From Bryobacterales bacterium (GTDB taxonomy: Bacteria; Acidobacteriota; Terriglobia; Bryobacterales; UBA6623): 64,000 nucleotides of DNA. The notes below the pieces were generated by a model. It saw nothing but the letters and a program-made list of their open reading frames with translations, had not been told where the DNA came from and ran no database searches. Shown piece after piece: positions 1 through 64,000 of the stretch (position 1 is the first letter of the stretch; the number at the start of each line of letters is the position of its first letter). The position numbers were made by a program, and so were the translations under genes. The stretch lies in NCBI GenBank assembly GCA_026713545.1, contig JAPOOG010000034.1:1-64000 (forward strand). Reading direction: 5' to 3'.

Positions 1-133
1 CCCGCATAGCATCAGGAGAGAAGAGCGGTTTCTCATGTCCCGTGATGCCTCATCCGTGGCGCAAACGAAAGGAATGTCCACCAACCCTCCGGCGTTTCCC
101 GGTAGAGCAACCGCAAGCCGCGGCCAACGGTTT

Positions 134-190
134 TCACGAATCACGAGACACGAGACACGGCTTTTTATCGAATCACGGCTTTTTATCCGC
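134..190. repeat. GAATCACGAGACACG-unit dispersed repeat, copy 1
   Basis: The stretch is built from short related units (CACGAATCACGAGACACG, then GACACGGCTTTTT, then GAATCACGGCTTTTT). The same units recur at 913-1046 and, in the reverse orientation, at 47321-47350 and 60824-60886. It is non-coding: open frames across it only spell repeated Arg/His/Thr strings. It lies directly upstream of the phage-like gene at 246. Confidence 0.7.
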
Positions 191-245
191 CTGGTAAAGC
201 CCGAGCAGGAAGGGCACGGCGGAAAGAGGAAAAAGGAGAAAAATA

Positions 246-875
246 ATGTCACAGCCCAGCAGCATTGATCGGCTTCCGAGCGAAGCCCGCGAGGCGCTCC
301 ACGGCTGGTTGTGCGACCCCGCCATCACGCAGACCGATGCGACGGGGCGGATCAACGCCCTGCTCGACGATCTGGGGTTGGCGGATCGCGTCAGCCGGCT
401 GGCCGTCCACCGTTACGACAAGCGCATGCGCGCGGCCAGCGAGCGGCTCCTCCAATCCCGTCAGGTCTTCGAGGCTTGGGCCGACAAGCTGGGCTCGGCG
501 TCTGCCGGGCCGGGCGGCCTCCTCGTGACCGAGATGCTGCGCACGCTGGTGTTCGACCTCGGCTCCCGGCTCCAGGACCGCGATATCGACGATGATTCCT
601 TGCCCGGCGTCGTCGAGACCGCCGGCAAGATCAGCCTCATGGCGCAGCGCCTCGAGCGTTCCAGAGAGATCTCCGTCCGCTGCGATCGTGAGATCCAGCG
701 CCAGGCCGCCGAGCAGGCCGCCAAGGCCAGGAAAGCCAAGCCCCCGCCCCTCGACCCCGAGCGGATGCGAGAGGTCGTCCGGCAAATCTATGGCGTCGAG
801 CTTCACATCCCGGAACCCCCCTCAGCGATGCCGGCGCATCATGATCCGCGAAAAGAGGAATACTCGTCGAGCTGA
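246..875 (+). CDS. Phage Mu Gp27-like protein (DUF3486 family)
   Basis: A 209-residue cytoplasmic protein resembling the Mu gp27/DUF3486 family, encoded in Mu-like phages next to the large terminase and thought to act in DNA packaging. The family start is clear: an 'SSIDRLPSEAREAL' N-terminus, then a small helix-turn-helix-like segment (residues about 25-60, 'RINALLDDLG' to 'VHRYDKRM') and a conserved 'LVTEMLRTLVFDL' stretch near residue 95. The C-terminal third is charged and Ala/Lys rich. AGGAGA at 235-240 precedes the ATG well. No terminase large subunit, portal or Mu head gene follows; the next 430 bases are repeats. It is either the last gene of a prophage extending left of the window or an orphan remnant. 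Family call is from sequence resemblance only. Confidence 0.72.
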   Translation: MSQPSSIDRLPSEAREALHGWLCDPAITQTDATGRINALLDDLGLADRVSRLAVHRYDKRMRAASERLLQSRQVFEAWADKLGSASAGPGGLLVTEMLRTLVFDLGSRLQDRDIDDDSLPGVVETAGKISLMAQRLERSREISVRCDREIQRQAAEQAAKARKAKPPPLDPERMREVVRQIYGVELHIPEPPSAMPAHHDPRKEEYSSS

Positions 876-912
876 AGGCCCCTTGCAAGAAACCATGTCC
901 GCCCGCACCAAG

Positions 913-1046
913 CATTACGAGACACGGCTTTTTCGAGACACGGCCATTCCGCATTCCGCCTTGGAGCAACGGCCGTACCACTCGCCTGGGTTTTCGGGTC
1001 ACGAAACACGAATCACGAGACACGAATCACGGCTTTTTTCGAATCA
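913..1046. repeat. GAATCACGAGACACG-unit dispersed repeat, copies 2 and 3
   Basis: Two blocks, about 913-940 and 992-1046, carry the units ACGAGACACGGCTTTTT and CACGAATCACGAGACACG and end in GGCTTTTTT. They match the block at 134-190 unit by unit with small changes. Confidence 0.68.
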
Positions 1047-1060
1047 CTGCCTTGATGCCC

Positions 1061-1110
1061 TGTTCACCATTGTTCACCATTGTTCACCATTGTTCGCTAT
1101 TGTTCAGCAT
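1061..1110. repeat. Five-copy 10-bp tandem repeat
   Basis: TGTTCACCAT occurs three times exactly (1061-1090), followed by two variants, TGTTCGCTAT and TGTTCAGCAT (1091-1110). The unit of 10 bp is close to one helical turn. It is non-coding and lies about 200 bp upstream of the PSD1 gene. The copies decay only at the right end. Confidence 0.9.
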
Positions 1111-1154
1111 AAATATTGTCCCGGCAAGCGTCCGCGCGCCGTCCGGCGTTCTGG

Positions 1155-1260
1155 TTGGGCCTCGCGACGAGGGCTGTTTGCCACAGCTACCGTCGCCCTC
1201 CGGGCTGCTTCTGCTGCGGCGAATGAAAAATGAGCTCATGCCAAGAAAGGAGAACGTTCT
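1155..1260 (+). repeat. ~105-bp dispersed repeat ending in GAACGTTC, copy 1
   Basis: Its reverse complement recurs at 46988-47100. Shared blocks are GGGCCTCGCGACGAG versus GGCCTCACGACGAG, the nearly identical core GTCGCCCTCCGGGCTGCT, then GCTGCGGCGAA, a 'GA-CTCATGC' block, and a terminal GAACGTTCT. The right end forms the perfect palindrome GAGAACGTTCTC (1250-1261). Confidence 0.62.
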
Positions 1261-1305
1261 CGATGGCACAAACATTGCACAAACAGGAGAACTCTCGATA
1301 TTGCG

Positions 1306-4080
1306 TTGATTCGGGGCCGGATCACATTGACAGCTTCGGAGGCCATTGATAGATTGGCCGTAGGGAAGGCTGCCCTCTTGCGGATTCTACTGCTCGCTCT
1401 TGCTGTCGCGGCGCTGAGCCCATGCCGGGCCGGCGAGGCGGAGAAACTCGAATTTTTCGAGACGAACATAAGGCCTTTGCTCATCGAAAACTGCTATGCC
1501 TGCCATACGCAGTCGAAGATGGGTGGTTTGCGGCTGGATTCGCGCGAGACGATGGTGCGCGGTGGTAGTTCCGGTCCGGCGATTCGTCCCGGCAACGCGG
1601 CCGGCAGTCTGCTGATACAGGCAGTCGGTCATACCCATGAGCGGCTGAAGATGCCGCCGTCCGGAACCCGGCTCTCCGACAAACAAATCGAGGGGCTGGC
1701 GGCTTGGATCCAGGACGGGGCAGTCTGGCCCGACGAAGACCTGGCGCCCCAGATTTCCGAAAGCACTGCATTCGCGGTCACCCCGCGGCAGCGGGCATTC
1801 TGGTCGTTTCAGCCGGTCTCGATGCCCGTGCCGCCGGAGATACGGAATGTTTCCCGGGGCATTGCGCCGGTCGATCGCTTCATCCTCGCCAGGCTGGAGG
1901 AGAAAGGAATCGAACGGGCTCCGGCTGCGGATAAGCGGACGTTGATTCGGCGCGCCACGTACAGCTTGATCGGGCTGCCTCCGACGCCGGAGGAGATCGA
2001 CGCCTTTCTCGCCGACTCGTCTCCGAACGCCTTCGAGACGGTCGTGGAGAGGCTGCTGGCTTCGCCGCGCTACGGCGAGCGATGGGGAAGGTACTGGCTG
2101 GATCTGGCGCGCTATGCCGACGGGAAAATTGGAATCAGAGTGGACGATCCGTACCCCAACGCCTTCCGCTACCGGGACTGGGTGATTCGGGCATTCAACG
2201 ATGACCTGCCGTATGACCAGTTCGTTCGCGCTCAGCTTGCGGCCGACCTGCTTTCGGAACCTGAGCGCGAGAAGCACTTGGCGGGACTCGGGTTTCTGGC
2301 GCTGTCGCCCCGCGGGGATGACCGGGTCGACGTGGTGACGCGGACGTTCCTGGGCCTGACGGTCGGCTGCGCGCAATGCCACGACCACAAGTACGACCCG
2401 ATACCGACGAAGGATTTCTATTCGCTGCAGGGTGTGTTCGCAAGCAGCGCATACGAAGAGTATCCGCTGGCTCCCGAGGAGCGGGTCAAGGTTTATAAAG
2501 ACGCCGAGAAGGCCATCGCCGGCCAGAAGGACGTGATCAAGACGTTCATCGAACGGCAGACCGAACAGCTCATCGATGTGATGCTCGATCAGACCTCCGA
2601 GTACATGATGGCGGCCTGGGATGTGATGCAGGAAGGCGGCCCTGGCGCCGAGGCCGTAGCAAAGGAAACGGATCTGGATGCGGAGATCCTCGAGCGCTGG
2701 GTGACGTACCTGCGATCCGACAAGGAACACCAGTTCCTCGACGACTGGGACGCTCTGGTCGAGCGTGGCGGAACGCGCGAGGACGCGCTCCCGCTGGCGC
2801 AGGCCGCCGAAGATTTCATCCGGGGCGTTCACAAGGAGAAGTACGAGATCGAGGACCGTAATTACGTCAAGCTGGGCGGAGCGAAGGGCCTGCTGGACGA
2901 GAGGACGCGGCAGTACACCAACCTCGAGTTCCTCGATCTCAAGAAATGGTACCTGTGGCGGGATCTGGCCTCACCGCCGTTCTCGCAGAACGGATTCCCG
3001 TTCTCCGGCGGCGTTTACTATTTCGGGCCGCAGGAGGACCGGTCGATCGACCGCTTCCTGGGCGGTGTCTGGAAGGCCCACCTCGAGGGCTTGCGGGCCG
3101 AGTTGAAGCGCTTGGAGGAAGAGTTGCCGGAACCGTATCCCTTCATCCATGGATACAAGGACAGCGGGAAGATCAAAGATCTCCAGGTCCACGTCCGCGG
3201 TGACAAGGACAACCTCGGCGAGCTGGCGCCACGGCGGTTCCTGCACATCCTGAGCGAATCCGAGCCGGAGCGTTTCACCCAAGGAAGCGGCCGTCTGGAG
3301 TTGGCGAATCACATCGTCCATGCCGGGAATCCCTTGACGGCGCGGGTGATGGTCAACCGCATCTGGCAGCACCACTTCGGACAGGGGATCGTCGCGACGC
3401 CGAGCAACTACGGGCAGCTCGGCGAGAGGCCGTCACATCCGAAGCTGCTGGACTATCTGGCGGCGCGGTTCATCGAGAGCGGGTGGTCGATCAAGGCGAT
3501 GCATCGGGAGATCATGCTGTCTTCGACATACCAACTGAGCGCCGGCCACGTCGCTGACAGCTTCGAGAAGGATGCCGCCAACAAGCTGCTCTGGAGAGCC
3601 AATCTGGTGCAGCGTCTGGATGCCGAAGCTCTGCGGGATGCGATTCTATCCGTGGCGGGCAGTCTCGATGAGGACGTGGGCGGGCCGCCCGTCGATTTCG
3701 CCGACGACAACCGCCGCCGCACGGTGTATTGCACGGTGGGCCGGACGACGACGGACCGGACCATGATGCTCTTCGACTTTCCGGATCCGAACAGCACCAG
3801 CGAGAAGCGTTCCGTGACGATCGGACCGATGCAACGGCTCTATTTCCTCAACAGCAATTTCGTAATGAAGCAGGCGAAGGCGCTGGCGGAACGGCTGGCA
3901 AGAGAGGCGGGCGATGACCATGCGGCGCGAATCCGGCGGGCCTATGAGTTGCTCTACGGGCGTCCGCCTTCGACGGATGAGGTCCGCGTCGGCCTTGACT
4001 ATATCGAGGCCACGCAAGATCCCTGGCCGAAATACGCTCAGACGCTGTTGGGGGCGAGCGAGTTCAGCGCCGTGAATTGA
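1306..4080 (+). CDS. PSD1 / planctomycete cytochrome c domain-containing protein (DUF1549, DUF1553)
   Basis: A 924-residue exported protein. Residues about 20-43 form a hydrophobic signal peptide ('RILLLALAVAAL' ending near 'CRAGEA'). A planctomycete-type cytochrome c (PSCyt1) domain follows with heme motif C63-Y-A-C66-H67. Next come DUF1549, with its typical second C355-A-Q-C358-H359 site in 'CAQCHDHKYDPIP', and the C-terminal DUF1553 ('NRIWQHHFGQGIV', 'PSNYGQLGERPSHPKLLDYLA'). Function is unproven; the pairing with the DUF1501 gene 67 bp downstream is a recurrent two-gene arrangement linked to polysaccharide degraders. The start is uncertain: 1306 is TTG, AGGAGA lies a little far upstream (1284-1290), and the mature protein is unaffected. 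Confidence 0.9.
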   Translation: MIRGRITLTASEAIDRLAVGKAALLRILLLALAVAALSPCRAGEAEKLEFFETNIRPLLIENCYACHTQSKMGGLRLDSRETMVRGGSSGPAIRPGNAAGSLLIQAVGHTHERLKMPPSGTRLSDKQIEGLAAWIQDGAVWPDEDLAPQISESTAFAVTPRQRAFWSFQPVSMPVPPEIRNVSRGIAPVDRFILARLEEKGIERAPAADKRTLIRRATYSLIGLPPTPEEIDAFLADSSPNAFETVVERLLASPRYGERWGRYWLDLARYADGKIGIRVDDPYPNAFRYRDWVIRAFNDDLPYDQFVRAQLAADLLSEPEREKHLAGLGFLALSPRGDDRVDVVTRTFLGLTVGCAQCHDHKYDPIPTKDFYSLQGVFASSAYEEYPLAPEERVKVYKDAEKAIAGQKDVIKTFIERQTEQLIDVMLDQTSEYMMAAWDVMQEGGPGAEAVAKETDLDAEILERWVTYLRSDKEHQFLDDWDALVERGGTREDALPLAQAAEDFIRGVHKEKYEIEDRNYVKLGGAKGLLDERTRQYTNLEFLDLKKWYLWRDLASPPFSQNGFPFSGGVYYFGPQEDRSIDRFLGGVWKAHLEGLRAELKRLEEELPEPYPFIHGYKDSGKIKDLQVHVRGDKDNLGELAPRRFLHILSESEPERFTQGSGRLELANHIVHAGNPLTARVMVNRIWQHHFGQGIVATPSNYGQLGERPSHPKLLDYLAARFIESGWSIKAMHREIMLSSTYQLSAGHVADSFEKDAANKLLWRANLVQRLDAEALRDAILSVAGSLDEDVGGPPVDFADDNRRRTVYCTVGRTTTDRTMMLFDFPDPNSTSEKRSVTIGPMQRLYFLNSNFVMKQAKALAERLAREAGDDHAARIRRAYELLYGRPPSTDEVRVGLDYIEATQDPWPKYAQTLLGASEFSAVN

Positions 4081-4147
4081 GCCGGGGGCGGTGATCGGGA
4101 ATGACAGCCGCCGTGGTCATTGGTAACATACCAGTGGGGTACCTGCT

Positions 4148-5518
4148 ATGACACGTCGAAATGCTCTCCAGATGATCGGAGCCGGGTTTGGAACGGTCGG
4201 GTTTGCCGGTATGTTGGGCGCACGGACCTCAGGTCCTCTCGACCCCAAGGTCCCCCACTTCGCCCCGAAGGCGAAGCGCGTTATTTTTCTCTTCCTCAAC
4301 GGCGGGTTGTCACAGGTCGATACCTTCGACCCCAAGCCGATGCTCGCCAAACACGAGGGCGAGCCGCTGCCGGGACCGAAGATCAAGACCGACCGGGCAT
4401 CCGGCAACTTGATGAAGTCGCCGTTCACGTTCCGTCGGCGCGGCGAGAGCGGTTTGCCGGTAGCGAACATCTTTGAGCGGGTCGGTGGGCTGGTCGACGA
4501 CATCTGCGTCATTCGGTCGTGCTACTCCGACAACGGCAACCATGGCCCTTCGCTGTTCCTGATGAACTGCGGCCACCAGTTGCCCGGCCGGCCGTCACTG
4601 GGGTCATGGGTTACCTACGGGCTCGGTTCGGAAAACGAGAACTTGCCGGGCTTCGTCGTGCTGTGCCCCGGCTATCCGGTCATGGGGCCGTCGTTGTGGT
4701 CATCGGCGTTCCTGCCGAACCCCTACCAGGGCGCCTACATCCGCAACGACGAGACGGATCCGGAAAAGCTCGTCCGGAACATCAGGAACAAGGTCCTCAG
4801 CGACACGGAGCAGACACGGCAGCTCGCACTGCTCGACAAGCTGAATCGTTCTTACCTGAAAAGACTCGGGCATCAGCCGGAGATGGAGTCGGCGATCGCC
4901 TCGATGGAAGTCGCCTATCGGATGCAGATGGAAGTTCCGGATGTGTTCGACATCAACAAGGAGCCGGAGCATGTTCGTGAGCGGTACGGCGACAGCGACT
5001 TCGGCAAGGGCTGCTTGATGGCTCTGCGATTGGCCGAGAACGATGTGCGGATGGTGCAGGTGTATTACGGCAATTTCCAGCCGTGGGACAGCCACGACGA
5101 TATCCTGGTTCATGGCAAACTGGCGCGGCAAGCGGATGTGCCGATTTCGGCGCTGATCGAGGATCTCAAGGCGCGGGGTCTGTTCGAGGACACGCTGTTG
5201 GTCATCGGCAGCGAGTTCGGACGGACTCCCATGATTCAGAACAGCGGTTTGGAAAAGATCGGCAAGGGCCGCGATCACAATGTCCCCGGTTACACGACGC
5301 TGCTGGCCGGCGGCGGCGTGAAAGGTGGGATGGCGTACGGCGCGACCGATGACTTCGGTTTCAAGGCGGTCGAGAATCGCGTCCATCCGCATGACTTGCA
5401 CGCGACGATCCTTCACCTGCTGGGGCTCGACCACACCAGGCTGACGTACCGCTACAGCGGCCGCGACTTCCGTTTGACGGATGTTGGCGGCCGGGTGATC
5501 CACGACATCATCGCCTGA
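4148..5518 (+). CDS. DUF1501 domain-containing secreted protein
   Basis: A 456-residue protein of the DUF1501 family (alkaline-phosphatase/sulfatase-like fold). The N-terminus 'MTRRNALQMIGAGFGTVGFAG' is a twin-arginine-type leader. Typical motifs are 'VIFLFLNGGLSQVDTFDPK', 'GEPLPGP', 'HGPSLFLMNCG', 'SEFGRTPMIQ' and 'GRDHNVPGYTTLLAGGGVKGG'. These residues probably bind metal, by analogy with the alkaline phosphatase superfamily, but no substrate is known. It is paired with the PSD1 gene just upstream and probably co-transcribed, so the two products likely act in the same periplasmic process. The family assignment is firm; the enzymatic role is not. Confidence 0.9.
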   Translation: MTRRNALQMIGAGFGTVGFAGMLGARTSGPLDPKVPHFAPKAKRVIFLFLNGGLSQVDTFDPKPMLAKHEGEPLPGPKIKTDRASGNLMKSPFTFRRRGESGLPVANIFERVGGLVDDICVIRSCYSDNGNHGPSLFLMNCGHQLPGRPSLGSWVTYGLGSENENLPGFVVLCPGYPVMGPSLWSSAFLPNPYQGAYIRNDETDPEKLVRNIRNKVLSDTEQTRQLALLDKLNRSYLKRLGHQPEMESAIASMEVAYRMQMEVPDVFDINKEPEHVRERYGDSDFGKGCLMALRLAENDVRMVQVYYGNFQPWDSHDDILVHGKLARQADVPISALIEDLKARGLFEDTLLVIGSEFGRTPMIQNSGLEKIGKGRDHNVPGYTTLLAGGGVKGGMAYGATDDFGFKAVENRVHPHDLHATILHLLGLDHTRLTYRYSGRDFRLTDVGGRVIHDIIA

Positions 5519-5541
5519 GCGGACCGTGCGCGCGAAGTCAC

Positions 5542-7137
5542 TCAGGCTTGGGGGCCTGCGGCCTTCACTGCTTCGGATACGCCGCTGAACTTCTTGAAGT
5601 TGTCTCGAAAGAGGCCAGCCAGATTGCGCGCGGTCGCGTCGTAAGCGGCGCTGTCGGCCCACATCCCTCGGGCGTCAAGAACTTCGGGCGGTACGCCAGG
5701 ACAGCTTTTCGGAACCATGAGGCCGAAGATCGGGTGGTGCCCGTAGTCGACATCGTTGAGCGCGCCCGAGAGCGCCGCATCGAGCATGGCCCTGGTATGT
5801 GGCAGGTCCATTCGCCTGCCGACACCGTAGGCGCCCCCGATCCAGCCAGTGTTCACCAGCCAGCAATCGACCGGGTGCTCTCGCAGTTTCTGCCCCAGCA
5901 TCTCTGCATACACCCCAGGCTTACGGGGTAGAAACGGAGCGCCGAAGCAGGCGCTGAACGTCGCCGAGGGTTCCTTGCCGAGACCCCTTTCCGTACCGGC
6001 GACCTTCGCCGTGTAGCCGCTCAGGAACTGATACATGGCCTGCTCTCGAGTGAGTTTCGAGATGGGAGGCAGGACGCCAAAGGCGTCGGCGGTCAAGAAG
6101 ACGATGTTCCGCGGACGGCCTGCAACGCCGGGTATGACGGCATTGCCGATGAAGTCGACCGGATACGCCGCACGCGTGTTTTCGGTAATGCTGTCATCGT
6201 CGTAGTCCGGCGCGAGCGTGTCATCGTCCAGCACGACGTTTTCGAGCACTGCGCCGAACCGCAAAGCGTTCCAGATTTCCGGTTCCTTGGTCGGGGAGAG
6301 CCGAATGCACTTGGCGTAACAGCCGCCTTCGAAATTGAAGACGCCGTTGTCGCTCCAACCGTGCTCGTCATCGCCAATCAACCGGCGATTCGGGTCGGCC
6401 GAGAGTGTTGTCTTTCCTGTACCGGAGAGGCCGAAAAAAAGCGCGACGTCACTGTTCGGTCCCATGTTCGCGGAGCAGTGCATGGGGAACACGTTGCGGG
6501 CCGGTAAGAGGAAGTTGAGCAGGCTGAAGACGGATTTTTTCATCTCGCCGGCGTAGCGCGTCCCCCCGATGAGCACGAGCTTTTTCGTGAAGTTGAGGAT
6601 GACGAAGGCTTCGCTGCGGGTTCCGTCCTCGTTGGGGTCCGCCTGGAGTCCTGGGGTATAGATGACGGTGAACTCCGGAGAATGCGATGTCTGCTCTTGC
6701 TCCGTCGGGCGAACGAAGAGCTGACGTGCAAAGAGGCTGTGCCAAGCCAGCTCGGTGACAACGCGGATCGGCACGCGGTAGGCTGCATCCGCACCGACAA
6801 AACAATCCTGTTCGAAAGCGTCTTTGCTCTGCAGATAGGTCGAGACCTTCTGATGGAGTCCTGCGAAGTTTCGGGGCGAAATCGGCAGGTTGACCTCACC
6901 CCAATCGACGCTCTCCCGCGTCGCGTCGTCCTCGACGATGTAGCGGTCCTTGGGCGATCGGCCGGTGTATGGTCCGGTGAGAGCCACGAGCGCGCCGTTG
7001 GCGGCGAGACGGCTTTCTTGACGCCGGACGGACTCCTTGACGAGTTGAGATACGCTCAGATTGCGTTGTAATGCGTTGCGGTGCGACAAGCCGAATGGAT
7101 CCGGCGAACAATCGGCCCTCGTGTCTCGAATTGCCAT
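5542..7137 (-). CDS. pckA: Phosphoenolpyruvate carboxykinase (ATP)
   Basis: The product, 531 residues, converts oxaloacetate and ATP to PEP, CO2 and ADP in gluconeogenesis. The ATP-type family is shown by the substrate motif '[12 protein letters not shown]' (residues 54-65), the Arg/Lys metal-site region '[12 protein letters not shown]' (191-202), the kinase-1a P-loop 'GLSGTGKTT' (236-244) and the kinase-2 motif 'IGDDEHGW' (254-261). Length matches the family norm. It converges with the DUF1501 gene (24 bp between stops) and stands alone, so it probably has its own promoter in 7138-7250. It points to growth on amino acids or organic acids, in line with the peptidases and aldolases nearby. Confidence 0.97.
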
Positions 7138-7244
7138 GAAGATGGAGGTTGCTGGAATCCTGACAGTTCCCTTGTAAATCGTTGGGGAAGCGACTGGGAT
7201 GAAAAAAGAAAAGGGTTAACAGTCCGTGCTGAAACCCTGCGTGG

Positions 7245-7377
7245 CGCCGAGAGCGGCGAGGCGCCCGGCTAACAAGGCGCGACGAGGGAGCATATTGGAC
7301 ATATTCGACCGAGGCGCGACGCAGTTCAGCCGGGATGCATCGTCGCTTGAATGTAGCGGGGCTTTTGCCACGGGCTG
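7245..7377. repeat. Candidate repeat abutting the tex stop codon
   Basis: On the minus strand the tex stop TAA is followed at once by CAGCCCGTGGCAAAAG. A close relative (CAGCCTGTGGCAAAAG) occurs at about 55844-55861 beside another 3'-end repeat, and a weaker one near 1175-1190. The stretch also holds a hairpin with GGCGCC and GCGCC arms around 7242-7265 and two related GCGCGACGAGG / GCGCGACGCAG blocks. I call it a repeat on these partial matches only. Confidence 0.4.
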
Positions 7378-10146
7378 TTAGACCTTCGTACGATACTTGG
7401 TTTGCAGAAGGGCGAGCTTTTCGTCCAGAGAGAGCTTCTTCATATCCCGTTCTTGGCGAAGCTTTTCTTTTCCGGACGGTCCGAAGGAACGCCGGGTCAC
7501 CTTGGCTTCTCGGCGCGGTTCTTTTTGCCTGCGCCGCCGCGGCGCATTCGAAGCTTTCCGAGCGTCGACACGCGTGCGGCCGGGTCTTTGCGCGGCCGCT
7601 GCCGCTGGATCCCTCATCGAAAGGGAAATACGCTTCCCCCCGTCTTCCAGGGCCAGCACGTAGACCTCGACCCGGTCACCGACTTTGACGGCGGCGTTGG
7701 GATCTTTGACAAACTTGTCTGACATCCGGGAGATGTGTACAAGACCGTCCTGGTCCGCGCCGATGTCCACGAAGGCGCCAAAGGCGGCGATATTCGTAAC
7801 CACGCCCTCGACTTTCTTCCCGATCGCCAACTCCTCGTCCGTGCGAAGCTTCACTTCCCGGCTGGGCCGGACAAAGTCGCCGCGTGGATTGCGGACGGAC
7901 GGCCTCAGTTGCTGAACAATCCCTTGCAGCACCGCGAGCGGAAACTCAGGGCTTTGGTATTCCTCCAGAACGACACTGTCGAGGACTTCCGGTTTCTCCA
8001 ATGCTTCGCTCTCGGAAACGCCGGCGGCTGCCAGGATCCTTTCGGCGATCGGGTATTGATCGGGGTGAATCCCGGTGGCGTCTAGAGGGATTTCGCCTTC
8101 GAATACGCGTGTGAAACCAACAACTTGTTTATAGATCCGTTTACTCAACCCGCTTACCGCATTCAACTGTTCCCGCTTCGTGAACCTGCCCTTTTTTTGG
8201 CGGTGCTCGACCACGCGTTTGGCCAATCGATCAGTCATGCCCGGAGCAAGCGCGATCAGGTCGACGGGGGCCGTGTTGAGGTCGATACCGACAATATGGA
8301 CTGTTGATTCCAAGGTCGTGCGAAGACCTTCTCGGAGTTTGTGGGCGTCGATGCTCTGGTGGAACTGCCCGAGGCCAAGAGTTCGTGGGTCGACGTGAGC
8401 AAAAGCGGCCAGAGGGTCCTGAAGTCGTTTCGCTAAACACGCCGCGCCTCTCTGGGCCATGGATGCATTCGGTATGTCGCGCCGCGCGGCCTTTGAGGTC
8501 GCGTAGATCCAACTGCCCGCTTCATTCACGGTGGTCCAGAAGATGTCCTTGCATCCTGCTTCTCGGATCGAGCTTCTGACGAACCTCTCGACATGTCGCA
8601 CGCCCGGACCAGTGGCCATGACGATCGCGTTCACTTCGTTGCGTCGGAGAAGTTCCACCAGAGGAGTAACCGACTCCCGGGAACCATCTCCATTGGAGCT
8701 TGCCAACGGTTTTCCAGGAAGGCTCTTGGGCACAGGCTCTTCCGACGATCTGTCGGTTGCGGAATCTGCGGTCGATGCCGGCTGATCATCCACTGGCTCG
8801 ATGCTCTCGGACCCGGCCTCGAGGCTCGCGGGTGCGGCGGCTGCGGCGGAGCCGTTCGTCGCGGCCGGCTGATCGGGCTGGTCTCCCGGCTGGGCCTCTT
8901 GTTTGGCTGCCGGATTGCCGTTTTGACTCTGTGTAGTGGATGAAGATTTTTTGGGGGGCGTGGACCGTGTTTTCTCCTCTGCCGGGCCTCCGCTGGCCGT
9001 TTCGGCATCTCCCTTTTCGGATTCCGTCGGAACTGGCGGTTTTTCGGCTGGGACTCCCTGCAAGCCGCCGTCCCGATGGATGACCGCTCCCTCGACAAAT
9101 TCACCGTCAGGGTTGATCACCGCGGCGCGCCAGCCTCCGGGACGTCCGGTTTCGAGACCGACGACTCCAATCCGTCCAGCGGGAGGAGTCATTAGGATCT
9201 TGCGGAGGTTTTTTTGAAAGGCTTCGACCGCTTCTCGATCGCAGCGCTCGTTGAGTACCTGGAGTTCCTCCTTGGCGAACGAACGTGCGATATACCCTTC
9301 GAACGCCCGTGCCGCTACCGCGCCGAGCTGGAGTTGCACCTGCGGTGAACCACGGGCGCCTTTCGTTTCCAAGAGAAACGAGACGGCCTTGTTTGCAGGC
9401 AGTCTGATTTCGAAGCGCAGGCCAATTTCATGGACCGCTCGTCGGAGCGCCATCATCTGCCGCCAAGCGACCTTGTTGCATCGAGCCTGATAACCAAGCA
9501 GATTCTTGTATTTGCCTTTGGCTGCCCCCCTTACGGACTGACCGTCGTGAACAACGAGACGCGCGCGTTGGCGCAGGAGCCGTCGTAATCCCCGACGCAC
9601 GGTAACGTCTTCGCTCCATGATTGCGCGATAATCTCACGTGCTCCTCGTAGCGCGTCCGCAGCGGTTTTGATACCGGCCTTCTCATTGAGATACTCGGCA
9701 GCCAGGGCTTTGACATCTTGATCCTCAGGCTTCTGAGCCTCCAATCGACTTGCAAGCCCTTCAAGACCCTGTTTTCTGGCCGTGTCTGCGGGGGATTCCT
9801 GTTTCTGCTTGAAAGGAAGATATAGGTCTTCCAGCTCCCAACGGTCCGTCGCCGACTCGCATTGTTCACGCAACTCGGGAGTAAGCCGACCTTGCCGACT
9901 CGCGGAGCTAAGAACGGCAATACGAAGGTCCTCTAGCTTGAGAAACTGTTTGAGGCGATTCTCGACGAGGCGAATCCGCTGCTCATCCAGACCGCCGGAT
10001 ACATCCTGACGGTAGTGTGAAATATATGCAGGTGTGGAGCCCGCCTCGAGCTCCTGTACAAGTCGTTCGAGGACTAGCAGGGGAATCTTCGCTTCCTCAG
10101 TGATCTTCAGGTAGGCCGAAGGAGGAAGGCCGGTTAGCGATTTCAT
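7378..10146 (-). CDS. tex: Tex-family RNA-binding protein with a large disordered insertion
   Basis: A 922-residue Tex/YqgF/S1 protein, a nucleic-acid-binding transcription accessory factor. In order: N-terminal helical Tex region with 'SGGLDEQ' and 'ELEDLYLPFKQK'; the YqgF RNase-H-like domain (from about residue 325); helix-hairpin-helix repeats ('LNTAPVDLIALAPGM', 'FTKREQLNAVSGLSKRIYKQ'); an S1 domain ('GKKVEGVVTNIAAFGAFVDIG'); and a basic Arg/Lys tail of about 75 residues. Tex proteins are usually near 720-780 residues. The excess is mainly a Pro/Ser/Gly/Ala/Glu-rich low-complexity insert at residues about 365-489, inside the RNase-H-like domain. The usual 'DPG' signature of that domain is replaced by 'VGLETG'. 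A GAGG motif four bases before the ATG supports the start. Confidence 0.93.
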   Translation of the reverse strand: MKSLTGLPPSAYLKITEEAKIPLLVLERLVQELEAGSTPAYISHYRQDVSGGLDEQRIRLVENRLKQFLKLEDLRIAVLSSASRQGRLTPELREQCESATDRWELEDLYLPFKQKQESPADTARKQGLEGLASRLEAQKPEDQDVKALAAEYLNEKAGIKTAADALRGAREIIAQSWSEDVTVRRGLRRLLRQRARLVVHDGQSVRGAAKGKYKNLLGYQARCNKVAWRQMMALRRAVHEIGLRFEIRLPANKAVSFLLETKGARGSPQVQLQLGAVAARAFEGYIARSFAKEELQVLNERCDREAVEAFQKNLRKILMTPPAGRIGVVGLETGRPGGWRAAVINPDGEFVEGAVIHRDGGLQGVPAEKPPVPTESEKGDAETASGGPAEEKTRSTPPKKSSSTTQSQNGNPAAKQEAQPGDQPDQPAATNGSAAAAAPASLEAGSESIEPVDDQPASTADSATDRSSEEPVPKSLPGKPLASSNGDGSRESVTPLVELLRRNEVNAIVMATGPGVRHVERFVRSSIREAGCKDIFWTTVNEAGSWIYATSKAARRDIPNASMAQRGAACLAKRLQDPLAAFAHVDPRTLGLGQFHQSIDAHKLREGLRTTLESTVHIVGIDLNTAPVDLIALAPGMTDRLAKRVVEHRQKKGRFTKREQLNAVSGLSKRIYKQVVGFTRVFEGEIPLDATGIHPDQYPIAERILAAAGVSESEALEKPEVLDSVVLEEYQSPEFPLAVLQGIVQQLRPSVRNPRGDFVRPSREVKLRTDEELAIGKKVEGVVTNIAAFGAFVDIGADQDGLVHISRMSDKFVKDPNAAVKVGDRVEVYVLALEDGGKRISLSMRDPAAAAAQRPGRTRVDARKASNAPRRRRQKEPRREAKVTRRSFGPSGKEKLRQERDMKKLSLDEKLALLQTKYRTKV

Positions 10147-10182
10147 TACCTCAACAAACGAAAGAGCCCTTAGTCGTTACTG

Positions 10183-10191
10183 TATCATAAT
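10183..10191 (+). promoter_or_regulatory. -10-like TATCATAAT directly before a start codon
   Basis: Overlapping hexamers TATCAT (10183-10188) and CATAAT (10186-10191) end 5-7 bases before the ATG at 10196, and no Shine-Dalgarno sequence lies between. A transcript starting about 7 bases after the hexamer would be leaderless. No good -35 is visible. Confidence 0.35.
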
Positions 10192-10195
10192 CGGC

Positions 10196-10828
10196 ATGTT
10201 TCCGAGCCCGCGAATCAAGGCGCTGCGGGACATCCTGTTCGTCCTTCTCTGGGCGCTCCCAGGCACATGTTCAGCGGTCTTCGGACAGGTAATCGAGTTC
10301 ACCTCGAATGGGCTGAATTACATGACGTTGAGCCGCGAGGGGCTCACGCTCATGTACGCGCCATTGCCGATGACGATCCGCGATTTCGCGGTCGTCCAGG
10401 TCTCCTACAGTAACGGAAGCGGCGAGAATCAACCTGTCAGCCCGAACGATTTCGTTTATACATCGCACAGCGGACAGCGGGTTCGCGCCGCATCGGAGGA
10501 GGTCGTTGTTCGCGAGTTGTATCAGAAAGCTCGCCAAGCAGATGTCGTGAAGCTGCAGGCAGCCTACGAAAAGGCTCTGTACGGTAGCCAGCCGATTCGC
10601 TCTAGCAACGGGTACGAGTCAAGACGCCGCGCAGCGATCGCGCGGGGCCCGGAAGGCTTACGGGCGGCTGCAGCCGCCTCGGCGCTCTCGCTCGTCACGA
10701 TGCAACTGAAGCCGGGTGAGTCAACGGATGGCGTGGTGTTCTTTCCTTATACCGGCGAGCCTTTGGACTCCGGAACCCTGGATGCCCGACTGGCGAATGG
10801 AAAGCGTTTTCAGTTTCCAGTTCGCTAG
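10196..10828 (+). CDS. Secreted protein of unknown function
   Basis: A 210-residue protein I do not recognise. It has an N-terminal signal peptide (hydrophobic residues about 11-27, 'DILFVLLWALPGTCSAVFGQ'), then a beta-rich segment ('VIEFTSNGLNYMTLSREGLTLMYAPLPMTI'), a charged helical middle with many Arg/Ala ('ESRRRAAIARGPEGLRAAAAAS'), and a C-terminal beta segment ('GVVFFPYTGEPLDSGTLDARL'). It diverges from tex and shares the short 49-bp intergenic region. The start has no ribosome site but a -10-like hexamer just upstream. It is probably periplasmic or envelope-associated. Confidence 0.72.
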   Translation: MFPSPRIKALRDILFVLLWALPGTCSAVFGQVIEFTSNGLNYMTLSREGLTLMYAPLPMTIRDFAVVQVSYSNGSGENQPVSPNDFVYTSHSGQRVRAASEEVVVRELYQKARQADVVKLQAAYEKALYGSQPIRSSNGYESRRRAAIARGPEGLRAAAAASALSLVTMQLKPGESTDGVVFFPYTGEPLDSGTLDARLANGKRFQFPVR

Positions 10829-11032
10829 AAGAGAAGCTTTGTCCGGAAGTCCATGGAAAAAGTACTTCTGCTGGACAATCGATGTATGGTCATGTGTTGA
10901 CGCAACCGGAGAGAGTGGCAGAAGGACCTTCGGCTGATTCCATATCACTCTCAAGTATCGTCTTGTTTCGTGACGTCAACCGTTTGTGGACTGACAGGTG
11001 TAGAATGGGGAAACTGGCGGCGAGGTGCTGGC

Positions 11033-12325
11033 ATGGGAGTGACACGGCGGGCATTTTTTCAGGGTAGTTTGATGGCCGGTGCGGCGGCTGTGGTCAGTGC
11101 GGTCCCGGAAGTGAAGGGGCGGAGTGGCTCCGGCATTGTTTCGCGGCCTTATTTCAACGTTCACCCGTTTATTGAGGCGAATCCAAAAGCGGTGTTCATT
11201 CGCCGGACGAATGTCGTGCACAAGTTCGACAACGAGCAGAAGCTCAAAGAAGGTCTGTCGCTGGCGCGGGAGATTTTTGTGCCGTCCCACGAGTCGGGGA
11301 TTCCGGTTTCCCACAAGGTGGTCCTCAAGCCGAACGTTTGCAGCGTGACGTCGAAAGACCGTCCGACCGAAGACATGTGGGGGACGGGGACGGACCCGCA
11401 GTTTTACGAAGGTATGGTGATGGGCCTCAAGGAAGTGGGGCTGAAAGACTTCACGTTTGTCGAGGCAAACAATTACCACAATTGGAATGTGCGCGGGTTC
11501 GTCGATATCAACGAGCGGCACGGCGTGAAGATGAACGAGTGCGAAAGGCGCGTGCGGAACTTCGAAGGAGGGTACCAGATGAACTGGACGAAGGTGCCCG
11601 AGCCGGTGGTCTACTCGCATATTCCGCACTACACCCCGGTGAACGACAAAGACTCGTGGATGCTCAACATCGCGAAGTGGAAGGCGCACGGAATGTGTCT
11701 GACACAGTCGGTGAAAAACGAGCAGGGGCTGGTGGTGAAGCCGTATGTGCGCTTCTGTCCGGGGTGGAGGATGGTGACGGGCGCGCCGGACTTCATGCAG
11801 CCGAATGTCCATCCGAAGGTATCAGAGCGTGTCAACAAGTTTTTCGAGAACCACCGGCGGCTGGGCTATGCGCGGTACGACTCGCCGGCGCCGCTGAGTC
11901 CGATGCATCAGGAGATCTGGGCGCACAAGACGTGCGACAACATGCAGACTCTGAACACCGGACTGGCGATGATCGAGGGAATCTACGGACGCGACGGGAA
12001 CGGCTTTCAGATCGGCAACGATTACATGGCGAACCTGGTGATGTTCAGTAAAGACAAGTTTCGGCTCGACATGATCGGTCTCTGGCTGGCCGGGCACGAG
12101 CCGGGGAATGTTAACCTGTACCGGATCGCCAAGGAACGCGGATTGAGCGATACGTTCAATCCATGGGAAGTGCCGGTCTACGAGTGGGTGAACGGCGAGG
12201 CTCAGCCGCGGAAGTTGACGGATTTCAAGAGGACGCCGCTGATTACCTACTACCTGCAGAAAGAAGGAGAGCCGGAATATCACCTTGTGGATGAGCCGTT
12301 TGATTACGACAAGGTGAAAGTCTGA
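11033..12325 (+). CDS. DUF362 domain-containing protein with Tat leader
   Basis: A 430-residue protein if read from the ATG at 11033, preceded by GAGG; a longer frame opens at 10970 but lacks signal features. The N-terminus 'MGVTRRAFFQGSLMAGAAAVVSA' is a twin-arginine leader. DUF362 features include 'VVLKPNVCSVTSKDRPTED', 'VGLKDFTFVEANNY', 'MLNIAKWKAHGMCLTQSVKNEQGLV' and 'NTGLAMIEGIYGRDGNGF'. DUF362 proteins often carry Fe-S ligands, but I see no Cys cluster here. The reaction is unknown. Its stop TGA is the first triplet of a dispersed repeat (12326-12502). Confidence 0.85.
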   Translation: MGVTRRAFFQGSLMAGAAAVVSAVPEVKGRSGSGIVSRPYFNVHPFIEANPKAVFIRRTNVVHKFDNEQKLKEGLSLAREIFVPSHESGIPVSHKVVLKPNVCSVTSKDRPTEDMWGTGTDPQFYEGMVMGLKEVGLKDFTFVEANNYHNWNVRGFVDINERHGVKMNECERRVRNFEGGYQMNWTKVPEPVVYSHIPHYTPVNDKDSWMLNIAKWKAHGMCLTQSVKNEQGLVVKPYVRFCPGWRMVTGAPDFMQPNVHPKVSERVNKFFENHRRLGYARYDSPAPLSPMHQEIWAHKTCDNMQTLNTGLAMIEGIYGRDGNGFQIGNDYMANLVMFSKDKFRLDMIGLWLAGHEPGNVNLYRIAKERGLSDTFNPWEVPVYEWVNGEAQPRKLTDFKRTPLITYYLQKEGEPEYHLVDEPFDYDKVKV

Positions 12326-12502
12326 CCTGCATGTCTCACCGCGCGGCGAGGTGAAGTGCGTGAGAGGGCCGTCAGGACGAGGCGCGCGCCGCTTGGCGCG
12401 CGCAGGCGTACTTGACAGTACGTCGAGCACGGCCAGCAAGCGCACGAGGTCATGGCGGTCGTATGGCGTGCTTCGGCCGCCGGGTGCTGAGACATGCAGG
12501 CT
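12326..12502 (-). repeat. Stop-codon-abutting inverted-end repeat, copy A
   Basis: It starts with CCTGCATGTCTCACC right after the DUF362 stop TGA and ends with GAGACATGCAGGCT, so the termini are inverted repeats. Inside are a GC-rich hairpin (12382-12403, GCGCGC arms) and CGTACTTGACAGTACG (12407-12422), a 6-bp-arm hairpin shared with copies B and C. Copies B (52201-52376) and C (62293-62470) run in the opposite sense. A short open frame inside is repeat-derived and was not called. Confidence 0.85.
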
Positions 12503-12607
12503 AACCGGATTTTCTCGCCACGAGGTAATACAAGCAGGCTAACGACCTCGTAACTCCTGTTTCGTAAGAACCGAAACCGGGATTGGTTCGGTTCTACGCT
12601 GGACGCC

Positions 12608-13189
12608 TCAATTGTGGCAAAGCTTGCACATGATCTCTCTGGGATAGATCAGGTGCTTTGCCGCCGTCGAGCCGTGCGCGTTGTGGCAAGTGCCGCATTC
12701 CACGAACGTATGCTCCATGTGGGCGTGGATTTCCGCGAACGTCTCCTTCTCCTTCTGATGACAGTCGAAGCAGCCGCCCTTGAAGCGAAATCTCCCTCGC
12801 CGGCTTAGACCGTGACACTGAGTGCACTGGACGCCGGGTACGGGAGGATGCTGCTGAAATGCCTTGAACTCTTCCGGGGGATTTTTGCCTACAAAGAACC
12901 GGACTTCCTGCCTGCCGTCTTCCCATAGGATCGCGATCGTATGTTCGCCGGGACCTGCTGTGACGGAAGTGTGGAAGACATCCGGGAAGGGTTCTTCCGC
13001 TTCGATGGGCTTGCCGTCAAGCTCGAGCTTACCCGCCTGTGCTTTGGCGATGATGTCGATGTCACCTGTGGCGTGAGCCGATAAATCCGCCGGTCGCATG
13101 ATGCGTGCTTCATCCTGAGCGAACGAGGCCGAACAAAGCACAAGAATGCACGGAAGGAAGATCCCATGGCGAAATGGGCGAATCATCAT
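12608..13189 (-). CDS. Periplasmic tetraheme cytochrome c (doubled CXXCH type)
   Basis: A 193-residue exported electron-transfer protein. A signal peptide (residues 1-24, ends 'SASFAQ') is followed by about 85 residues of beta-rich sequence ending 'VRFFVGKNPPEEF', then four heme sites: C122-C125-H126, C140-C143-H144, C165-C168-H169 and C188-C191-H192. The CXXCH pairs resemble cytochrome c3/doubled-CXXCH proteins. The N-terminal part looks like a carbohydrate-binding or Ig-like beta sandwich, which I cannot name. The start ATG overlaps the stop of the upstream propeller gene (ATGA, 13186-13189), so the two are translationally coupled and likely work together in respiration or redox sensing. 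Confidence 0.88.
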   Translation of the reverse strand: MMIRPFRHGIFLPCILVLCSASFAQDEARIMRPADLSAHATGDIDIIAKAQAGKLELDGKPIEAEEPFPDVFHTSVTAGPGEHTIAILWEDGRQEVRFFVGKNPPEEFKAFQQHPPVPGVQCTQCHGLSRRGRFRFKGGCFDCHQKEKETFAEIHAHMEHTFVECGTCHNAHGSTAAKHLIYPREIMCKLCHN

Positions 13190-13959
13190 CCGAGATGAAC
13201 GCGGCAGATGTAGCCGGCATGTTTTCCGGCGTGATCACCGCCGCCGCGCACGAACCCGGAGTCGCTGTAGTAGAGCACGCCATTGTGCATCGTCATGCCG
13301 TGCGGGTCGGGGTCGATGCCCTTGTTGAGCTGGGCGACCTCACGCACGTCGCCATTCTGAGGATCGAGCCTTTGGATCAGATAGTCGTTGGAGAACATGC
13401 ACCAGATCGACTCGCCGTCCCAGGCAAGGCCATGAGCGCGGTCGAGCGTGATCGGGATGTGCGAGATTTCTTTGAAGCGGATGTCGACGCGCGTGAGCCT
13501 TCCCAGCTTGAGTGTCGTCACCCAAAGCGAATCCCCCGCCCAGACCAGGCCATGCACGCCGCCGCCTCCCGGTACCTGGTAGCGCGCCACTGTATCACCT
13601 GTTCTGGCGCTCACCTTATGGATCTGGCCGGTAGCGCTATCGGTCGGCCGAGCCGGACGCCGGCTCGCCGCGCCGTTCGAGCCCAGCCATAGAAAACCAC
13701 CGCCAAACGCGATGCCGCTCGTGTTCGAAGATTCCGTCTGGACTCTGCGGATCACCTTGCCGTTCTGCCAGTCGAGCAGGTAAGCCACGTCGGTGACTTG
13801 TTCGCCCACCCAGAGCCCTTCGTCCGTTGCTTCGAGCGCGTTCGGGTGCCCGTCGGGCGACTTCCAGAGCGGCTCGACTCGAGCCGATCGAGACGGGTAG
13901 TCTCCCGCGAGCAGGAGGTGGGCGCCGGCAGCACCCAGAAAAACACGCCGTGTCAACAT
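13186..13959 (-). CDS. Secreted beta-propeller protein (virginiamycin-B-lyase/SMP-30-like)
   Basis: A 257-residue protein. I chose the ATG at 13959 because it gives a clean Tat-type leader ('MLTRRVFLGAAGAHLLLAGD') and avoids overlap with the DedA gene; a frame extends to 14025. Repeated blades show 'DEGLWVGEQVTDVAYLLDWQNGKV', 'GGFLWLGSNGA', 'GDSLWVTTLKLGRLTRVD', 'GESIWCMFSNDYLIQRLDPQNG' and 'NGVLYYSDSG', as in streptogramin-lyase or YncE-like propellers. The substrate is unknown. The gene overlaps the downstream tetraheme cytochrome by four bases, so the propeller may be its periplasmic partner. Confidence 0.8.
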   Translation of the reverse strand: MLTRRVFLGAAGAHLLLAGDYPSRSARVEPLWKSPDGHPNALEATDEGLWVGEQVTDVAYLLDWQNGKVIRRVQTESSNTSGIAFGGGFLWLGSNGAASRRPARPTDSATGQIHKVSARTGDTVARYQVPGGGGVHGLVWAGDSLWVTTLKLGRLTRVDIRFKEISHIPITLDRAHGLAWDGESIWCMFSNDYLIQRLDPQNGDVREVAQLNKGIDPDPHGMTMHNGVLYYSDSGFVRGGGDHAGKHAGYICRVHLG

Positions 13960-14014
13960 GCCGACAGTGTAACGGGTTGGAAATCTGTGGACATCCGACG
14001 AGAGCCGAAAGGCT

Positions 14015-14617
14015 CTAGGTCTCACGGATTCTTCGGTTGCCCAAACGTTTCACAACCACAAACAGCACGCCGATTGCCAACAGAGTCAGCACGCCGACCC
14101 AGGCGTTCTCCGTCAGAATCGTCATCGTTTTTTCGCCGTATTGAAGGGCCAAGTAGGCGATGCCGAAGTAGCGCACGATACGCGCGAAGACCAGTACGGC
14201 GCAGAAGCGCGCGACGCTCATCTGGAAAACGCCCGCTGCAATGACGAACAGCTTCATCGGAAGAGGAAGCGGAATCATTGTGGGGAACAGCAACACCAGC
14301 GCATCCCACTTCTCGATCTGGTTGTGCATGTGCTCGAATCCCTTTTTCGAGATTCTTTTCTCGAGCATCATGCGGCCGCCCCGCCGGGCCAGTTCATAGA
14401 GAATCAATGAACCCAGCAGCGATCCGAGGACTGCGAGTGCGGCCGCGAAATAGGTGACATCCGGTGCGGCGATCGCCTGGGCAACCAGCAGCGTGTCGAC
14501 GCCCTGTGGCATTGGAATGAACGCCGAATCGGACAACGAAACGAAGAAAATGCCCCAAGGACCGAAAGCCGCTGCGTATTGCGACAACCACTCGCCCGAT
14601 TTTCGGAGCCATCCCAT
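14015..14617 (-). CDS. DedA/YqaA-type VTT-domain membrane protein
   Basis: A 200-residue integral membrane protein with about five hydrophobic segments (near residues 15-35, 50-75, 105-130, 135-155 and 170-192). The VTT (SNARE-associated) signature is visible: 'GVDTLLVAQAIAAPDVTYFAAALAVLGSLLGSLILY' followed by 'RRGG' and 'FPTMIPLPLPMKLFVIAAGVFQM'. Related DedA proteins are linked to lipid (undecaprenyl-phosphate or phosphatidylethanolamine) translocation and envelope homeostasis; this subgroup (YqaA-like) is less studied. It lies 84 bp downstream of nth and 55 bp upstream of the propeller gene on the same strand, so it could be part of one transcript. Confidence 0.85.
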   Translation of the reverse strand: MGWLRKSGEWLSQYAAAFGPWGIFFVSLSDSAFIPMPQGVDTLLVAQAIAAPDVTYFAAALAVLGSLLGSLILYELARRGGRMMLEKRISKKGFEHMHNQIEKWDALVLLFPTMIPLPLPMKLFVIAAGVFQMSVARFCAVLVFARIVRYFGIAYLALQYGEKTMTILTENAWVGVLTLLAIGVLFVVVKRLGNRRIRET

Positions 14618-14701
14618 GTCGCGTTGTTCGTTGCGTGTCTTATGTCGGGTTCAGGAGAGGCGCCGGCATTCGGCGGAGTGACCGTCTATGCTCGACGATT
14701 T

Positions 14702-15370
14702 TCAAACTGCTTTGTCTTTGGCATAACAAAGGTCTTCGAGGCTGCATTGCAAGCAGCGCGGCTTGCGGGCAACGCAGACCTGCCTGCCGTGATGAATGAT
14801 CTGATGGGAGTACAGGATCCAACGCTTCCTGGGAAGCAGCTTCATCAAGTCCTGCTCGATCTTCTTGGGATCTTTCTGCCGGGTGAAATCGAGCCGCCTC
14901 GAAATCCTCTGAACATGCGTGTCGACCACGACACCGGTCGCTTTTCCGAACCAGGTCCCCAAAACCACGTTCGCCGTCTTGCGCGCGACACCGGGGAGCT
15001 GCAAGAGGTCGTCCATTTTGTCAGGGACCTTGCCCCCATACCGAGTCATGATCATTCGAGCGGCGCCGATCAGCGATTTCGCCTTGTTGCGATAAAAGCC
15101 GGTCGACCTGATTTCCTGCTCCAGCACGTCTTGGGGAACGTTGGCCATGTCCTCGATCATCGGCAGTTTGGCAAACAGCCCCGGGGTGACCATGTTCACC
15201 CGTACATCGGTGCACTGCGCGGACAGAATCGTGGCCACCAACAATTCCCATGCCGATGTGTGATGTAGCGCACACTCCACGTTCGGATAATCCTTGTTGA
15301 GACGCCGCAACAGGGTCGACACTCGCCGCTTGCGAGCCTCAGCCGTGCGCGGTTTCAGTACTCTTCCCAT
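14702..15370 (-). CDS. nth: Endonuclease III
   Basis: A 222-residue DNA glycosylase/AP lyase for oxidised pyrimidines in base excision repair. It shows the helix-hairpin-helix 'LPGVARKTANVVLG' with the catalytic Lys, the catalytic Asp in 'VVDTHVQRISRRL', and the C-terminal 4Fe-4S loop Cys-X6-Cys-X2-Cys-X5-Cys ('CVARKPRCLQCSLEDLC'). The open frame extends to 15469, but the ATG at 15370 ('MGRVLKPRTAEARKR') fits the family length; the extra 33 residues are unlike any Nth N-terminus. All key residues are present. Confidence 0.95.
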   Translation of the reverse strand: MGRVLKPRTAEARKRRVSTLLRRLNKDYPNVECALHHTSAWELLVATILSAQCTDVRVNMVTPGLFAKLPMIEDMANVPQDVLEQEIRSTGFYRNKAKSLIGAARMIMTRYGGKVPDKMDDLLQLPGVARKTANVVLGTWFGKATGVVVDTHVQRISRRLDFTRQKDPKKIEQDLMKLLPRKRWILYSHQIIHHGRQVCVARKPRCLQCSLEDLCYAKDKAV

Positions 15371-15619
15371 ACGTAGACGACTCTTGAAGGACTTGACTCT
15401 CGAAGTATGCCGCTCTGGGTGGGGCCAGGTCAATCGGGACAGTGTCTTGATTCTGCGCTGCCGGATCAAGAGGCCTCGCAGGCGTTTGACAGATCACGGG
15501 CCTGGGCTTGAAGCTGCCGAAGCAGAAATGGCAAACTGTTCTAGAGAACTTCCGAACGCCGTTATGCTCGGCTCAAGAAAAGTTCAACACTCCGGCTCTT
15601 GCCATCAAGGAGGAACCCG

Positions 15620-16462
15620 ATGAAGAGCTATTCGCGGACAACGCTTCTGTCTGTTCTGCTCGTCCTTTCTCTTTCGCTGCCCGGATTCGCATCCGATGAG
15701 CTGTTCCCGGACCCGAATCTCGAGGCCGCCGTTCGCAAGAACGTTTTTGAAAAACGGAACAATGACGAGCCGCTAACAGCAGAAGATGTCAAGGATCTCT
15801 CGCAAGTCGTCGCGAAAGGCCGCGGCATCAAGGACCTGACAGGCCTGGAGCACTGCAAGCGACTCGCGCTGCTCGACCTGGAAGACAACGAGATCAGCGA
15901 TCTGAGCTCGATTGCTGACTTGAAATATCTTCAGAGTCTGACCCTTGCGAAGAATCGCATCCGTGACATCAGCCCGCTGGCGAACTTGACCCGATTGCAG
16001 TACATCGAGCTTTCCGACAATGAAGTCTCCGACATCTCACCTCTTGCCGCCTTGGAGAACATGCGCTCGCTCTACCTCTCCAATAACAAGATCGAAAACA
16101 TCGGTGTGGTCGGCAACTTCAAGAAACTGGCCAGTCTGTATCTGGCCCACAATCAAGTGCAGGACATCTTGCCCGTGTCGAGTATCGTTCGTCTGTCCTC
16201 GCTGGATGTTTCGCACAATCAACTTTCCGATATCTCTCCGCTGAAGCCGCTCAATTCGCTCTATCGGCTCAACCTCGCCGGAAACCGGTTGACTGACATC
16301 TCGATTCTGGCTGAGATGGCTTCCGAGGACGCGGATGGGCAGCAGCGATTCTCACCCTTCTGGAGCGTTGACCTGCGAGGAAACCCGCTTTCTGAGATGT
16401 CAAGTAAAGAGCATGTCGCAACTCTCAAGAAGCACTCCACCCGGATCACAGCCGATCAGTAA
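15620..16462 (+). CDS. Secreted leucine-rich-repeat (internalin-like) protein
   Basis: A 280-residue secreted protein. The start at 15620 is set by AAGGAGG at 15608-15614; the signal peptide runs to 'LPGFASDELF'. After a short cap ('FPDPNLEAAVRKNVF', as in internalin-type N-termini) come about seven SDS22-class repeats of 22 residues with the pattern 'L..L.L..N.I.DISPLA.L' ('ALLDLEDNEISDLSSI', 'SLTLAKNRIRDISPLANL', 'YIELSDNEVSDISPLAAL', 'SLYLSNNKIENIGVV' and so on). Such proteins bind other proteins; the partner is unknown. No anchor or C-terminal membrane segment is present. It is 59 bp from the start of the aminotransferase gene. Confidence 0.88.
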   Translation: MKSYSRTTLLSVLLVLSLSLPGFASDELFPDPNLEAAVRKNVFEKRNNDEPLTAEDVKDLSQVVAKGRGIKDLTGLEHCKRLALLDLEDNEISDLSSIADLKYLQSLTLAKNRIRDISPLANLTRLQYIELSDNEVSDISPLAALENMRSLYLSNNKIENIGVVGNFKKLASLYLAHNQVQDILPVSSIVRLSSLDVSHNQLSDISPLKPLNSLYRLNLAGNRLTDISILAEMASEDADGQQRFSPFWSVDLRGNPLSEMSSKEHVATLKKHSTRITADQ

Positions 16463-16521
16463 TGGAAGTGAATGGGATACGACCTTCGCATGTGCGAGCC
16501 AGGATGAAGGGAACAGAAAGT

Positions 16522-17457
16522 ATGACGGAATCACGGGGGATTGCCTTTTCGCAGGGGAGCTACGTACCGGTCGATGAGGCGACGATTCCCATGCTCGATC
16601 CGGCGTTTACGAAGAGCGACGTGGTCTTTGACGCTGTGTCGGTATGGGACGGTAGTTTCTTTCGGCTGGACGATCACTTCGCAAGGTTCCGTGCCTCTTG
16701 TGACTATGTCCGCATGAAACCGCCTTGCACCGAAGAGGAGATCAAGGAGATCTTGGCGCGCTGTGTGGACACCGCGGGCCTATCTCGTTCCATCGTGTAC
16801 TTCATGTGTACCCGAGGGCGCTACGGCGGCGGTGCGGCATTCGGTGATCCGCGTACGAGTCGCAACGAGTTCCACGCTTATGCCGTGCCGTACTACTGGG
16901 TGGTGCCAAAGGAGCGTGTCGAGACCGGCGCTCATCTTTGGATCGTCGAGACTCGGCGCGCACCGAACGTATCGATCAATCAGCGTGTCAAGAGCTTCAA
17001 TCGGATGGACCTGACTTGCGGGCAGTTCGAGGCTCTCGACAATGGAGCGGATCAACCCCTGCTGCTTTCGACCGAAGGTTATCTCACTGAAGGTCCGGGC
17101 TTTAATGTGTGGATCGTCAAGGGTGATCGGGCCCAGACGCCGGGTGACAATGTGCTCGAAGGCATCACGCGTCTGACGGTTTTCGACCTGTGCCGGGAGA
17201 TCGGGATCAGTACCGAGGACGCCGATCTGAAGCCTGACGACCTGGACGACGCGGACGAAGCTTTTCTCTCAACCTCGGGCGGTGGGATCATCCCCTTTAC
17301 GATGGTGAACAATCGCTCCATCGGCGGGGGTGAACCGGGGCCGGTGTCATGCCAGCTGCGTGATCTCTATTGGGCGAAAAGAGCGCAAGGCTGGCATGCT
17401 ACGCCGGTAGCGAAATTGTTGGCGAAGCCCGCTCTGGAAATGGTATCGACGACCTAG
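16522..17457 (+). CDS. Class IV (fold type IV) PLP-dependent aminotransferase
   Basis: A 311-residue branched-chain/D-amino-acid/(R)-amine transaminase-family enzyme. With the start at 16522 (AGGGA about ten bases upstream), the Schiff-base lysine is K157 in 'INQRVKSFNRMDL'. Other family motifs are 'GSYVPVDEATIPMLDPAFTKSDVVFDAVSVWDG', the phosphate-region Arg in 'RLDDHFARF', 'LLSTEGYLTEGPGFNVWIV' with the Glu facing the PLP nitrogen, and 'FLSTSGGGIIP'. The 'YGGGAAFGDPRTSRNEFHAYAVPYYW' region resembles (R)-amine transaminases more than IlvE, so substrate is open. An earlier ATG at 16462 overlaps the LRR stop and is less likely. Confidence 0.88.
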   Translation: MTESRGIAFSQGSYVPVDEATIPMLDPAFTKSDVVFDAVSVWDGSFFRLDDHFARFRASCDYVRMKPPCTEEEIKEILARCVDTAGLSRSIVYFMCTRGRYGGGAAFGDPRTSRNEFHAYAVPYYWVVPKERVETGAHLWIVETRRAPNVSINQRVKSFNRMDLTCGQFEALDNGADQPLLLSTEGYLTEGPGFNVWIVKGDRAQTPGDNVLEGITRLTVFDLCREIGISTEDADLKPDDLDDADEAFLSTSGGGIIPFTMVNNRSIGGGEPGPVSCQLRDLYWAKRAQGWHATPVAKLLAKPALEMVSTT

Positions 17458-17660
17458 AATCTCTGTCTTCCGGCTGTCCGTCTCAGAGGAACAACCCTGC
17501 TTTGGAGTTCTCTTTCATCCAGGAAATCGTCGTAGTGGTAGAAACTCGTGTTTACATGGTCAGTTTCTTCCGTCAAAAGGATTTTCAATGCCACAATAGC
17601 CGGTTGCCAACTGACGACAATGAGATTGTCACGTAACGGCCAGGATGGTTGATTCCGCGG

Positions 17661-18986
17661 TTACTCGACCGCAATCAGCGATTGGGCTGTCCGGAAAAAG
17701 AGAACGCCTTGTGAGATGGCGGGGGTCGCCAGAAGAGGTTCGTTGAGCGGGTTGGTTGCCAGGAGTCGGTATGCTTCGCCAGCGGCAATGACGTGCACTT
17801 CGCCTTCTTCGCTCCCAATGTAGATCTTGCCGTCGCCGCCGACCGGGGATGCCGTGAACGCACCGGGAGATAGGCGTTGGCGATAAACGATTTCACCGGT
17901 GCGGGGACGAAGGCAGGCCATGGTTCCGTTCCAGCGCGGGAGATAGAGCAGGCCGCCGTAGAGCAGCGGAGTTTGCATGTAGCTGCCGAGGCGACGGGCG
18001 ATCCAGGCGAGTCCTGCAGAGCGTTCTTTTGTGATCTTCACGACACCTCGATGTTTATGGCTTACCGCGTAGAGCGGAGCGAGTCCGCCGTGGGAGTTCG
18101 TGATGTAGAAGAGGCCGTGACCGGCAATAGGCGTCGGGACCGGTATATCACCTCCTCCTTCGACTCGCCAAAGCTCTTTGCCGGTTTCGAAGTCGTATCC
18201 GCCGGCATGCTTGAAGCCGTTGACGACGACCTGCGTGCTATCGGCGGTCGAGACAACGAGCGGCGTGCCCCAGGTCGGTACATCGCTTCGTCTGACGCGC
18301 CAGACTTGCTTGCCGTCCGCGAGCCGGTAGGAAGCAAGAAAGCTGTTCTCCTGCACGTCGGCGAGGACGATCGCATGCCCGGAGTACACTACCGGAGAGT
18401 TGCCGAACTCCCACTGAGCCTCAGGGATTTTGAAATAGCCCGCGTCAAGAGCGCCGAAATTTTTTTCCCAAATCACTTCGCCCGTGAGGTCGAGGCAGTA
18501 GAGCCCTTCCGAACCGAAGAAAGCGACGAGTCTCTCGCCGTCCGTTGCGAGGGTCGAGTTGGCGTGGGAAGACTTGGTGTGACGCTTCACCTTCGGGACG
18601 CCGCGATGGACTTCACGCTCCCAAAGCAGTTCCCCGCTGCTCCTGCGATAGCAGAGTACCTTCCACACGTGCTCGGACTCGTCATCGACCGGAGCGACGT
18701 CGCCGTAAAGGCCCAGGCGTAGATCTCCCTTGTCGGCTTCGCTGACTGCCGTAGTCAGAAAAAGCCTGTCCCCCCAAACGATCGGGCTGGAGAGGCCCAA
18801 ACCAGGGATGGCAACTCTCCACTTGATGTGCTCGCCGGTCTTGACGTCCCAGCGGATCGGGAGTGCATGCCCCTCCGCGATACCGTTTGCCTGGCGGCCT
18901 CGGAATTGCGGCCAGTTTGCGTCAGCGGGTTGAGCGGTGGCTGGAAGAACAGCAGTGAAAAGGCAGATGACCCATATCGCCGCCAT
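17661..18986 (-). CDS. PQQ-like beta-propeller repeat protein
   Basis: A 441-residue secreted eight-bladed-propeller-type protein related to the PQQ/BamB-like repeat family. A signal peptide ends near 'LPATAQPA'. Repeats end in '.G...W' blades: 'NWPQFRGRQANGIAEG', 'HIKWRVAIPGLGLSSPIVWGDRLFLTTA', 'GELLWEREV', 'KQVWRVRRSDVPTWGTPLVV', 'KELWRVEGGGDIPVPTPIAGHGLFYITNSHGG' and 'PRTGEIVYRQRLSPGAFTASPVGGDGKIYIGSEEGEVHVI'. The 'WPQFRGP'-like opening is common in planctomycete and acidobacterial paralogs of unknown function; the bulk is not the outer-membrane assembly factor BamB. It diverges from the PhoD gene with 66 bp between. Confidence 0.88.
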   Translation of the reverse strand: MAAIWVICLFTAVLPATAQPADANWPQFRGRQANGIAEGHALPIRWDVKTGEHIKWRVAIPGLGLSSPIVWGDRLFLTTAVSEADKGDLRLGLYGDVAPVDDESEHVWKVLCYRRSSGELLWEREVHRGVPKVKRHTKSSHANSTLATDGERLVAFFGSEGLYCLDLTGEVIWEKNFGALDAGYFKIPEAQWEFGNSPVVYSGHAIVLADVQENSFLASYRLADGKQVWRVRRSDVPTWGTPLVVSTADSTQVVVNGFKHAGGYDFETGKELWRVEGGGDIPVPTPIAGHGLFYITNSHGGLAPLYAVSHKHRGVVKITKERSAGLAWIARRLGSYMQTPLLYGGLLYLPRWNGTMACLRPRTGEIVYRQRLSPGAFTASPVGGDGKIYIGSEEGEVHVIAAGEAYRLLATNPLNEPLLATPAISQGVLFFRTAQSLIAVE

Positions 18987-19036
18987 GGTGACAGCTTAAC
19001 GGTTCCTGGTGTGAGTCGCTTGCAGGCAGTTGCCCC

Positions 19037-19042
19037 TATAAT
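19037..19042 (+). promoter_or_regulatory. Consensus -10 hexamer TATAAT
   Basis: A perfect TATAAT ends 10 bases before the ATG of the PhoD gene at 19053. The predicted transcript would carry a leader of only about 4 nt. No clear -35 at 16-18 bp is seen and no ribosome site fits in between. Confidence 0.45.
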
Positions 19043-19052
19043 CGTTCGCGAT

Positions 19053-20873
19053 ATGCGTATACGAGTGGTTGCGACATTGCTGTTTTTCGGAGGCGCCTCG
19101 ACCGGTGCTGAGATTACACACGGTCCTATTCTTGGGCGTCTGAGTTCGTCGGGGATTGGAGTCTGGGCGCGGACGAAGCAGCCGGGTGAGTTTCATGTCC
19201 GTTATGGGACGACGCCGGCGAGCCTGGATCAGACGTCTGGAGTGGCGCATACGAACCTGGACCGTGACAACACAGGGTGGGTCCATATCACGGGACTCGA
19301 ACCGTACACCACCTACTATTACGAAGTCATGGGAGAGTCGGGGTCGCGCTCACCCGAGGAACTAAGGGGTGACTTCAGGACTCTCCCCAACGCGGACACG
19401 CACCGTCACGTTCAGTTCAATCCCGACGGTCTGTTCAACTTCCGCTTTGAATACGCCTGTGGCAATCAACAACGAGTGGACCCGAGTCTGCCGACTTTTC
19501 GCACGATGCTCGAACGCATCGAAGACTCGATCGACTTTGCCATTCTCGACGGTGACTGGATGTACGAGGAACTGCGTGAGCACACAGCAGATCAGTGGCT
19601 CAAGCAAACAGCGGCGCGGACGACACCACGGATTGTGGATCTTGCTCCAACGATCGTGGGTGTCTGGGAAAACTACAAGCTGTATCTGAAACGCGGCAAA
19701 AACCTAGCGGCTTGGCATCGCGAAGTTCCGTCGTTCTTTATGTTCGATGACCACGAGATCCTCAACGACGTAAACGGAACCGGCACGCCAGGACTCCGCA
19801 ATCGCCGAGCCGTCTTCCGCGATATCGGAATCGAAGCTTGGTATCACTATCTCGGTTGGTCGAACCCGGTTGATTGGAGACAGAACATTCACTTCGGGAG
19901 GGCCGAGTTGAAAGCTGGGCAAGACATCCTTGTCGACTCGTCCGCTGACTTTCGAGAGCTAAAGACGAGCGAATCCGGAACACTGACCATACATTGGGGA
20001 ACGCCCGACGCTGGCGTCAACAACACGCAGCTCGATCGCATTGGCGGCGACCCCAATGCGGGCGTCTACAAGATCAGGGAGATCGTGGATCGTAACCGCT
20101 TGCGTGTTTCGCCCGCGCCCAAGCAGGATGGCGAAGCGTCGTATTCGGTCGGAAGATTCAACCACTTCCGCCAGAAAATCACGAACACAGAGTTCTTTTA
20201 CGTCGACACCCGCAGCCATCGCCAGATGCACGATTTGAGCAATCCATTCAAAGAGGGGGTTTCGATTCTGGGTGAATCGCAGAAGCGGTGGCTCAAGAAT
20301 GCGATGCGCTCGAGCACGGCCGACTTTCTGTTCATCATCAGTTCAGTGAACTTGATGGTGCCTCACGTTACCGGCCGGCAGACGCCCAACAACAAGGACG
20401 AAGCCTGGACGGCGGTAACGGTAGAGCGCGAAGAACTGATCGACTATTGGGACTCGCTGGGCAAGCCGGTATTCGTCCTGACCGGTGACCTCCACAACAG
20501 CTTCGCAATCAAGATTACGGATCGGGTTTGGGAATTCGCGTCGGGGCCGCACAACTCGGCGAACCATCGGTTGATTGAGGAAGCGAATCGTCCGACGAGC
20601 GGCAAGTATGAGTCTCGCGGCAGGGAATGTGAGATCCGCTGGTCGACGTTCGTTCCCAATGAGGTCCAGGGAAGGAAACGGCGGCCCGTCTACACCGTGG
20701 TTCAAGTGAACAATACTTTCCGGGTGCCGGGCGGGCTGGAGGAAGGGCAGGGGCCTTCCAGCGCTGACATCTGGGCGGCCTACGAAGTTCCACAGGTGAC
20801 TTTTCAATACTACGATGGGCTCACGGGGGACTTGCTTTACGCGGAGTCGATTCCTGCTTCGCAAAAGAACTAG
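19053..20873 (+). CDS. PhoD-family alkaline phosphatase
   Basis: A 606-residue secreted metallophosphatase. The start at 19053 gives a signal peptide ('MRIRVVATLLFFGGASTGAE'); an upstream in-frame ATG at 18828 would run through the divergent gene and is rejected. An N-terminal Ig-like PhoD_N domain ('GPILGRLSSSGIGVWARTKQPGEFHVRYG' to 'ITGLEPYTTYYYEVMG') precedes the PhoD catalytic domain with 'EYACGNQQ', 'FAILDGDWMYEE', 'PSFFMFDDHEILND' and 'KPVFVLTGDLHNSF', which supply the metal ligands. PhoD enzymes hydrolyse phosphomonoesters and diesters with Ca/Fe. It contains an insertion (about residues 285-375) between the core motifs. Phosphate control cannot be judged from the sequence. Confidence 0.9.
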   Translation: MRIRVVATLLFFGGASTGAEITHGPILGRLSSSGIGVWARTKQPGEFHVRYGTTPASLDQTSGVAHTNLDRDNTGWVHITGLEPYTTYYYEVMGESGSRSPEELRGDFRTLPNADTHRHVQFNPDGLFNFRFEYACGNQQRVDPSLPTFRTMLERIEDSIDFAILDGDWMYEELREHTADQWLKQTAARTTPRIVDLAPTIVGVWENYKLYLKRGKNLAAWHREVPSFFMFDDHEILNDVNGTGTPGLRNRRAVFRDIGIEAWYHYLGWSNPVDWRQNIHFGRAELKAGQDILVDSSADFRELKTSESGTLTIHWGTPDAGVNNTQLDRIGGDPNAGVYKIREIVDRNRLRVSPAPKQDGEASYSVGRFNHFRQKITNTEFFYVDTRSHRQMHDLSNPFKEGVSILGESQKRWLKNAMRSSTADFLFIISSVNLMVPHVTGRQTPNNKDEAWTAVTVEREELIDYWDSLGKPVFVLTGDLHNSFAIKITDRVWEFASGPHNSANHRLIEEANRPTSGKYESRGRECEIRWSTFVPNEVQGRKRRPVYTVVQVNNTFRVPGGLEEGQGPSSADIWAAYEVPQVTFQYYDGLTGDLLYAESIPASQKN

Positions 20874-21050
20874 AGGGCGTTTCCGCGCCCTGCTGGCGCA
20901 GGCGCGCGGCTTCAAACCCAAAGCTCAGTTCGATGCCGATCTCAAGCTGACCGGTCATCGGATAACTCGAAGCGGGAAGGAATCTCCTCCTTCAACAGAC
21001 ATTCAATCCGGTTCGCCTCAGTGATACGGCTGAGGCCGACGGGTGGCTGT

Positions 21051-21062
21051 AAGAACGTTCTT
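21051..21062. promoter_or_regulatory. Perfect 12-bp palindrome AAGAACGTTCTT
   Basis: The palindrome lies 52 bases upstream of the small membrane protein gene. Its core AGAACGTTCT also occurs as a palindrome at 1251-1260, and GAACGTTC at 46989-46996. It could be an operator for a dimeric repressor. A hairpin (GCCTCAG/CTGAGGC, 21015-21036) precedes it and may end the PhoD transcript. Confidence 0.35.
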
Positions 21063-21114
21063 ATCTACTGCTCGGGCATCTTTGATTGGAACTTCATTCC
21101 GAAAGGATAAAATC

Positions 21115-21222
21115 ATGTTTGATTCAGCCGAGAAAAAAGAGGCCGGGATACCTTGGGGCATCATCGGCGCTGGCGTAGCCCTCGCAGCACTGCTGATTGT
21201 TGGTTACCTGATGATGAACTAG
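21115..21222 (+). CDS. 35-residue single-span membrane protein
   Basis: A small gene below usual length cut-offs. AAAGGA (21102-21107) is correctly spaced before ATG 21115. The product begins 'MFDSAEKKEAGIPWG', a charged amphipathic start, followed by the hydrophobic segment 'IIGAGVALAALLIVGYLMM' and stop. One transmembrane helix is predicted, with the N-terminus probably cytoplasmic. I know no family for it. It sits alone between PhoD and the convergent DUF1080 gene, with a palindrome upstream that could regulate it. The good ribosome site and clean hydrophobic profile support coding; codon usage cannot be tested on so short a frame. Confidence 0.62.
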   Translation: MFDSAEKKEAGIPWGIIGAGVALAALLIVGYLMMN

Positions 21223-21322
21223 CAGCGGCCCTCCACGTGGGGCGGCGCCGAGATGGTGGTTCGAAGAACAGTCGCAGGCGTATGCGCCCAAAGGGGGGGA
21301 AGGAAAATTTCGATGTGCCGCG

Positions 21323-22150
21323 TCAGGTAGTCCGCAGCGTGCGAATGTAGACGTTGCGGAAAGCCACTGGTCCGTGATCGCCCTGTAGCAGCAGCGGAGC
21401 TTGCGGTTTTTCCTCCCACGGCGACCACCCTCGGGTCGAGCCGGTGAGTTCAAACTCGTCGTGGATTCGACGGCCGTTGTGAACCACTCGAAGGAACGAG
21501 GCATTCTGAGTCTTCTTGCCGTTCCTGTCGTAGCGCGGTGCGCGGAACCAGACGTGAAAACTCTCCCACTCACCGGGAGAACGGCTGGCATTGAAGCGCG
21601 GCGGCTCGCCGCCAACACGCTTTTCGCCGATCATGCGGGCGTAGATACCGCCGTTGTCGCCGTACTTCAGTTCGGTACGGCCGAAGCTGTCCCGAATCTG
21701 AATCTCGTAAAGGCCCATCATGCAGATACCGGAGTTTGAACCTTGGGCGACCATGGATTCGAGAAATAGCTCGACGTCCGCGTAGTTCATCTTGGTGATC
21801 GGGCTGTCGGATTTACCTCGCTGATTGTTGACGAACGCCGGCGCGTTTGCTGAATAGGGCTCCCGTTTACGTGCAAGTTTCTTTGGATCATCGGGGTCGA
21901 GCCGGACATCGGTAGCTATCTCCCAGTCGAACGGCTTGGGCGCGCGGCCTGGATCTCGCAACGGTTTCCATAGTTCAAGGTCCCTGCCGTTGAAGAGCGA
22001 TTCCCAACCTTGAGATGGGTCTTCGAGCGACAGCCGTAGCGCCTCGAACTCCGGAGTCGGGCTCTGATCGGCGCCTCGCGCCAGAGGGGCTGCTCCGGAC
22101 ACGAACGCAGCGGCCGTGAGCAGAAACCGCCGACGTTTCATGGACCCCAT
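21323..22150 (-). CDS. DUF1080 (3-keto-disaccharide hydrolase-like) secreted protein
   Basis: A 275-residue exported protein. The N-terminus 'MKRRRFLLTAAAFVSGAAPLARGA' is a Sec/Tat-type leader; the ATG at 22141 may be the real start. The DUF1080 concanavalin-like fold shows 'GWESLFNGRDLELWKPL', 'YADVELFLESMVAQGSNSGICMMGLYEIQIRDSFG', 'GGIYARM', 'PGEWESFHVWFRAPRYDRNGK' and a final 'GDHGPVAFRNVYIRTL'. Family members include 3-keto-glycoside hydrolases and many unstudied proteins of polymer degraders. It follows the sialidase gene with 21 bp between, so the two are probably one operon for glycan breakdown. Confidence 0.88.
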   Translation of the reverse strand: MGSMKRRRFLLTAAAFVSGAAPLARGADQSPTPEFEALRLSLEDPSQGWESLFNGRDLELWKPLRDPGRAPKPFDWEIATDVRLDPDDPKKLARKREPYSANAPAFVNNQRGKSDSPITKMNYADVELFLESMVAQGSNSGICMMGLYEIQIRDSFGRTELKYGDNGGIYARMIGEKRVGGEPPRFNASRSPGEWESFHVWFRAPRYDRNGKKTQNASFLRVVHNGRRIHDEFELTGSTRGWSPWEEKPQAPLLLQGDHGPVAFRNVYIRTLRTT

Positions 22151-22171
22151 TGTAGGTGAGCCCAGGCCCTA

Positions 22172-23353
22172 CTAGGCGTCCAGGCCATCTGCACCGTCGG
22201 TGAGCCAATCCAGCGTAAATCGCGCCAACGTCAGGGTGTCGTAGGCGGTATCGTCGCCACGCTCGTAAAGACAAGCGATCGTGTGATCCGACAGAACCGC
22301 GAGTGAAGAATAAGCAGACGGGCCTGCGTGGAGGGTCTTCGCGACGGGCCAGGACTCCGCTTCGTCATAGCTCAAGCGCACGGTCATGTTCACGCGATCG
22401 GTCGTGCTGGCCGGGTTTGAGAACAAGAGACGGTTCCTGCCGTTGTCTGCGGCGAGCGTGTAGCGCAGAAAGCTGCCCTGGCAGACCGGCTCGATCAGTG
22501 TTTCGTCGAAAGCCAATTCGCTCCAGGTCACACCGCCGTCCTTGCTCCAGGCAAGTGCGCGCTTGCCGAGGCGGTCGGCACGCTTCGCTACCTTGCCCCA
22601 GTAGCTGCGCATGTTGAGCAACAGCCTCCCGTCGGCCAGCTCCACGACCTGTGACTCGTCGGTATGCTCGGGCAACAGGCCACCCCGTTGCCAGCTCTCA
22701 CCACGGTCGTCGCTGAAGAAAACGTGAGAATGCATGATGCGATGCTCACCGACCATCACACCGTGGTCGCACGGGATCACAAGCCGCCCTTTGTGAGGAC
22801 CCTTTCGCATCTGAATGCTGACGCCGGGCCCGGTGGCCACCCACACCCAGTGCTTTTGGATGACGCCTTCGGAGATGTTGACCGGAGCTGACCACGTCAA
22901 GCCATCGTCGTCACTCATGGTGATCAGGATTTGCTTGTTGTCCCGGCAGAATGGCATCCAGATCGCCCCGGTGTCTTGATCCACGACAGGGCATGGGTTC
23001 CCGATGGTAATCTCCGCGCTGCCGCCTTCTTCGTAGACGATTTCATGGGGAGACCAGGTCTCTCCACCGTCAGTGCTGCGCTTGACGATTAAATCAATGT
23101 CACCGTGGTCGCGACGGTTGTTCTTCCGCCCCTCGCAGAACGCGAGCAGAGTTCCGGCCTGTGTCGTTAGAAGTGAGGGTATACGATAGCTGTGGTAGCC
23201 GTCCTGTCCGGCAGTCCAGAGGGGCCTTTGGTTCAGGCCTGCCTGCTGATCTGCCGAATCGTAGGACCCGCAGCAGATCGCGGATGCCGCGAGGGCCATC
23301 GAGGACTGCGTGAGGATGAATCGTCTGGTAAGCACAGGCATGTCGGTAGCCAT
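22172..23353 (-). CDS. Exo-alpha-sialidase (neuraminidase) family protein
   Basis: A 393-residue exported six-bladed propeller hydrolase. The N-terminus ('MPVLTRRFILTQSSMALAASAICCG', best start perhaps 23341) is a Tat-type leader. The sialidase signature 'YRIP' appears in 'GYHSYRIPSLLTTQAGTLLAFCEGRKNNRRDHGDID', with the arginines expected to bind the carboxylate. Four Asp-box repeats are visible: 'STDGGETW', 'SDDDGLTW', 'SDDRGESW' and 'SKDGGVTW'. It probably removes terminal sialic acids or related sugars outside the cytoplasm. No sialic acid catabolic genes (nan) occur in the window. It is followed by the DUF1080 gene on the same strand. Confidence 0.88.
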   Translation of the reverse strand: MATDMPVLTRRFILTQSSMALAASAICCGSYDSADQQAGLNQRPLWTAGQDGYHSYRIPSLLTTQAGTLLAFCEGRKNNRRDHGDIDLIVKRSTDGGETWSPHEIVYEEGGSAEITIGNPCPVVDQDTGAIWMPFCRDNKQILITMSDDDGLTWSAPVNISEGVIQKHWVWVATGPGVSIQMRKGPHKGRLVIPCDHGVMVGEHRIMHSHVFFSDDRGESWQRGGLLPEHTDESQVVELADGRLLLNMRSYWGKVAKRADRLGKRALAWSKDGGVTWSELAFDETLIEPVCQGSFLRYTLAADNGRNRLLFSNPASTTDRVNMTVRLSYDEAESWPVAKTLHAGPSAYSSLAVLSDHTIACLYERGDDTAYDTLTLARFTLDWLTDGADGLDA

Positions 23354-23610
23354 GTATAGCGCGCCGCGTTCGCGGCGTCAAGGACTATCGACTGGAAAAG
23401 AAGGAGCTATGCCTTCGAGTCCTTTCTTCCAGCAAAGCGGCTTCACCGAGAGCCGATCTTACTCTTGATTTTGCTTCGCTCTCTTATCACCGCTGCGAAT
23501 GTCTTGTTGGGCGAGCAAGCGGATTAGGAGGAGGCTCCAGAAATTTCCTGCTTTCTCGGAGTGATCCTTGTCCCATCACTATTAGCCTTCGTCATGGGCT
23601 GCCCCGTGCC

Positions 23611-23638
23611 TATAATGGTGCCCATCCGAGTAGGGAGG
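23611..23638 (+). promoter_or_regulatory. -10 hexamer and ribosome site of the GGT gene
   Basis: TATAAT at 23611-23616, then GGGAGG at 23633-23638, then GTG start at 23646. The ribosome site decides the GTG start. The leader would be about 23 nt. No strong -35. Confidence 0.5.
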
Positions 23639-23645
23639 CACGCCC

Positions 23646-25451
23646 GTGTTCGACTTTGCCTGTCATCGTTTCCATGTCCTCGTCATTGGCTTGTTGATCT
23701 CTGCGCCCCTCACGGCCGATAAGCCGAACGACCGCCCTTTCTGGCGCCCCGTCCTGATGGGCACCAACGGCATGGTTGCGGCCGAGCACCCGCTGGAGTG
23801 CCGAGCGGCCATCAAGGCTCTCGAGGCCGGTGGCAATGCGATCGACGCCGCCGTGGCCTCGTTCTATATGACGACGGTCGTCGAGCAGCATCAGGCTGGA
23901 ATTGGCGGCGACGGCTTCATCCTGGCGTATGTCGCTGAGGAAGATCGGGTTATCTTCATCAATGGCACAGGACCTGCGCCAAAGCTCGCGACGGCCGAGT
24001 TCTACCGCAAGCTCGGTAGGGTCCCCGATGCCGGACCGTATTCGACCGACGTTCCCGGCATGGCCGGCGGTTTTGACTTGGCGCTGAAAAAGTACGGCAC
24101 GATGTCGTACAAGAAACTCCTGGAGCCCGTGATCGAAGCGGCGGGCAAGGGGCATCCCTTATCGTTCTGGGCGTCGAGCTACCATCGCAAGACGATTCCA
24201 AAGCTCTCACCGTTCCCGAGTTCCGTCAAGACGCTGCTCAAGAACGGCGGGCCTTTCGAACCCGGCGATCTTTTCGTGCAGAAGGATCTCGCGAAAACCT
24301 TGGAGACGATCGCCAATGAGGGCGCCGAGGCCTTCTATCGCGGACGCCTGGCGCGGCTGTCCGCCGATTTCTACAAGAAACAGAAGGGGCTATTGCGGTA
24401 CGAAGACTTGGCATCTTATGAACCCGAGGAGGCTGAACCGATCAAGACCACCTATGCCGATCTCGAGGTTTATCAGAGCGCGCCCAATTCGCAGGGCATT
24501 GTGATGCTGATGGCGCTCAACATCCTTGAAGGCTTTGCGCTCGACAAGATGGGTCACAATTCACCCGAATACATCCATGTCGTGACCGAATCGCTGAAGC
24601 TGGCCTTCGCGGACCGCAACAAGTACATCGCGGACCCACGCTTCGCCAAGGACATGCCTGTGGAGAGTTTGCTTTCGAAGGCCTACGCCAAGCAGCGCCG
24701 ATCGCTCATTCACATGGACAAGACGCTGGCCCCTCCACCACCTCCCGGCGACCCACGCAACCACAAAGCAGTGCTGGGCGACAGCGATGTCAATTACGCC
24801 AATGGCAAACAAGCCGCCCTTGAGAAGTCGTACGTGAACACTGATGGGGAGACGTCATCGTTCTCGATCGCTGACCGTTTCGGGAACCTGGTCTCGGTGA
24901 CGCACAGCGTAAACGGCACCTTCGGCAGCGGCATGATTGTCGAGGGCGGCGGTTACGTTCTGAACAACCGCATGCCGTACTTCAGTCTTGCAGAGGACGA
25001 CGTGAACTTCCTTGTCCCCGGCAAGCGCACACGGCACACCGTAAACCCGGCGTTGGCCCTCAAGAACGGCAGGCCGTACCTGGCTTGGAACACGCCAGGC
25101 GGTGACAATCAGCCGCAAGCGATGCTACAGGCATTCTTGAATGTCGTCGTCTTCGATATGAACATACAACAGGCCGTCGAGGCACCGACCGTTACGAGCT
25201 TTGGCTTCAAAGCATCGATGTATCCGCAACCAGTGAAGGGTACGCTCGCGATGCCCAGAGTCCTTGCAAACGAAGTGGGTGAAAGAGTTTCGAAGCTAGG
25301 ACACCGCACCGAAGTGATCGAGATGCAGCAGCCCTATCAGCAGCAGCCGTCTGGCGCTGGTGCGGTCAAGATGGTCATGATCGATTCCGAACGCGGCGTG
25401 CTGATGGGCGGCGTCAGTCCGGCCAAAGACGACTATGTGATGGGCTGGTAA
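23646..25451 (+). CDS. ggt: Gamma-glutamyltransferase family protein
   Basis: A 601-residue N-terminal-nucleophile hydrolase of the GGT family, exported (signal peptide to about 'SAPLTADK'). It starts with GTG, with GGGAGG seven bases upstream. N-terminal landmarks are 'MVAAEHPLECRAAIKALEAGGNAIDAAVA' and 'GIGGDGFILAY'; autoprocessing should occur before T403 in 'DGETSSFSIADRFGNLVSVTHSVNGTFGSG', giving large and small subunits. The family cleaves gamma-glutamyl peptides such as glutathione, or cephalosporin-like amides. It is followed after 42 bp by a deacetylase-family hydrolase, so both may process peptide-like or amide substrates. Confidence 0.92.
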   Translation: MFDFACHRFHVLVIGLLISAPLTADKPNDRPFWRPVLMGTNGMVAAEHPLECRAAIKALEAGGNAIDAAVASFYMTTVVEQHQAGIGGDGFILAYVAEEDRVIFINGTGPAPKLATAEFYRKLGRVPDAGPYSTDVPGMAGGFDLALKKYGTMSYKKLLEPVIEAAGKGHPLSFWASSYHRKTIPKLSPFPSSVKTLLKNGGPFEPGDLFVQKDLAKTLETIANEGAEAFYRGRLARLSADFYKKQKGLLRYEDLASYEPEEAEPIKTTYADLEVYQSAPNSQGIVMLMALNILEGFALDKMGHNSPEYIHVVTESLKLAFADRNKYIADPRFAKDMPVESLLSKAYAKQRRSLIHMDKTLAPPPPPGDPRNHKAVLGDSDVNYANGKQAALEKSYVNTDGETSSFSIADRFGNLVSVTHSVNGTFGSGMIVEGGGYVLNNRMPYFSLAEDDVNFLVPGKRTRHTVNPALALKNGRPYLAWNTPGGDNQPQAMLQAFLNVVVFDMNIQQAVEAPTVTSFGFKASMYPQPVKGTLAMPRVLANEVGERVSKLGHRTEVIEMQQPYQQQPSGAGAVKMVMIDSERGVLMGGVSPAKDDYVMGW

Positions 25452-25493
25452 CTACGCCGCTTGCCGCGGGCGGCTTATCCATTGGAGTGGACC

Positions 25494-26708
25494 ATGTACG
25501 ACCTGATCATCCGTAACGGAACTCTCGTAGATCCCGCTCAGGGTATCAACACGCAAAAGGACATTGCGCTCACTGGCGGGCGGGTCGCAGCCGTCATCGA
25601 TCCGGCGTCCGGAGTTGCGGCAAAGCATACTCTCGATGTTCGGGGCCTCTATGTCTTGCCGGGGCTGATCGACCTCCATGTCCACGTGTTTTCCGGCGTC
25701 AGCCACTACGGCATTGACGTTGACCCCACATGCCTGGCCCGAGGCGTGACCACTGTTCTCGACGCAGGCTCATCTGGCGCGCTGACTTTTCCGGGATTCC
25801 GCAAGTTCATCATCGACGTTTCACAGACACGGCTCTACGCGCTGCTGAACATTTCTGCAATGGGGATGGTCAGCGGATCTGAGACCATTCCGCCGCTCGG
25901 TGAGTTGGAAGATCTGCGCTACTCCAACGTCGAAACTGCGGTGCGGATGATCGAGGCGAACCGTGACCGCATTCTCGGCGTCAAGGTGCGCTTATCAGAT
26001 TTCCTGGCTGCGGACGGAAAGAACGAACTGCAGGCGCTGCTGCGTGCTCGCGAAGCGGCGGAGGCTGTGCGTCTGCCACTGATGGTTCATTCGCCGCTTT
26101 CGAGCATCCCGACGGAACGGATTCTTGACGAACTGCGACCCGGCGACATCCTCACACACTGTGTTCACGGCCACGGGGCGGGAGGCATCATGAGCGACGA
26201 TTTGAAAGTGCTGCCTGCGGTGCGGAAGAAAGTCGAGCAGGGCCTGCGGCTCGACGTCGGTCACGGGCGCGGAAGCTTTACGTTCCGGGTGGCTCGTGCC
26301 TCCTTAGAACAAGGCGTCGTCCCCGGGACCATTAGCAGCGACCTGCATACGTACAACCTGCACGGACCGGTGTTCGACTTGGTCACGACAATGGACAAGT
26401 TCTTACACATCGGGATGGAACTCTATGAAGTGGTTCGGCGTGTGACGAGCACGCCTGCGGAAGTCCTCGACATGCCGGAGGAGATCGGTACGCTGAAGCC
26501 CGGCGCCTACGCCGACATCGTTGTGCTTGAGATGCAAGAGGGGGAGTTTGATCTGACGGATGCCTTCGGTGTCACCGAGACTGGGCATTACCACTTGGAG
26601 CCTCGCTATATCTTCCGAGGCGGTCGGCAGGTGGGAGTTCTGCCGCGCCCCGAATCCTCCGGTGACTACTTTCAACCTCCGGAGATCCCGGAACCGATCA
26701 AGCCCTGA
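25494..26708 (+). CDS. Amidohydrolase/deacetylase family metallohydrolase
   Basis: A 404-residue TIM-barrel metal-dependent hydrolase, start ATG at 25494 with GGAG eight bases before. It has the classic N-terminal beta cap ('YDLIIRNGTLVDPAQGINTQKDIAL'), metal ligands HXH in 'PGLIDLHVHVF', the carbamylatable Lys in 'RILGVKVRLSDF', His in 'LMVHSP' and 'ILTHCVHGHG', and Asp in 'TISSDLHTYN'. It matches the dihydroorotase-like subgroup that includes EF_0837/Atu3266-type D-amino-acid or acetyl-aminoacyl deacetylases. It is 42 bp behind the GGT gene. It carries no signal peptide, so it acts in the cytoplasm on a product imported after GGT action, which is inference. Confidence 0.88.
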   Translation: MYDLIIRNGTLVDPAQGINTQKDIALTGGRVAAVIDPASGVAAKHTLDVRGLYVLPGLIDLHVHVFSGVSHYGIDVDPTCLARGVTTVLDAGSSGALTFPGFRKFIIDVSQTRLYALLNISAMGMVSGSETIPPLGELEDLRYSNVETAVRMIEANRDRILGVKVRLSDFLAADGKNELQALLRAREAAEAVRLPLMVHSPLSSIPTERILDELRPGDILTHCVHGHGAGGIMSDDLKVLPAVRKKVEQGLRLDVGHGRGSFTFRVARASLEQGVVPGTISSDLHTYNLHGPVFDLVTTMDKFLHIGMELYEVVRRVTSTPAEVLDMPEEIGTLKPGAYADIVVLEMQEGEFDLTDAFGVTETGHYHLEPRYIFRGGRQVGVLPRPESSGDYFQPPEIPEPIKP

Positions 26709-26726
26709 AGCCAGCAGTCAATGTGG

Positions 26727-28202
26727 CTACATCTTCATGGCGAGATCGACGAGAGACCGCACTCCGAAGCCGCTCGGACCCTTTGGCAGGTCGGGAGCGT
26801 CTTTGTCCTGCCAGGCAGTGCCGGCGATATCAAGATGAACCCAGGGAAGCGGATCGGCAAACTGTTTCAGGAACATCGCCGCTGTGATCGATCCGCCCCA
26901 GCGAGAGCCGATATTTGCAAAATCGGCGATGGGACTCTTCAACTCGTCGATGTATTCGTCGTCCAACGGCATCGGCCACATCTTTTCACCGACGGCATCG
27001 GCCGAAGCCAGGAGTTTTGATTGCCATTCTTCGTTGTTCGTAAACGCACCCACGCGCAAGGCCCCAAGTGCGACGACGATCGAACCCGTCAATGTGGCGG
27101 CATCAATCAAGTGGGTGCAGCCGAGTTGTTGAGCGTAGGTCAGTGCATCCGCCAGGATCAGCCGGCCTTCGGCGTCGGTATTCAGGACCTCAACCGTTTG
27201 ACCGGACATCGACGTCACGATGTCGCCGGGGCGCTGTGCTCTGGCGCTTGGCATATTTTCAACCGATGGCACTACTGCCGTAACAGCCACGTCGGGCCTC
27301 AGCGTTGAGAATGCGCGCATCGCCCCCAGCATCGCAGCTCCACCGGCCATGTCGTACTTCATCTCGTGCATGTCTTTTGAGGGCTTAAGTGAAATGCCGC
27401 CGGTATCGAACGTCACCGCCTTGCCGATGAGTCCCAAGTGGTGCTCCGAGGTAGTATTCTGCGGCCGGTAGCGCACCACCATCAGCGCCGGCGGCTGGTC
27501 GCTGCCTTGAGCTACGCCGAGCAGCGTGTTCATTTTCAACGCTTCGAGTTGCTCCTGTCGCAGCACCTCGATGTCAAGTCCGGATTCTCCTGCCATGGAG
27601 GTTGCGCGCGCGGCCAGCTCTGTCGGTGTAAGTATGTTCCCTGGTTCGTTCACAAGACCCCGAGTGAAGTTCTGGGCTCCGGCGATGGCCGCGCCTCGGA
27701 GGATCCCCGCATCGACACTCTCCTGAGTACAGAGAAGGATGCCAGCAACCCCCTTATCATCGGAATCTATGGTCTTATAAGTGTCAATTTTATGATTTGC
27801 CAGCTCTATGCCTTCGACAATAACTTGAATTTCTGACTCGGACGATTTGTGACCGGGGACATCGAAGGCAACCGTCGGCTTGGCAGTGGCTCGCAAGGCG
27901 CGGACCGCCGCTCCCGATACCCGCCGCAGGCGCGGCAAGTCGAACTCTGAAGTCTTGCCGCCACCGATGAGAAGCAGTCGTTCAGCACGGAAGCCGGCAG
28001 GCCGATGAATCAGGGCCTTGCTCAGAAACTTGCCGCCAAACTCTTTTCGTGCATAGAGTTCGGGGATCAATCCGCCTGTCAGTTCGGCGAACCGCCCACC
28101 AGGCCGGTCACCGTCCTCTTCTTCAAAAAGAATCAGAACCGCCGCATCGGCTTCCACGTACTCGATGACGGTACTCGTCGGTTCATATGTCATCGAGACC
28201 AT
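26727..28202 (-). CDS. pepA: Leucyl aminopeptidase (M17 family)
   Basis: A 491-residue cytosolic aminopeptidase. The canonical M17 signature 'NTDAEGRLILADALTYA' is intact; the metal and bicarbonate site lysine lies in 'GKAVTFDTGGISLKPS' (usual form G-K-G-V-T-F-D-S-G-G). The N-terminal macro-like domain (to about residue 150) is divergent. The frame opens to 28364, but the first 54 residues overlap the divergent gene and look non-coding, so I use ATG 28202 (or 28193). It removes N-terminal residues from peptides; homologs form hexamers. It converges with the deacetylase gene (18 bp between stops). Confidence 0.93.
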   Translation of the reverse strand: MVSMTYEPTSTVIEYVEADAAVLILFEEEDGDRPGGRFAELTGGLIPELYARKEFGGKFLSKALIHRPAGFRAERLLLIGGGKTSEFDLPRLRRVSGAAVRALRATAKPTVAFDVPGHKSSESEIQVIVEGIELANHKIDTYKTIDSDDKGVAGILLCTQESVDAGILRGAAIAGAQNFTRGLVNEPGNILTPTELAARATSMAGESGLDIEVLRQEQLEALKMNTLLGVAQGSDQPPALMVVRYRPQNTTSEHHLGLIGKAVTFDTGGISLKPSKDMHEMKYDMAGGAAMLGAMRAFSTLRPDVAVTAVVPSVENMPSARAQRPGDIVTSMSGQTVEVLNTDAEGRLILADALTYAQQLGCTHLIDAATLTGSIVVALGALRVGAFTNNEEWQSKLLASADAVGEKMWPMPLDDEYIDELKSPIADFANIGSRWGGSITAAMFLKQFADPLPWVHLDIAGTAWQDKDAPDLPKGPSGFGVRSLVDLAMKM

Positions 28203-28249
28203 TATGCCGTGTTTGCAAAGGCGCAGATCAGTGAACGGCGGTGGTGCGC

Positions 28250-28255
28250 GATAAT
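28250..28255 (+). promoter_or_regulatory. -10-like GATAAT before an apparently leaderless gene
   Basis: GATAAT ends 6 bases before the ATG at 28262 and there is no ribosome site. The arrangement repeats at 10183 and 59967. No -35 match is clear. Confidence 0.35.
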
Positions 28256-28261
28256 CTATCC

Positions 28262-29509
28262 ATGCAACGTCGCTCGTTTCTGCTCTCCGGTGTCGGACTC
28301 GGTGTTGCGGGTCGTTACGCAGTAGAGTCCTTGGCACTGGCCGCCACACCCGCTTCCCCGCCAAAAAAAATCGCTGCGGTCGTTACGGAATACCGAAACA
28401 ACTCGCACGCGGACGTGATTGTTGGGAAGTATCTCGACGGTTTTCGACAAGACGGCCGATCCGCAAAGCCGCGATCCCGGATTGTTTCCATGTACACCGC
28501 GCAAGTGCCCGACAATGACATGAGCCGGGCGAAAGCGAAAGAACACAACGTACCGATCTACCGCACGATTTGGGAGGTTTTGACGCTCGGAACGGACGAG
28601 ATTGCCGTGGATGGAGTTCTGCTCATCGGAGAACATGGCGACTACCCGCTGAACGACAAAGGGCAAAAGCTCTATCCGCGCTTTGAGCTTTTCCTGGAAA
28701 TCGCCGACGCATTCAGCCGGACGGGTCAAGCAGTGCCCGTGTTCAACGACAAGCATCTCTCATACAGTTGGATCAAGGCGAAGCGGATGGTGGAGATCTC
28801 CAGAGAGCTGGAGTTCCCCTTCATGGCAGGCTCGTCGGTGCCTGTCACGCACCGCGTCCCGGACTGGGACCTGCAGTGGGGTACACCATTGGACAAGGCC
28901 GGCGCTGTGGCCTATGGTGGGAAGGAATCGTACGGTTACCACATGATCGAAGCGATGCAATCGGTCGTCGAACGGAGGCGCGGTGGCGAGACGGGTGTTG
29001 CCTGGACCGAATGTCTGGAAAACGAGGCTGTCTGGAACTTCCTTGACCGGACTCCTTGGGCAAAGAAGATTTTTGACGCCTGCCTGACCGTCAGCAAGAA
29101 GCGCGTACCCGGCGACCCGAAGGAACTCGTGAAGGAACCGACGGTGTACTTGTTTGGCTATCACGACGGTCTGGAGGCGGCGACGTTCTTGATGAACGGA
29201 CTCGTCCGCGACTTCAACGTGGGTGTTCTACCGAAGGGAGCGAGTGAAGCGAAACCCGTACTCATGTGGCTGGAGGGCGGCAAGCCCTACGGACATTTCG
29301 CCTGTCTCGTTCAGATGATCGAGAAGATGTTCGAGAACGGCAGGCCAACCTATCCGGTGGAGCGAACTCTGCTTGTGAGCGGCATGCTCGATTTAGCGTT
29401 GGAATCGCGCTTCCAGGGTCACAAACGGCTTGAGACGCCGGAGTTGGATGTAGAGTATGAAGCGCCGCAGGAGTCAAAATACTGCAAGGGAGCTCCAGTC
29501 TGGGCCTAA
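28262..29509 (+). CDS. Secreted protein of unknown function, tandem paralog 1
   Basis: A 415-residue protein with leader 'MQRRSFLLSGVGLGVAGRYAVESLALA' (Tat-like). I do not recognise an enzyme family. Conserved blocks, shared almost unchanged with the next gene, are 'NSHADVIVGKYLDG', 'SMYTAQVPDNDMSRA', 'HNVPIYRTI', 'AVDGVLLIGEHGDYP', 'KLYPRFELFLEI', 'PVFNDKHLSYSWIKAKRMVEISRE' and 'MAGSSVPVTHR'. The first 165 residues look like a Rossmann-like alpha/beta domain (Gfo/Idh/MocA-like layout), but no GXGXXG is present. The leader suggests export. The start is set at 28262 because of the leader sequence and the -10-like hexamer just upstream. Confidence 0.8.
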   Translation: MQRRSFLLSGVGLGVAGRYAVESLALAATPASPPKKIAAVVTEYRNNSHADVIVGKYLDGFRQDGRSAKPRSRIVSMYTAQVPDNDMSRAKAKEHNVPIYRTIWEVLTLGTDEIAVDGVLLIGEHGDYPLNDKGQKLYPRFELFLEIADAFSRTGQAVPVFNDKHLSYSWIKAKRMVEISRELEFPFMAGSSVPVTHRVPDWDLQWGTPLDKAGAVAYGGKESYGYHMIEAMQSVVERRRGGETGVAWTECLENEAVWNFLDRTPWAKKIFDACLTVSKKRVPGDPKELVKEPTVYLFGYHDGLEAATFLMNGLVRDFNVGVLPKGASEAKPVLMWLEGGKPYGHFACLVQMIEKMFENGRPTYPVERTLLVSGMLDLALESRFQGHKRLETPELDVEYEAPQESKYCKGAPVWA

Positions 29510-29568
29510 CCGACTTCCTTATCAAGCTCCACATACCATCGGGATTCTCGAAGGGAAAGGCACGAACG

Positions 29569-30822
29569 GTGAAGCGTAGAACTTTTATCTCTTCCGGCTT
29601 GGCTATGGGCGCCGCCGCGATGAGTTCCAGGTTGATGTCGGCGCAAGCCTCCGGAGTACCGAAGAAGGTTGCCGCGATCATGACGGTTTATAGACCGAAC
29701 TCGCACTCGGACGTCATTGTCGGTAAGTACCTCGAAGGTTGGTTGCAAGACGGCAAGTCACCTGGGCCACGCTCAAAGCTGGTGTCGATGTATACCGCGC
29801 AGGTACCCGACAACGACATGAGCCGTGCCATGTCGGCAAAACACAACGTGCCGATCTACCGTACGATCTACGAGGCGCTTACGCTCGGCACAGGCGAACT
29901 GGCCGTTGACGGCGTGTTGCTGATCGGAGAGCATGGCGACTATCCCATGAACGACAAGGCGCAGAAGCTTTACCCGCGCTTCGAGCTATTCCTCGAGATC
30001 ACCGATGTCTTTCGGCAGACGGGCCAAACGGCGCCCGTTTTCAACGACAAACATCTTTCCTATAGCTGGATTAAAGCGAAGCGCATGGTCGAAATCTCAC
30101 GCGAGATGGGTTTTCCGATGATGGCCGGTTCGTCGGTGCCGGTGAGCCATCGCAAGCCCGCGATCGATTTCCCTTGGGGCAAGAAGGCGACGAAGGCCGT
30201 TGCAATCAGTTTCAGTGGGCTCGACATTTATGGTTTCCACCTGCTGGAATCGTTGCAATGCATGGTCGAGCGGCGGCGAGGCGGTGAAACCGGTGTCAAG
30301 GCAGTTCAGTGTCTTCAGAATCAGTCTGTGTGGGAGTATCTCGACAGCACTCCTTGGGCGCAGCGGCTCTTTGAGCGTGCGATCTCGCATAGCGAGACAC
30401 GCGCCACTGGCGATCTGCGGCAAAACGTCAGGGAGCCGGCTGTGTTTCTCGTCGACTACCGGGACGGCTTACAAGCCGCGGCTTTTCTGCTGACAGGCGG
30501 AGTCCGTGACTTCACTGTTGCGATCGATGTAGAAGGATGGAGCCAGCCGGTCTCGACGCTGATGTGGCTCCAGAGCGGCAAGCCTCATCGCCACTTTGCC
30601 TGTCTCACAATGAACATCGAGAAGATGTTCGAGTCCGGCGTCGCCACGTATCCCGTGGAGCGGACTTTGCTGACAAGCGGCACTCTCGACTTTGCACTCG
30701 AGTCCCGCTTTCAGGGTTATATGAAGTTGGAGACTCCCGAGTTGAACATCCGCTACTGGGTGCCAAAGCACTCGTCGTTCTGCGAGGGCGCGCCGAACAC
30801 CGATCCACCGGTGAGTGCTTAG
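29569..30822 (+). CDS. Secreted protein of unknown function, tandem paralog 2
   Basis: A 417-residue paralog of the preceding gene, 59 bp downstream; by eye the two are roughly 70-75% identical over the first 170 mature residues and less so in the last third. It starts with GTG behind an A/G-rich 'AAGGGAAAGG' ribosome site. The leader is 'MKRRTFISSGLAMGAAAMSSRLMSAQA'. The blocks 'SMYTAQVPDNDMSRA', 'HGDYPMNDKAQKLYPRFELFLEI' and 'FNDKHLSYSW' are conserved, which marks them as the functional core. The pair probably arose by tandem duplication and specialised, as the middle and C-terminal regions differ. The function is unknown. Confidence 0.8.
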   Translation: MKRRTFISSGLAMGAAAMSSRLMSAQASGVPKKVAAIMTVYRPNSHSDVIVGKYLEGWLQDGKSPGPRSKLVSMYTAQVPDNDMSRAMSAKHNVPIYRTIYEALTLGTGELAVDGVLLIGEHGDYPMNDKAQKLYPRFELFLEITDVFRQTGQTAPVFNDKHLSYSWIKAKRMVEISREMGFPMMAGSSVPVSHRKPAIDFPWGKKATKAVAISFSGLDIYGFHLLESLQCMVERRRGGETGVKAVQCLQNQSVWEYLDSTPWAQRLFERAISHSETRATGDLRQNVREPAVFLVDYRDGLQAAAFLLTGGVRDFTVAIDVEGWSQPVSTLMWLQSGKPHRHFACLTMNIEKMFESGVATYPVERTLLTSGTLDFALESRFQGYMKLETPELNIRYWVPKHSSFCEGAPNTDPPVSA

Positions 30823-31155
30823 GTCATTTCTCGTTAAGGGCTGTGACCGAACCAAGAAGCTTGCCGCGACCACCACCGTCCTATCGGTGCCATACATCCC
30901 ATGAGGTGAAGACCACAAGCCGCTATATTGTCTGGTTCAACCTAAACGGACTCGGAATGGCCTTGGGCAAATGCCGCTTCGATCTTCACTCAGCAAATGG
31001 GCGCAAAGTGCACTCATCATCTCAATATTGTCAGAGTGCTCCGTGCCAAGCTCGTGACGGAGGCTCTTGTTCCTGACAAGTCGCTTCATTGCACAGGAGG
31101 AAAACCGCGCCAGGTTGGCTAGTATAAAGTGCGTCAGTTATTCATGGGGGCCGTT
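30823..31155. other. Intergenic stretch with a TATAAA -10-like box
   Basis: No gene is seen in these 333 bases. TATAAA at 31123-31128 lies 27 bases before the M81 gene start at 31156 and is the likely -10 of that gene and the downstream fol genes. No -35 of good quality and no repeats were noticed. Confidence 0.45.
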
Positions 31156-32694
31156 ATGAAATTCCTTGCTTTTTTTGTCTTGAGCGCTACCGTGCTGGCA
31201 GCACAGACTGACAAGCCGATTGTCGCCATTGCAGGTATCAGCCACGAATCAAATTCCTTCAACGTATTCAAGACCAGGCTCGAGGATTTCAACTACAAGT
31301 CCCAGAGACCGCGTGAGGAATTCATCGATTACCACGCCAAGGCCAATACAACGATCAGCGGTTATATCGAGGGCGCCAAGCGGTTCGGTCTTGACCTTTA
31401 CCCGACAACAGCGGTCCGGGCACAACCGAAGGGACCGGTTACCGACAAGGCGTTCAACTATCTCACAGCGAAGATCATTGAGCAGTTGAAAGCGGCTCCC
31501 GAACTCGACGGTATTTTTTTGGCCCTCCATGGAGCGATGGTGATTGAGAGTTATCCAAGTGGTGATCTGGAGTTGACGCGCCGCGTCCGCGATGCCATGG
31601 GGTCTGACATCCCGATCATCGTCACGCATGACTTTCACGCCAATGTCGACCCCGACATGGCCAGGTACTGCAATGCGCTGATCACTTACAAAGAGAACCC
31701 ACATCTCGACACCAAAGAGCGCGGCGTTCAGGCGGCGCGCATTATGTCGGGCATGGTTCGAGGCGAAGTGAAACCGACGATGGCAATCGTCAAGCCGTCG
31801 ATGATGTACAACATCGTCTACCAATACACCTCGATTGAGCCGCTGGCGCCGATTGTCCGCGAAAGCCGCAACCTGGAGGAAAACGAAAAGATCCTGGCAG
31901 TCAGCGTTTCAGGCGGCTATCAGTACGCCGATGTTCCCTGGATGGGACCAAGCGTGTCCGTCGTGACGAACAACGATCCTGAACTGGCAAAGCAGGAAGC
32001 GCAGCGTCTGAGCGACATGCTGTGGAACACGCGTGACAGATTGGAGTTGAATGTCCCTACACCTGCTGATGCCGTCAAGGCGGCGATGGAAGGCGGCAAG
32101 TACCCGGCAGTACTCATCGATATGGGGGACAACATCGGCGGTGGCACGCCTGGCGACAGCACGTATATTCTCGACGAGTTGATCAAACAGAAAGCGGAGG
32201 GTTGGGTTGTCGTGATGGCTGATCCGGAGGCAACAAAGAGGGCGTTTGAGATCGGTGTTGGCGGCACGTTCGACATGCCGATCGGAGGCAAGACGGACCA
32301 TATGCACGGCAAGCCGGTGCGTGTGAGAGGCCGGGTCCGGTCGTTGCACGAGGGCCGGTACATCGAGCCGGAAGTGCGTCATGGAGGCGGGCGTTACTGG
32401 TCAATGGGTCACACGGCGGTGATTCTCGTGGAAGGTTCCGAGCTAGACATGCCGAATCTGGTGCTTCTGACAGAGAGGAGGTCGAGTCCGAACAGCCTGC
32501 ATCAGCTCATCAGCAATGGCGTCTATCCGGAGCGGCAGAAGATCCTCGTCGCCAAGGGCTGCATTGCCCCAAGAGCGGCTTACGAGCCGATCGCCGGAGT
32601 CATGATTGAAGTCGACAGCCCAGGCGCTACAGCTGTGAATCCGGCTCAGTTTGAATACAAGCGAGTTCGCCGGCCGCTCTTTGGTCTCGAATAG
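31156..32694 (+). CDS. M81 family (MlrC-like) metallopeptidase
   Basis: A 512-residue protein of peptidase family M81, named after microcystinase MlrC. Start at 31156 gives a signal peptide ('MKFLAFFVLSATVLAAQ'), so this copy acts outside the cytoplasm. Expected zinc-site motifs are present: 'AGISHESNSFNVFKT' near the N-terminus, 'GIFLALHGAM', 'IIVTHDFHANVDPDMA' and 'YKENPHLDTKERG'; the C-terminal MlrC domain follows ('LIDMGDNIGGGTPGDSTYIL', 'GGKTDHMHG'). Substrates of such homologs are unknown. It ends 7 bp before folP, suggesting co-transcription with folate genes. Confidence 0.88.
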   Translation: MKFLAFFVLSATVLAAQTDKPIVAIAGISHESNSFNVFKTRLEDFNYKSQRPREEFIDYHAKANTTISGYIEGAKRFGLDLYPTTAVRAQPKGPVTDKAFNYLTAKIIEQLKAAPELDGIFLALHGAMVIESYPSGDLELTRRVRDAMGSDIPIIVTHDFHANVDPDMARYCNALITYKENPHLDTKERGVQAARIMSGMVRGEVKPTMAIVKPSMMYNIVYQYTSIEPLAPIVRESRNLEENEKILAVSVSGGYQYADVPWMGPSVSVVTNNDPELAKQEAQRLSDMLWNTRDRLELNVPTPADAVKAAMEGGKYPAVLIDMGDNIGGGTPGDSTYILDELIKQKAEGWVVVMADPEATKRAFEIGVGGTFDMPIGGKTDHMHGKPVRVRGRVRSLHEGRYIEPEVRHGGGRYWSMGHTAVILVEGSELDMPNLVLLTERRSSPNSLHQLISNGVYPERQKILVAKGCIAPRAAYEPIAGVMIEVDSPGATAVNPAQFEYKRVRRPLFGLE

Positions 32695-32701
32695 CGTCGC
32701 G

Positions 32702-33544
32702 ATGTCTGCCCCGGCATCTGTCAGGACGATCCAATGCGGCGGGCGCACTCTGTTGCTACATCGCACTCTGATCATGGGCGTCGTCAACGTGACGCCCGAT
32801 TCGTTTTCTGACGGCGGATTGTTTCTTGCTACAGAGTGTGCCGTCGAGCATGCGAAACACCTTGTCGAAGAGGGCGCCGACATTGTCGACGTGGGCGGAG
32901 AAAGCTCGCGGCCGGGCTCGGATCCAGTGACCGAGGAAGAGGAATTGAATAGGGTAGGGCCAGTGGTCACTGCCCTGGCGAAGAAACTGAATGTCCCAAT
33001 TTCAATCGATACCTACAAGCCCCGCACCGCGGACCGTTGCCTCGATCTCGGCGCAACCATGGTGAACGACATCACTGGATTGCGCTGTGCCGACATGCGA
33101 CAGGTAGTGGCCCGCCATGATGTTCCCGCGGTCATCATGCACATGAAAGGTGAGCCGAAAACCATGCAGGAAAACCCTTCGTATGGCGATGTCGTTTCGG
33201 ACGTGAAAGACTTTCTGTCGAGAAGGGCTCTTGCAGCGGAGCAGTCAGGGGTACGTCAGGTGGTCATCGATCCGGGAATCGGATTCGGCAAGACGGTTGC
33301 TCACAATATGACTCTGTTGCGCCGGCTCTCCGAGTTCAAGGAATTGCCGTATCCCGTGCTGATCGGCGTGTCCAGGAAGTCGTCGATCGGACAGATCACA
33401 GGCGCGCCGGTCGATGAGCGGCTACCCGGAACGCTGGCCGCTACGGCAATCGCCGTGCTAAACGGAGCAGATGTCGTCCGTGTTCACGACGTGAAGGAAT
33501 GCAGGCAGGCGGTGCAGATCGCAGAAGCGATCCGGAGTGCATGA
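32702..33544 (+). CDS. folP: Dihydropteroate synthase
   Basis: A 280-residue TIM-barrel enzyme joining p-aminobenzoate to dihydropterin pyrophosphate, the target of sulfonamides. Motifs in order: 'IMGVVNVTPDSFSDGG', 'DIVDVGGESSRPG', 'PISIDTYKP', 'VNDITGLR', 'VIMHMKG', 'DPGIGFGKT', 'IGVSRKSSIG' and 'RVHDV'. The ATG at 32702 fits; a longer frame overlaps the M81 gene. Its stop overlaps folB's ATG by four bases (33541-33544), so translation is coupled. All pterin and sulfonamide-site residues appear in place. Confidence 0.96.
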   Translation: MSAPASVRTIQCGGRTLLLHRTLIMGVVNVTPDSFSDGGLFLATECAVEHAKHLVEEGADIVDVGGESSRPGSDPVTEEEELNRVGPVVTALAKKLNVPISIDTYKPRTADRCLDLGATMVNDITGLRCADMRQVVARHDVPAVIMHMKGEPKTMQENPSYGDVVSDVKDFLSRRALAAEQSGVRQVVIDPGIGFGKTVAHNMTLLRRLSEFKELPYPVLIGVSRKSSIGQITGAPVDERLPGTLAATAIAVLNGADVVRVHDVKECRQAVQIAEAIRSA

Positions 33545-33903
33545 TGGATCGAATCCTTATCAGCAGGGCACGTCTGCCGGCATACATCGGCGTCTCCGAA
33601 GAAGAAAGAGCACAGTCTCAGGAACTAGTGTTCGACATCACGCTGACCTGCGAACTGCGGGAGGCGGGTCAAGGCGATGACCTTTCCAAGACGATTTGCT
33701 ATGCCGCGGTGGTTCAGCAGATCAAAACGATCCTGAGGCAGCCATTTCATCTGATCGAAGCCGTGGCGGAGACAGTTGCCGCGGACGTGCTTGCTGGCTT
33801 CCCTGTAGATTCGATAACCGTGCGGGTTGCCAAGCCAGGGGCCTTTTTGGACAAGTTCATCGAATACGCCGCCGTCGAAATCACCAGAAAGCGCGATGGC
33901 TGA
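33541..33903 (+). CDS. folB: Dihydroneopterin aldolase
   Basis: A 120-residue enzyme that cleaves 7,8-dihydroneopterin to 6-hydroxymethyl-dihydropterin and glycolaldehyde. It shows 'MDRILISRARLPAYIGVSEEERAQSQELVFDITL' with the substrate-side Glu of the FolB fold, 'DLSKTICYAAVVQQI', 'HLIEAVAETVAADVL' and 'VRVAKPGAF' with the catalytic Lys. Start overlaps the folP stop; ATGATG gives two possible starts (33541 or 33544). It overlaps folK by 8 bp. The length is typical. Confidence 0.94.
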   Translation: MMDRILISRARLPAYIGVSEEERAQSQELVFDITLTCELREAGQGDDLSKTICYAAVVQQIKTILRQPFHLIEAVAETVAADVLAGFPVDSITVRVAKPGAFLDKFIEYAAVEITRKRDG

Positions 33904-34393
33904 GACCTACATCGGGCTCGGCTCCAATCTCGGTGACCGCCTTCAGCATCTGTGCCGGGCGCTTGACCGACTCGATTCATCCTGTACGGTAAAGAAGGTC
34001 TCCTCTCTCTACGAGACGGAGCCAGTAGATGATGCCGGGCCCTACGAGTTTCTGAACGCCGTGGTCCTCGTAGAAACCTCACTCCCGCCACGAGAGTTGC
34101 TGTGCTTCCTCCACGAGATTGAAGATGAACGGGAGCGGGTCCGCCGGACCAGGAACGAGCCTCGCACCCTCGATCTCGACATTCTTCTCTACGATCAGTG
34201 GATCGTCAGAGAGCAAGACCTCGTGATCCCCCACCCGCGATTGCACCAGCGAAGATTTGTGCTTGAACCCTTAGCGGAGCTTTCGCCAAGTCTCCAACAT
34301 CCGATCCTCGGGGTCGCCGTCGGCAAACTTGAGGAGCTACTGCGGGTCGGAGGGACCGTCAAGCTAGTTGCTCAGCAGTGGTGGAAGCGATAG
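33896..34393 (+). CDS. folK: 2-amino-4-hydroxy-6-hydroxymethyldihydropteridine diphosphokinase
   Basis: A 165-residue HPPK that pyrophosphorylates 6-hydroxymethyl-dihydropterin with ATP before FolP. It has 'YIGLGSNLGDR', 'SSLYETEPV', 'YEFLNAVVLVETSLPP', 'RVRRTRNEPRTLDLDILLYD' with the two Mg-binding Asp residues, and 'IPHPRLHQRRFVLEPLAEL'. The ATG at 33896 overlaps folB by 8 bp. The order folP-folB-folK covers three consecutive steps. A stem-loop at 34549-34568 lies about 155 bp after the stop. Confidence 0.96.
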   Translation: MAETYIGLGSNLGDRLQHLCRALDRLDSSCTVKKVSSLYETEPVDDAGPYEFLNAVVLVETSLPPRELLCFLHEIEDERERVRRTRNEPRTLDLDILLYDQWIVREQDLVIPHPRLHQRRFVLEPLAELSPSLQHPILGVAVGKLEELLRVGGTVKLVAQQWWKR

Positions 34394-34921
34394 CAGCCCG
34401 TTCTGGGATCAGAACACTTTGCCACGATCTCGCCGGGGGGCAACGCCAGGCAGTTGATTGTTCAGAATGATACCAATCTTCGGTCAGGGTCCTTGGTCTC
34501 AATTCCGTCTGACGGTAATGATTTATTGGGGTATTGAACCAGCTTGACCCAGCCTATTCTGAGGCTGGCCTGTCTCTTTCAGTGCGCCAGGTAGCGGCAC
34601 CTTCTTCCAGAGAGCGCATATCCCCCAAGAACGACCGCTTCGATTTGCAGCAACCAAGGTGGTTCAGAAAGATAACGACATGGTCGTAAGCACGCTGGTG
34701 ACAAACTGCCAAAGCGGACGGAGCAGCGACCATGTGGGCTGCTCGGCAGGGAAACTTCGAGCCTCGATGGAACGGATTCGGACAAGCCAGACGTTGATCC
34801 CCGCGAATGCGAAGGATGAACTCCGGCAACGGTTCCCCACGTTGTACGAAGAGGTATAGCGTTACGGCCGTCGCTTCATACAAAAAGAATACCCGCTTGG
34901 TCCGACGCCACGTGTCGGTTT
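34394..34921. other. Gene-poor intergenic region with a stem-loop
   Basis: No firm gene in 528 bases. A stem-loop CCAGCCT/AGGCTGG with a 6-base loop sits at 34549-34568, followed by a pyrimidine-rich but not T-only tract; it may end the fol transcript. A 66-codon plus-strand frame at 34659-34859 ('KDNDMVVSTLVTNCQSG') stays open upstream, but without ribosome site or known family I do not call it; it could be a gene remnant. Confidence 0.4.
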
Positions 34922-36373
34922 TCAGGCGGTGTTCGAATCGGTGCTCCCGGTCAGTTGGACACCATCGACGCCCATCTGCTCAATTTCAGAAAAGTAGACC
35001 TTTCGCTCTTCGTCCATGCAGTGGTTGGCGAGAATCACGGCAACCGAGTCCTGCAACCCCACTTCGACATCGGCCTTGGGCTTGCCGCCGTCGCGGACAG
35101 CGAGGAGGAAGCTCTCGAGTTCCTTGTACTCAGGGTCGCGATCTTCCTTCAGAGCCATGATGCCCTTGTTGTAGAGCCACCGCTTGGCAAACTCGACTTC
35201 CTTTTCGATGAAACCAACGTCGCCCGAATTGAGATCCTGCGCGCCCGGGATAATCGGCAGGCCTTCGCCCTGCTCGACCATGTCAGCTACCGTGGCTCCG
35301 GCGATCCAGGCTTCTTCGGCCTCCTTCTGTTCGCCCATTTTCTCGCGCATGGGGTCGCGGAACCACATGCCTTCTCCGCCCGGGATGAGAGTAATCTCGA
35401 TCGCACCGTCTGTACCCATGATGATCTCGCGGCAGCCGTCGCCGGGAGTGCGGCGGCCCTGGATGTGACGGTTGGTCATGATCGAGCTGTACTGGAGTTT
35501 TTCGCCCTCGGGGTATGTAAAGATGAGGGAAATGTTGTCGTATATATCGCGACCATCTTTCCAATAGTCAATTCCGCCGACTCCCATCACTGACTTTGGC
35601 TTTGAGCCGATCAGCCAGTCTGCGACATCGACTTGGTGTGACATCAGTTCAGCGCAGAGTCCGCCGGAATACTTACGGTACATACGCCAGTTAATCTGTT
35701 CTTCGCGGCTCGGATCTTTTACACCGCGCCGCCAGCTCTTGTTGCGGTGCCACTGAGCCTGGACATGCGTGATCTTTCCGATCACGCCCTTGTCGATCAT
35801 CTCCTTGGCCGTGCGGTAGAAGGAGCTGTAGCGCCGTTGCAGCCCGACCTGAATCACCTGATTCGGGCGCTCTTCATGAAGCTCTCGAACAGCGTGCACT
35901 TCTTCCGGTTTGAAGACAAGAGATTTCTCGCAGAAGACATGCTTGCCTGCTTCGAGCGCGTCCCTCATGACAGGGAAATGCATGAAGAGCGGGGTCGTGA
36001 TGAAGACGGCTTCAAGGTCCTTCTGTTCGAGGAGCTTGCGGTAATCAGTGTAGGAATTTGGTTTGCCATCGAAGAGATCGACGGCCTTCTGCAGATTGGG
36101 CTCGTAGATGTCACATATGCCGACGCAATTTCCGATCTCGATGTGCTGCAAGTGCCGTTTCAACAGTCGGAACCCGCGGCTGCCGGGACCGATAAAACCA
36201 TAGTTGACCTGCATGCCAGCGGCTTTTGCGGTGCGTACGAGTGGAGCACCCTTCGCCTCGGGAAGGATTGCTGCTGCGCTCGCTGCACCGGCCGCGTGCA
36301 CAAAGTGGCGACGGTTTACACCATTGTTCTTTCCGCTGTGATCCGGGGAGTGCTGCTTTTCGAAATCGGCCAT
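34922..36373 (-). CDS. Gfo/Idh/MocA family oxidoreductase with Tat leader
   Basis: A 483-residue NAD(P)-dependent sugar-type oxidoreductase. The N-terminus has a longer n-region then 'NRRHFVHAAGAASAAAILPEAKGA', a twin-arginine leader, so it is exported with cofactor bound. The Rossmann motif is 'VNYGFIGPGSRG' and the family signature Glu-Lys is in 'AGKHVFCEKSLVFKPEE' (catalytic Lys). The C-terminal domain has 'GLCAELMSHQVDVADWLIG', where the His would assist catalysis. AGAGGG lies well before ATG 36373. Such exported members (including glycosidase-like ones) are frequent in Acidobacteria, Planctomycetes and Bacteroidetes; substrate unknown. Confidence 0.92.
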   Translation of the reverse strand: MADFEKQHSPDHSGKNNGVNRRHFVHAAGAASAAAILPEAKGAPLVRTAKAAGMQVNYGFIGPGSRGFRLLKRHLQHIEIGNCVGICDIYEPNLQKAVDLFDGKPNSYTDYRKLLEQKDLEAVFITTPLFMHFPVMRDALEAGKHVFCEKSLVFKPEEVHAVRELHEERPNQVIQVGLQRRYSSFYRTAKEMIDKGVIGKITHVQAQWHRNKSWRRGVKDPSREEQINWRMYRKYSGGLCAELMSHQVDVADWLIGSKPKSVMGVGGIDYWKDGRDIYDNISLIFTYPEGEKLQYSSIMTNRHIQGRRTPGDGCREIIMGTDGAIEITLIPGGEGMWFRDPMREKMGEQKEAEEAWIAGATVADMVEQGEGLPIIPGAQDLNSGDVGFIEKEVEFAKRWLYNKGIMALKEDRDPEYKELESFLLAVRDGGKPKADVEVGLQDSVAVILANHCMDEERKVYFSEIEQMGVDGVQLTGSTDSNTA

Positions 36374-36523
36374 GGAAGCCCTCTAAATCGGGAGAATGCG
36401 AGCAATTAAGCCCTGGGGTCATTCTAACGTACTTTGTTCAACCACCTGTCGGTTGTCATGGTTTCATGGAGTGAACAGCATCGGGCCAGACGGCGCTAGC
36501 CCGTTCGCCGGAACAGAAGTCCT

Positions 36524-37282
36524 TTATTCTTCGGTGATGATGCGGGTGATGAGTTGGGGCGGCGTGAGATCGAAGATTTGTGCGGCGAACGGTTTGTCGG
36601 ACTCAGGGAATGCGCCTAGTGGTCCGTCAACGCACTTCAGGCTGTGACCAGCTGCGTAGAGAGGCTTGTCGAACTGACGGCAGCACAGCGCGAGAGGCAA
36701 CGTCCCTACCTTGTGATAGATGGCCCCCGAGATGTCGAACGTGTCGATACCGACGAGAGCGCAATCCACCTGCGGAACGACGTTGCCGATCATGGCGTCG
36801 GGGATCAATTGAATGCGCACACCGACATCTTTGAGCTGTTTCTCAACGGCTTGGGCCATAGACCGTCCTTCCATCCCTGGGAGCGATTCCATGACGAAGA
36901 CGTTTGCCGCCCGGAGGGAAATGAGTGCGTGCCGTACGGTGGAGCTGTTGCTGAGTGTAATGATCGTTGCGGCAGGTGCGATGAGTGCCTTCAGATGTGC
37001 CGCGATGCGTTGATTTCCCCCTCGTAACGATTGCTCCAGGTCTTCGAGTCGTCTGCAGGCAGTCCGCGGATCCTGAAGCAAGAGACGGCCAACGTTGCGA
37101 ACGGCAGCTATGGCGGGATGCATCCTTTGGAGTTGCGCAGCGAGGACGTGTAGATCCATGCCGGCCTGCATCCAGGCTCCCGCCAGGTCGATGGCTTCGA
37201 GCGCCAAGTCCAGTGCGCCGGAAGTGTGATTGCAGCGGAGGTGCTCGACCTGTTTATTGAGCGCGCTGCCGGACGGATGCAT
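36524..37282 (-). CDS. IF-2B alpha/beta/delta family protein (sugar-phosphate isomerase-like)
   Basis: A 252-residue member of the eIF-2B/MTNA/ribose-1,5-bisphosphate-isomerase superfamily. The C-terminal Rossmann-like half shows 'AATIITLSNSSTVRHALI', 'FVMESLPGMEGRSMA', 'IQLIPDAMIGNVVPQVDCALVGID' and 'GAIYHKVGTLPLALCCRQFDKPLYAAGHSLK'. In isomerases the segment G-X-NK-GT carries Asn; here it is 'YHKVGT', with His in that place. In bacteria such proteins act on phosphorylated pentoses rather than in translation. It is 20 bp downstream of a small secreted-protein gene, probably one transcript. The substrate cannot be told. Confidence 0.78.
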   Translation of the reverse strand: MHPSGSALNKQVEHLRCNHTSGALDLALEAIDLAGAWMQAGMDLHVLAAQLQRMHPAIAAVRNVGRLLLQDPRTACRRLEDLEQSLRGGNQRIAAHLKALIAPAATIITLSNSSTVRHALISLRAANVFVMESLPGMEGRSMAQAVEKQLKDVGVRIQLIPDAMIGNVVPQVDCALVGIDTFDISGAIYHKVGTLPLALCCRQFDKPLYAAGHSLKCVDGPLGAFPESDKPFAAQIFDLTPPQLITRIITEE

Positions 37283-37302
37283 CCGATCTGACCCGACCGG
37301 AG

Positions 37303-37632
37303 CTACTGTGTCTCGACGGATTCGACACGGATCATGCCACCCTTCATCTCGCCAGTGACCTTGACTAGCAATTCATCCTGCTTACCCGTTCGCTCGAGTT
37401 CATGCAGTGCCTTGATGTTGCCTGTCTCGTCGAACTTGATGTACTTGCCTTCTTGGGTGACGAGCCCGAATCCGCTTTGCTTGCAACGCTTCATGCACTC
37501 GGTAGTGTGCGATGAAGCCTTGTCGAGACGGCTGGCAGCGCACATAGTGTCCATGAGATAGCCGGTCCATTCGCCGGCGAAGAGCGGAGTCGCCGAAAGT
37601 AGCATTGGGATTAGCAGTGATGACATTCTCAT
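37303..37632 (-). CDS. Small secreted protein, DUF5818-like
   Basis: A 109-residue protein with signal peptide ('MRMSSLLIPMLLSATPLFAG') and a mature part of about 90 residues. The arrangement 'WTGYLMDTMCAASR' then 'HTTECMKRCKQSGFGLVTQEGKYIKFDE' and 'VKVTGEMKGGMIRVESVE' matches a family of small acidobacterial secreted proteins (DUF5818-like) with three conserved Cys, here in 'DTMCA', 'TECMKRC'. A disulfide or metal site is possible. AAGGAG precedes the ATG. No function is known. Confidence 0.7.
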   Translation of the reverse strand: MRMSSLLIPMLLSATPLFAGEWTGYLMDTMCAASRLDKASSHTTECMKRCKQSGFGLVTQEGKYIKFDETGNIKALHELERTGKQDELLVKVTGEMKGGMIRVESVETQ

Positions 37633-37701
37633 CGCAGGATGCTCCTTACGTGGAAAGTATCTCTAGCATAGACCAAGCAGATCAACGGTTCCACTGACAG
37701 G

Positions 37702-37713
37702 CTTGCCGGCAAG
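37702..37713. repeat. CTTGCCGGCAAG palindrome upstream of the small secreted protein gene
   Basis: A perfect 12-bp palindrome in the 252-bp gap between serA and the DUF5818-like gene. The same 12-mer is at the centre of the nested hairpin at 47281-47320, and both sit between ACAG/GCAG-type flanks. Otherwise the gap shows nothing. Confidence 0.45.
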
Positions 37714-37884
37714 GGCAGAGAATCGCCCGGGAAGGCTGTGGGAAAAGAAGCGGCTGGTGGACAAACCGGAGTGGAGGTAAAACCACTGAAGATCGTCCTG
37801 GCCCCGAGACCAAGCACATGCTTACCGTAAAACGCCAAGAAGAAAATCAGCCAGCAAAGACCTCACTGGTTTCTCTGGTTGGTC

Positions 37885-39522
37885 CTACTCCGGGAGTTCG
37901 ATAGTCTGGGCGTACCGGACGGCTTCGAGTCTGAGCAGCTTCTGCAGCACAGTAGTGGGCAGCGGTTCGTCGATGCGGACAACAGCCACGGCAATGGCTC
38001 GCTGGTCGGCAGATCGATGATTCTCCTCTCGGCCCAGGGAGAAGTCGGCGATGTTGATCTGGTTCTCGCCGAGCAGAGTACCCATCCGGCCGATGACACC
38101 TGGCACGTCGATGTTCTTCGTGAAGATCATGTGTCCAATCAGGCGCGTCTCAACATAGATACCGTCGACTCTGATCAACCGCGGCGAGCCATCGGCGAAA
38201 ACAGCACCTTCGGCGGTATGCCGCCCCTCGTCGGTTTGCACGACAATCGTCAGCGAGTCGCTACCGTAGCTGCGTCCGTGGCGGCTTTCGCTGATGGAGA
38301 GGCCACGTTTCTCGGCGATGCGGTTGGCATTAATGAGATTGGGGGGCTGCGACAAATGGTGCTTCAGGATGCCCGCAAGAGCTGCGTTGCGAACCAGCCC
38401 GGAACTAGTTTTTCCGAGATTGCCCGAGTAGATGAGCGTGATGTGGCCGGGACGCCCTGACGCGATCTGCGCCGCGAACGAGCCCAGGCGTTCGGCAAGA
38501 TCCAGGTCGGGACGGATACGCTCATACTGCTCGGCGTTGATCGACGGCATGTTGACCGCGTTGAGGACGACGCCGCTCCTGAGGTAGTCACGGACCTGCT
38601 CGGCGATGCGAATGCCGACGGTTTCCTGCGCTTCCTCCGTTGAGCCGCCGATGTGAGGCGTCGCGATCACGTTCGCTTCGGAGAATAACGGCGAGTCCGG
38701 GGGCGGAGGCTCCTGCGGGAATACGTCGAGGGCCGCCGCTGCGACTTTGCCACTCGTCATAGCTCCCTGCAATGCTTCGGCGTCGATCAGCTCGCCGCGG
38801 GCGCAGTTGATGATACGGACTCCGTTCTTCAGTTTGGCAAAAGTCTCTTGGTTGAAAAGATTGCGTGTCTTCTCGTTGAGAGAGAGATGCAGGCTGACGT
38901 AATCGCTCTTCGCATAGAGCTCATCGAGACTCACCATCTCAACCCCCCGGTCTCGTGCCAGATCTGCGCTGATGAAGGGATCATGGGCGAGCAACCTCAT
39001 GCCGAACGGCCGGGCGCGCCGGGCGACCAGCAGGCCGATGTTGCCAAGCCCGATTATCCCGAGCGTCTTGCCACTCAATTCAGTGCCGAGAAACTTCTTT
39101 TTCTCCCATTTGCCGGATTTGGTGGAATCAGACGCTGCCGGGATGGAGCGAGCGGAGGCAAGCATCAATGCCAGAGTGTGTTCGGCAACGGAGATAGCGT
39201 TTCCACCAGGGGTGTTCATCACAAGTACACCAGCGGCAGTAGCGGCATCGACATCGACGTTGTCGATGCCGACGCCAGCGCGTCCGATGACCCTTAGTTT
39301 GGGCGCCCGCTGCAGCATCTCGGCGGTCACCCGCGCACCGCTGCGAATCAATAGTGCATGAGCTTCGGGCAGATGCGCGTGGAACTCATTGGGGTTTGAG
39401 GCCGTGACGTTCCATCCCGGTTCGGCGCGCAAGACTTCCAGAGCAGTAGGAGCAACGGCATCAGCGATCAGGATGTTCAAAGCGGGTTTCCGAAACGGAG
39501 TCGTGGTGATGCCCAGATCCAT
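37885..39522 (-). CDS. serA: D-3-phosphoglycerate dehydrogenase
   Basis: A 545-residue long-type PGDH, first step of serine synthesis. The substrate domain has 'IRSGARVTAEML', the NAD domain 'LGIIGLGNIGLLVARRARPFGM', catalytic residues in 'IINCARGELID' (Arg), 'VFPQEPPP' (Glu) and 'VIATPHIGGSTEEAQ' (His). After about residue 320 come the allosteric-substrate-binding (ASB) domain and a C-terminal ACT domain ('HMIFTKNIDVPGVIGRMGTLLGENQINIADFSLGRE') for serine feedback. It lies 107 bp downstream of the EF-G-like gene. The length matches the Mycobacterium-type enzyme. Confidence 0.96.
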   Translation of the reverse strand: MDLGITTTPFRKPALNILIADAVAPTALEVLRAEPGWNVTASNPNEFHAHLPEAHALLIRSGARVTAEMLQRAPKLRVIGRAGVGIDNVDVDAATAAGVLVMNTPGGNAISVAEHTLALMLASARSIPAASDSTKSGKWEKKKFLGTELSGKTLGIIGLGNIGLLVARRARPFGMRLLAHDPFISADLARDRGVEMVSLDELYAKSDYVSLHLSLNEKTRNLFNQETFAKLKNGVRIINCARGELIDAEALQGAMTSGKVAAAALDVFPQEPPPPDSPLFSEANVIATPHIGGSTEEAQETVGIRIAEQVRDYLRSGVVLNAVNMPSINAEQYERIRPDLDLAERLGSFAAQIASGRPGHITLIYSGNLGKTSSGLVRNAALAGILKHHLSQPPNLINANRIAEKRGLSISESRHGRSYGSDSLTIVVQTDEGRHTAEGAVFADGSPRLIRVDGIYVETRLIGHMIFTKNIDVPGVIGRMGTLLGENQINIADFSLGREENHRSADQRAIAVAVVRIDEPLPTTVLQKLLRLEAVRYAQTIELPE

Positions 39523-39629
39523 TCACAAGGCGTCCGAGCGTGCTCCGCGAGTTGTGTCCGCGGCTGTTGTCAGCCCTGCAAGTCCTCAGTGTAGCGGGAG
39601 CGCCACGCAGTCCCCACCCGTAGGATTCG

Positions 39630-41717
39630 TTAGTCTTCGTCTTCTTCAGCTCCGCCGCGTTCGGCCTTGGCGGCAGCGATGATCTTGCTGGCAAGTTGGC
39701 TGGGCACGAAATCGTAGTGACCTGTTTCCATGGTGAACGAGCCGCGGCCTTGGGTCATCGAGGTGAGGTCGTTGGCGTAGGTGAGCATCTCAGCCATAGG
39801 TACTTCGGCGCGAACGATCTGGTTTCCGCCGCGCGTCTCCATACCTTGAATGCGGCCCCGGCGTCCGTTAAGGTCTCCCATCAGGTCACCTGCGCAGTCC
39901 ATCGGCGCGACGACCTCGACTTTCATAATCGGCTCGAGCAAGGCAGGTTTAGCCTTCTCCATCGCCTCACGGAATGCTTTACGGCCGGCGAGCTTGAAGG
40001 CCAACTCCGAGGAGTCGACTTCGTGATAGGAGCCGTCGTACAAGACGACCTTGAAATCGACGACCGGATATCCGGCCAGGAAACCTTTCTCGGCTGCTTC
40101 GAGGATGCCTTTCTCAACAGCAGGGATGTAGGTCTTCGGGATGGAGCCGCCGAAGATCTCGTTTGAGAACTCAAAACTCTTACCGCGTTCGAGCGGCCCC
40201 ACTTTGATTTTGCAGTCGCCGAACTGCCCGTGGCCGCCAGTCTGCTTCTTGTGCCTGCCCTGGACATCGGCACTGCTGCGGATCGTCTCGCGATAAGGGA
40301 TCTTCGGCGCATGAAGCTCGACCTCGACCTGATAGCGCTTCTTCAGTTTGCTGACGACGATTTCCAAGTGCTGCTGTCCATTGCCGGCGAGCAGAAACTC
40401 TTTGGTCTGAGGATCGCGGTAGAAGTTAAGCGAGGGATCTTCCTCGAGGATTCGATGTATCGATGTGCCGAGGCGGTCTTCATCGTTGCGAGTCTTCGGT
40501 TCAATCGCGTAGGCGATAGCGGGTACCGGCATCACCGCTTTCGGATAGGCAATCGGATGGGCCTTGTCGCCAAGCGTGTCACCCGTCAGGGTGTTCTTGA
40601 GCTTCGCGACGGCGGCCAGATCACCGGCGTGGACCGCAGAGACGGGCTTGAGTTCCTTGCCAAAGACGAGGCTGATGCGCGAGAAACGCTCTGAAGATCC
40701 GCGGTCGTAGTTGTAAACGTTGTCGTCGTTCTGCAGAACGCCGGAAACGACTTTGAAGTAGCTGACGCGCCCGGCGAAGGCGTCCGCAACGGTCTTGTAT
40801 ACGAACATCGACTGAGGTTCACCATCGGAAACAGACCGGCTTGCATCCCCTTCAGCCTTGCATACGCCGCGCGCAGTGGGAGCAGGCGCGAAGGCTCGCA
40901 GGAAATCGAGCACCGTGTCGGATCCGATGTTGTGAACCGCCGAGGCGCAGACGACGGGGAAGATCTGTTGCTCGGAAATACCCTTGATCAGACCGGAGCG
41001 TATCTTTTCCGGGGGCAGGGTCATGTTCTCGAGGTACTCGTTCAGGAGATCGTCATCGCATTCGGCAACGGCTTCCATCAGACTTTCGCGAGCCGATTCG
41101 ACGTCGGAAGCCAGATCGGCCGGTATGTCCGTCTCTCTTCCCTTGCCTCCTCCATCCTTTTCATAGGTGTAAGCTTTCTCGTTGATCAGGTCCACGACAC
41201 CTTGGAAGTTCTTCTCCAAGCCGATCGGCAGGTGCACTGCCACGGCCTTGCGGTCGAGCACTTCTTGAATGTTCTCCAGAGTTTGACTGAAGTCGGCCCG
41301 CTCTTTGTCAAGCTTGTTGACCAGAAGAATCCGGCTGAGACCATAGTCGTCGGCAAAGTCCCATACCTTTTCGGTCTGAACCCCGACGCCTGATACGCCG
41401 TCTATTACGACCAGCGCCGTGTCCGCAGCTAGAAGGACTCCTTTTGCGTCGTTGATGAAGATGTTGTAACCCGGCGTGTCGACGAAATTGATCTTGATCT
41501 TGTTCCACTCCAAGTAGGCTAACGACGAGGTGATAGTAACTTTGCGGTTTACCTCCTCCTCGTCGAAGTCGGTGATTGTATTGCCTTCATCGACCTTCGT
41601 GAAACGATTCGTCGATCCCGCCGTATAAAGAAAAGCTGCAAGTGCGCTTGTCTTTCCGCAGTCTCCGTGCCCGACGATGCCAATATTGCGAACATCGTCT
41701 CCCTGGTAAACTTTCAT
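39630..41717 (-). CDS. fusA: Elongation factor G-like GTPase
   Basis: A 695-residue translational GTPase with all five EF-G domains. G1 'GHGDCGKTS' (residues 16-24), G3 'DTPGY' (80-84), G4 'NKLD' (134-137) and G5 'CASA'. Canonical EF-G has DTPGH, whose His activates water; here it is Tyr, and G1 differs from GHIDAGKTT, both typical of the EF-G-like (FusA2) paralog group. Domain IV ('HKKQTGGHGQFGDCKIKVGPL', 'FEFSNEIFGGSIPKTYIPAVEKGI') is complete, with an acidic tail 'GGAEEDED'. It is likely a paralog rather than the sole EF-G; no rpsL-rpsG genes accompany it. It lies 172 bp downstream of atpC. Confidence 0.88.
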   Translation of the reverse strand: MKVYQGDDVRNIGIVGHGDCGKTSALAAFLYTAGSTNRFTKVDEGNTITDFDEEEVNRKVTITSSLAYLEWNKIKINFVDTPGYNIFINDAKGVLLAADTALVVIDGVSGVGVQTEKVWDFADDYGLSRILLVNKLDKERADFSQTLENIQEVLDRKAVAVHLPIGLEKNFQGVVDLINEKAYTYEKDGGGKGRETDIPADLASDVESARESLMEAVAECDDDLLNEYLENMTLPPEKIRSGLIKGISEQQIFPVVCASAVHNIGSDTVLDFLRAFAPAPTARGVCKAEGDASRSVSDGEPQSMFVYKTVADAFAGRVSYFKVVSGVLQNDDNVYNYDRGSSERFSRISLVFGKELKPVSAVHAGDLAAVAKLKNTLTGDTLGDKAHPIAYPKAVMPVPAIAYAIEPKTRNDEDRLGTSIHRILEEDPSLNFYRDPQTKEFLLAGNGQQHLEIVVSKLKKRYQVEVELHAPKIPYRETIRSSADVQGRHKKQTGGHGQFGDCKIKVGPLERGKSFEFSNEIFGGSIPKTYIPAVEKGILEAAEKGFLAGYPVVDFKVVLYDGSYHEVDSSELAFKLAGRKAFREAMEKAKPALLEPIMKVEVVAPMDCAGDLMGDLNGRRGRIQGMETRGGNQIVRAEVPMAEMLTYANDLTSMTQGRGSFTMETGHYDFVPSQLASKIIAAAKAERGGAEEDED

Positions 41718-41889
41718 GCCTTAATCCCCATTCCCTGTTGGAGCACATCGTTGCGAGCAAAGAGCAGGATTTCCTGCCGAACCTCCTGAAGGCCTGCACC
41801 CATGTCAAACTTTCCTAGTCTAGCGGTTGCCGAATCGAGCGATGGCCCTGCAGAAACTGGCAGGACGAACCCGAGCGGGGAGGATTCGA

Positions 41890-42303
41890 TCAACTCGCGC
41901 GGTCGCGGGCGTGTGCCTCCAACCTCGCTTGCGCTCGAGCCAGCACGAGACGTTCCCGGTCGAAATCAACAGACTCAATGCGCTCTCGCAACCGCTCCTG
42001 TACTTCGTCGCGAGTCCGGCTCTCTTTGTCGATGTCAACCTCTTCTCCCCATTGAGCCTCGTCGGCGAGTACGCGAACGTGGGCAGGAAGGACTTCCATG
42101 ACTCCACCGTCAAGCGCCATAGCGCGTATTTTGTCCCCGACCCGAAACGAGAGCACGCCGACCTGGACTTCACTCACGAGCGGCGCGTGGCCAGGTAAAA
42201 CGCCAAGATAACCAGTGGCGGCGGGCGCCTGGACTTCGTCGACTTCCTCGTTGATGAGCTGACGTTCCGGAACGGCGACTTCCAGATTGAGCTTGCCTGC
42301 CAT
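41890..42303 (-). CDS. atpC: F1F0 ATP synthase subunit epsilon
   Basis: A 137-residue epsilon subunit, the inhibitory/coupling part of the F1 central stalk. The N-terminal beta-sandwich is clear ('LNLEVAVPERQLINEEVDEVQAPAATGYLGVLPGHAPLVSEVQVGVLSF'), as is the C-terminal helical hairpin ('RDEVQERLRERIESVDFDRERLVLARAQARLEAHAR'). It is the last gene of atpHAGDC, 3 bp after atpD. Confidence 0.96.
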   Translation of the reverse strand: MAGKLNLEVAVPERQLINEEVDEVQAPAATGYLGVLPGHAPLVSEVQVGVLSFRVGDKIRAMALDGGVMEVLPAHVRVLADEAQWGEEVDIDKESRTRDEVQERLRERIESVDFDRERLVLARAQARLEAHARDRAS

Positions 42304-42306
42304 TGT

Positions 42307-43785
<1,479 letters not shown>

Positions 43786-43790
43786 TCACG

Positions 43791-44657
43791 CTAGAGCGCT
43801 TCGGCTCCGCTAACGACCTCGATCAATTCCTTTGTAATGCTCGCCTGCCGCACGCGATTGAGATGTAGGGTAAGCTTGTCGATCATTTCGCCGGCGTTGC
43901 GCGTAGCAGCGTCCATGGCTGTCATGCGCGCGGCATGCTCGGCAGCTACGGATTCGAGCATCGCCTGATAGACGTTGATCTCGATGTACCGTGGCAGCAG
44001 CGTTTCGAAAAGGTCTTCCGGCGGCTGCTCGTAGATGTAATCCACGGCAGCACTCTTGTCGCCTTCGGCCGGTTGGATCGGAAGCAGCCGGCGGAAAACC
44101 ACCGTTTGTGCGAGAGCACTCTTGAATTCGTTGTGCAACAGGTAGATGACGTCCGTTTCCTTCTCGCGAAAGCTCTGCATCAGGTCGGAGGCGATCAGCT
44201 TGGCCTGTGCAAACTCGATCGGCCTGGCAAACAGATTGACCCACTCGCGTGTGATCGACACGCGTTTGCGGTGGAAAAAATCGCGCCCGCGGCGGCCGAC
44301 GCATTGGAGAGTGATCTCCTTGTCGGGGTTCTCGCTGAGAAAGCGGGTCGCAAAGCGCGCAACGTTGCTGTTGAAAGCGCCACAGAGTCCTTTGTCAGCA
44401 CTGATGAGTAGAATCGCTATGCGCTTCTCTTCGCGGCGTCGCAGCAGTTCGTGTTCGAAAACAGAGGAATCATCCGGCAACTGCACCAGGATGCTGCCCA
44501 GCATATCGCTCATGAGCGCTGCATAGGGCCGCGCGGCAATGACGCGATCTTGCGCGCGCCGCAGCTTCGCCGCCGACACCATTTTCATCGCGCTGGTGAT
44601 CTGCTGGGTGTTCTTTACCGAGCGGATGCGCCGGCGTAGATCGATCAAGTTCGGCAT
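43791..44657 (-). CDS. atpG: F1F0 ATP synthase subunit gamma
   Basis: A 288-residue rotor-shaft subunit of F1. N-terminal 'LIDLRRRIRSVKNTQQITSAMKMVSAAKLRRAQ' and C-terminal 'EHAARMTAMDAATRNAGEMIDKLTLHLNRVRQASITKELIEVVSGAEAL' are the coiled coil that enters the alpha3beta3 ring, and 'LLISADKGLCGAFNSNV' is the family centre. One base separates it from atpA. Confidence 0.97.
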   Translation of the reverse strand: MPNLIDLRRRIRSVKNTQQITSAMKMVSAAKLRRAQDRVIAARPYAALMSDMLGSILVQLPDDSSVFEHELLRRREEKRIAILLISADKGLCGAFNSNVARFATRFLSENPDKEITLQCVGRRGRDFFHRKRVSITREWVNLFARPIEFAQAKLIASDLMQSFREKETDVIYLLHNEFKSALAQTVVFRRLLPIQPAEGDKSAAVDYIYEQPPEDLFETLLPRYIEINVYQAMLESVAAEHAARMTAMDAATRNAGEMIDKLTLHLNRVRQASITKELIEVVSGAEAL

Positions 44658-44658
44658 G

Positions 44659-46206
<1,548 letters not shown>

Positions 46207-46758
46207 TTACCGATTTCCGGTGAGTACCCGGTCGAGCGCGTTCAGCTGTGTTCGCAGCGAACCATCATAAACCGTCGAGCCGTGCCGAACGACGGCTCCG
46301 CCGAGCAACTCGGGATCTTCATGGAACCGGGCACGCACCTGTCGACCGGTGACTCGGCCAAAACTGTTCAACAACGACTGCCGCAGGGTTACGTCCATCG
46401 ACTCCGCTGAAGTCACCTCGATTCGTGCGATGCCCAACTGGTTGTCCAGCCATGTCCGGAACACCGAGATCATCGTTGCGAGCAATTCTACGCGCTTGTG
46501 GTTCATCACGATGTAGAGGAAGTTGCGCACCGGCTCGGCGATTCCGATGCGTCTACCGAGTTCACGGACAATCTCTCGCTTCTTGGCGGAGTCCACCGCC
46601 GGGGAAACCAAGATATTTCTCAATTCATGCGACCCGTCGATCAATGAGCGAAAGGCCTCAAGCTGTTGCAGTGCAGTTTCAGGTTGTAAGGGGGAGTCGG
46701 GCCTGCCAAGAACTTCGGCTAACGCCTTCACATACCTGTTCGCAATTGCAAGCGCCAT
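46207..46758 (-). CDS. atpH: F1F0 ATP synthase subunit delta
   Basis: A 183-residue delta subunit linking F1 to the peripheral stalk. Features are the N-terminal helical bundle ('IANRYVKALAEVL', 'LEAFRSLIDGSHELRNILVSPAVDSAKKREIVREL') and the C-terminal 'GIARIEVTSAESMDVTLRQSLLNSF' with 'VRARFHEDPELLGGAVVRHGSTVYDGSLRTQLNAL'. It opens the minus-strand operon; no atpF, E or B precedes it, so F0 genes are elsewhere. Confidence 0.94.
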   Translation of the reverse strand: MALAIANRYVKALAEVLGRPDSPLQPETALQQLEAFRSLIDGSHELRNILVSPAVDSAKKREIVRELGRRIGIAEPVRNFLYIVMNHKRVELLATMISVFRTWLDNQLGIARIEVTSAESMDVTLRQSLLNSFGRVTGRQVRARFHEDPELLGGAVVRHGSTVYDGSLRTQLNALDRVLTGNR

Positions 46759-46944
46759 ACAGGGCTTTCACAAAGACCTGCTCCAAAGCGGTTCGACGCA
46801 CCGCGCATGCTCAGACTTGAAGTTTTCGAGTGCGGGAGGGTGGAGGGAACGCTGTTTCGTGGAGCAAAGAGCCTTAGAAATCATCAAGTTATCACAGAGG
46901 GGAAATAGCAGTCAACCAAAAGGATCGAGCCTGTCAACGCAATC

Positions 46945-46989
46945 TGACCTGTATTTCTCACCACGCCACGTGGTGAGAAATACAGGTCA
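46945..46989. repeat. Solo perfect hairpin of the stop-codon repeat family (copy H)
   Basis: Two 21-base arms, 46945-46965 and 46969-46989, are exact reverse complements around a 3-base loop. Each arm reads from its outer edge TGACCTGTATTTCTCACC, the same terminal sequence as the larger copies. The copy therefore consists of the two ends only, without an interior. Confidence 0.92.
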
Positions 46990-47100
46990 GAACGTTCCCT
47001 GTTCTCAGCATGAGTTCATCTTGCGCTCTTCGCCGCAGCGGGAGCAGCCCGGAGGGCGACAAGAGCTGCCCGGCGAGCGGCGCTCGTCGTGAGGCCGACC
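46988..47100 (-). repeat. ~110-bp dispersed repeat with GAACGTTC end, copy 2
   Basis: Reverse complement of the repeat at 1155-1260: GGCCTCACGACGAG, GTCGCCCTCCGGGCTGCT, GCTGCGGCGAA, a CTCATGC block and GAACGTTCT in the same order, with a longer middle. It abuts the solo hairpin copy. Confidence 0.62.
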
Positions 47101-47280
47101 GAGAAAGGCTGACGATGCGCTGACACCGGCTCAGGGGGAGAGGCCATTTTTTTACCGGGAAATGGTGGGATGCGAAGCAGTGACCTGTCGGAGGACGCGA
47201 CGGTCCGACGACGGTTTCCGGTTGCGCGACCCTTGCGCACCCACTGCGAGCCGAACGGCCATCAAGGCCGTGATTCTCCT

Positions 47281-47320
47281 ACCTGTCCCTGCCTTGCCGG
47301 CAAGCAGTCGGCAGACAGGT
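47281..47320. repeat. Nested palindrome (REP-like)
   Basis: ACCTGTC (47281-47287) pairs with GACAGGT (47314-47320), and the inner CTTGCCGGCAAG (47293-47304) is a perfect palindrome. It is directly followed by the TTCGTGACTCGTGGTTCGTG-type repeat (47321-47350). Confidence 0.6.
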
Positions 47321-47350
47321 GTTTCGTGACTCGTGGTTCGTGAAAACCAT
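47321..47350. repeat. CGTGATTC-type dispersed repeat, copy 4
   Basis: GTTTCGTGACTCGTGGTTCG followed by TGAAAACCATACAGGCC is a reverse-orientation relative of the blocks at 134-190 and 913-1046, and resembles 60824-60886 in its TTCGTGAAAACC end. Confidence 0.55.
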
Positions 47351-47382
47351 ACAGGCCTTGTTGATGGCGCGGTGGCTCACGG

Positions 47383-47443
47383 CTCGTCCTGTCGGCCCTC
47401 TCATGCACTTCGCCTCCCCACATGGAGAGAAACGCAGTCTTTC
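47383..47443 (+). repeat. Partial right half of the stop-codon repeat (copy I)
   Basis: CGTCCTGTCGGCCCTCTCAT, GCACTTCGCCTCCCCACATG and GAGAGAAACGCAGTC follow the right half of copy B (52323-52376) with a handful of changes. No left half is found. The copy is degenerate and remote from any gene end. Confidence 0.6.
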
Positions 47444-47691
47444 TCGAGGACGTATGGGCTCGATATCCCCTCCTCGATTGTTCTTCGCAAGGGCCAGGAA
47501 TCCCGCCTCGCTTTCTTCATGCTAAGCAGACCGGGGCGAAAAAAAAGACTGAAGGGCTTCAGTACCTATTGCCGAAGGGCAACGTTCTCCCAGGCTCACC
47601 AGGGGAACTCCTCCCATTGCTTCGACACCAAACGGCGCCGGCCTGGTGTCAAGGGCATCAATAAAAGCCGCAACGACACAAAAAACATGAT

Positions 47692-47716
47692 GTTCTGAAC
47701 AGAACTAGGGTAAAAT
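47692..47716 (+). promoter_or_regulatory. Inverted repeat GTTCT-N4-AGAAC with -10-like TAAAAT
   Basis: GTTCTGAACAGAAC (47692-47705) holds 5-bp inverted arms, 6 bp before TAAAAT (47711-47716). The gene at 47791 follows 75 bp later. The position suits an operator over a -35 region. No regulator is identified. Confidence 0.35.
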
Positions 47717-47790
47717 GTTTGAAACAAGCATGGCCTAGCCTTGTCAATGCCTGCACGCCTCCGAGGCATACCGACCGACCTGTACCGACG

Positions 47791-48825
47791 ATGCTGTGTA
47801 ACCACTGTGGCTTTTGGAATGCGGAGGATGAGGCGCGTTGCTCCCGATGCGGCAGGAGGCCCGAGCGGTCTTCCCGCAAAGATCGGAGGAAGTCGCCGGC
47901 GGTTTCCTCCTCTTTAGTATTGCCGCCTTTAAGCCGTGGCAACCGAAGCGAGATGCCACCGTTTCCTTCCAGGAAGAGGCAACTCGACACCGAGATCGAT
48001 GCCTACCGAAACCGCCCGAAGGCGCGTCAAGCAGTACCGGCTCCAGCGACGGGCAGTGCTGAAACAGCGAGTCCGGCCGCTCGACACAACAGCCAAGTCA
48101 TCACCTTTCAGCCGCTGGGTGGGCCGGACGACGCTTCTGAGACCGATACCGGATCGAGGGCCTCGACAGCCAGTGCGCTTCAAAGTGGACGCGAAACAGA
48201 TCTGCCCGGCCCCAAGCTCCCTCCGCTGGAGCGCACCAAGTCGGGTCAAGAAGACATCACCGAGGAGGAGCCACGAGAAGAGGTTCCACTGGAAACGTCT
48301 CTGCCCGAGGTCTCAGCCCGATCTGAGAGGGTACCGGGAACCGCTCCGATGCGCGCAAGGTTCATCGCCGGTGTGATGGATGTGGCAGTCGTTGTGGTTG
48401 CCCTGGGCGTGTTCCTCGGCGTCTTCCACAACCTGGGAGACAGCCTCGGGACAGACGTGGAGAGCTTTCAAACGCTAGGATTCGTTTTCGTCGGGATCCT
48501 TTTCTTCTATTGGATCTTCTACCTGCGCTACGTTGGAGAAACCGCGGGCATGACTTGGATGCGACTACGGATTGTGAGCGTCGACGGTCAGCCACCGAGC
48601 GAGTTGCAAAAGTGGGGGCGTGCGGTGGGCACCATCCTCAGTTGCTGCGCCGCCGGGCTGGGCTTCCTATGGGCGATGGCGGACGAAGAGAAGCTCACTT
48701 GGCACGACCGTATGTCGCAGACGTACGTAACGGACGAGCCTTTCCCGCCCTCTCATCCGCCGGTCACGAGCCTGGTTCGTTCTGTCCAGTTACGAATGCA
48801 GCCTCGAGCAGCAAATCAGACCTGA
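47791..48825 (+). CDS. Zinc-ribbon and RDD-family membrane protein
   Basis: A 344-residue protein. The start at 47791 puts a zinc ribbon at the N-terminus ('MLCNHCGFWNAEDEARCSRCGRRP', two CXXC pairs). A long disordered Pro/Ser/Glu-rich linker (residues about 30-200) follows, then a C-terminal RDD domain with about three transmembrane helices ('MRARFIAGVMDVAVVVVALGVFLGVF', 'LGFVFVGILFFYWIFYLRYVGETAGMTWMRLRIVS', 'WGRAVGTILSCCAAGLGFLWAMADEEKLTWHDRMSQTYV'). RDD proteins are membrane proteins of mostly unknown, possibly transport, function. The ribbon-plus-linker layout is common in acidobacterial and other bacterial paralogs. It diverges from the atp operon across the 1-kb repeat region. Confidence 0.82.
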   Translation: MLCNHCGFWNAEDEARCSRCGRRPERSSRKDRRKSPAVSSSLVLPPLSRGNRSEMPPFPSRKRQLDTEIDAYRNRPKARQAVPAPATGSAETASPAARHNSQVITFQPLGGPDDASETDTGSRASTASALQSGRETDLPGPKLPPLERTKSGQEDITEEEPREEVPLETSLPEVSARSERVPGTAPMRARFIAGVMDVAVVVVALGVFLGVFHNLGDSLGTDVESFQTLGFVFVGILFFYWIFYLRYVGETAGMTWMRLRIVSVDGQPPSELQKWGRAVGTILSCCAAGLGFLWAMADEEKLTWHDRMSQTYVTDEPFPPSHPPVTSLVRSVQLRMQPRAANQT

Positions 48826-49055
48826 GCGAGTAGCATAACCGGTTTGGACCAAGATTCAGACCTCTCTTCGACAAGACAACGCCAGGGAACGGCACAAAGA
48901 TTCCCTGAAATCATCGACCGACGGGAATACACGTTGAAGCCACCTTGCAACGTACCGATCAGGAAGCCGTACGTCGAACTCAGGCATCGGAGTCGTTCAT
49001 GTTCGGCAGATTGAAGAGTTCGTAGTCTACTTCGGGGAACGCCTCAAGAGCATTG

Positions 49056-49105
49056 CACAGGCTGCAGTTCGAGCAGCCTGTGGGGAACCCTGGGAAAAGC
49101 CCAGG
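49056..49105 (-). terminator. Two stem-loops downstream of the TonB receptor gene
   Basis: A 10-bp perfect stem CACAGGCTGC/GCAGCCTGTG with a 7-base loop (49056-49082) and a 6-bp stem CCTGGG/CCCAGG with a 5-base loop (49089-49105) lie 7-56 bases beyond the receptor's stop on the minus strand. No T-run follows, so the termination role is inferred from position. Confidence 0.45.
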
Positions 49106-49111
49106 AGGAGA

Positions 49112-51487
49112 TTAGAACCGAAGACGCAGTTGTATGGTGGACTGACGCCCTGGCGCCAAAGCGGTACCGGAAAACAGGCCGCTGAAATTGATCACATTGA
49201 GCCGGTCGGTTACATTGCGGATGTCGAATTGAAGCGTGGCCTCGCGCCTGTCCTTCGCCCATACCTGAGCACCGATGGAAAGGTCGATGCTGAGGTTCGG
49301 TCGTACCCGACCCCGTTCGAAATCGACATTTTCCAGAATCTCTTGAGAAATCGGCTGCGATTGCTCCTCTTCTTCGTCAGCATCCTCATCCTCCTCTTCG
49401 TCGTCGTCATCGTCTTCCAGTTCTACGGGAAGGCCGCTCCCGTACCGGAGACTCGCCGACGCCCAGACCCGAGGATGAAGTTGAAATCGGACCATCGCAG
49501 CAACGGTGTTTCGCTGATCCTGGCTGATCGGGAACTCCTCGATGACATCCCGAAGCTCTTCCGCTTCACCACCCTCGACAAACAGCCCGCCGGTGACCGG
49601 CGAGGATGTGAGGCCCAGCATGTTCGAATAGCTGGCCACTGCGGAAATTCCGCGCCATCGAGGCGTTTCCAGCCTCACCTCCGTGCCCTCGACCTCAGCC
49701 GAATCGAACGTGATGGGAAACGAGAGCCCGGTATTCAGGAAGACATCATCGTCGATGGCATTGCGAATCTTCCGCCAGTAGTGCTTGATCTCGAGCCTCA
49801 TCACGTCCGCGAAGGGCTTGCGCACACCGACTTCGAAGAAGTGCGCGCGGCTAGCGGGCACGGACAGTGATCCTTCGACATCATCGAGACCGAAGCCCAC
49901 CGCAGCACTGCTCAAGAGCAGGTTCTCGATCGGCGGGGGCTGGAATATTCGGTCATAGGAAGCGTAGAACTGCAGGGCCGCTGCTGGGAGATAGTAGCTT
50001 GCCGCCAAGCGGGGACTTACGGCTCTGTCCGTGATCAAGAGGCTGTAGTGGTCGAACCGAACGCCAAGGCTTGCCGCGAAGTTTCCGGCCCGAATATGGT
50101 CCTGGATAAACAGGCTCGCATCCGTGCTCTTTTTCCGGTCTCGGAAATCGATATCGTATGAGGGCAGTTCGTCGGATTCGGCCGACAAGAATCGCTCTCG
50201 GATCCCGCTCAGACGCAAGTCCCCCCCGATCTTCAGCGTGTGGAGTTCCTCGTCGAAGGTGAGATCGCCCGTGAGGGCTCCTTCTCGGAAGCCCCGATCC
50301 TGCAAGACGTATACCGGAGTCGAAAGCGTGTTGCTCCACAACTCGGATGTCAAGTCACGGAGCATGCCTCGGATCGAAACCAATGACCGGGACGAGAAGG
50401 CACTCTGGTACTGGATCTGCCCCGCCGACTCGGTCGACTTCCGGTCTTGCCGTTGCCCAGCTTGCTGCTGAACCAGGTCGTTGGGCACGAGGAAGGCGGT
50501 TTGGTTTCTGCGAGCGTAAACGGTCAATCGGTCCCGTGAACCCAGATCGCGTGCGAAACGCAGGTTGGCGCCTTTGGAATGCCCTCTGTTCGTGAAGTTC
50601 TCTATCGAAGGCGGATCGAGGTATCGGTCCGTCGAACCTCCGAAGACTCCCAAGGAGACTTCCGTTCGGTTCCTAGCGTACTGGTGCGACAACGCAGCGC
50701 CCCTCGACAAGTAGCTTCCTCCCTGCAGGTTCGCTGTAAAGTGGTGGCCTTCCATGTCGGTTCTTCGCGTATCTAGTGCGATCACGCCGCCCAGCCTGCG
50801 GCCGTATTCTGCTGGAATTCCAGCCGTGAAGACATTCACGGCTTCGAATTCAGTGTTCTCGAACGGGGGGGCGAACGCGATCGACCTGTTGTCGTACAGG
50901 GGCATTCCGTCTATCACGTACTGGGTGTCGTATTCAGAACCACGTGGATGCAGAACGGCATTGGCCTCAAGCAACCAGCCCGGCATCGTCGTGACGACGT
51001 CGGCCGTACTTCGCCCCAGCGTTGTCCCGAGCGTCCAGTCCAGGGATTGACGGCCGGCCCGCATCGGTACGGACGGTTGAAGCGGTTCGAACAGGGGTGA
51101 AGAGGCGCTTACCGTGATCTCCTCGGTCACGGGCGCTACCTTCAAGATCACCTTGATCGATTGGGGGACTGCGGATCGGAACTCGACTTGTCGTTCAAAG
51201 GCTTCGAACCCGGGATGGCGCACCGCAAGCCGGTAGACACCCGGTGGAACACGACGTATTACAGTATTTCCTTCCGGGTCCGCTACAGCCGTCGCGACAA
51301 ACTCCGGACTTCTCGAGGCGAGCTCGATGCTCGCCGGGACCCCTCGGCCGCTCGGGTCCAGCACCTGGACCTCGAGCCGGCCGTCCATCCATTGCGAGAA
51401 TCCAGCGGGGACGAGAAACACGGAGATCACAAGCGCCGCCGCTGCGATACATGGCTTTACCGATGAAAGGGTTGATGCCGGCTTCAC
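49112..51487 (-). CDS. TonB-dependent receptor with carboxypeptidase-regulatory-like domain
   Basis: A 791-residue outer-membrane protein starting with GTG. The signal peptide ends near 'FLVPAGFSQ'; a carboxypeptidase regulatory-like beta domain covers about residues 37-115 ('GRLEVQVLDPSGRGVPASIELASRSPEF' to 'VPPGVYRLAVRHPGFEAF'). The plug follows ('YDTQYVIDGMPLYDNRSIAF', 'FTAGIPAEYGRRLGGVIALDTR'), then a beta barrel ending 'IQLRLRF', with the terminal Phe expected for outer-membrane insertion. Such receptors (Oar-like) import large substrates or glycans. A stretch of about 17 Asp/Glu residues (near 687-703) forms an acidic loop in the barrel, plausibly binding cations. It converges with nothing and its partner genes are not visible. 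Confidence 0.92.
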   Translation of the reverse strand: MKPASTLSSVKPCIAAAALVISVFLVPAGFSQWMDGRLEVQVLDPSGRGVPASIELASRSPEFVATAVADPEGNTVIRRVPPGVYRLAVRHPGFEAFERQVEFRSAVPQSIKVILKVAPVTEEITVSASSPLFEPLQPSVPMRAGRQSLDWTLGTTLGRSTADVVTTMPGWLLEANAVLHPRGSEYDTQYVIDGMPLYDNRSIAFAPPFENTEFEAVNVFTAGIPAEYGRRLGGVIALDTRRTDMEGHHFTANLQGGSYLSRGAALSHQYARNRTEVSLGVFGGSTDRYLDPPSIENFTNRGHSKGANLRFARDLGSRDRLTVYARRNQTAFLVPNDLVQQQAGQRQDRKSTESAGQIQYQSAFSSRSLVSIRGMLRDLTSELWSNTLSTPVYVLQDRGFREGALTGDLTFDEELHTLKIGGDLRLSGIRERFLSAESDELPSYDIDFRDRKKSTDASLFIQDHIRAGNFAASLGVRFDHYSLLITDRAVSPRLAASYYLPAAALQFYASYDRIFQPPPIENLLLSSAAVGFGLDDVEGSLSVPASRAHFFEVGVRKPFADVMRLEIKHYWRKIRNAIDDDVFLNTGLSFPITFDSAEVEGTEVRLETPRWRGISAVASYSNMLGLTSSPVTGGLFVEGGEAEELRDVIEEFPISQDQRNTVAAMVRFQLHPRVWASASLRYGSGLPVELEDDDDDEEEDEDADEEEEQSQPISQEILENVDFERGRVRPNLSIDLSIGAQVWAKDRREATLQFDIRNVTDRLNVINFSGLFSGTALAPGRQSTIQLRLRF

Positions 51488-51756
51488 AACTTAGCGCCCT
51501 TGACGGAAGCGATCCCGAGACTACTCCAAATTAGTCTACCCGTCTGTGAATGACACGCTGCAAACATTCGGATCCCGGATCCAAGAGCGCAAAGCGCTGG
51601 TCAAAGCAAGGAGCCCGTCGTCATCCTGTCTTTGCCTGTCCTGACAGTGTGGATTGCAACGTCGGGTCAACTGTGACCAACTTCTTTATTGGCGAACGGC
51701 GAGGGTCATCCACATTGTTATATATCCGTCACATAAAGGCGCTACGATTTGTACTT

Positions 51757-52200
51757 GTGAAGTTGAAGATCCTCGTACTTTGCACCGGAAACTCCTGCCG
51801 CAGCCAGATGGCGGAGGGGCTGCTGAAGTCGTTCGATCCGCGCATCGAAGCGCACTCGGCCGGAACGAAGCCGGCGGCGCAGGTGAACCCCCATGCGACC
51901 CTTGTCATGAAGGAGATCGGCCTCGATATCTCGGGTGGCTATCCCAAGACGGTTGACGGCTTTCTCAACGAAGAGATCGATTACGTCATCACGGTCTGCG
52001 GGGACGCCGACGAGAACTGTCCTGTTTTCCAAGGCAACGTCGGCCGGAGGATGCACATCGGGTTTCCTGATCCGGCCGAAGCAACGGGCGCCGAGGGGGA
52101 AATCCTTGGCGTTTTCCGGCAGTCGCGCGACAACATCAAAGCCAAGTTCCACGAACTTTACCAGTCGGAGTTGAAGACGAAGCTCGACGCGGCGAGCTGA
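51757..52200 (+). CDS. arsC: Thioredoxin-coupled arsenate reductase (LMW phosphatase family)
   Basis: A 147-residue ArsC with the phosphatase loop C9-TGNSC-R15 ('CTGNSCRSQMAEG') and the two extra Cys, C81 and C88 ('CGDADENCPVF'), that relay the disulfide to thioredoxin as in the pI258 enzyme. The start at GTG 51757 fits the family; an upstream frame to 51550 has unrelated sequence. It reduces arsenate to arsenite. No arsR, acr3 or arsB lies next to it, so efflux is encoded elsewhere. Its stop TGA is the first triplet of repeat copy B. Confidence 0.9.
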   Translation: MKLKILVLCTGNSCRSQMAEGLLKSFDPRIEAHSAGTKPAAQVNPHATLVMKEIGLDISGGYPKTVDGFLNEEIDYVITVCGDADENCPVFQGNVGRRMHIGFPDPAEATGAEGEILGVFRQSRDNIKAKFHELYQSELKTKLDAAS

Positions 52201-52376
52201 CCTGCATTTCTCACCACTCGACGGCCGAAGCACGCGATACGACCGCTATGACTTCGTTGCGCTTGCTTGCCGTGCTCGACGTACTGTCAAGTACGCCTGC
52301 GCACGCCAAGCGGCTCGCGCATCGTCCTGACGGCCCTCTCACGCACTTCACCTCGCCGCGTGGTGAGACATGCAAG
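52201..52376 (+). repeat. Stop-codon-abutting inverted-end repeat, copy B
   Basis: It runs from CCTGCATTTCTCACC, just after arsC's TGA, to GGTGAGACATGCAAG, just before TCA, which is the complement of the next gene's stop. So both convergent genes end on the repeat's outer triplets. The internal hairpin CGTACTGTCAAGTACG is at 52280-52295, and the core matches copies A and C. Confidence 0.9.
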
Positions 52377-53219
52377 TCAGAGCCCCAGCAGATCCAATGT
52401 CGGGCTGTGGATCAGAGCTTCGATCTCTTCTTCGGTAAAGCGGGGAAGCCCCGTACCCTCGACCATGCGGTTAATATTGCGCAGGGCATCCAGCGTGGCT
52501 TCGGTCGTGGTAAACGGAAAGTCGGTCCCATAAAGCAGCTTGTCCCAGACGCCGTATTCCTTGGCGAGCATCAGGCCGTTGAAGAACTGCCACGGCCGAT
52601 AGTGCAGCGCCGAGATATCGGAGTAGAAGTTCGGCTGCTTGCGGATCATCACGATCGTATCTTCCATCCACGGATGACCCAGGTGGGCAATGATCATCTT
52701 CAGATCCGGGAACTGCAGCGCGACGTCTTCCAGCAGGATCGGCAGCGAGTATTTCAGTGGAGCCTTCGTCGGGAACGTTGTCCCCTGGTGAATCATGATC
52801 GGCAATTTGTACGCTTCGCAGAACTCGTAGACGGGCATCATTCGGTTGTCCGTCGGATGGATGTTCTGGTAGATCGGGCCGAGCTTGACTCCTTTGAGTC
52901 CCAGTTTCCATCCGTGCTCCAAGGTGTCGCGCACCTTGTCCACATACGGATCAACCGCCGCGAATCCGATGACCTTCTCGGGATATCGATTCTGGTAATC
53001 CGCGATGTATTCATTGGGCGTCATGATGCCGGAGTGAGCAGCGCGCAATCCGAAGACGATCACCTTGTCCACGCCGTTCATGGCCGCCATGTGCCGTTCC
53101 GGCGGGACGTGCAGATCCATTTTCTTGCCTTTGGCGCGAGCATTGGCCTCCGCCACAAACCCCTCGCTAACGTGCCCCGGACACTCCCAAATATGGCTAT
53201 GGCAATCGACGATCATCAC
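52377..53219 (-). CDS. Amidohydrolase-family (COG2159-like) hydrolase/decarboxylase
   Basis: A 280-residue TIM-barrel metal enzyme without signal peptide. The metal-binding H7-X-H9 is in 'IVDCHSHIW'; further His residues occur in 'LPIMIHQGTTFP' and 'MIIAHLGHPWMEDTI', and the Asp in 'LLYGTDFPF'. The 'YGTDFP' and 'HLG' motifs are those of the amidohydrolase-2 group that includes aminocarboxymuconate- and other aromatic-acid decarboxylases. It diverges from another amidohydrolase (53534) across 314 bp and ends on repeat copy B. The substrate is unknown. Confidence 0.86.
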   Translation of the reverse strand: MMIVDCHSHIWECPGHVSEGFVAEANARAKGKKMDLHVPPERHMAAMNGVDKVIVFGLRAAHSGIMTPNEYIADYQNRYPEKVIGFAAVDPYVDKVRDTLEHGWKLGLKGVKLGPIYQNIHPTDNRMMPVYEFCEAYKLPIMIHQGTTFPTKAPLKYSLPILLEDVALQFPDLKMIIAHLGHPWMEDTIVMIRKQPNFYSDISALHYRPWQFFNGLMLAKEYGVWDKLLYGTDFPFTTTEATLDALRNINRMVEGTGLPRFTEEEIEALIHSPTLDLLGL

Positions 53220-53533
53220 TCACCGTTCCTCGCTTGTACGCCCACTTCCGGGCAAGGCACCTCATTGTATACTGCGGTGTGCCGTGGCCCAGCAGCCCGC
53301 ACTTCCCGCCTTCGCCGATGGACATGAGTCATCCGGCAATGCAACTTGCAAAGGCAAGTCCCTCCACCTCTCCGGCAGCTATTGATCTTCCCCGGTTCTA
53401 TGGTCGCAGCCGCGCCATCAGCCGAGAGTCGGCCCTGTCTGCGGGGGCTGTTCCTGATTGAGAGCGGACATACCGTGTGTGAAAACCCATTCCTGAATGT
53501 CAACAGCGCCGGACGCCGGGAAAACGGAGCAAC
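53220..53533. other. Divergent promoter region
   Basis: A 314-bp stretch between two divergent amidohydrolase genes. TATACT at 53268-53273 is a -10-like hexamer for plus-strand transcription, but about 265 bp from the gene at 53534. Short open frames inside have no ribosome site or family and were not called. No repeats were seen. Confidence 0.4.
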
Positions 53534-54532
53534 ATGACCGCATCTTTCTTTGCCGTTCAGGATCACGATCGTGAACTCTTCGACCGCGAGTTGAACGAAT
53601 TCCTGCCCGAGCGCATCTTCGATGCCCATGCGCACCTTTACGCCAAGGAACACTTCCGCAACGGGGCGCCGGGCATCGTCGGTGAAGGACCCGAGTCCGT
53701 CGGCCTCGAAGTCTACATCAATGCGATGAACGAACTGACTCCCGGACGCCACTATTCCGGGCTCTTCTTCGGGTTTCCTCACGCGCAGCTCGATATGGAG
53801 GCGGCGAACAACTTCCTTGCCGCCGAGGTACGGGCCGACCCGCACTCACGCGCGCAGATGCTCGTTCGACCCGGCATGGACGCCGAATCCATACGAGAAA
53901 CGGTGCGGCGCAATCACTTTGCAGGTCTCAAGTGCTACCACGTTTGGGCTACCGAACGTCCGACCTTTCAGGCGAAGGTGGAAAGCTATCTACCTGAAGA
54001 GCATGTGCGAGTGGCCCACGAGGAAGGGCTTTCGATCACGCTCCACATGGTGCGTAATCGCGCCATGGCCGACCCGCTCAATCAGCAGACGATCCGCGCT
54101 TTCGCCGAACGCTATCCGAACATGCGTTTCATCCTGGCGCATGCGGCGCGCGGATTCAATCCGAACCATACCATCGAGGGCATCGGCGCGCTGCGGGGCC
54201 TTCGCAACGTCTGGTGTGACACGAGCGCCGTAACCGACGGCGGTGCGTTCGAGGCAATCATCGAGACGCTCGGACACGACCGGCTGCTCTACGGCGCCGA
54301 CTTCCCCGTCACTCATGAACGGGGCCGTTGCGTCGCCATCGGCGATTCGTTCTTGTGGCTGTCGGAAAGCAACACCAATTTCGATACCGCTTACGCAGAC
54401 CTTCGGCCGACTCTGGTCGGTTTGGAGTCCCTGCGGGTCCTCAAGACGGCCTGCCGCAACATGCGGCTCAGCGATTCGCAGATCGAAGACGTTTTCTGGA
54501 ACAACGCCGCTTCGATGTATGAACTGAGCTAA
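53534..54532 (+). CDS. Amidohydrolase-family hydrolase
   Basis: A 332-residue TIM-barrel metal-dependent hydrolase, second of the cluster. Features: HXH in 'RIFDAHAHLYAKEHF', 'HFAGLKCYHVWATERPTF' with the Lys position, His in 'LSITLHMVRNR' and 'MRFILAHAARGFNPNHTIEG', and Asp in 'RLLYGADFPVTHERGR'. GGAG in 'CGGAGCAAC' precedes the ATG. It is larger than the neighbour at 52377 and shows no close similarity beyond the fold. The TAA stop overlaps the end of the convergent PhyH gene (4 bp) inside repeat fragment G. Confidence 0.86.
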   Translation: MTASFFAVQDHDRELFDRELNEFLPERIFDAHAHLYAKEHFRNGAPGIVGEGPESVGLEVYINAMNELTPGRHYSGLFFGFPHAQLDMEAANNFLAAEVRADPHSRAQMLVRPGMDAESIRETVRRNHFAGLKCYHVWATERPTFQAKVESYLPEEHVRVAHEEGLSITLHMVRNRAMADPLNQQTIRAFAERYPNMRFILAHAARGFNPNHTIEGIGALRGLRNVWCDTSAVTDGGAFEAIIETLGHDRLLYGADFPVTHERGRCVAIGDSFLWLSESNTNFDTAYADLRPTLVGLESLRVLKTACRNMRLSDSQIEDVFWNNAASMYELS

Positions 54533-55380
54533 GCCTGCATTTCTCCCCAACGGCTTGGATTAAGCGCCGGGGCTTCGATGCGCATGTTGGCCGGCTTGTT
54601 GCCGACATCGATATCCGCCCGCCGCTGGTTTCGATCACCCATCAGCTTCCGCACTTCCGCTGGGAGCTTCACCACTTCGTCCCAATCCCAATCCTCCACC
54701 TCTGCGAGCGGGCCCGCCCACGCCGGGCGGAAGGCCGCAGCCAACATCTCCCGCGGACGGTCGCCGCGATTCGGGAAATTGCCATGGAAAACCTTGTAGT
54801 TGAGAAATACGGCCGAGCCGGCCTTGGCTGTCACCATGACCTGCTCGGGATGTCCGTCATAGCGGTAATAGGGATTTCCCTCCGCATGCAATGACAGGTG
54901 TGAACGCGGGATCACCCGAAACGGCGAAATTTCCGGCGTAAGGTCGTCGAGGTAGTAGAGGACCCGAATCATCACCGGACAGGTATGTTTCGCTCCGAAA
55001 ATCGCGGACCCGTAAGGCTGGCCGTCGGTATGGAAGCTCACCCCCGGGTGCCCCGGCTCGGACCGTGCATAGTCGTAGCTCATCAGCACGAGATCATCAC
55101 CGAAGACCTTGCGGAGAAACTCCTCCGTACGAGGATGCGCGATCAACTCCGTGATCGCGCCACCGCAAAACTGCACAGCCGGACAACCTCTCTGGCGCGG
55201 CGAGTAGTCTACCGCGCGGGTTTCGAGCCGCGCCGTTTCCTCCTTGAGGCAGGCTAGCTGCTCAGCAGAGAGCAAGTCGGGGATCACCAGATATCCCTCC
55301 AGCTCGATCTGCCGCAGTTGCTCGCCGAAACCGAGCTTCGACCAATCTCGATCATCAAGGATGTAATCTTTAGTGGTCAT
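54529..55380 (-). CDS. Phytanoyl-CoA dioxygenase (PhyH) family protein
   Basis: A 283-residue Fe(II)/2-oxoglutarate-dependent dioxygenase. Start ATG 55380 ('MTTKDYILDDRDWSKLGFGEQLRQIELEGYLVIPDLLS') is preferred over the frame opening at 55488. The iron ligands are H117-X-D119 ('VSFHTDGQPYG') and H199 ('YKVFHGNFPNRGDRPR'), with the Arg further on binding oxoglutarate. It probably hydroxylates a small carboxylate or ectoine-like substrate. The last residues 'WGEMQA' are encoded by the arm of a stop-codon repeat end (GGGGAGAAATGCAGGCTTAG), and its stop overlaps the convergent amidohydrolase gene. Confidence 0.88.
   Translation of the reverse strand: MTTKDYILDDRDWSKLGFGEQLRQIELEGYLVIPDLLSAEQLACLKEETARLETRAVDYSPRQRGCPAVQFCGGAITELIAHPRTEEFLRKVFGDDLVLMSYDYARSEPGHPGVSFHTDGQPYGSAIFGAKHTCPVMIRVLYYLDDLTPEISPFRVIPRSHLSLHAEGNPYYRYDGHPEQVMVTAKAGSAVFLNYKVFHGNFPNRGDRPREMLAAAFRPAWAGPLAEVEDWDWDEVVKLPAEVRKLMGDRNQRRADIDVGNKPANMRIEAPALNPSRWGEMQA
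54533..54549 (+). repeat. Single-end fragment of the stop-codon repeat (copy G)
   Basis: GCCTGCATTTCTCCCCA follows the amidohydrolase TAA at once. The complementary strand ends the PhyH gene. No partner arm is seen within 400 bp. Confidence 0.6.
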
Positions 55381-55862
55381 ATCCAGACCTGCCTTTCGCA
55401 TCACGTGTCGAGACGATGCGCATGAGAAGGACGTCAGGACGAGTCGCAAGCGGATTGGAGTGCGGAAGTGCACTTGATCGCCCATCAAGAACAGCCGGCA
55501 AGCTTAGACAGCGCGTGGTAAAAGTCACGCAGGCGGCGCTACACGCCCAGGGGCGGATTACGTAAGGCGAGGGCACTCCAGGAACGCAGCGCCGCGCCCT
55601 CCGCGCCTTTTTTCCTCGTAGGCCGGAAGCGGTGCGTAACCCTTCGGGCGACGGACGTCTTTTTTGTTCCAACGGCGGTTCTGAGATTGCTGCCCAGCGC
55701 GACCACGGAGGCGACCTCCTAAGATCGTCGGCTTTGTCGTTCGCTCTTTCCTTCGCAAGGATGAGGTCACCCGGACCGCCATCCTCCTCACTCTGCGCCG
55801 AGCGACCGCAGTTTCCCGCCGTGCTTTTTCCTTCGTGCCAAGGGACTTTTGCCACAGGCTGT
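55381..55862. other. Gene-free stretch between PhyH and MFS genes
   Basis: No gene is evident in about 480 bases. It carries the PhyH promoter region on the minus strand and, near 55835-55861, a CAGCCTGTGGCAAAAG motif (minus strand) like the one after tex. A long minus-strand frame across it has no family and overlaps the MFS gene in another phase, so it was rejected. Confidence 0.45.
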
Positions 55863-55920
55863 AACGAAGTCATGGCGCTCTTACCGCTCGCTTCGGCCGT
55901 CAGGCGGGGAGGAAGACGGC
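55863..55920 (-). repeat. Degenerate stop-codon repeat (copy J) inside the MFS gene 3' end
   Basis: Read on the minus strand, CCTGACGGCCGAAGC and GCCATGACTTCGTT match the left part of copies A-C (consensus ACGGCCGAAGCACGCGATACGACCGCCATGACTTCGTT) with several changes. The MFS frame runs into it and stops at TAA (55881-55883). The terminal CCTGCAT-TCTCACC block is degraded. Confidence 0.6.
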
Positions 55921-57179
55921 TTTTTCCCTCCGCCACGCTCTCGAATACGAGACACCAGTCCCATCGAAACTGCGGCTGCCACCAACCCAAATATGAAGCT
56001 TGCGGGAAAGCCCCAGATGTCCGCCAACCCTCCATGCACGGCCGGCGCAAAACTTGAAACAGGGGGAGCGAGCTGAACCAGAGCCAGATTCCGTGTTCCC
56101 GCTTCGGCGGAAGAGAGGACCGCGACGAAATTCGGGAAATACGTCCCACCCAGTTCGCCAGCACCGATAAACCCGAATGCGAGCATGTAAGCAAATCCCG
56201 GGACACCCCAGCCCCACATGATGCCAACCGCCAGCAGCGCCACCGACGTGAACGCGCTCGCGCGCAAACCGTAGCGCAAGGCGATCCAGCCGAGCAGGTA
56301 GCCGCCCATCGCCTTGCACCCGAACCGAAGCGCCATCATCAAACCCGAGTAGTCCTGCGGGTCCACGCCGATCGCCTCCTTCGAATACAGCGAAAGGTTC
56401 GGGATGATGGCCAGCGTCAAATACCACAGCCAGTAACCCAACCATGCCAATCGTAACGAGGGGGAGGCCGCGAACTCCTTCACCGCAAGAACGAGATGCC
56501 CGAAGAACGGCTTTCGCGGCTCGTCCGCCAGCGGTGCAAGGTCGTAGCGGGTGCTGATGAACGCCACACCGGCGATACACGGTATCGCCGTCAAATACAC
56601 CATTGCGAAGTCATAGGGAAACGCAAGCCACGTAAATTGAGGGCCGAGCACCCACTGTGCGAAGAGCGACCCGACCACGGCGGCCAGCGGAGTCAGGGTG
56701 AAGGTCCGCTTGAGCACTCGAATCCGCCCCTCCGATGTCGTGCCACGCGTCAAGCACTGCAACTGAAAGACCATCGATGTCGATCCCGACAGTCCTTGAA
56801 ACAAGCCTTGCAGGATCAGGGCACTGATACGAACCGACGTCGAAACGGGCAGCACCAGCGTCAAGAACACCAACGCCAGCACGATTGTCGTCATCACGTT
56901 GGCCCAAACGACGACTTGCTTTTCCAAGCGGTGCGGGGCCAGCCACGACATGATCAGCGGTGCGAACGAACCGAACTTGTACACCGCCAATGGCAGATTC
57001 GCCAGCGTGGCGCTCGCCTCGAGCTGGTCGATGAGCGCCGCCTGCACAATCCCGATGTAGACCGCGGGCGCAGCAAAATAGATGAGAATGTAGCTCACCA
57101 GAAAAATCCCACCGTTGAGGCGGGTCATCTCTTCGGTGATCCGGCTTGCGTAGGAATCCAGCCGTGTGGGGCTTGCCAT
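55881..57179 (-). CDS. Major facilitator superfamily transporter
   Basis: A 432-residue inner-membrane protein with about 12 hydrophobic segments ('IFLVSYILIYFAAPAVYIGIV', 'VVVWANVMTTIVLALVFLTLVLPV', 'FTLTPLAAVVGSLFAQWVL', 'FAMVYLTAIPCIAGVAFIST', 'WLGYWLWYLTLAIIPNLSLY', 'ASAFTSVALLAVGIMWGWGVPGFAYMLAFGFIGAGELGGTYFPNFV', 'FPASFIFGLVAAAVSMGLV'). It is the last gene of the minus-strand run amidohydrolase - aldo/keto reductase - DHDPS-like - MFS (23 bp after the DHDPS-like gene), so it probably imports that pathway's substrate. The tail 'KKPSSSPPDGRSER' is encoded by a degenerate repeat and is probably not functional. Confidence 0.87.
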   Translation of the reverse strand: MASPTRLDSYASRITEEMTRLNGGIFLVSYILIYFAAPAVYIGIVQAALIDQLEASATLANLPLAVYKFGSFAPLIMSWLAPHRLEKQVVVWANVMTTIVLALVFLTLVLPVSTSVRISALILQGLFQGLSGSTSMVFQLQCLTRGTTSEGRIRVLKRTFTLTPLAAVVGSLFAQWVLGPQFTWLAFPYDFAMVYLTAIPCIAGVAFISTRYDLAPLADEPRKPFFGHLVLAVKEFAASPSLRLAWLGYWLWYLTLAIIPNLSLYSKEAIGVDPQDYSGLMMALRFGCKAMGGYLLGWIALRYGLRASAFTSVALLAVGIMWGWGVPGFAYMLAFGFIGAGELGGTYFPNFVAVLSSAEAGTRNLALVQLAPPVSSFAPAVHGGLADIWGFPASFIFGLVAAAVSMGLVSRIRERGGGKKPSSSPPDGRSER

Positions 57180-57202
57180 GAAGGGTTCCGCCTACGAACT
57201 TC

Positions 57203-58120
57203 TCAGCTCGCCTCGAGCCAATCGGGGTATTTCTCTTCCAGAATTCGCCGGCATTCATCGTAAGTGTTTTCCGGCAGCGACTCGTAAGGCGACAGCAGCC
57301 GCAACGGCATCGGCAAGCCTCCCAGCCGCACCCATAGCTTGTCGTAGGCCCCATCGATCCGCTCGTACTTTCTCAACGGCGCCGAGACGTCGTTCACCAC
57401 CGCAAGATATTCCTTGTGGAGACGGAAAAGCTTCTCGACTTGCCCCGTCACGGCATACTCGAACAACTGCTTGCTCTTCGACGGGAACGCCGGACCGTAC
57501 GAGCTGAGCAGCGAACATTCCCCATACAACGTGCCAAAGGGAAACATCGCTTCGCCCAAGAAGTGCTGGATCTCCGGCGACTTCTGGATCAGGTCGATCG
57601 TCGTGTAATGGTTGGTCGCCGTGTTCTTCGTTGCCGCCAAGTTCGGCACGGCGTCGGCCAGCCTCCGGTAATCGTCACCCGTCAGCAAGCGCTTCGTCCG
57701 CGGCAGGTTGTAGTGCAAAAACCGGCAATCCGGATAAGCTCCGCAGACATCGGTGAAGAACTTCATCACCTCGTTATCATTCAAGGCTCCCCAAGAAGGC
57801 ATCGAAATCTGAAACGTGCGGAACCCGACACCGTAGGCGTAAGAAAGCCGCTCGAGGATATTCGCCGTGGAGAGTCCAATGATGCCTACCTGAGGAAAGA
57901 CATCGTCTTTATCCGTCTCCGCGAAAAAAACGTCCACGATGCGGCGGAACCGAGGAGTATCGACCGCATAACCTTCGCCGGCGGTTCCGAAGACGTACAG
58001 GTTGTTGAAGCCAACACCCAGTGTTCGGCGGACCTCTTCACGGAACAGATCTTCCATGAACTCTTCTTGCTCCGTCCACGGAATCTCGCAACTCACGAGC
58101 AGAGCCTGGTGGTATCTCAT
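57203..58120 (-). CDS. Dihydrodipicolinate synthase (DapA) family lyase/aldolase
   Basis: A 305-residue class I (Schiff-base) aldolase-type TIM barrel. Landmarks: 'YVFGTAGEGYAVDTPRF' (G45-TAGEG), catalytic Y137 in 'FLHYNLPRTKRL' and Schiff-base K165 in 'LAATKNTATN'. The usual 'GTTGE' is 'GTAGE', so it is not standard DapA; it is closer to aldolases or hydratases for keto-sugar acids. The cluster (amidohydrolases, aldo/keto reductase, HpaI aldolase) supports catabolism rather than lysine synthesis. It overlaps nothing and sits 36 bp after the aldo/keto reductase. Confidence 0.87.
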   Translation of the reverse strand: MRYHQALLVSCEIPWTEQEEFMEDLFREEVRRTLGVGFNNLYVFGTAGEGYAVDTPRFRRIVDVFFAETDKDDVFPQVGIIGLSTANILERLSYAYGVGFRTFQISMPSWGALNDNEVMKFFTDVCGAYPDCRFLHYNLPRTKRLLTGDDYRRLADAVPNLAATKNTATNHYTTIDLIQKSPEIQHFLGEAMFPFGTLYGECSLLSSYGPAFPSKSKQLFEYAVTGQVEKLFRLHKEYLAVVNDVSAPLRKYERIDGAYDKLWVRLGGLPMPLRLLSPYESLPENTYDECRRILEEKYPDWLEAS

Positions 58121-58156
58121 AGGACTTTCTCCTTGGGAGCCGTTATCGCAACTCGA

Positions 58157-59122
58157 TCAGCTCATTGGCCAGTTCCCGGGGTTCAGTATTCTCTCCTCGT
58201 TGATTTCCAGCTTTTGAATGCCGCAGATCTGATGACGCCGTAACGGCCCCTCTACGGCGAACCGCACTGCCTGCTCGACTTCTTCGACACAAGACGCCCC
58301 AACGAGAGCCGTGTGAACCCGCTCGTCGCTCAGCACATAGCGATACGCCAATTCGGGCAATCCGGCCAATCCCTGCGGGGAGAGCTTTGCGGCTTCACTC
58401 ACCGCTTTTCGCAAATCCTTCAGCCCTTCAGGAAGATCCTCACAACGCCGCGTCAACGCGCCTTTCAACAAAACCGACCGCGCCACAACACCAACACCCT
58501 TCTTCCGCGCCCGGGCGAGAACATCCGCTTCCGGACGACGGTCGAGCATACTGTAAGCGATCTGCACGCAGTCGCACCACCCCGAATCGATCGCGACCCG
58601 CGCGCTTTCGGTCCCATAGACGCTGGCACCGAAGAAACGAACATGCTTGCCGCATTGCTCACTCAAGATCTCCGGCACGTCGCAACGCCTTAGAATCTCG
58701 GGGCCCGACGTATGCAGAAGCGCGACATCGATCCGGTCGGTCTGCAGGGCCTTCAGGCTTGCTTCGAGCGACAAACGGAAGTGTTCCCTCAACTCGGCGG
58801 TCGAAAGCCGCGCTTGCTTCTGGACCGGAATCTTGGTGGTGAGAACAAACTCGTCCCGCCGAGCTTTGAGAGCGCGGCCGATGATCGCTTCGCTCTCCCC
58901 GTAGGCGCGGGCCGTGTCGAGATGATTCACACCGAGATCGATAGCAGTATGGAGGATTCGCTTCGCCTCAGCCTCCGAAGGCCGCCGAGGTTTTCCCTCG
59001 GGTGCGATGCCGTAGTCCAGTCCGATCTCCACACAGCCTAACGAGATCTCCGAAATGCGCAGGTGAGTGCGACCCAGCCGCCGCTTACGCAACCCGGGCA
59101 CCGGGACGATCCCCGAGGTCAT
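58157..59122 (-). CDS. Aldo/keto reductase
   Basis: A 321-residue NADPH-dependent reductase with the complete catalytic tetrad: D69 and Y74 in 'GVNHLDTARAYGESEAIIG', K97 in 'LTTKIPV' and H137 in 'DVALLHTSG'. The C-terminal cofactor region is 'GASCVEEVEQAVRFAVEGPL'. It starts with ATGA overlapping the amidohydrolase stop (59119-59122), so it is translationally coupled. It should reduce an aldehyde or ketone in the pathway of the flanking genes. Confidence 0.92.
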   Translation of the reverse strand: MTSGIVPVPGLRKRRLGRTHLRISEISLGCVEIGLDYGIAPEGKPRRPSEAEAKRILHTAIDLGVNHLDTARAYGESEAIIGRALKARRDEFVLTTKIPVQKQARLSTAELREHFRLSLEASLKALQTDRIDVALLHTSGPEILRRCDVPEILSEQCGKHVRFFGASVYGTESARVAIDSGWCDCVQIAYSMLDRRPEADVLARARKKGVGVVARSVLLKGALTRRCEDLPEGLKDLRKAVSEAAKLSPQGLAGLPELAYRYVLSDERVHTALVGASCVEEVEQAVRFAVEGPLRRHQICGIQKLEINEERILNPGNWPMS

Positions 59123-59913
59123 GCTTGCGGGCTCGCGCCTGCTTTGCCGGCCAATCGAGGAAGAGCGGCCAGCGCGTTCCTGCAGGCAATCTTTCTACGC
59201 GCCTCCTCGGATATGTCGAGCGTCTCGAGCAGTCTCGAGAACGGGGCCGGCACGTACAGCGGGGCATCGGTCCCAAAACAGATCCTATCCTCATCCACGG
59301 CATCGAGAAGCCCTTCCACGGCTCCGGTCGTGAACGCCCGCAACGTCCCCATGTCAAACCAGACATTTTCGAGCGGCTTGTCGACCCAGGCGTCGATCGA
59401 GCGCTCCCGGATACCCAGCACGCCCACTCCCAGGTGAGCGGCAATGAAGCGCACGCCGGGAAACCGAGACGCCAGTTCCAGGTACTTGTCGATCGGCACT
59501 TGCGACGTCTCATTGCCGACATGGCTCAACACCGAGAGCCCCGACGGCGCGACAACTTCATCCATTAGACGCATGACCGCCGAAGATGCCACGTCATACT
59601 GCCCCAGCGCCGGGTGCAGTTTGACGCCGACGACATCGGGGTTCGACACACCGTCGTTGACCCAACGCTCCGATGACGCCCGATGGTGCGGATGCGCAAC
59701 GACCATCGCGCTCAACATCTCGTGCCGCTCCACCTCGCCGAGTGTGTAGGCGTTCCCGATATCGATCCCGCCATAGCAGGCCTCGATCGAGAAGGCGACC
59801 GCGTGTGTCACTCCCGCTTGCCGCAACAGTGCGCACAGCCGCTCGCCATCGGCGCTCATCGATCCGCGAACGCTCTGCCCGAGGTGGCAATGCACGTCAA
59901 CGAGCGTTTGCAT
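59119..59913 (-). CDS. Amidohydrolase-family hydrolase, third in cluster
   Basis: A 264-residue metal-dependent TIM-barrel hydrolase. Ligands are visible: HXH in 'LVDVHCHLGQS', Lys in 'VVGVKLHPALGQYD', His in 'LSVLSHVGNE' and 'FIAAHLGVGVLG', and Asp in 'ICFGTDAPLYVPAP'. It is the first gene of the minus-strand operon (aldo/keto reductase, DHDPS-like, MFS follow) and is divergent from the HpaI aldolase at 59980 with 66 bp between. The substrate is unknown. Confidence 0.86.
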   Translation of the reverse strand: MQTLVDVHCHLGQSVRGSMSADGERLCALLRQAGVTHAVAFSIEACYGGIDIGNAYTLGEVERHEMLSAMVVAHPHHRASSERWVNDGVSNPDVVGVKLHPALGQYDVASSAVMRLMDEVVAPSGLSVLSHVGNETSQVPIDKYLELASRFPGVRFIAAHLGVGVLGIRERSIDAWVDKPLENVWFDMGTLRAFTTGAVEGLLDAVDEDRICFGTDAPLYVPAPFSRLLETLDISEEARRKIACRNALAALPRLAGKAGASPQA

Positions 59914-59966
59914 GGAGCCTCATTATGAACCGTTCATCAAAAAAAGACAGCCCGATGGCCATGCGG

Positions 59967-59972
59967 CATAAT
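59967..59972 (+). promoter_or_regulatory. -10-like CATAAT before the aldolase gene
   Basis: CATAAT ends 7 bases before ATG 59980; there is no ribosome site. The 66-bp divergent region must also hold the minus-strand operon's promoter. No clear -35. Confidence 0.35.
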
Positions 59973-59979
59973 AGCGGGA

Positions 59980-60762
59980 ATGACCAAGAGCCGTGTTCTC
60001 GCCAAACTCCGTGCTGGTGACTTCGTCAAGGTCGCCGGCATCAGCCGCGTCATGCATCCCTGGCTAGCCGAGACCGTCGGCCGCATTGGATACGATTGCA
60101 TCTGGCTCGACCTGGAGCACCGTCCCTGGGGATACGACGCCATCGACCCCATCTCGCTCGCCTGCCGCTCCACGGGTATCGACCTGATGGCGCGGATTCA
60201 CAAAGCAGGCTACGGCGACCCCATGCGCGCTTTGGAATTCGGAGCGAACGGACTCATGGTGCCTCACATCCGCAGCGCGCAAGAAGCTCGACAGTGGGGG
60301 GAATGGTCGCGTTCCCCGCCACTCGGCAAGCGCGGCATGGACGGCGCAGGCGCCGATGCCGACTACGCACTCTCCAATCCCAGGGAATACCTGGAGCACG
60401 TCGCGCAGGAAGTCTTTCTCGTATTCCAGATCGAGGACAAGGAGGCTGTCGAGGCCATCGGCGAGATCGCCGACATCGAAGGCTTCGACGTTTTCTTCGT
60501 CGGCATGGGCGATCTCAGTCTCAGCTACGGGGTGCCATTCGACTTCGGCAACCCGATCCTGCAAGAGGCCCTCGAACGCGTCGCCGAGGCCGCCCGTAAA
60601 ACCGGACGCTGGTGGGGAACGCCCACCGGCACTCCCGAGCACGCCCAGCGGATCATCAACCTCGGCGGCCGCATGATCACCGCCGGCGGCGACCACATGG
60701 CCCTGCTCAAAGGCTTCCAGAACTCTTTCGAAGACTTCTCAAGCGTACGGTTGCCCAGATAG
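59980..60762 (+). CDS. HpcH/HpaI aldolase (citrate lyase beta-like) family protein
   Basis: A 260-residue class II aldolase of the HpaI type cleaving or joining pyruvate with aldehydes. Motifs: 'CIWLDLEHRPWGYDAI' (E46-H47), 'LMARIHKAGYGD' (R72 for the substrate carboxylate), 'EFGANGLMVPHI', 'FLVFQIEDKEAVEAI' with the metal Glu, and 'FFVGMGDLSLSYGVP' with the metal Asp. It is divergent from the amidohydrolase operon and probably acts in the same catabolic route. It ends with TAG, the first triplet of repeat fragment D. Confidence 0.9.
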   Translation: MTKSRVLAKLRAGDFVKVAGISRVMHPWLAETVGRIGYDCIWLDLEHRPWGYDAIDPISLACRSTGIDLMARIHKAGYGDPMRALEFGANGLMVPHIRSAQEARQWGEWSRSPPLGKRGMDGAGADADYALSNPREYLEHVAQEVFLVFQIEDKEAVEAIGEIADIEGFDVFFVGMGDLSLSYGVPFDFGNPILQEALERVAEAARKTGRWWGTPTGTPEHAQRIINLGGRMITAGGDHMALLKGFQNSFEDFSSVRLPR

Positions 60763-60798
60763 CCTGCATGTCTCACCACCCGACGGCCGAAGCACGCG
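60763..60798 (+). repeat. Left fragment of the stop-codon repeat (copy D)
   Basis: CCTGCATGTCTCACCACC followed by CGACGGCCGAAGCACGCGA directly after the aldolase TAG, then diverging into the CGTGATTC-type repeat at 60824. Confidence 0.8.
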
Positions 60799-60823
60799 AA
60801 AAAAGGCCGTGGTTAGTGGATAG

Positions 60824-60886
60824 TTGTTCGTGAAAAACCTTGCAGGCCGTGATTCGTGTTTCGTGTCTCATGATTCGTGAAAACCA
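60824..60886. repeat. CGTGATTC-type dispersed repeat, copy 5
   Basis: GTTCGTGAAAAACC, then GCCGTGATTCGTGTTTCG, TGTCTCATGATTCGTG and AAAACC. It is built from the same units as 134-190 and 913-1046 in the opposite sense and lies between two copies of the stop-codon repeat. Confidence 0.7.
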
Positions 60887-60901
60887 TGGGCGGGGGCCTA
60901 G

Positions 60902-61045
60902 CCTGCATGTCTCACCACCCGAAGGGTGAAGGAGGCGATTTGGCAACTACGCCTGCGCGCGCCTTTTTCCTCCGCCCGGCTCGCGCCTCGTCCTGACGGC
61001 CCTCTCACGCACTTCACTTCGCCGCGTGGTGAGAAGAAATACAGG
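60902..61045 (+). repeat. Stop-codon-abutting repeat, copy E
   Basis: It begins CCTGCATGTCTCACCACC, contains CGTCCTGACGGCCCTCTCAC and GCACTTCACTTCGCCGCG, and ends GGTGAGAAGAAATACAGG. The flanking triplets are TAG on the left (60899-60901) and CTA on the right, the complement of the stop TAG of the minus-strand gene at 61046. Confidence 0.85.
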
Positions 61046-62263
61046 CTATGTCTCGAGGCGGCGTGTCTCTTCGACCAGATCCGGAACACCGATGCGATAG
61101 ACCGCCGGGAGCCCTTCCCGATCACTCACGAAATAGATCAACTGGCTGTCCGGAGAAAAAACGGGCTCCGGGGCGGACGCCCAAGGATCGTCGCGGTCCG
61201 TTCCCGCCAGAGGGTAGGCCTTGCCGGTCGAGGCGTGCTCACATACCGTGATCTCGCGCTGCAGACGGCTGAACAGGAGGTAAATATTGGGCCCCGCCAA
61301 GCTGCGGCTCGCCCCCACGATGACCGAGTTGTCGCGATTCGCGCTCAACCAGCCGAAACGCGTGCAGCGCGAAACGATCCGCTCCTTGCCGGTGTTGACA
61401 TCGATACATCGCACCGTAGCCCTGCGTCCGGTCTCATCCGGATAGAAGACATAGCAAACCTCGCTACCGTGCCCGGACCAGTATTCATGCCCCAACTGCT
61501 CTGCCGCTTTTCGGGGACGCAGATTCCTCGGGCCATCCGAACCCGGGCGCATTAGCCACAACCGCGCGTCCACCTTGTCCCAAGGGCCTTCGTGGCAATA
61601 CAGAACATCATTGCTCCTCGGGCGAAACTGAGGATGGGCTATCCATGCGTTTACCCCTACCAACAGGCGAGCCGTCCCCTGACGGAGGTCCACGAGCTGA
61701 ATCCGGCAGCGCGGCTCTTGGGAGAACTGCCGTTCGAAGCCCATCACCCAATCCTCCTCATGCATCTCGACGAGGGCGGCGTATCGATTCTGATCAGATA
61801 CGGCCAGATGCCCGGTCATTCGCCAGCCGGACTCGGTCCGATAAATCCTGCGCTCACGGCCTCTCTTTGCGGACGCTCGCTTCAACTCGTTCCCTTGAAG
61901 AAAGTAGAAGTTCTTTTCTCTACGGTCGAGCGTCGGAGAATAAGGATGGACACCCGGCCCACCTGTGAGTTGCACCATGTCGGCCTTCGGAAGATTCAAG
62001 CGGAAGATCTGCCGCAAACCCGTGCGCTCCCCCACCACCAAGGCGAAGGAGTTGGACCGCGACAGAAATCGATGGTGATAGTGAGGCAGGTGATGCAGGT
62101 GGCCGGGAGGTGTAAGGCGGTACGTGAGCCGCTCCGTCAGTGGATCGGGCAACACCGAAGCCAAGCCGGCAAAGCGGGCTCCCCGTCCTGAGGATTGGCG
62201 TTGGGCAGAGGCCAACAGCGGCGCTGTAGCGGACAAAAACGCTCTGCGGCTCAGCGTTTTCAT
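61046..62263 (-). CDS. Oligogalacturonate-lyase-like (PL22) propeller protein
   Basis: A 405-residue protein with Tat-type leader ('MKTLSRRAFLSATAPLLASAQ'). PL22 features: 'LPDPLTERLTYRLTPPGHLHHLPHYHHRFLSRSNSFALVVGERTGLRQIFRLNL', 'MVQLTGGPGVHPYSPTLDRREKNFYFLQGNELKR', 'SNDVLYCHEGPWDKVDARLWLM', 'LGHEYWSGHGSEVCYVF' and 'SPDSQLIYFVSDREG'. The His/Arg-rich residues match the positions used by the seven-bladed lyase for metal and substrate. The enzyme would split unsaturated galacturonate dimers outside the cytoplasm. It ends on TAG of repeat copy E. Confidence 0.82.
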   Translation of the reverse strand: MKTLSRRAFLSATAPLLASAQRQSSGRGARFAGLASVLPDPLTERLTYRLTPPGHLHHLPHYHHRFLSRSNSFALVVGERTGLRQIFRLNLPKADMVQLTGGPGVHPYSPTLDRREKNFYFLQGNELKRASAKRGRERRIYRTESGWRMTGHLAVSDQNRYAALVEMHEEDWVMGFERQFSQEPRCRIQLVDLRQGTARLLVGVNAWIAHPQFRPRSNDVLYCHEGPWDKVDARLWLMRPGSDGPRNLRPRKAAEQLGHEYWSGHGSEVCYVFYPDETGRRATVRCIDVNTGKERIVSRCTRFGWLSANRDNSVIVGASRSLAGPNIYLLFSRLQREITVCEHASTGKAYPLAGTDRDDPWASAPEPVFSPDSQLIYFVSDREGLPAVYRIGVPDLVEETRRLET

Positions 62264-62292
62264 CAATCAGTAATCCTATCACCAAGCCCTAA

Positions 62293-62470
62293 CCTGCATG
62301 TCTCACCACCCGACGGCCGAAGCACGCGATACGACCGCCAAGACTTCGTTGCGCTTGCTTGCCGTGCTCGACGTACTGTCAAGTACGTCTGGGCGCGACA
62401 AGGGGCGTGCACCCCGCCCTGACGGCCCACTCACGCACATCACCTCACCACGTGGCGAGAAAAGCAGGGC
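62293..62470 (+). repeat. Stop-codon repeat family, copy C
   Basis: TAA then CCTGCATGTCTCACCACCCG, GCCGAAGCACGCGATACGAC, hairpin CGTACTGTCAAGTACG (62372-62387), CCTGACGGCCCACTCACGCA, and ending around GTGGCGAGAAAAGCAGGG. This copy lies 5' of the PL22 gene and about 46 bp beyond the methyltransferase stop, so it is not itself at a stop codon. Confidence 0.85.
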
Positions 62471-62515
62471 AAGAATCCGGCAGGGCGGCTTCTCAGGAGC
62501 CGGCGGCAGTGTATC

Positions 62516-63322
62516 TCAGTTGATGATCCGGAGCGGGTTCGGGATGCTTACTGGAGGTTCCGGCTCAGAAATTGCAGGTTTGCGGCCGGTGATCAGGAGG
62601 GCGCCCTCTTTTTGGAAGGCCTCCTTCTCTTCTCTCGAGCGCCAGTGCAAGTCCGTCCTGAAGTCGGTGGGGACAGGTGTGTCGTCCGGGATGCGATCGG
62701 CCTCTACGTTCTCGAAACCCGTCAATGTGAAGAGCTCCTTCCATTCATCCGCGGAGCGGAGATGAATCTCTGCCGGAACGTGCTCTTTCCAGTGGTGAGA
62801 GCAGGGGTTTTCGGCATAGAACCACATCAGGATGAAGACTTTTCCACCCCAAGCGGAGACGCGAAAGATCTCTCGAACGGCTGATTCGGGCGAATGCCAG
62901 TAGTAGGCCGATTCAATACTCAGCACACATGTGAAGTAGTCCTCGGCCCAAGGGATCTCCTCGACGGAGCCGGGAGCAAAAAGGACGTTGTGGCAGTCGA
63001 TCGACCGGGCGCGCGCTGAGGCAATCAGCTCATCGGCAAGATCGATGCCGACGACGGCGCCCTCCGGCGCGCGAACCGAAAGAAGGCGCGCCGTCCAACC
63101 CTCACCGCAGCCGATTTCGAGAATGCGGTCGTCGGACTGCAGATCCATACGGTCGATCAACTGTTTCGTGACAGGGGCGTGCCATGTCTCCATCTCGGCG
63201 ATCTGACCGGATGCCGACCAATGGTTGAATTGCCGGCGGATGCGCTCTTCGTGCCGAAGCCGCGCCTGTTGGCTTGGAGGGACCATGGAGGGGTGTGTCC
63301 GGCCGTCAGGGTAACCGCTCAT
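62516..63322 (-). CDS. Class I SAM-dependent methyltransferase
   Basis: A 268-residue cytoplasmic Rossmann-fold methyltransferase (ubiE/type 11 group). Motif I 'DRILEIGCGEGWTARLL', the acidic loop 'VVGIDLADELIASARA', motif II 'IPWAEDYFTCVLSIESAYYW' and motif III 'SAWGGKVFILMWFYAENP' are present. The substrate is unknown; the Trp/Tyr-rich 'YYWHSPE' and 'MWFYAENP' segments suggest a small aromatic or quinone/amine acceptor. It follows the sulfatase gene on the same strand, separated by repeat copy F. Confidence 0.87.
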   Translation of the reverse strand: MSGYPDGRTHPSMVPPSQQARLRHEERIRRQFNHWSASGQIAEMETWHAPVTKQLIDRMDLQSDDRILEIGCGEGWTARLLSVRAPEGAVVGIDLADELIASARARSIDCHNVLFAPGSVEEIPWAEDYFTCVLSIESAYYWHSPESAVREIFRVSAWGGKVFILMWFYAENPCSHHWKEHVPAEIHLRSADEWKELFTLTGFENVEADRIPDDTPVPTDFRTDLHWRSREEKEAFQKEGALLITGRKPAISEPEPPVSIPNPLRIIN

Positions 63323-63352
63323 ACTAACAACCGGTGCGCCGGGTCGACCCTG

Positions 63353-63418
63353 CCTGCATTTCTCACCACCTTGTATGTGGCAAGGTAGGGGGAAGAGGTG
63401 AGTGGGGAGATATGCAGG
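63353..63418 (-). repeat. Stop-codon repeat family, short copy F
   Basis: CCTGCATTTCTCACCACC at the left, then an unrelated 40-base interior, then GGGGAGATATGCAGG. Its right outer triplet CTA is the complement of the sulfatase stop TAG. The interior differs from copies A-C, so only the ends are conserved. Confidence 0.75.
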
Positions 63419-64000
63419 CTAAGCATGCATCGTTTCGAGGACTGCCCTGAGTTTCTCGCGCGCTACGGCGGAGTCGGGGGTGTCGTGAACCGGAAAGATG
63501 GGATGCTCTTCGAGTTCGTCGTTGGGGATATCGAACAGACGCTCTTTTTCTTCGTATGTTTCTTCGTAGAGCTTGTAGCGCTTGTCGCGGGCAAATCGGA
63601 CCAGCTTGTAACGCTCCTTGCCGTGTCCCGGAAGAGGATCGTAGTGAAACATCACCCAATCGCGTGGATCACCGGATTCGCCCTTGAGTTGCGGTAGAAA
63701 ACTGCGGCCATCGAGGGTCATGTCGGGGAGAGCGTCAGCGCCGGTGGCTTCGAGAATCGTTGGTAGGAAATCGGTCGAGTCGATCAAGTCGTCGTTGACG
63801 CGGCCCTCGGGGATCACGCCCTTCCAACTTGCGATCAAGGGCACGCGAGTGCCGGCATCGGTGGTGTTTCCCTTCCCGCCTCGAATCACCTTATCGCCCA
63901 GACGCGACTCGATCTCGCGCGGCGTGCCGTTGTCGGAATAGTAGAGGATCAGGGTGTTTTCAGAGATGCCGAGTTCCTCAACCTTGTCGACGATACGGCC
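63419..64000 (-). CDS. Sulfatase family protein, C-terminal part (cut by window edge)
   Basis: The last 193 residues of an arylsulfatase-type enzyme; the start lies beyond the right edge. The visible part starts 'GRIVDKVEELGISENTLILYYSDNG', the usual late active-site motif, and has 'RGGKGNTTDAGTRVPLIASWKG' and 'STDFLPTILEATGADALPDMTLDGRSFLPQL' before a C-terminal domain ('DWVMFHYDPLPGHGKERYKLVRFARDKRYKLY', 'FDIPNDELEEHPIF'). The Cys/Ser-formylglycine site is not in the window. It would release sulfate from sulfated glycans, in keeping with the glycan-degrading genes. It ends with TAG abutting repeat copy F. Confidence 0.9.
   Translation of the reverse strand, partial: GRIVDKVEELGISENTLILYYSDNGTPREIESRLGDKVIRGGKGNTTDAGTRVPLIASWKGVIPEGRVNDDLIDSTDFLPTILEATGADALPDMTLDGRSFLPQLKGESGDPRDWVMFHYDPLPGHGKERYKLVRFARDKRYKLYEETYEEKERLFDIPNDELEEHPIFPVHDTPDSAVAREKLRAVLETMHA

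Follow-up and report, generated by a model that had tools for sequence, protein, structure and literature searches.

What is a long, low-complexity segment doing within the YqgF domain of a Tex protein, and what has become of the domain that accommodates it? Both questions are raised by one gene on the minus strand of the window (the whole 64,000-nucleotide stretch of DNA that was analysed), whose product displays six Pfam matches above gathering scores in the Tex domain order of Tex_N, central region, YqgF, HhH and S1:

7378-10146, minus strand: tex, coding for a 922-residue Tex protein with an expanded YqgF domain (ORF translation and Pfam)
9904..10107, minus strand: Tex_N, residues 14-81 (Pfam)
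9217..9723, minus strand: Tex central region, residues 142-310 (Pfam)
8419..8679, minus strand: Tex_YqgF Pfam match, corresponding to the C-terminal part of the YqgF domain, residues 490-576
8110..8301, minus strand: HHH_3 helix-hairpin-helix domain, residues 616-679 (Pfam)
7882..8088, minus strand: HHH_9 domain, residues 687-755 (Pfam)
7612..7830, minus strand: S1 RNA-binding domain, residues 773-845 (Pfam)

Because of the insert, the Tex_YqgF profile is matched over positions 41-126 of its 126, i.e. approximately its C-terminal two thirds. An AlphaFold2 model of the protein (pTM 0.65, from a shallow alignment of 15 sequences, with part of the S1 domain below a pLDDT of 50) finds its closest solved fold in the Tex structure 3bzk, with a Z score of 33.6 over 642 residues, and hence displays the overall Tex fold; the next-best matches are SPT6 chains with Z scores of up to 25.0. 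A Pfam scan at E 0.001 detected no SH2 domain in the window Tex, and so nothing of the C-terminal tandem SH2 domains that mark Spt6. It is the single Tex found in its source genome (5.6 Mb, 99% completeness), in which seven other matches span the S1 region only. The ORF is a real Tex variant and a Tex orthologue, and judging from its predicted S1 and HhH domains it is likely to still bind nucleic acid through them.

In the YqgF domain, which also shows changes in its signature motifs, the insert lies between strand 3 and helix 1:

9145..9159, minus strand: strand-1 motif GLETG, usually G[IL]DPG, residues 330-334
8665..9063, minus strand: predicted disordered insert in YqgF, between strand 3 and helix 1, residues 362-494
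8596..8616, minus strand: strand-4 motif ATGPGVR, usually GNGTASR, residues 511-517
8509..8529, minus strand: strand-5 motif VNEAGSW, usually V[SN]E[AS]GAS, with the Glu kept, residues 540-546

It separates GEFVEGAVIHRDGG (residues 348-361) from LVELLRRNEVNAIV (residues 496-509). Measured from strand 1 to strand 4, the window Tex has 180 residues versus 54-56 in Tex proteins without an insert there, which makes about 124 extra residues. The insert lacks Phe, Tyr and Trp, has three Arg in 132 residues and a net charge of -10, and is made up to 90% of Ala, Pro, Glu, Ser, Thr, Gln, Gly, Asp, Asn and Lys; by charge and hydropathy it is one of the 26, among 29 inserts measured, that lie on the disordered side of the dividing line. 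In the AlphaFold2 model residues 360-492 have a pLDDT of about 25-35 and are without confident structure, flanked by a strand at 350-356 and a helix at 494-502; as the insert is covered by just three of the 15 sequences in the alignment, low confidence is expected there anyway and is by itself no proof of disorder, for which composition provides a second argument. Based on composition and model confidence together, the insert is predicted to be disordered. These results bear out an earlier note on this DNA, which had claimed a disordered insert of about 123 residues in the RNase-H-like domain of a Tex protein, and correct its figure of some 25 residues for the equivalent gap in other Tex proteins, which is about 9-13 residues. 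A 60-residue stretch with at most 10% hydrophobic residues occurs in two of the 52 largely non-overlapping ORFs of the window, tex being one; the other, of 213 residues at 592-1233, is possibly spurious. As a candidate origin of the window insert, a repeat array was rejected, a 9-base unit in 2.4 copies being all that was found.

Across the sample of family f1, to which the window belongs (18 genomes, 17 with a Tex; G004, which is 93% complete, gave none), an in-frame insert of 70-197 residues occupies the strand 3-helix 1 loop in all 17 Tex proteins, a position filled by 9-11 residues in 11 Tex of family f3 and in 10 from outgroups. Its place and type of composition hold throughout f1, the sequences differ strongly, and no short motif common to them was seen by eye; conservation within the lineage, which the earlier note had proposed to check, thus extends to position and not to sequence or length. 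By eye, many f1 Tex proteins have a basic patch just before helix 1, which is absent from the window Tex. The nearest species (G001 and G002, with Tex protein identities of 95% and 65%) carry the insert in frame, and the 132 insert codons aligned between the two closest species show no indels. The dN/dS of the insert was 0.20-0.84 (estimable in 10 of 11 species pairs) versus 0.05-0.20 for the rest of Tex, and it was higher in the insert than elsewhere in the protein in 10 of 10 pairs and than in the C-terminal tail in eight of nine comparable pairs, with the pairs partly sharing species and synonymous change near saturation for G000-G002. With the insert dN/dS below 1 and no indels between the closest species, the reading frame is therefore maintained, and Tex outside the insert is under purifying selection.

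We defined an intact YqgF signature, by a criterion of this study rather than a published one, as Asp-Pro-[GA] in strand 1, GNGT after strand 4 and Glu in strand 5. Each of the 70 insertless Tex proteins retains the strand-1 Asp, GNGT and the strand-5 Glu; of the 30 insert-bearing ones, three keep the full set and the other 27 have eroded motifs. The window Tex has ETG (residues 332-334) and, in place of GNGT, ATGP, with the strand-5 Glu (E542) alone retained. The altered 'DPG' signature, to which attention had already been drawn, proves to be family-wide: strand 1 has Glu in 17 of 17 f1 Tex proteins, GNGT is found in none of the 17, and the strand-5 Glu persists in five, including the window Tex. 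As its strand-1 Asp is Glu, the window Tex does not display the carboxylate set of active RNase H-like nucleases. In Tex, according to the available excerpt of PMC3985635, the second carboxylate has moved to strand 5, the third is missing and nuclease activity is not corroborated; therefore the domain was probably not a nuclease ancestrally, yet its pocket was conserved for something. YqgF identity to six gammaproteobacterial Tex proteins is 29% in f1, 38% in the second Tex copy of family f39, 37.5% in genus g37 of family f5, and 57%, 42% and 35% in genera g46/g60, g33 and g63 of family f9, versus 58% and 56% in the insertless Tex of f3 and f5.

We then examined Acidobacteriota beyond f1 by means of a class scan (151 genomes, 55 with a Tex at E 1e-30) and a phylum scan (99 genomes, 33 with a Tex). 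Inserts in the same loop as in f1 were recovered in genus g37 (L088, whose insert has 13.8 copies of a 24-base repeat, and the fragment L089) and in two f39 genomes (L098 in G259, L099 in G215), each of which additionally codes for a canonical Tex (L125 and L126, respectively) that retains DPGFRTG, with SEAGASVYSAS seen in L126. In f9, all 10 Tex proteins (L062, L063, L080-L087) carry an insert between helix 2 and strand 5. Among 100 aligned Tex proteins these two YqgF sites account for every internal insert of at least 12 residues (within residues 14-846), with 20 sequences carrying one between strand 3 and helix 1 and 10 between helix 2 and strand 5; long Tex proteins were fetched deliberately, so that 30 in 100 is not a frequency. 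Each of the 29 inserts measured has no or one aromatic residue, and 15 of them contain tandem repeats, whose periods, where shown, are all divisible by 3; from this we propose growth by in-frame repeats. Charge is not conserved, 25 of 30 inserts being acidic and five basic. In Pseudomonadota (60 genomes searched, 45 with a Tex) none of the 41 genomes with both flanking stretches matched has a strand 3-helix 1 gap longer than 27 residues, and among viral contigs four pattern matches included no relative. Tex itself is patchy in Acidobacteriota: at E 1e-30 with a divergent query there was no match in 96 of 151 class and 66 of 99 phylum genomes, or, among genomes at least 90% complete, in 80 of 126 and 55 of 87, respectively. 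The open-access literature matches listed contained no description of such Tex inserts, which does not prove that none exists.

Trees from columns outside YqgF resolve f1, f9 and the second copy of f39 as distinct branches, with five insertless f5 Tex proteins forming the sister group of g37. An AU test rejected a clade of f1 and g37 (p 0.016) and one of f1, g37 and f39 (p 0.004) but not one of f1 and f39 (p 0.51), p values that are approximate owing to long branches and to groups named after the first tree was seen. This speaks against a single origin of the strand 3-helix 1 inserts of f1 and g37, and the similar inserts elsewhere in Acidobacteriota are apparently separate gains. The simplest account has at least two gains of inserts at the strand 3-helix 1 site and a single gain at the helix 2-strand 5 site; one ancient gain with many losses is a less simple alternative. 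As to the order of events, three f9 species (of g46 and g60) combine intact motifs with the helix 2-strand 5 insert, so that insert and erosion are separable, whereas in the three lineages with strand 3-helix 1 inserts the two occur together in 20 of 20 Tex proteins. The compatibility of the f9 insert with an intact domain suggests that there the insert came first and erosion later; the link between insert and motif loss involves few independent lineages, and a test of independent pairs for it had two to three pairs and no power. The RNase H-like core has the strand order 32145, with strand 2 antiparallel to the others (available excerpt of PMC3985635), and from this topology the strand 3-helix 1 loop would be situated on the edge of the sheet that bears the motifs (which follow strands 1, 4 and 5), and the helix 2-strand 5 loop on the opposite one. 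Such opposite placement would explain the intact motifs in f9 versus the erosion at the first site, although few lineages are involved.

C-terminal to the S1 domain is a further distinctive element:

7381..7608, minus strand: basic tail with a net charge of +17, ending in the conserved peptide LSLDEKLALLQTKYRTKV, residues 847-922

At 76 residues and +17, this tail exceeds the median of 42 residues and +6 for 53 insertless acidobacterial Tex proteins (range 6-180 residues, -1 to +19) and is close to that of the 30 insert-bearing ones (79 residues, +17). Its description as unusually long and basic thus holds against the insertless median, but not against five insertless f5 Tex proteins, which among those lacking an insert are closest to g37 and f9 and have tails of 68-126 residues and +12 to +17. 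A dedicated electrostatic pairing of insert and basic tail, which we also considered, is weakened by the equally basic tails of insertless f5 and by the five of 30 inserts that are basic. The last approximately 18 residues are conserved as [LM]S-x-x-[ED]K-[LI]-x-x-L-x-x-[KR]-[YFW] in most Tex proteins of f1, f3, f5, f9, f11 and the f39 second copy, and are helical, with modest confidence, in the AlphaFold2 model of the window Tex. This acidobacterial peptide (LS..EKL..L..K[YFW]; 7381-7434 in the window, loci L001-L124) follows a variable basic linker and is possibly a docking motif; several Tex proteins of other phyla end in another short, Ala-rich peptide (e.g. ...GALA.AFAKA.). In one f9 Tex (L086, from G106) the C-terminus is out of register with the conserved peptide of its relatives, as by a late frameshift.

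Two neighbouring genes were also recorded. Divergent from tex and separated from it by about 50 bases is a 210-residue ORF (10196-10828, plus strand), which has no Pfam match at E 0.01 and starts with a hydrophobic stretch that by eye resembles a signal peptide; a homologue shows the same divergent arrangement in all seven other f1 flanks examined, and around the insert-bearing tex genes of g37 and f39 no homologue was found. Directly downstream of tex is an ATP-type PEP carboxykinase gene (5542-7137, minus strand), which neighbours tex in G002 and G003 too; a search of the tex flanks of G005, G006, G008 and G012 did not find it.

We propose, with a probability of roughly 0.55, that Tex is selected as a whole in these lineages, that the role of the YqgF pocket has been lost, and that the insert is a long, flexible, mostly acidic passive loop. 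Under this proposal the YqgF domain would no longer perform the task of the conserved pocket of other bacterial Tex proteins, and nucleic acid would still be bound by Tex_N, HhH and S1; the insert might form a solvated, mostly acidic spacer, a 'bristle' covering or shielding a pocket that is dead, a passive mode being the most likely, and changes in loop length would probably come about through the in-frame expansion of repeats. Several observations pull in other directions: the presence of the insert in every f1 Tex and its recurrence elsewhere could mean a selected function, its dN/dS is below 1, insert and erosion are separable in g46 and g60, the window insert has no real repeat array, and identity to the gammaproteobacterial Tex proteins fell outside YqgF too (30% in f1 versus 48% in insertless f3), so that a new function rather than pocket loss might be at work.

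The main rival, which we regard as a tentative possibility, is that the insert constitutes an active recruiting or regulating arm, either tethering a partner such as RNA polymerase, the ribosome or another molecule, or occupying S1, HhH and the basic tail in competition with nucleic acid. Its occurrence in 17 of 17 f1 Tex proteins, the rejection of a single f1 and g37 clade (p 0.016) together with the use of a second loop in f9, and the basic patch before helix 1 that by eye recurs in f1 outside the window Tex are what such an arm would lead one to expect, as are the 25 of 30 net acidic inserts in proteins with a basic tail, although the five positive inserts and the equally basic tails in proteins without inserts speak against an electrostatic partnership. 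Likewise, the use of a disordered region by eukaryotic Spt6 offers a parallel, SPT6 being the next-best fold (Z up to 25.0) and the title of PDB entry 7o6b linking disordered and ordered regions of Spt6; the absence of any family-wide short motif by eye speaks against such an arm, as does the weaker constraint on the insert than on the remainder of Tex (10 of 10 pairs) and than on the tail (eight of nine). A bolder form of the recruiting idea, which we consider rather unlikely, is that in Acidobacteriota the YqgF pocket of Tex was repeatedly converted to a platform on which a long and mostly acidic disordered arm is anchored, either on the edge of the pocket (f1, g37 and the second f39 Tex) or on the opposite one (f9), as a counterpart of the Spt6 arm that recruits transcription partners; the second Tex of f39, duplicated or acquired, would have done so as the other stayed canonical.

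It is improbable that the insert is a neutral ratchet, i.e. an unselected loop expanded by slippage under relaxed constraint in a domain heading to loss. The repeats in 15 of 29 inserts, the raised insert dN/dS and the erosion of motifs in 27 of 30 insert-bearing Tex proteins are consistent with it, but f1 is without any insert-free Tex despite deep divergence, and in the g46/g60 Tex of f9 a YqgF identity of 57%, against 56-58% in insertless proteins, indicates that relaxation was no precondition there. Phase separation of Tex through the insert, which the earlier note had raised and for which a long, low-complexity, predicted disordered segment alongside an S1 RNA-binding domain might be cited, is highly unlikely given the absence of aromatic residues in the window insert (and at most one in each of the 29 measured), its three Arg in 132 residues, and the strong variation of insert length and charge between species. 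An assembly, frameshift or start-site artefact, for which insert-free relatives together with a frameshift or assembly-error signature had been named as the signs, is of negligible probability, as the two nearest species and all 17 f1 Tex proteins carry the insert in frame, without an indel in 132 codons between the closest two.

The case bears on the role of YqgF in Tex and in its eukaryotic relative Spt6, the motifs being highly conserved (70 of 70 insertless Tex proteins) and yet nuclease activity, according to the available excerpt of PMC3985635, not corroborated. The insert-bearing lineages may serve as natural experiments in which the pocket appears lost and the protein is still selected, and the f39 genomes with a canonical and an insert-bearing Tex allow direct comparison. 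Were the insert to recruit partners instead, it would represent an Spt6-like disordered arm in bacteria; the recurrent inserts also mark the YqgF domain of Tex as one that can be rebuilt.

Among known systems, E. coli YhgF is a bacterial Tex. YhgF is listed among proteins co-purified with an sRNA in the available part of PMC4824073, and a comparison of Spt6 with Tex, as far as its available part goes, has no bearing on the insert (PMC13289920). The Tex of Pseudomonas aeruginosa, PA5201 (PDB 3bzk, 3bzc and 2oce), has the same domain order (available part of PMC13340108). These solved bacterial structures share the fold of the window Tex, with 27-28% identity over 624-642 aligned residues, from which the window protein differs by its insert of about 124 residues, its loss of DPG and GNGT and its length of 922 versus 780-785 residues. 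In eukaryotic Spt6 the main disorder is N-terminal and tandem SH2 domains are found at the C-terminus. Spt6 shares the core fold with the window Tex, and the title of 7o6b points to the importance of a disordered region; it differs in the SH2 domains at its end, to which nothing in the window Tex matches. In RNase H-like 3'-5' exonucleases and the exonuclease of B-family polymerases, strand 3-helix 1 and helix 2-strand 5 are known insertion points (available excerpt of PMC3985635), at which the insertions are secondary-structure elements, the first region carrying residues that bind the substrate end; in the window Tex, by contrast, the insert is predicted to be disordered and the active-site motifs are eroded. 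A further parallel is provided by the Tex proteins of f9, which share with the window Tex a long YqgF insert rich in Ala, Pro, Glu and Ser (10 of 10), a basic tail and mostly the same type of C-terminal peptide, but have the insert between helix 2 and strand 5 and, in g46 and g60 (three of 10), keep their motifs intact.

Follow-up and report, generated by a model that had tools for sequence, protein, structure and literature searches.

A stretch of 64,000 nucleotides from a Bryobacterales genome (Acidobacteriota; 5.61 Mb in 170 contigs, hereafter G000), which we call the window, raises the question of why copies of a short repeat begin exactly where genes end. The copy under study (positions 12326-12500) starts with CCTGCATGTCTCACC, closes with the inverted copy of this end (...GCTGAGACATGCAGG) and is directly preceded by TGA. 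We consider it very probable that it belongs to a high-copy MITE family whose mobility is provided in trans by a DDE transposase of the IS1380 family, with a YTAR target that can also serve as a stop codon. As a type of element it is ordinary, and the register in which it lands is the curious part.

A high-copy family of palindromic repeats

By exact-word counts over whole genomes, the 15-base end CCTGYATKTCTCACC occurs 332 times in G000 and 737 times, i.e. more than twice as often, in G001, one of two same-genus genomes used for comparison. The reversed-pattern control of this end was found 0 times in every genome counted, and the existence of a family of inverted-end repeats, as proposed in the first-pass annotation, is thereby borne out. 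The exact word is absent from the second comparison genome, G002, and from the remaining members of the family that were searched; G002 instead carries a diverged version of the family with CCCGCAT ends and an interior identity of approximately 80-84%. Within the window the end motif was observed 23 times at up to three mismatches, against 7.7 expected. Inverted ends were paired in a sample of both genomes (about 0.83 Mb from G000, 1.04 Mb from G001), which yielded 76 and 111 elements, respectively (187 in all), most commonly 176 or 177 bp long. These elements are short, non-coding and multi-copy with terminal inverted repeats, as is typical of MITEs. The copies in the window and their flanks are collected in Table 1.

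Folding of the full-length element gives a single end-to-end hairpin (-76.5 kcal/mol, z -4.4), and the 39-bp copy at 46948 forms a perfect stem (-41 kcal/mol). Shorter forms of 34, 39 and 66 bp appear to have lost the tip. The site of the 144-bp copy at 60902-61045 holds a 39-bp hairpin copy in G001 (L077 7601-7639), indicating that the interiors of the palindromes change quickly. Several positions, -1 among them, co-vary between the two arms, which may reflect subfamily history or templated repair. A search with Rfam at gathering thresholds recovered 0 matches within the window. The G001 site corresponding to the copy at 52201-52376 (L077 near 15690) carries an apparent short degenerate remnant of an element end, and the upstream gene there is four codons longer.

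Table 1. Repeat copies, flanking targets and an unoccupied target in the window
Feature	Position	Strand	Remarks
Left 4-bp target copy, CTGA	12322..12325	+	Its TGA ends ORF 10970-12325
MITE copy under study, 175 bp	12326..12500	.	
Right 4-bp target copy, CTAA	12501..12504	+	Matches the left copy at 3/4 positions
Empty target, CTAG	36496..36499	+	Filled in G001 by a 176-bp copy (L079 12603-12778)
39-bp hairpin-only (tip-deleted) copy	46948..46986	.	Flanks CTGA/TCAG; empty in G001 (GTAG)
176-bp copy	52201..52376	.	Between two convergent genes; TGA stops of both are the boundary triplets
Single degenerate end	54534..54548	+	Flank TAAG; gene stop TAA one base off
Left end of decayed copy	60763..60777	+	Flush with aldolase stop TAG
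144-bp copy	60902..61045	.	Right end flush with stop TAG of PL22 gene (minus strand)
176-bp copy	62293..62468	.	Left flank CTAA, right end decayed; also filled in G001
66-bp shortened copy	63353..63418	.	Right end flush with stop TAG of sulfatase gene (minus strand); filled in G001

Target duplication and the IS1380 partner

The four bases directly outside the end (-4 to -1) have the composition Y-T-R-R, and -5 is already random. Flanks that form direct repeats at exactly 4 bp were seen 30 times in G001, against 13.7 expected and a maximum of 24 in 1000 shuffles, and 11 times in G000, against 5.3 expected and a shuffle maximum of 11; no comparable excess of direct matches was detected at lengths 2, 3 or 5-8. 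The duplication hence has the constant length typical of a MITE target, with the consensus YTAR and CTAG as its best form, albeit perfect in only 41 of the 187 elements. Comparison of G000 with G001 also uncovered insertion polymorphism between the sister genomes, wherein a site filled in one is empty in the other, and the orthologous empty sites carry the tetramer once. One such empty site in the window, opposite L079 19731, reads TTAG, and the filled copy has TTAG on both sides; the empty site opposite L129 325 reads CTAG. Some empty-site targets do not conform to YTAR (GTAG, CTAC, CTCG, CCAT and TTGG), which counts against our preferred explanation.

The 4-bp direct repeats, together with the single tetramer in empty sites, indicate that the outer triplet is the inner part, three bases long, of the target duplication and rule it out as a part of the element. 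The first-pass annotation had read this triplet plus CCTGCAT as a family signature evolved for gene 3' ends, which fails inasmuch as the triplet lies outside the element, within the duplicated YTAR target. Nor is the triplet always TGA, TAG or TAA, as had been claimed: in the window it is CTG at 63353, TGC at 62468 and AAG at 54534, and it is one of the three stops at 132 of 209 ends in G000 and 229 of 317 ends in G001, the chief others being CAG and TGG.

A search for IS1380-type DDE domains identified two intact ISs in G001 (L179 1256-2979 and L176 1257-2979), which carry either CCTGCATTTCTCACC or CCCGCATTTCTCACC at one terminus and CCCGGATATCTCACC at the opposite one, and thereby constitute autonomous partners with ends matching those of the MITEs. 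Their target duplications are perfect (CTAG/CTAG and CTAA/CTAA). Matches in G000 (L177, L180 and L185) are all broken or partial. The 487-aa transposase belongs to the IS1380 family, scoring 385 bits against NF033539 (cut-off 180), and the G001 transposases score 494 and 489 bits against PF13701 (cut-off 34.7). Relatives from Singulisphaera (14 copies), Thauera (3) and Arenicellales (3) possess the same type of end and a perfect YTAR duplication in 20 of 20 copies, and IS1380 relatives with this common end and target are found in several phyla; further relatives agree, in a search that itself required equal flanks. The window elements thus share with the IS1380 family the terminal inverted repeat and the 4-bp YTAR duplication, but at about 176 bp they lack a transposase, and comparison by eye revealed no resemblance to the ISs beyond approximately 17 bp of the end.

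This suggests that the IS1380 transposase moves the MITEs. It would recognize the roughly 15-bp terminal inverted repeat CCTGCATKTCTCACC and insert the element at a 4-bp YTAR, best of all CTAG, with duplication of the target, and the outer "stop" triplet would be the target copy without its first base. The target-site duplication for which the first-pass annotation had recommended a search was accordingly recovered at 4 bp, and so was an associated transposase with matching ends, though of the IS1380 family and not of the RAYT type that had also been considered.

Insertion at gene ends

In the window, six gene stops fall exactly on boundary triplets: TGA at 12323-12325 (ORF 10970-12325), TGA at 52198-52200 (LMWPc/arsC-like), TGA at 52377-52379 on the minus strand (amidohydrolase), TAG at 60760-60762 (HpcH/HpaI aldolase), and, both on the minus strand, TAG at 61046-61048 (PL22) and TAG at 63419-63421 (sulfatase). 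The list originally drawn up needs amendment at two points: the stop of the amidohydrolase gene 53534-54532, TAA, misses the boundary by one base (TAA, then G, then CCTGCAT), and no gene ends on the copy at 46948-46986. The protein encoded by 10970-12325, earlier labelled DUF362, had no match in a Pfam search.

For the sample of 187 elements, gene ends were taken from a simple codon-usage gene caller. The stop is exactly the boundary triplet at 65 of the 198 ends that face a gene 3' end, with every other distance accounting for 3 or fewer, and only 3 genes have a 3' end that overlaps the element. Among nine well-aligned empty orthologous sites (a set that excludes the geneless 46948 site and two poorly aligned matches) eight have an in-frame stop at the same codon. 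The earlier suggestion of a MITE targeting stop codons was hence essentially right, given the target duplication, a transposase with matching ends and insertions that coincide exactly with native stops. About two thirds of the elements, however, lie away from stop codons.

To what extent the target motif accounts for this landing can be gauged from the free YTAR sites, which, in gaps that separate neighbouring genes, are stop codons in the right register in 27% of cases where the genes are in tandem and 40% where they converge. Elements sit on stops in 34 of 91 cases (37%, P 0.02) and 26 of 49 cases (53%, P 0.04) in the two kinds of gap, respectively, i.e. about 1.35 times the context-matched expectation, which counts against our explanation as a full account. 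Two early null models, a random non-coding base (0.13%) and free YTAR sites outside called genes (15.6%), were rejected as they overstated the enrichment relative to the gap-restricted 27-40%. Because stop codons often fit YTAR, which is rare within genes, the motif predicts the greater part of the landing, and neither a RAYT, a terminator function nor an element evolved toward gene ends need be invoked; the evolved preference for gene 3' ends proposed earlier thus gives way to the availability of YTAR. The small remaining excess could stem from selection against near-promoter insertion or from a weak 3'-end benefit.

Such an excess would also be consistent with a domesticated 3'-end element, the copies of which are kept as their hairpins terminate transcription or protect mRNA 3' ends, and this proposal, which we regard as unlikely, can additionally draw on the strength of the hairpins, the co-variation of the arms and the over-representation of convergent gaps. 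Against it stand the two thirds of elements off stop codons, the lack of any terminator-like call at element copies in the scanned stretch and the lack of a U-tract after the hairpins. The 3'-termination hairpin entertained in the first-pass annotation would likewise call for the U-tract that follows the hairpin of an intrinsic terminator.

Under transposition by IS1380, the landing would follow from the target: YTAR includes TAA or TAG, and with insertions within genes being purged, many of the harmless targets would be natural stops. Insertion past the fourth base would preserve both the reading frame and the stop, and the gene-facing target copy would afterwards drift only among TAG, TGA and TAA. 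In the gene-facing tetramers the first base indeed varies freely ahead of TAG, TGA or TAA, as would be expected if the stop were conserved while the rest drifts, and purifying selection is the probable agent maintaining the gene stop.

Mismatched flanks and related systems

The two 4-bp flank copies differ in 146 of 187 MITEs, as against identity in 22 of 22 autonomous ISs. The mismatch persists in MITE copies with little interior divergence, and simple ageing hence does not explain it. Another possibility is that element bodies are homogenized by gene conversion, with old insertions looking young. The 4-bp target copies of the MITEs disagree far more often than their ends diverge.

The eukaryotic transposon piggyBac has the 4-bp target TTAA. 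By analogy, the 4-nt flank might travel with the element as an overhang, such that the tetramer is partly donor-derived and the element supplies its own stop. This is decidedly unlikely, notwithstanding the frequent mismatch of the flanking copies, four clean empty/filled pairs (L079 12603, L126 12248, L129 325 and L040 1264) in which one side is the target and the other is two bases off, and the use of IS1380 as an outgroup to piggyBac (PMC10813416). Perfect duplications in all 20 autonomous copies of the relatives argue against a carried overhang, as do the weak inward tetramer bias in elements without a gene reading in and, with weak power, the observation that near-identical copies share flank tetramers no more than random pairs. 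It is highly doubtful, too, that the mobile unit includes the tetramer as a semi-heritable component, a 4-nt overhang that brings an in-frame stop (TAG, TGA or TAA) and rewrites that of the host gene; a heritable tetramer was rejected in view of close copies without shared tetramers. While piggyBac is related to IS1380 (PMC10813416), it differs from the window family in its eukaryotic distribution and strict TTAA target, and the seamless behavior that characterizes it is only hypothetical for the window family.

Dispersal of REP/BIME elements by a RAYT (Y1) transposase, which the palindromic, intergenic and high-copy nature of the repeats might recall, is extremely improbable in light of the 4-bp target duplication, the DDE IS with matching ends and the 0 matches to Y1_Tnp (PF01797) in G000, with control genomes positive. 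Just as improbable is a chance or gene-calling artefact, wherein interrupted genes merely seem to stop at a triplet that happens to be a stop, as is the case at roughly two thirds of all boundaries: under interruption, genes that cross the boundary in another frame should outnumber the flush ones by about two to one, yet 3 were seen against 65, and the element-free sister sites have the stop at the same codon in eight of nine cases.

Among known systems, MITEPsy1 of Pseudomonas syringae, a 100-bp MITE, likewise uses CTAG or YTAA as its insertion site and duplicates 4 nt, but has ends GGAAGGTCTGAAAAAGCC and is thought to derive from ISPsy2 (PMC3189936); a text search of that paper found no stop-codon landing. 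The target of IS5 is also YTAR (PMC10359306). RUP, Correia/NEMIS and similar bacterial MITEs are also small palindromic non-coding repeats mobilized in trans, but mostly have TA-type ends and are A+T-rich (PMC2229807), whereas the window family targets a 4-bp YTAR and its body is rich in G+C. In the part of the literature covered, no publication turned up that describes IS1380 MITEs or that accounts for stop-codon landing through a target motif; IS1380 would thus join the IS families with MITEs, and a repeat family of several hundred copies is tied to a specific IS. A short target motif spelling "stop" would provide a safe harbor in a gene-dense, G+C-rich genome, given that such a target is uncommon within genes and insertion right after it spares the gene. 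Many insertions being polymorphic between sister genomes, they also offer material on post-insertion stop-codon change.

The window contains a second repeat of approximately 350 bp (about 55505-55862), which is a separate mobile repeat, having no counterpart at the orthologous place in G001 and being present elsewhere in that genome.
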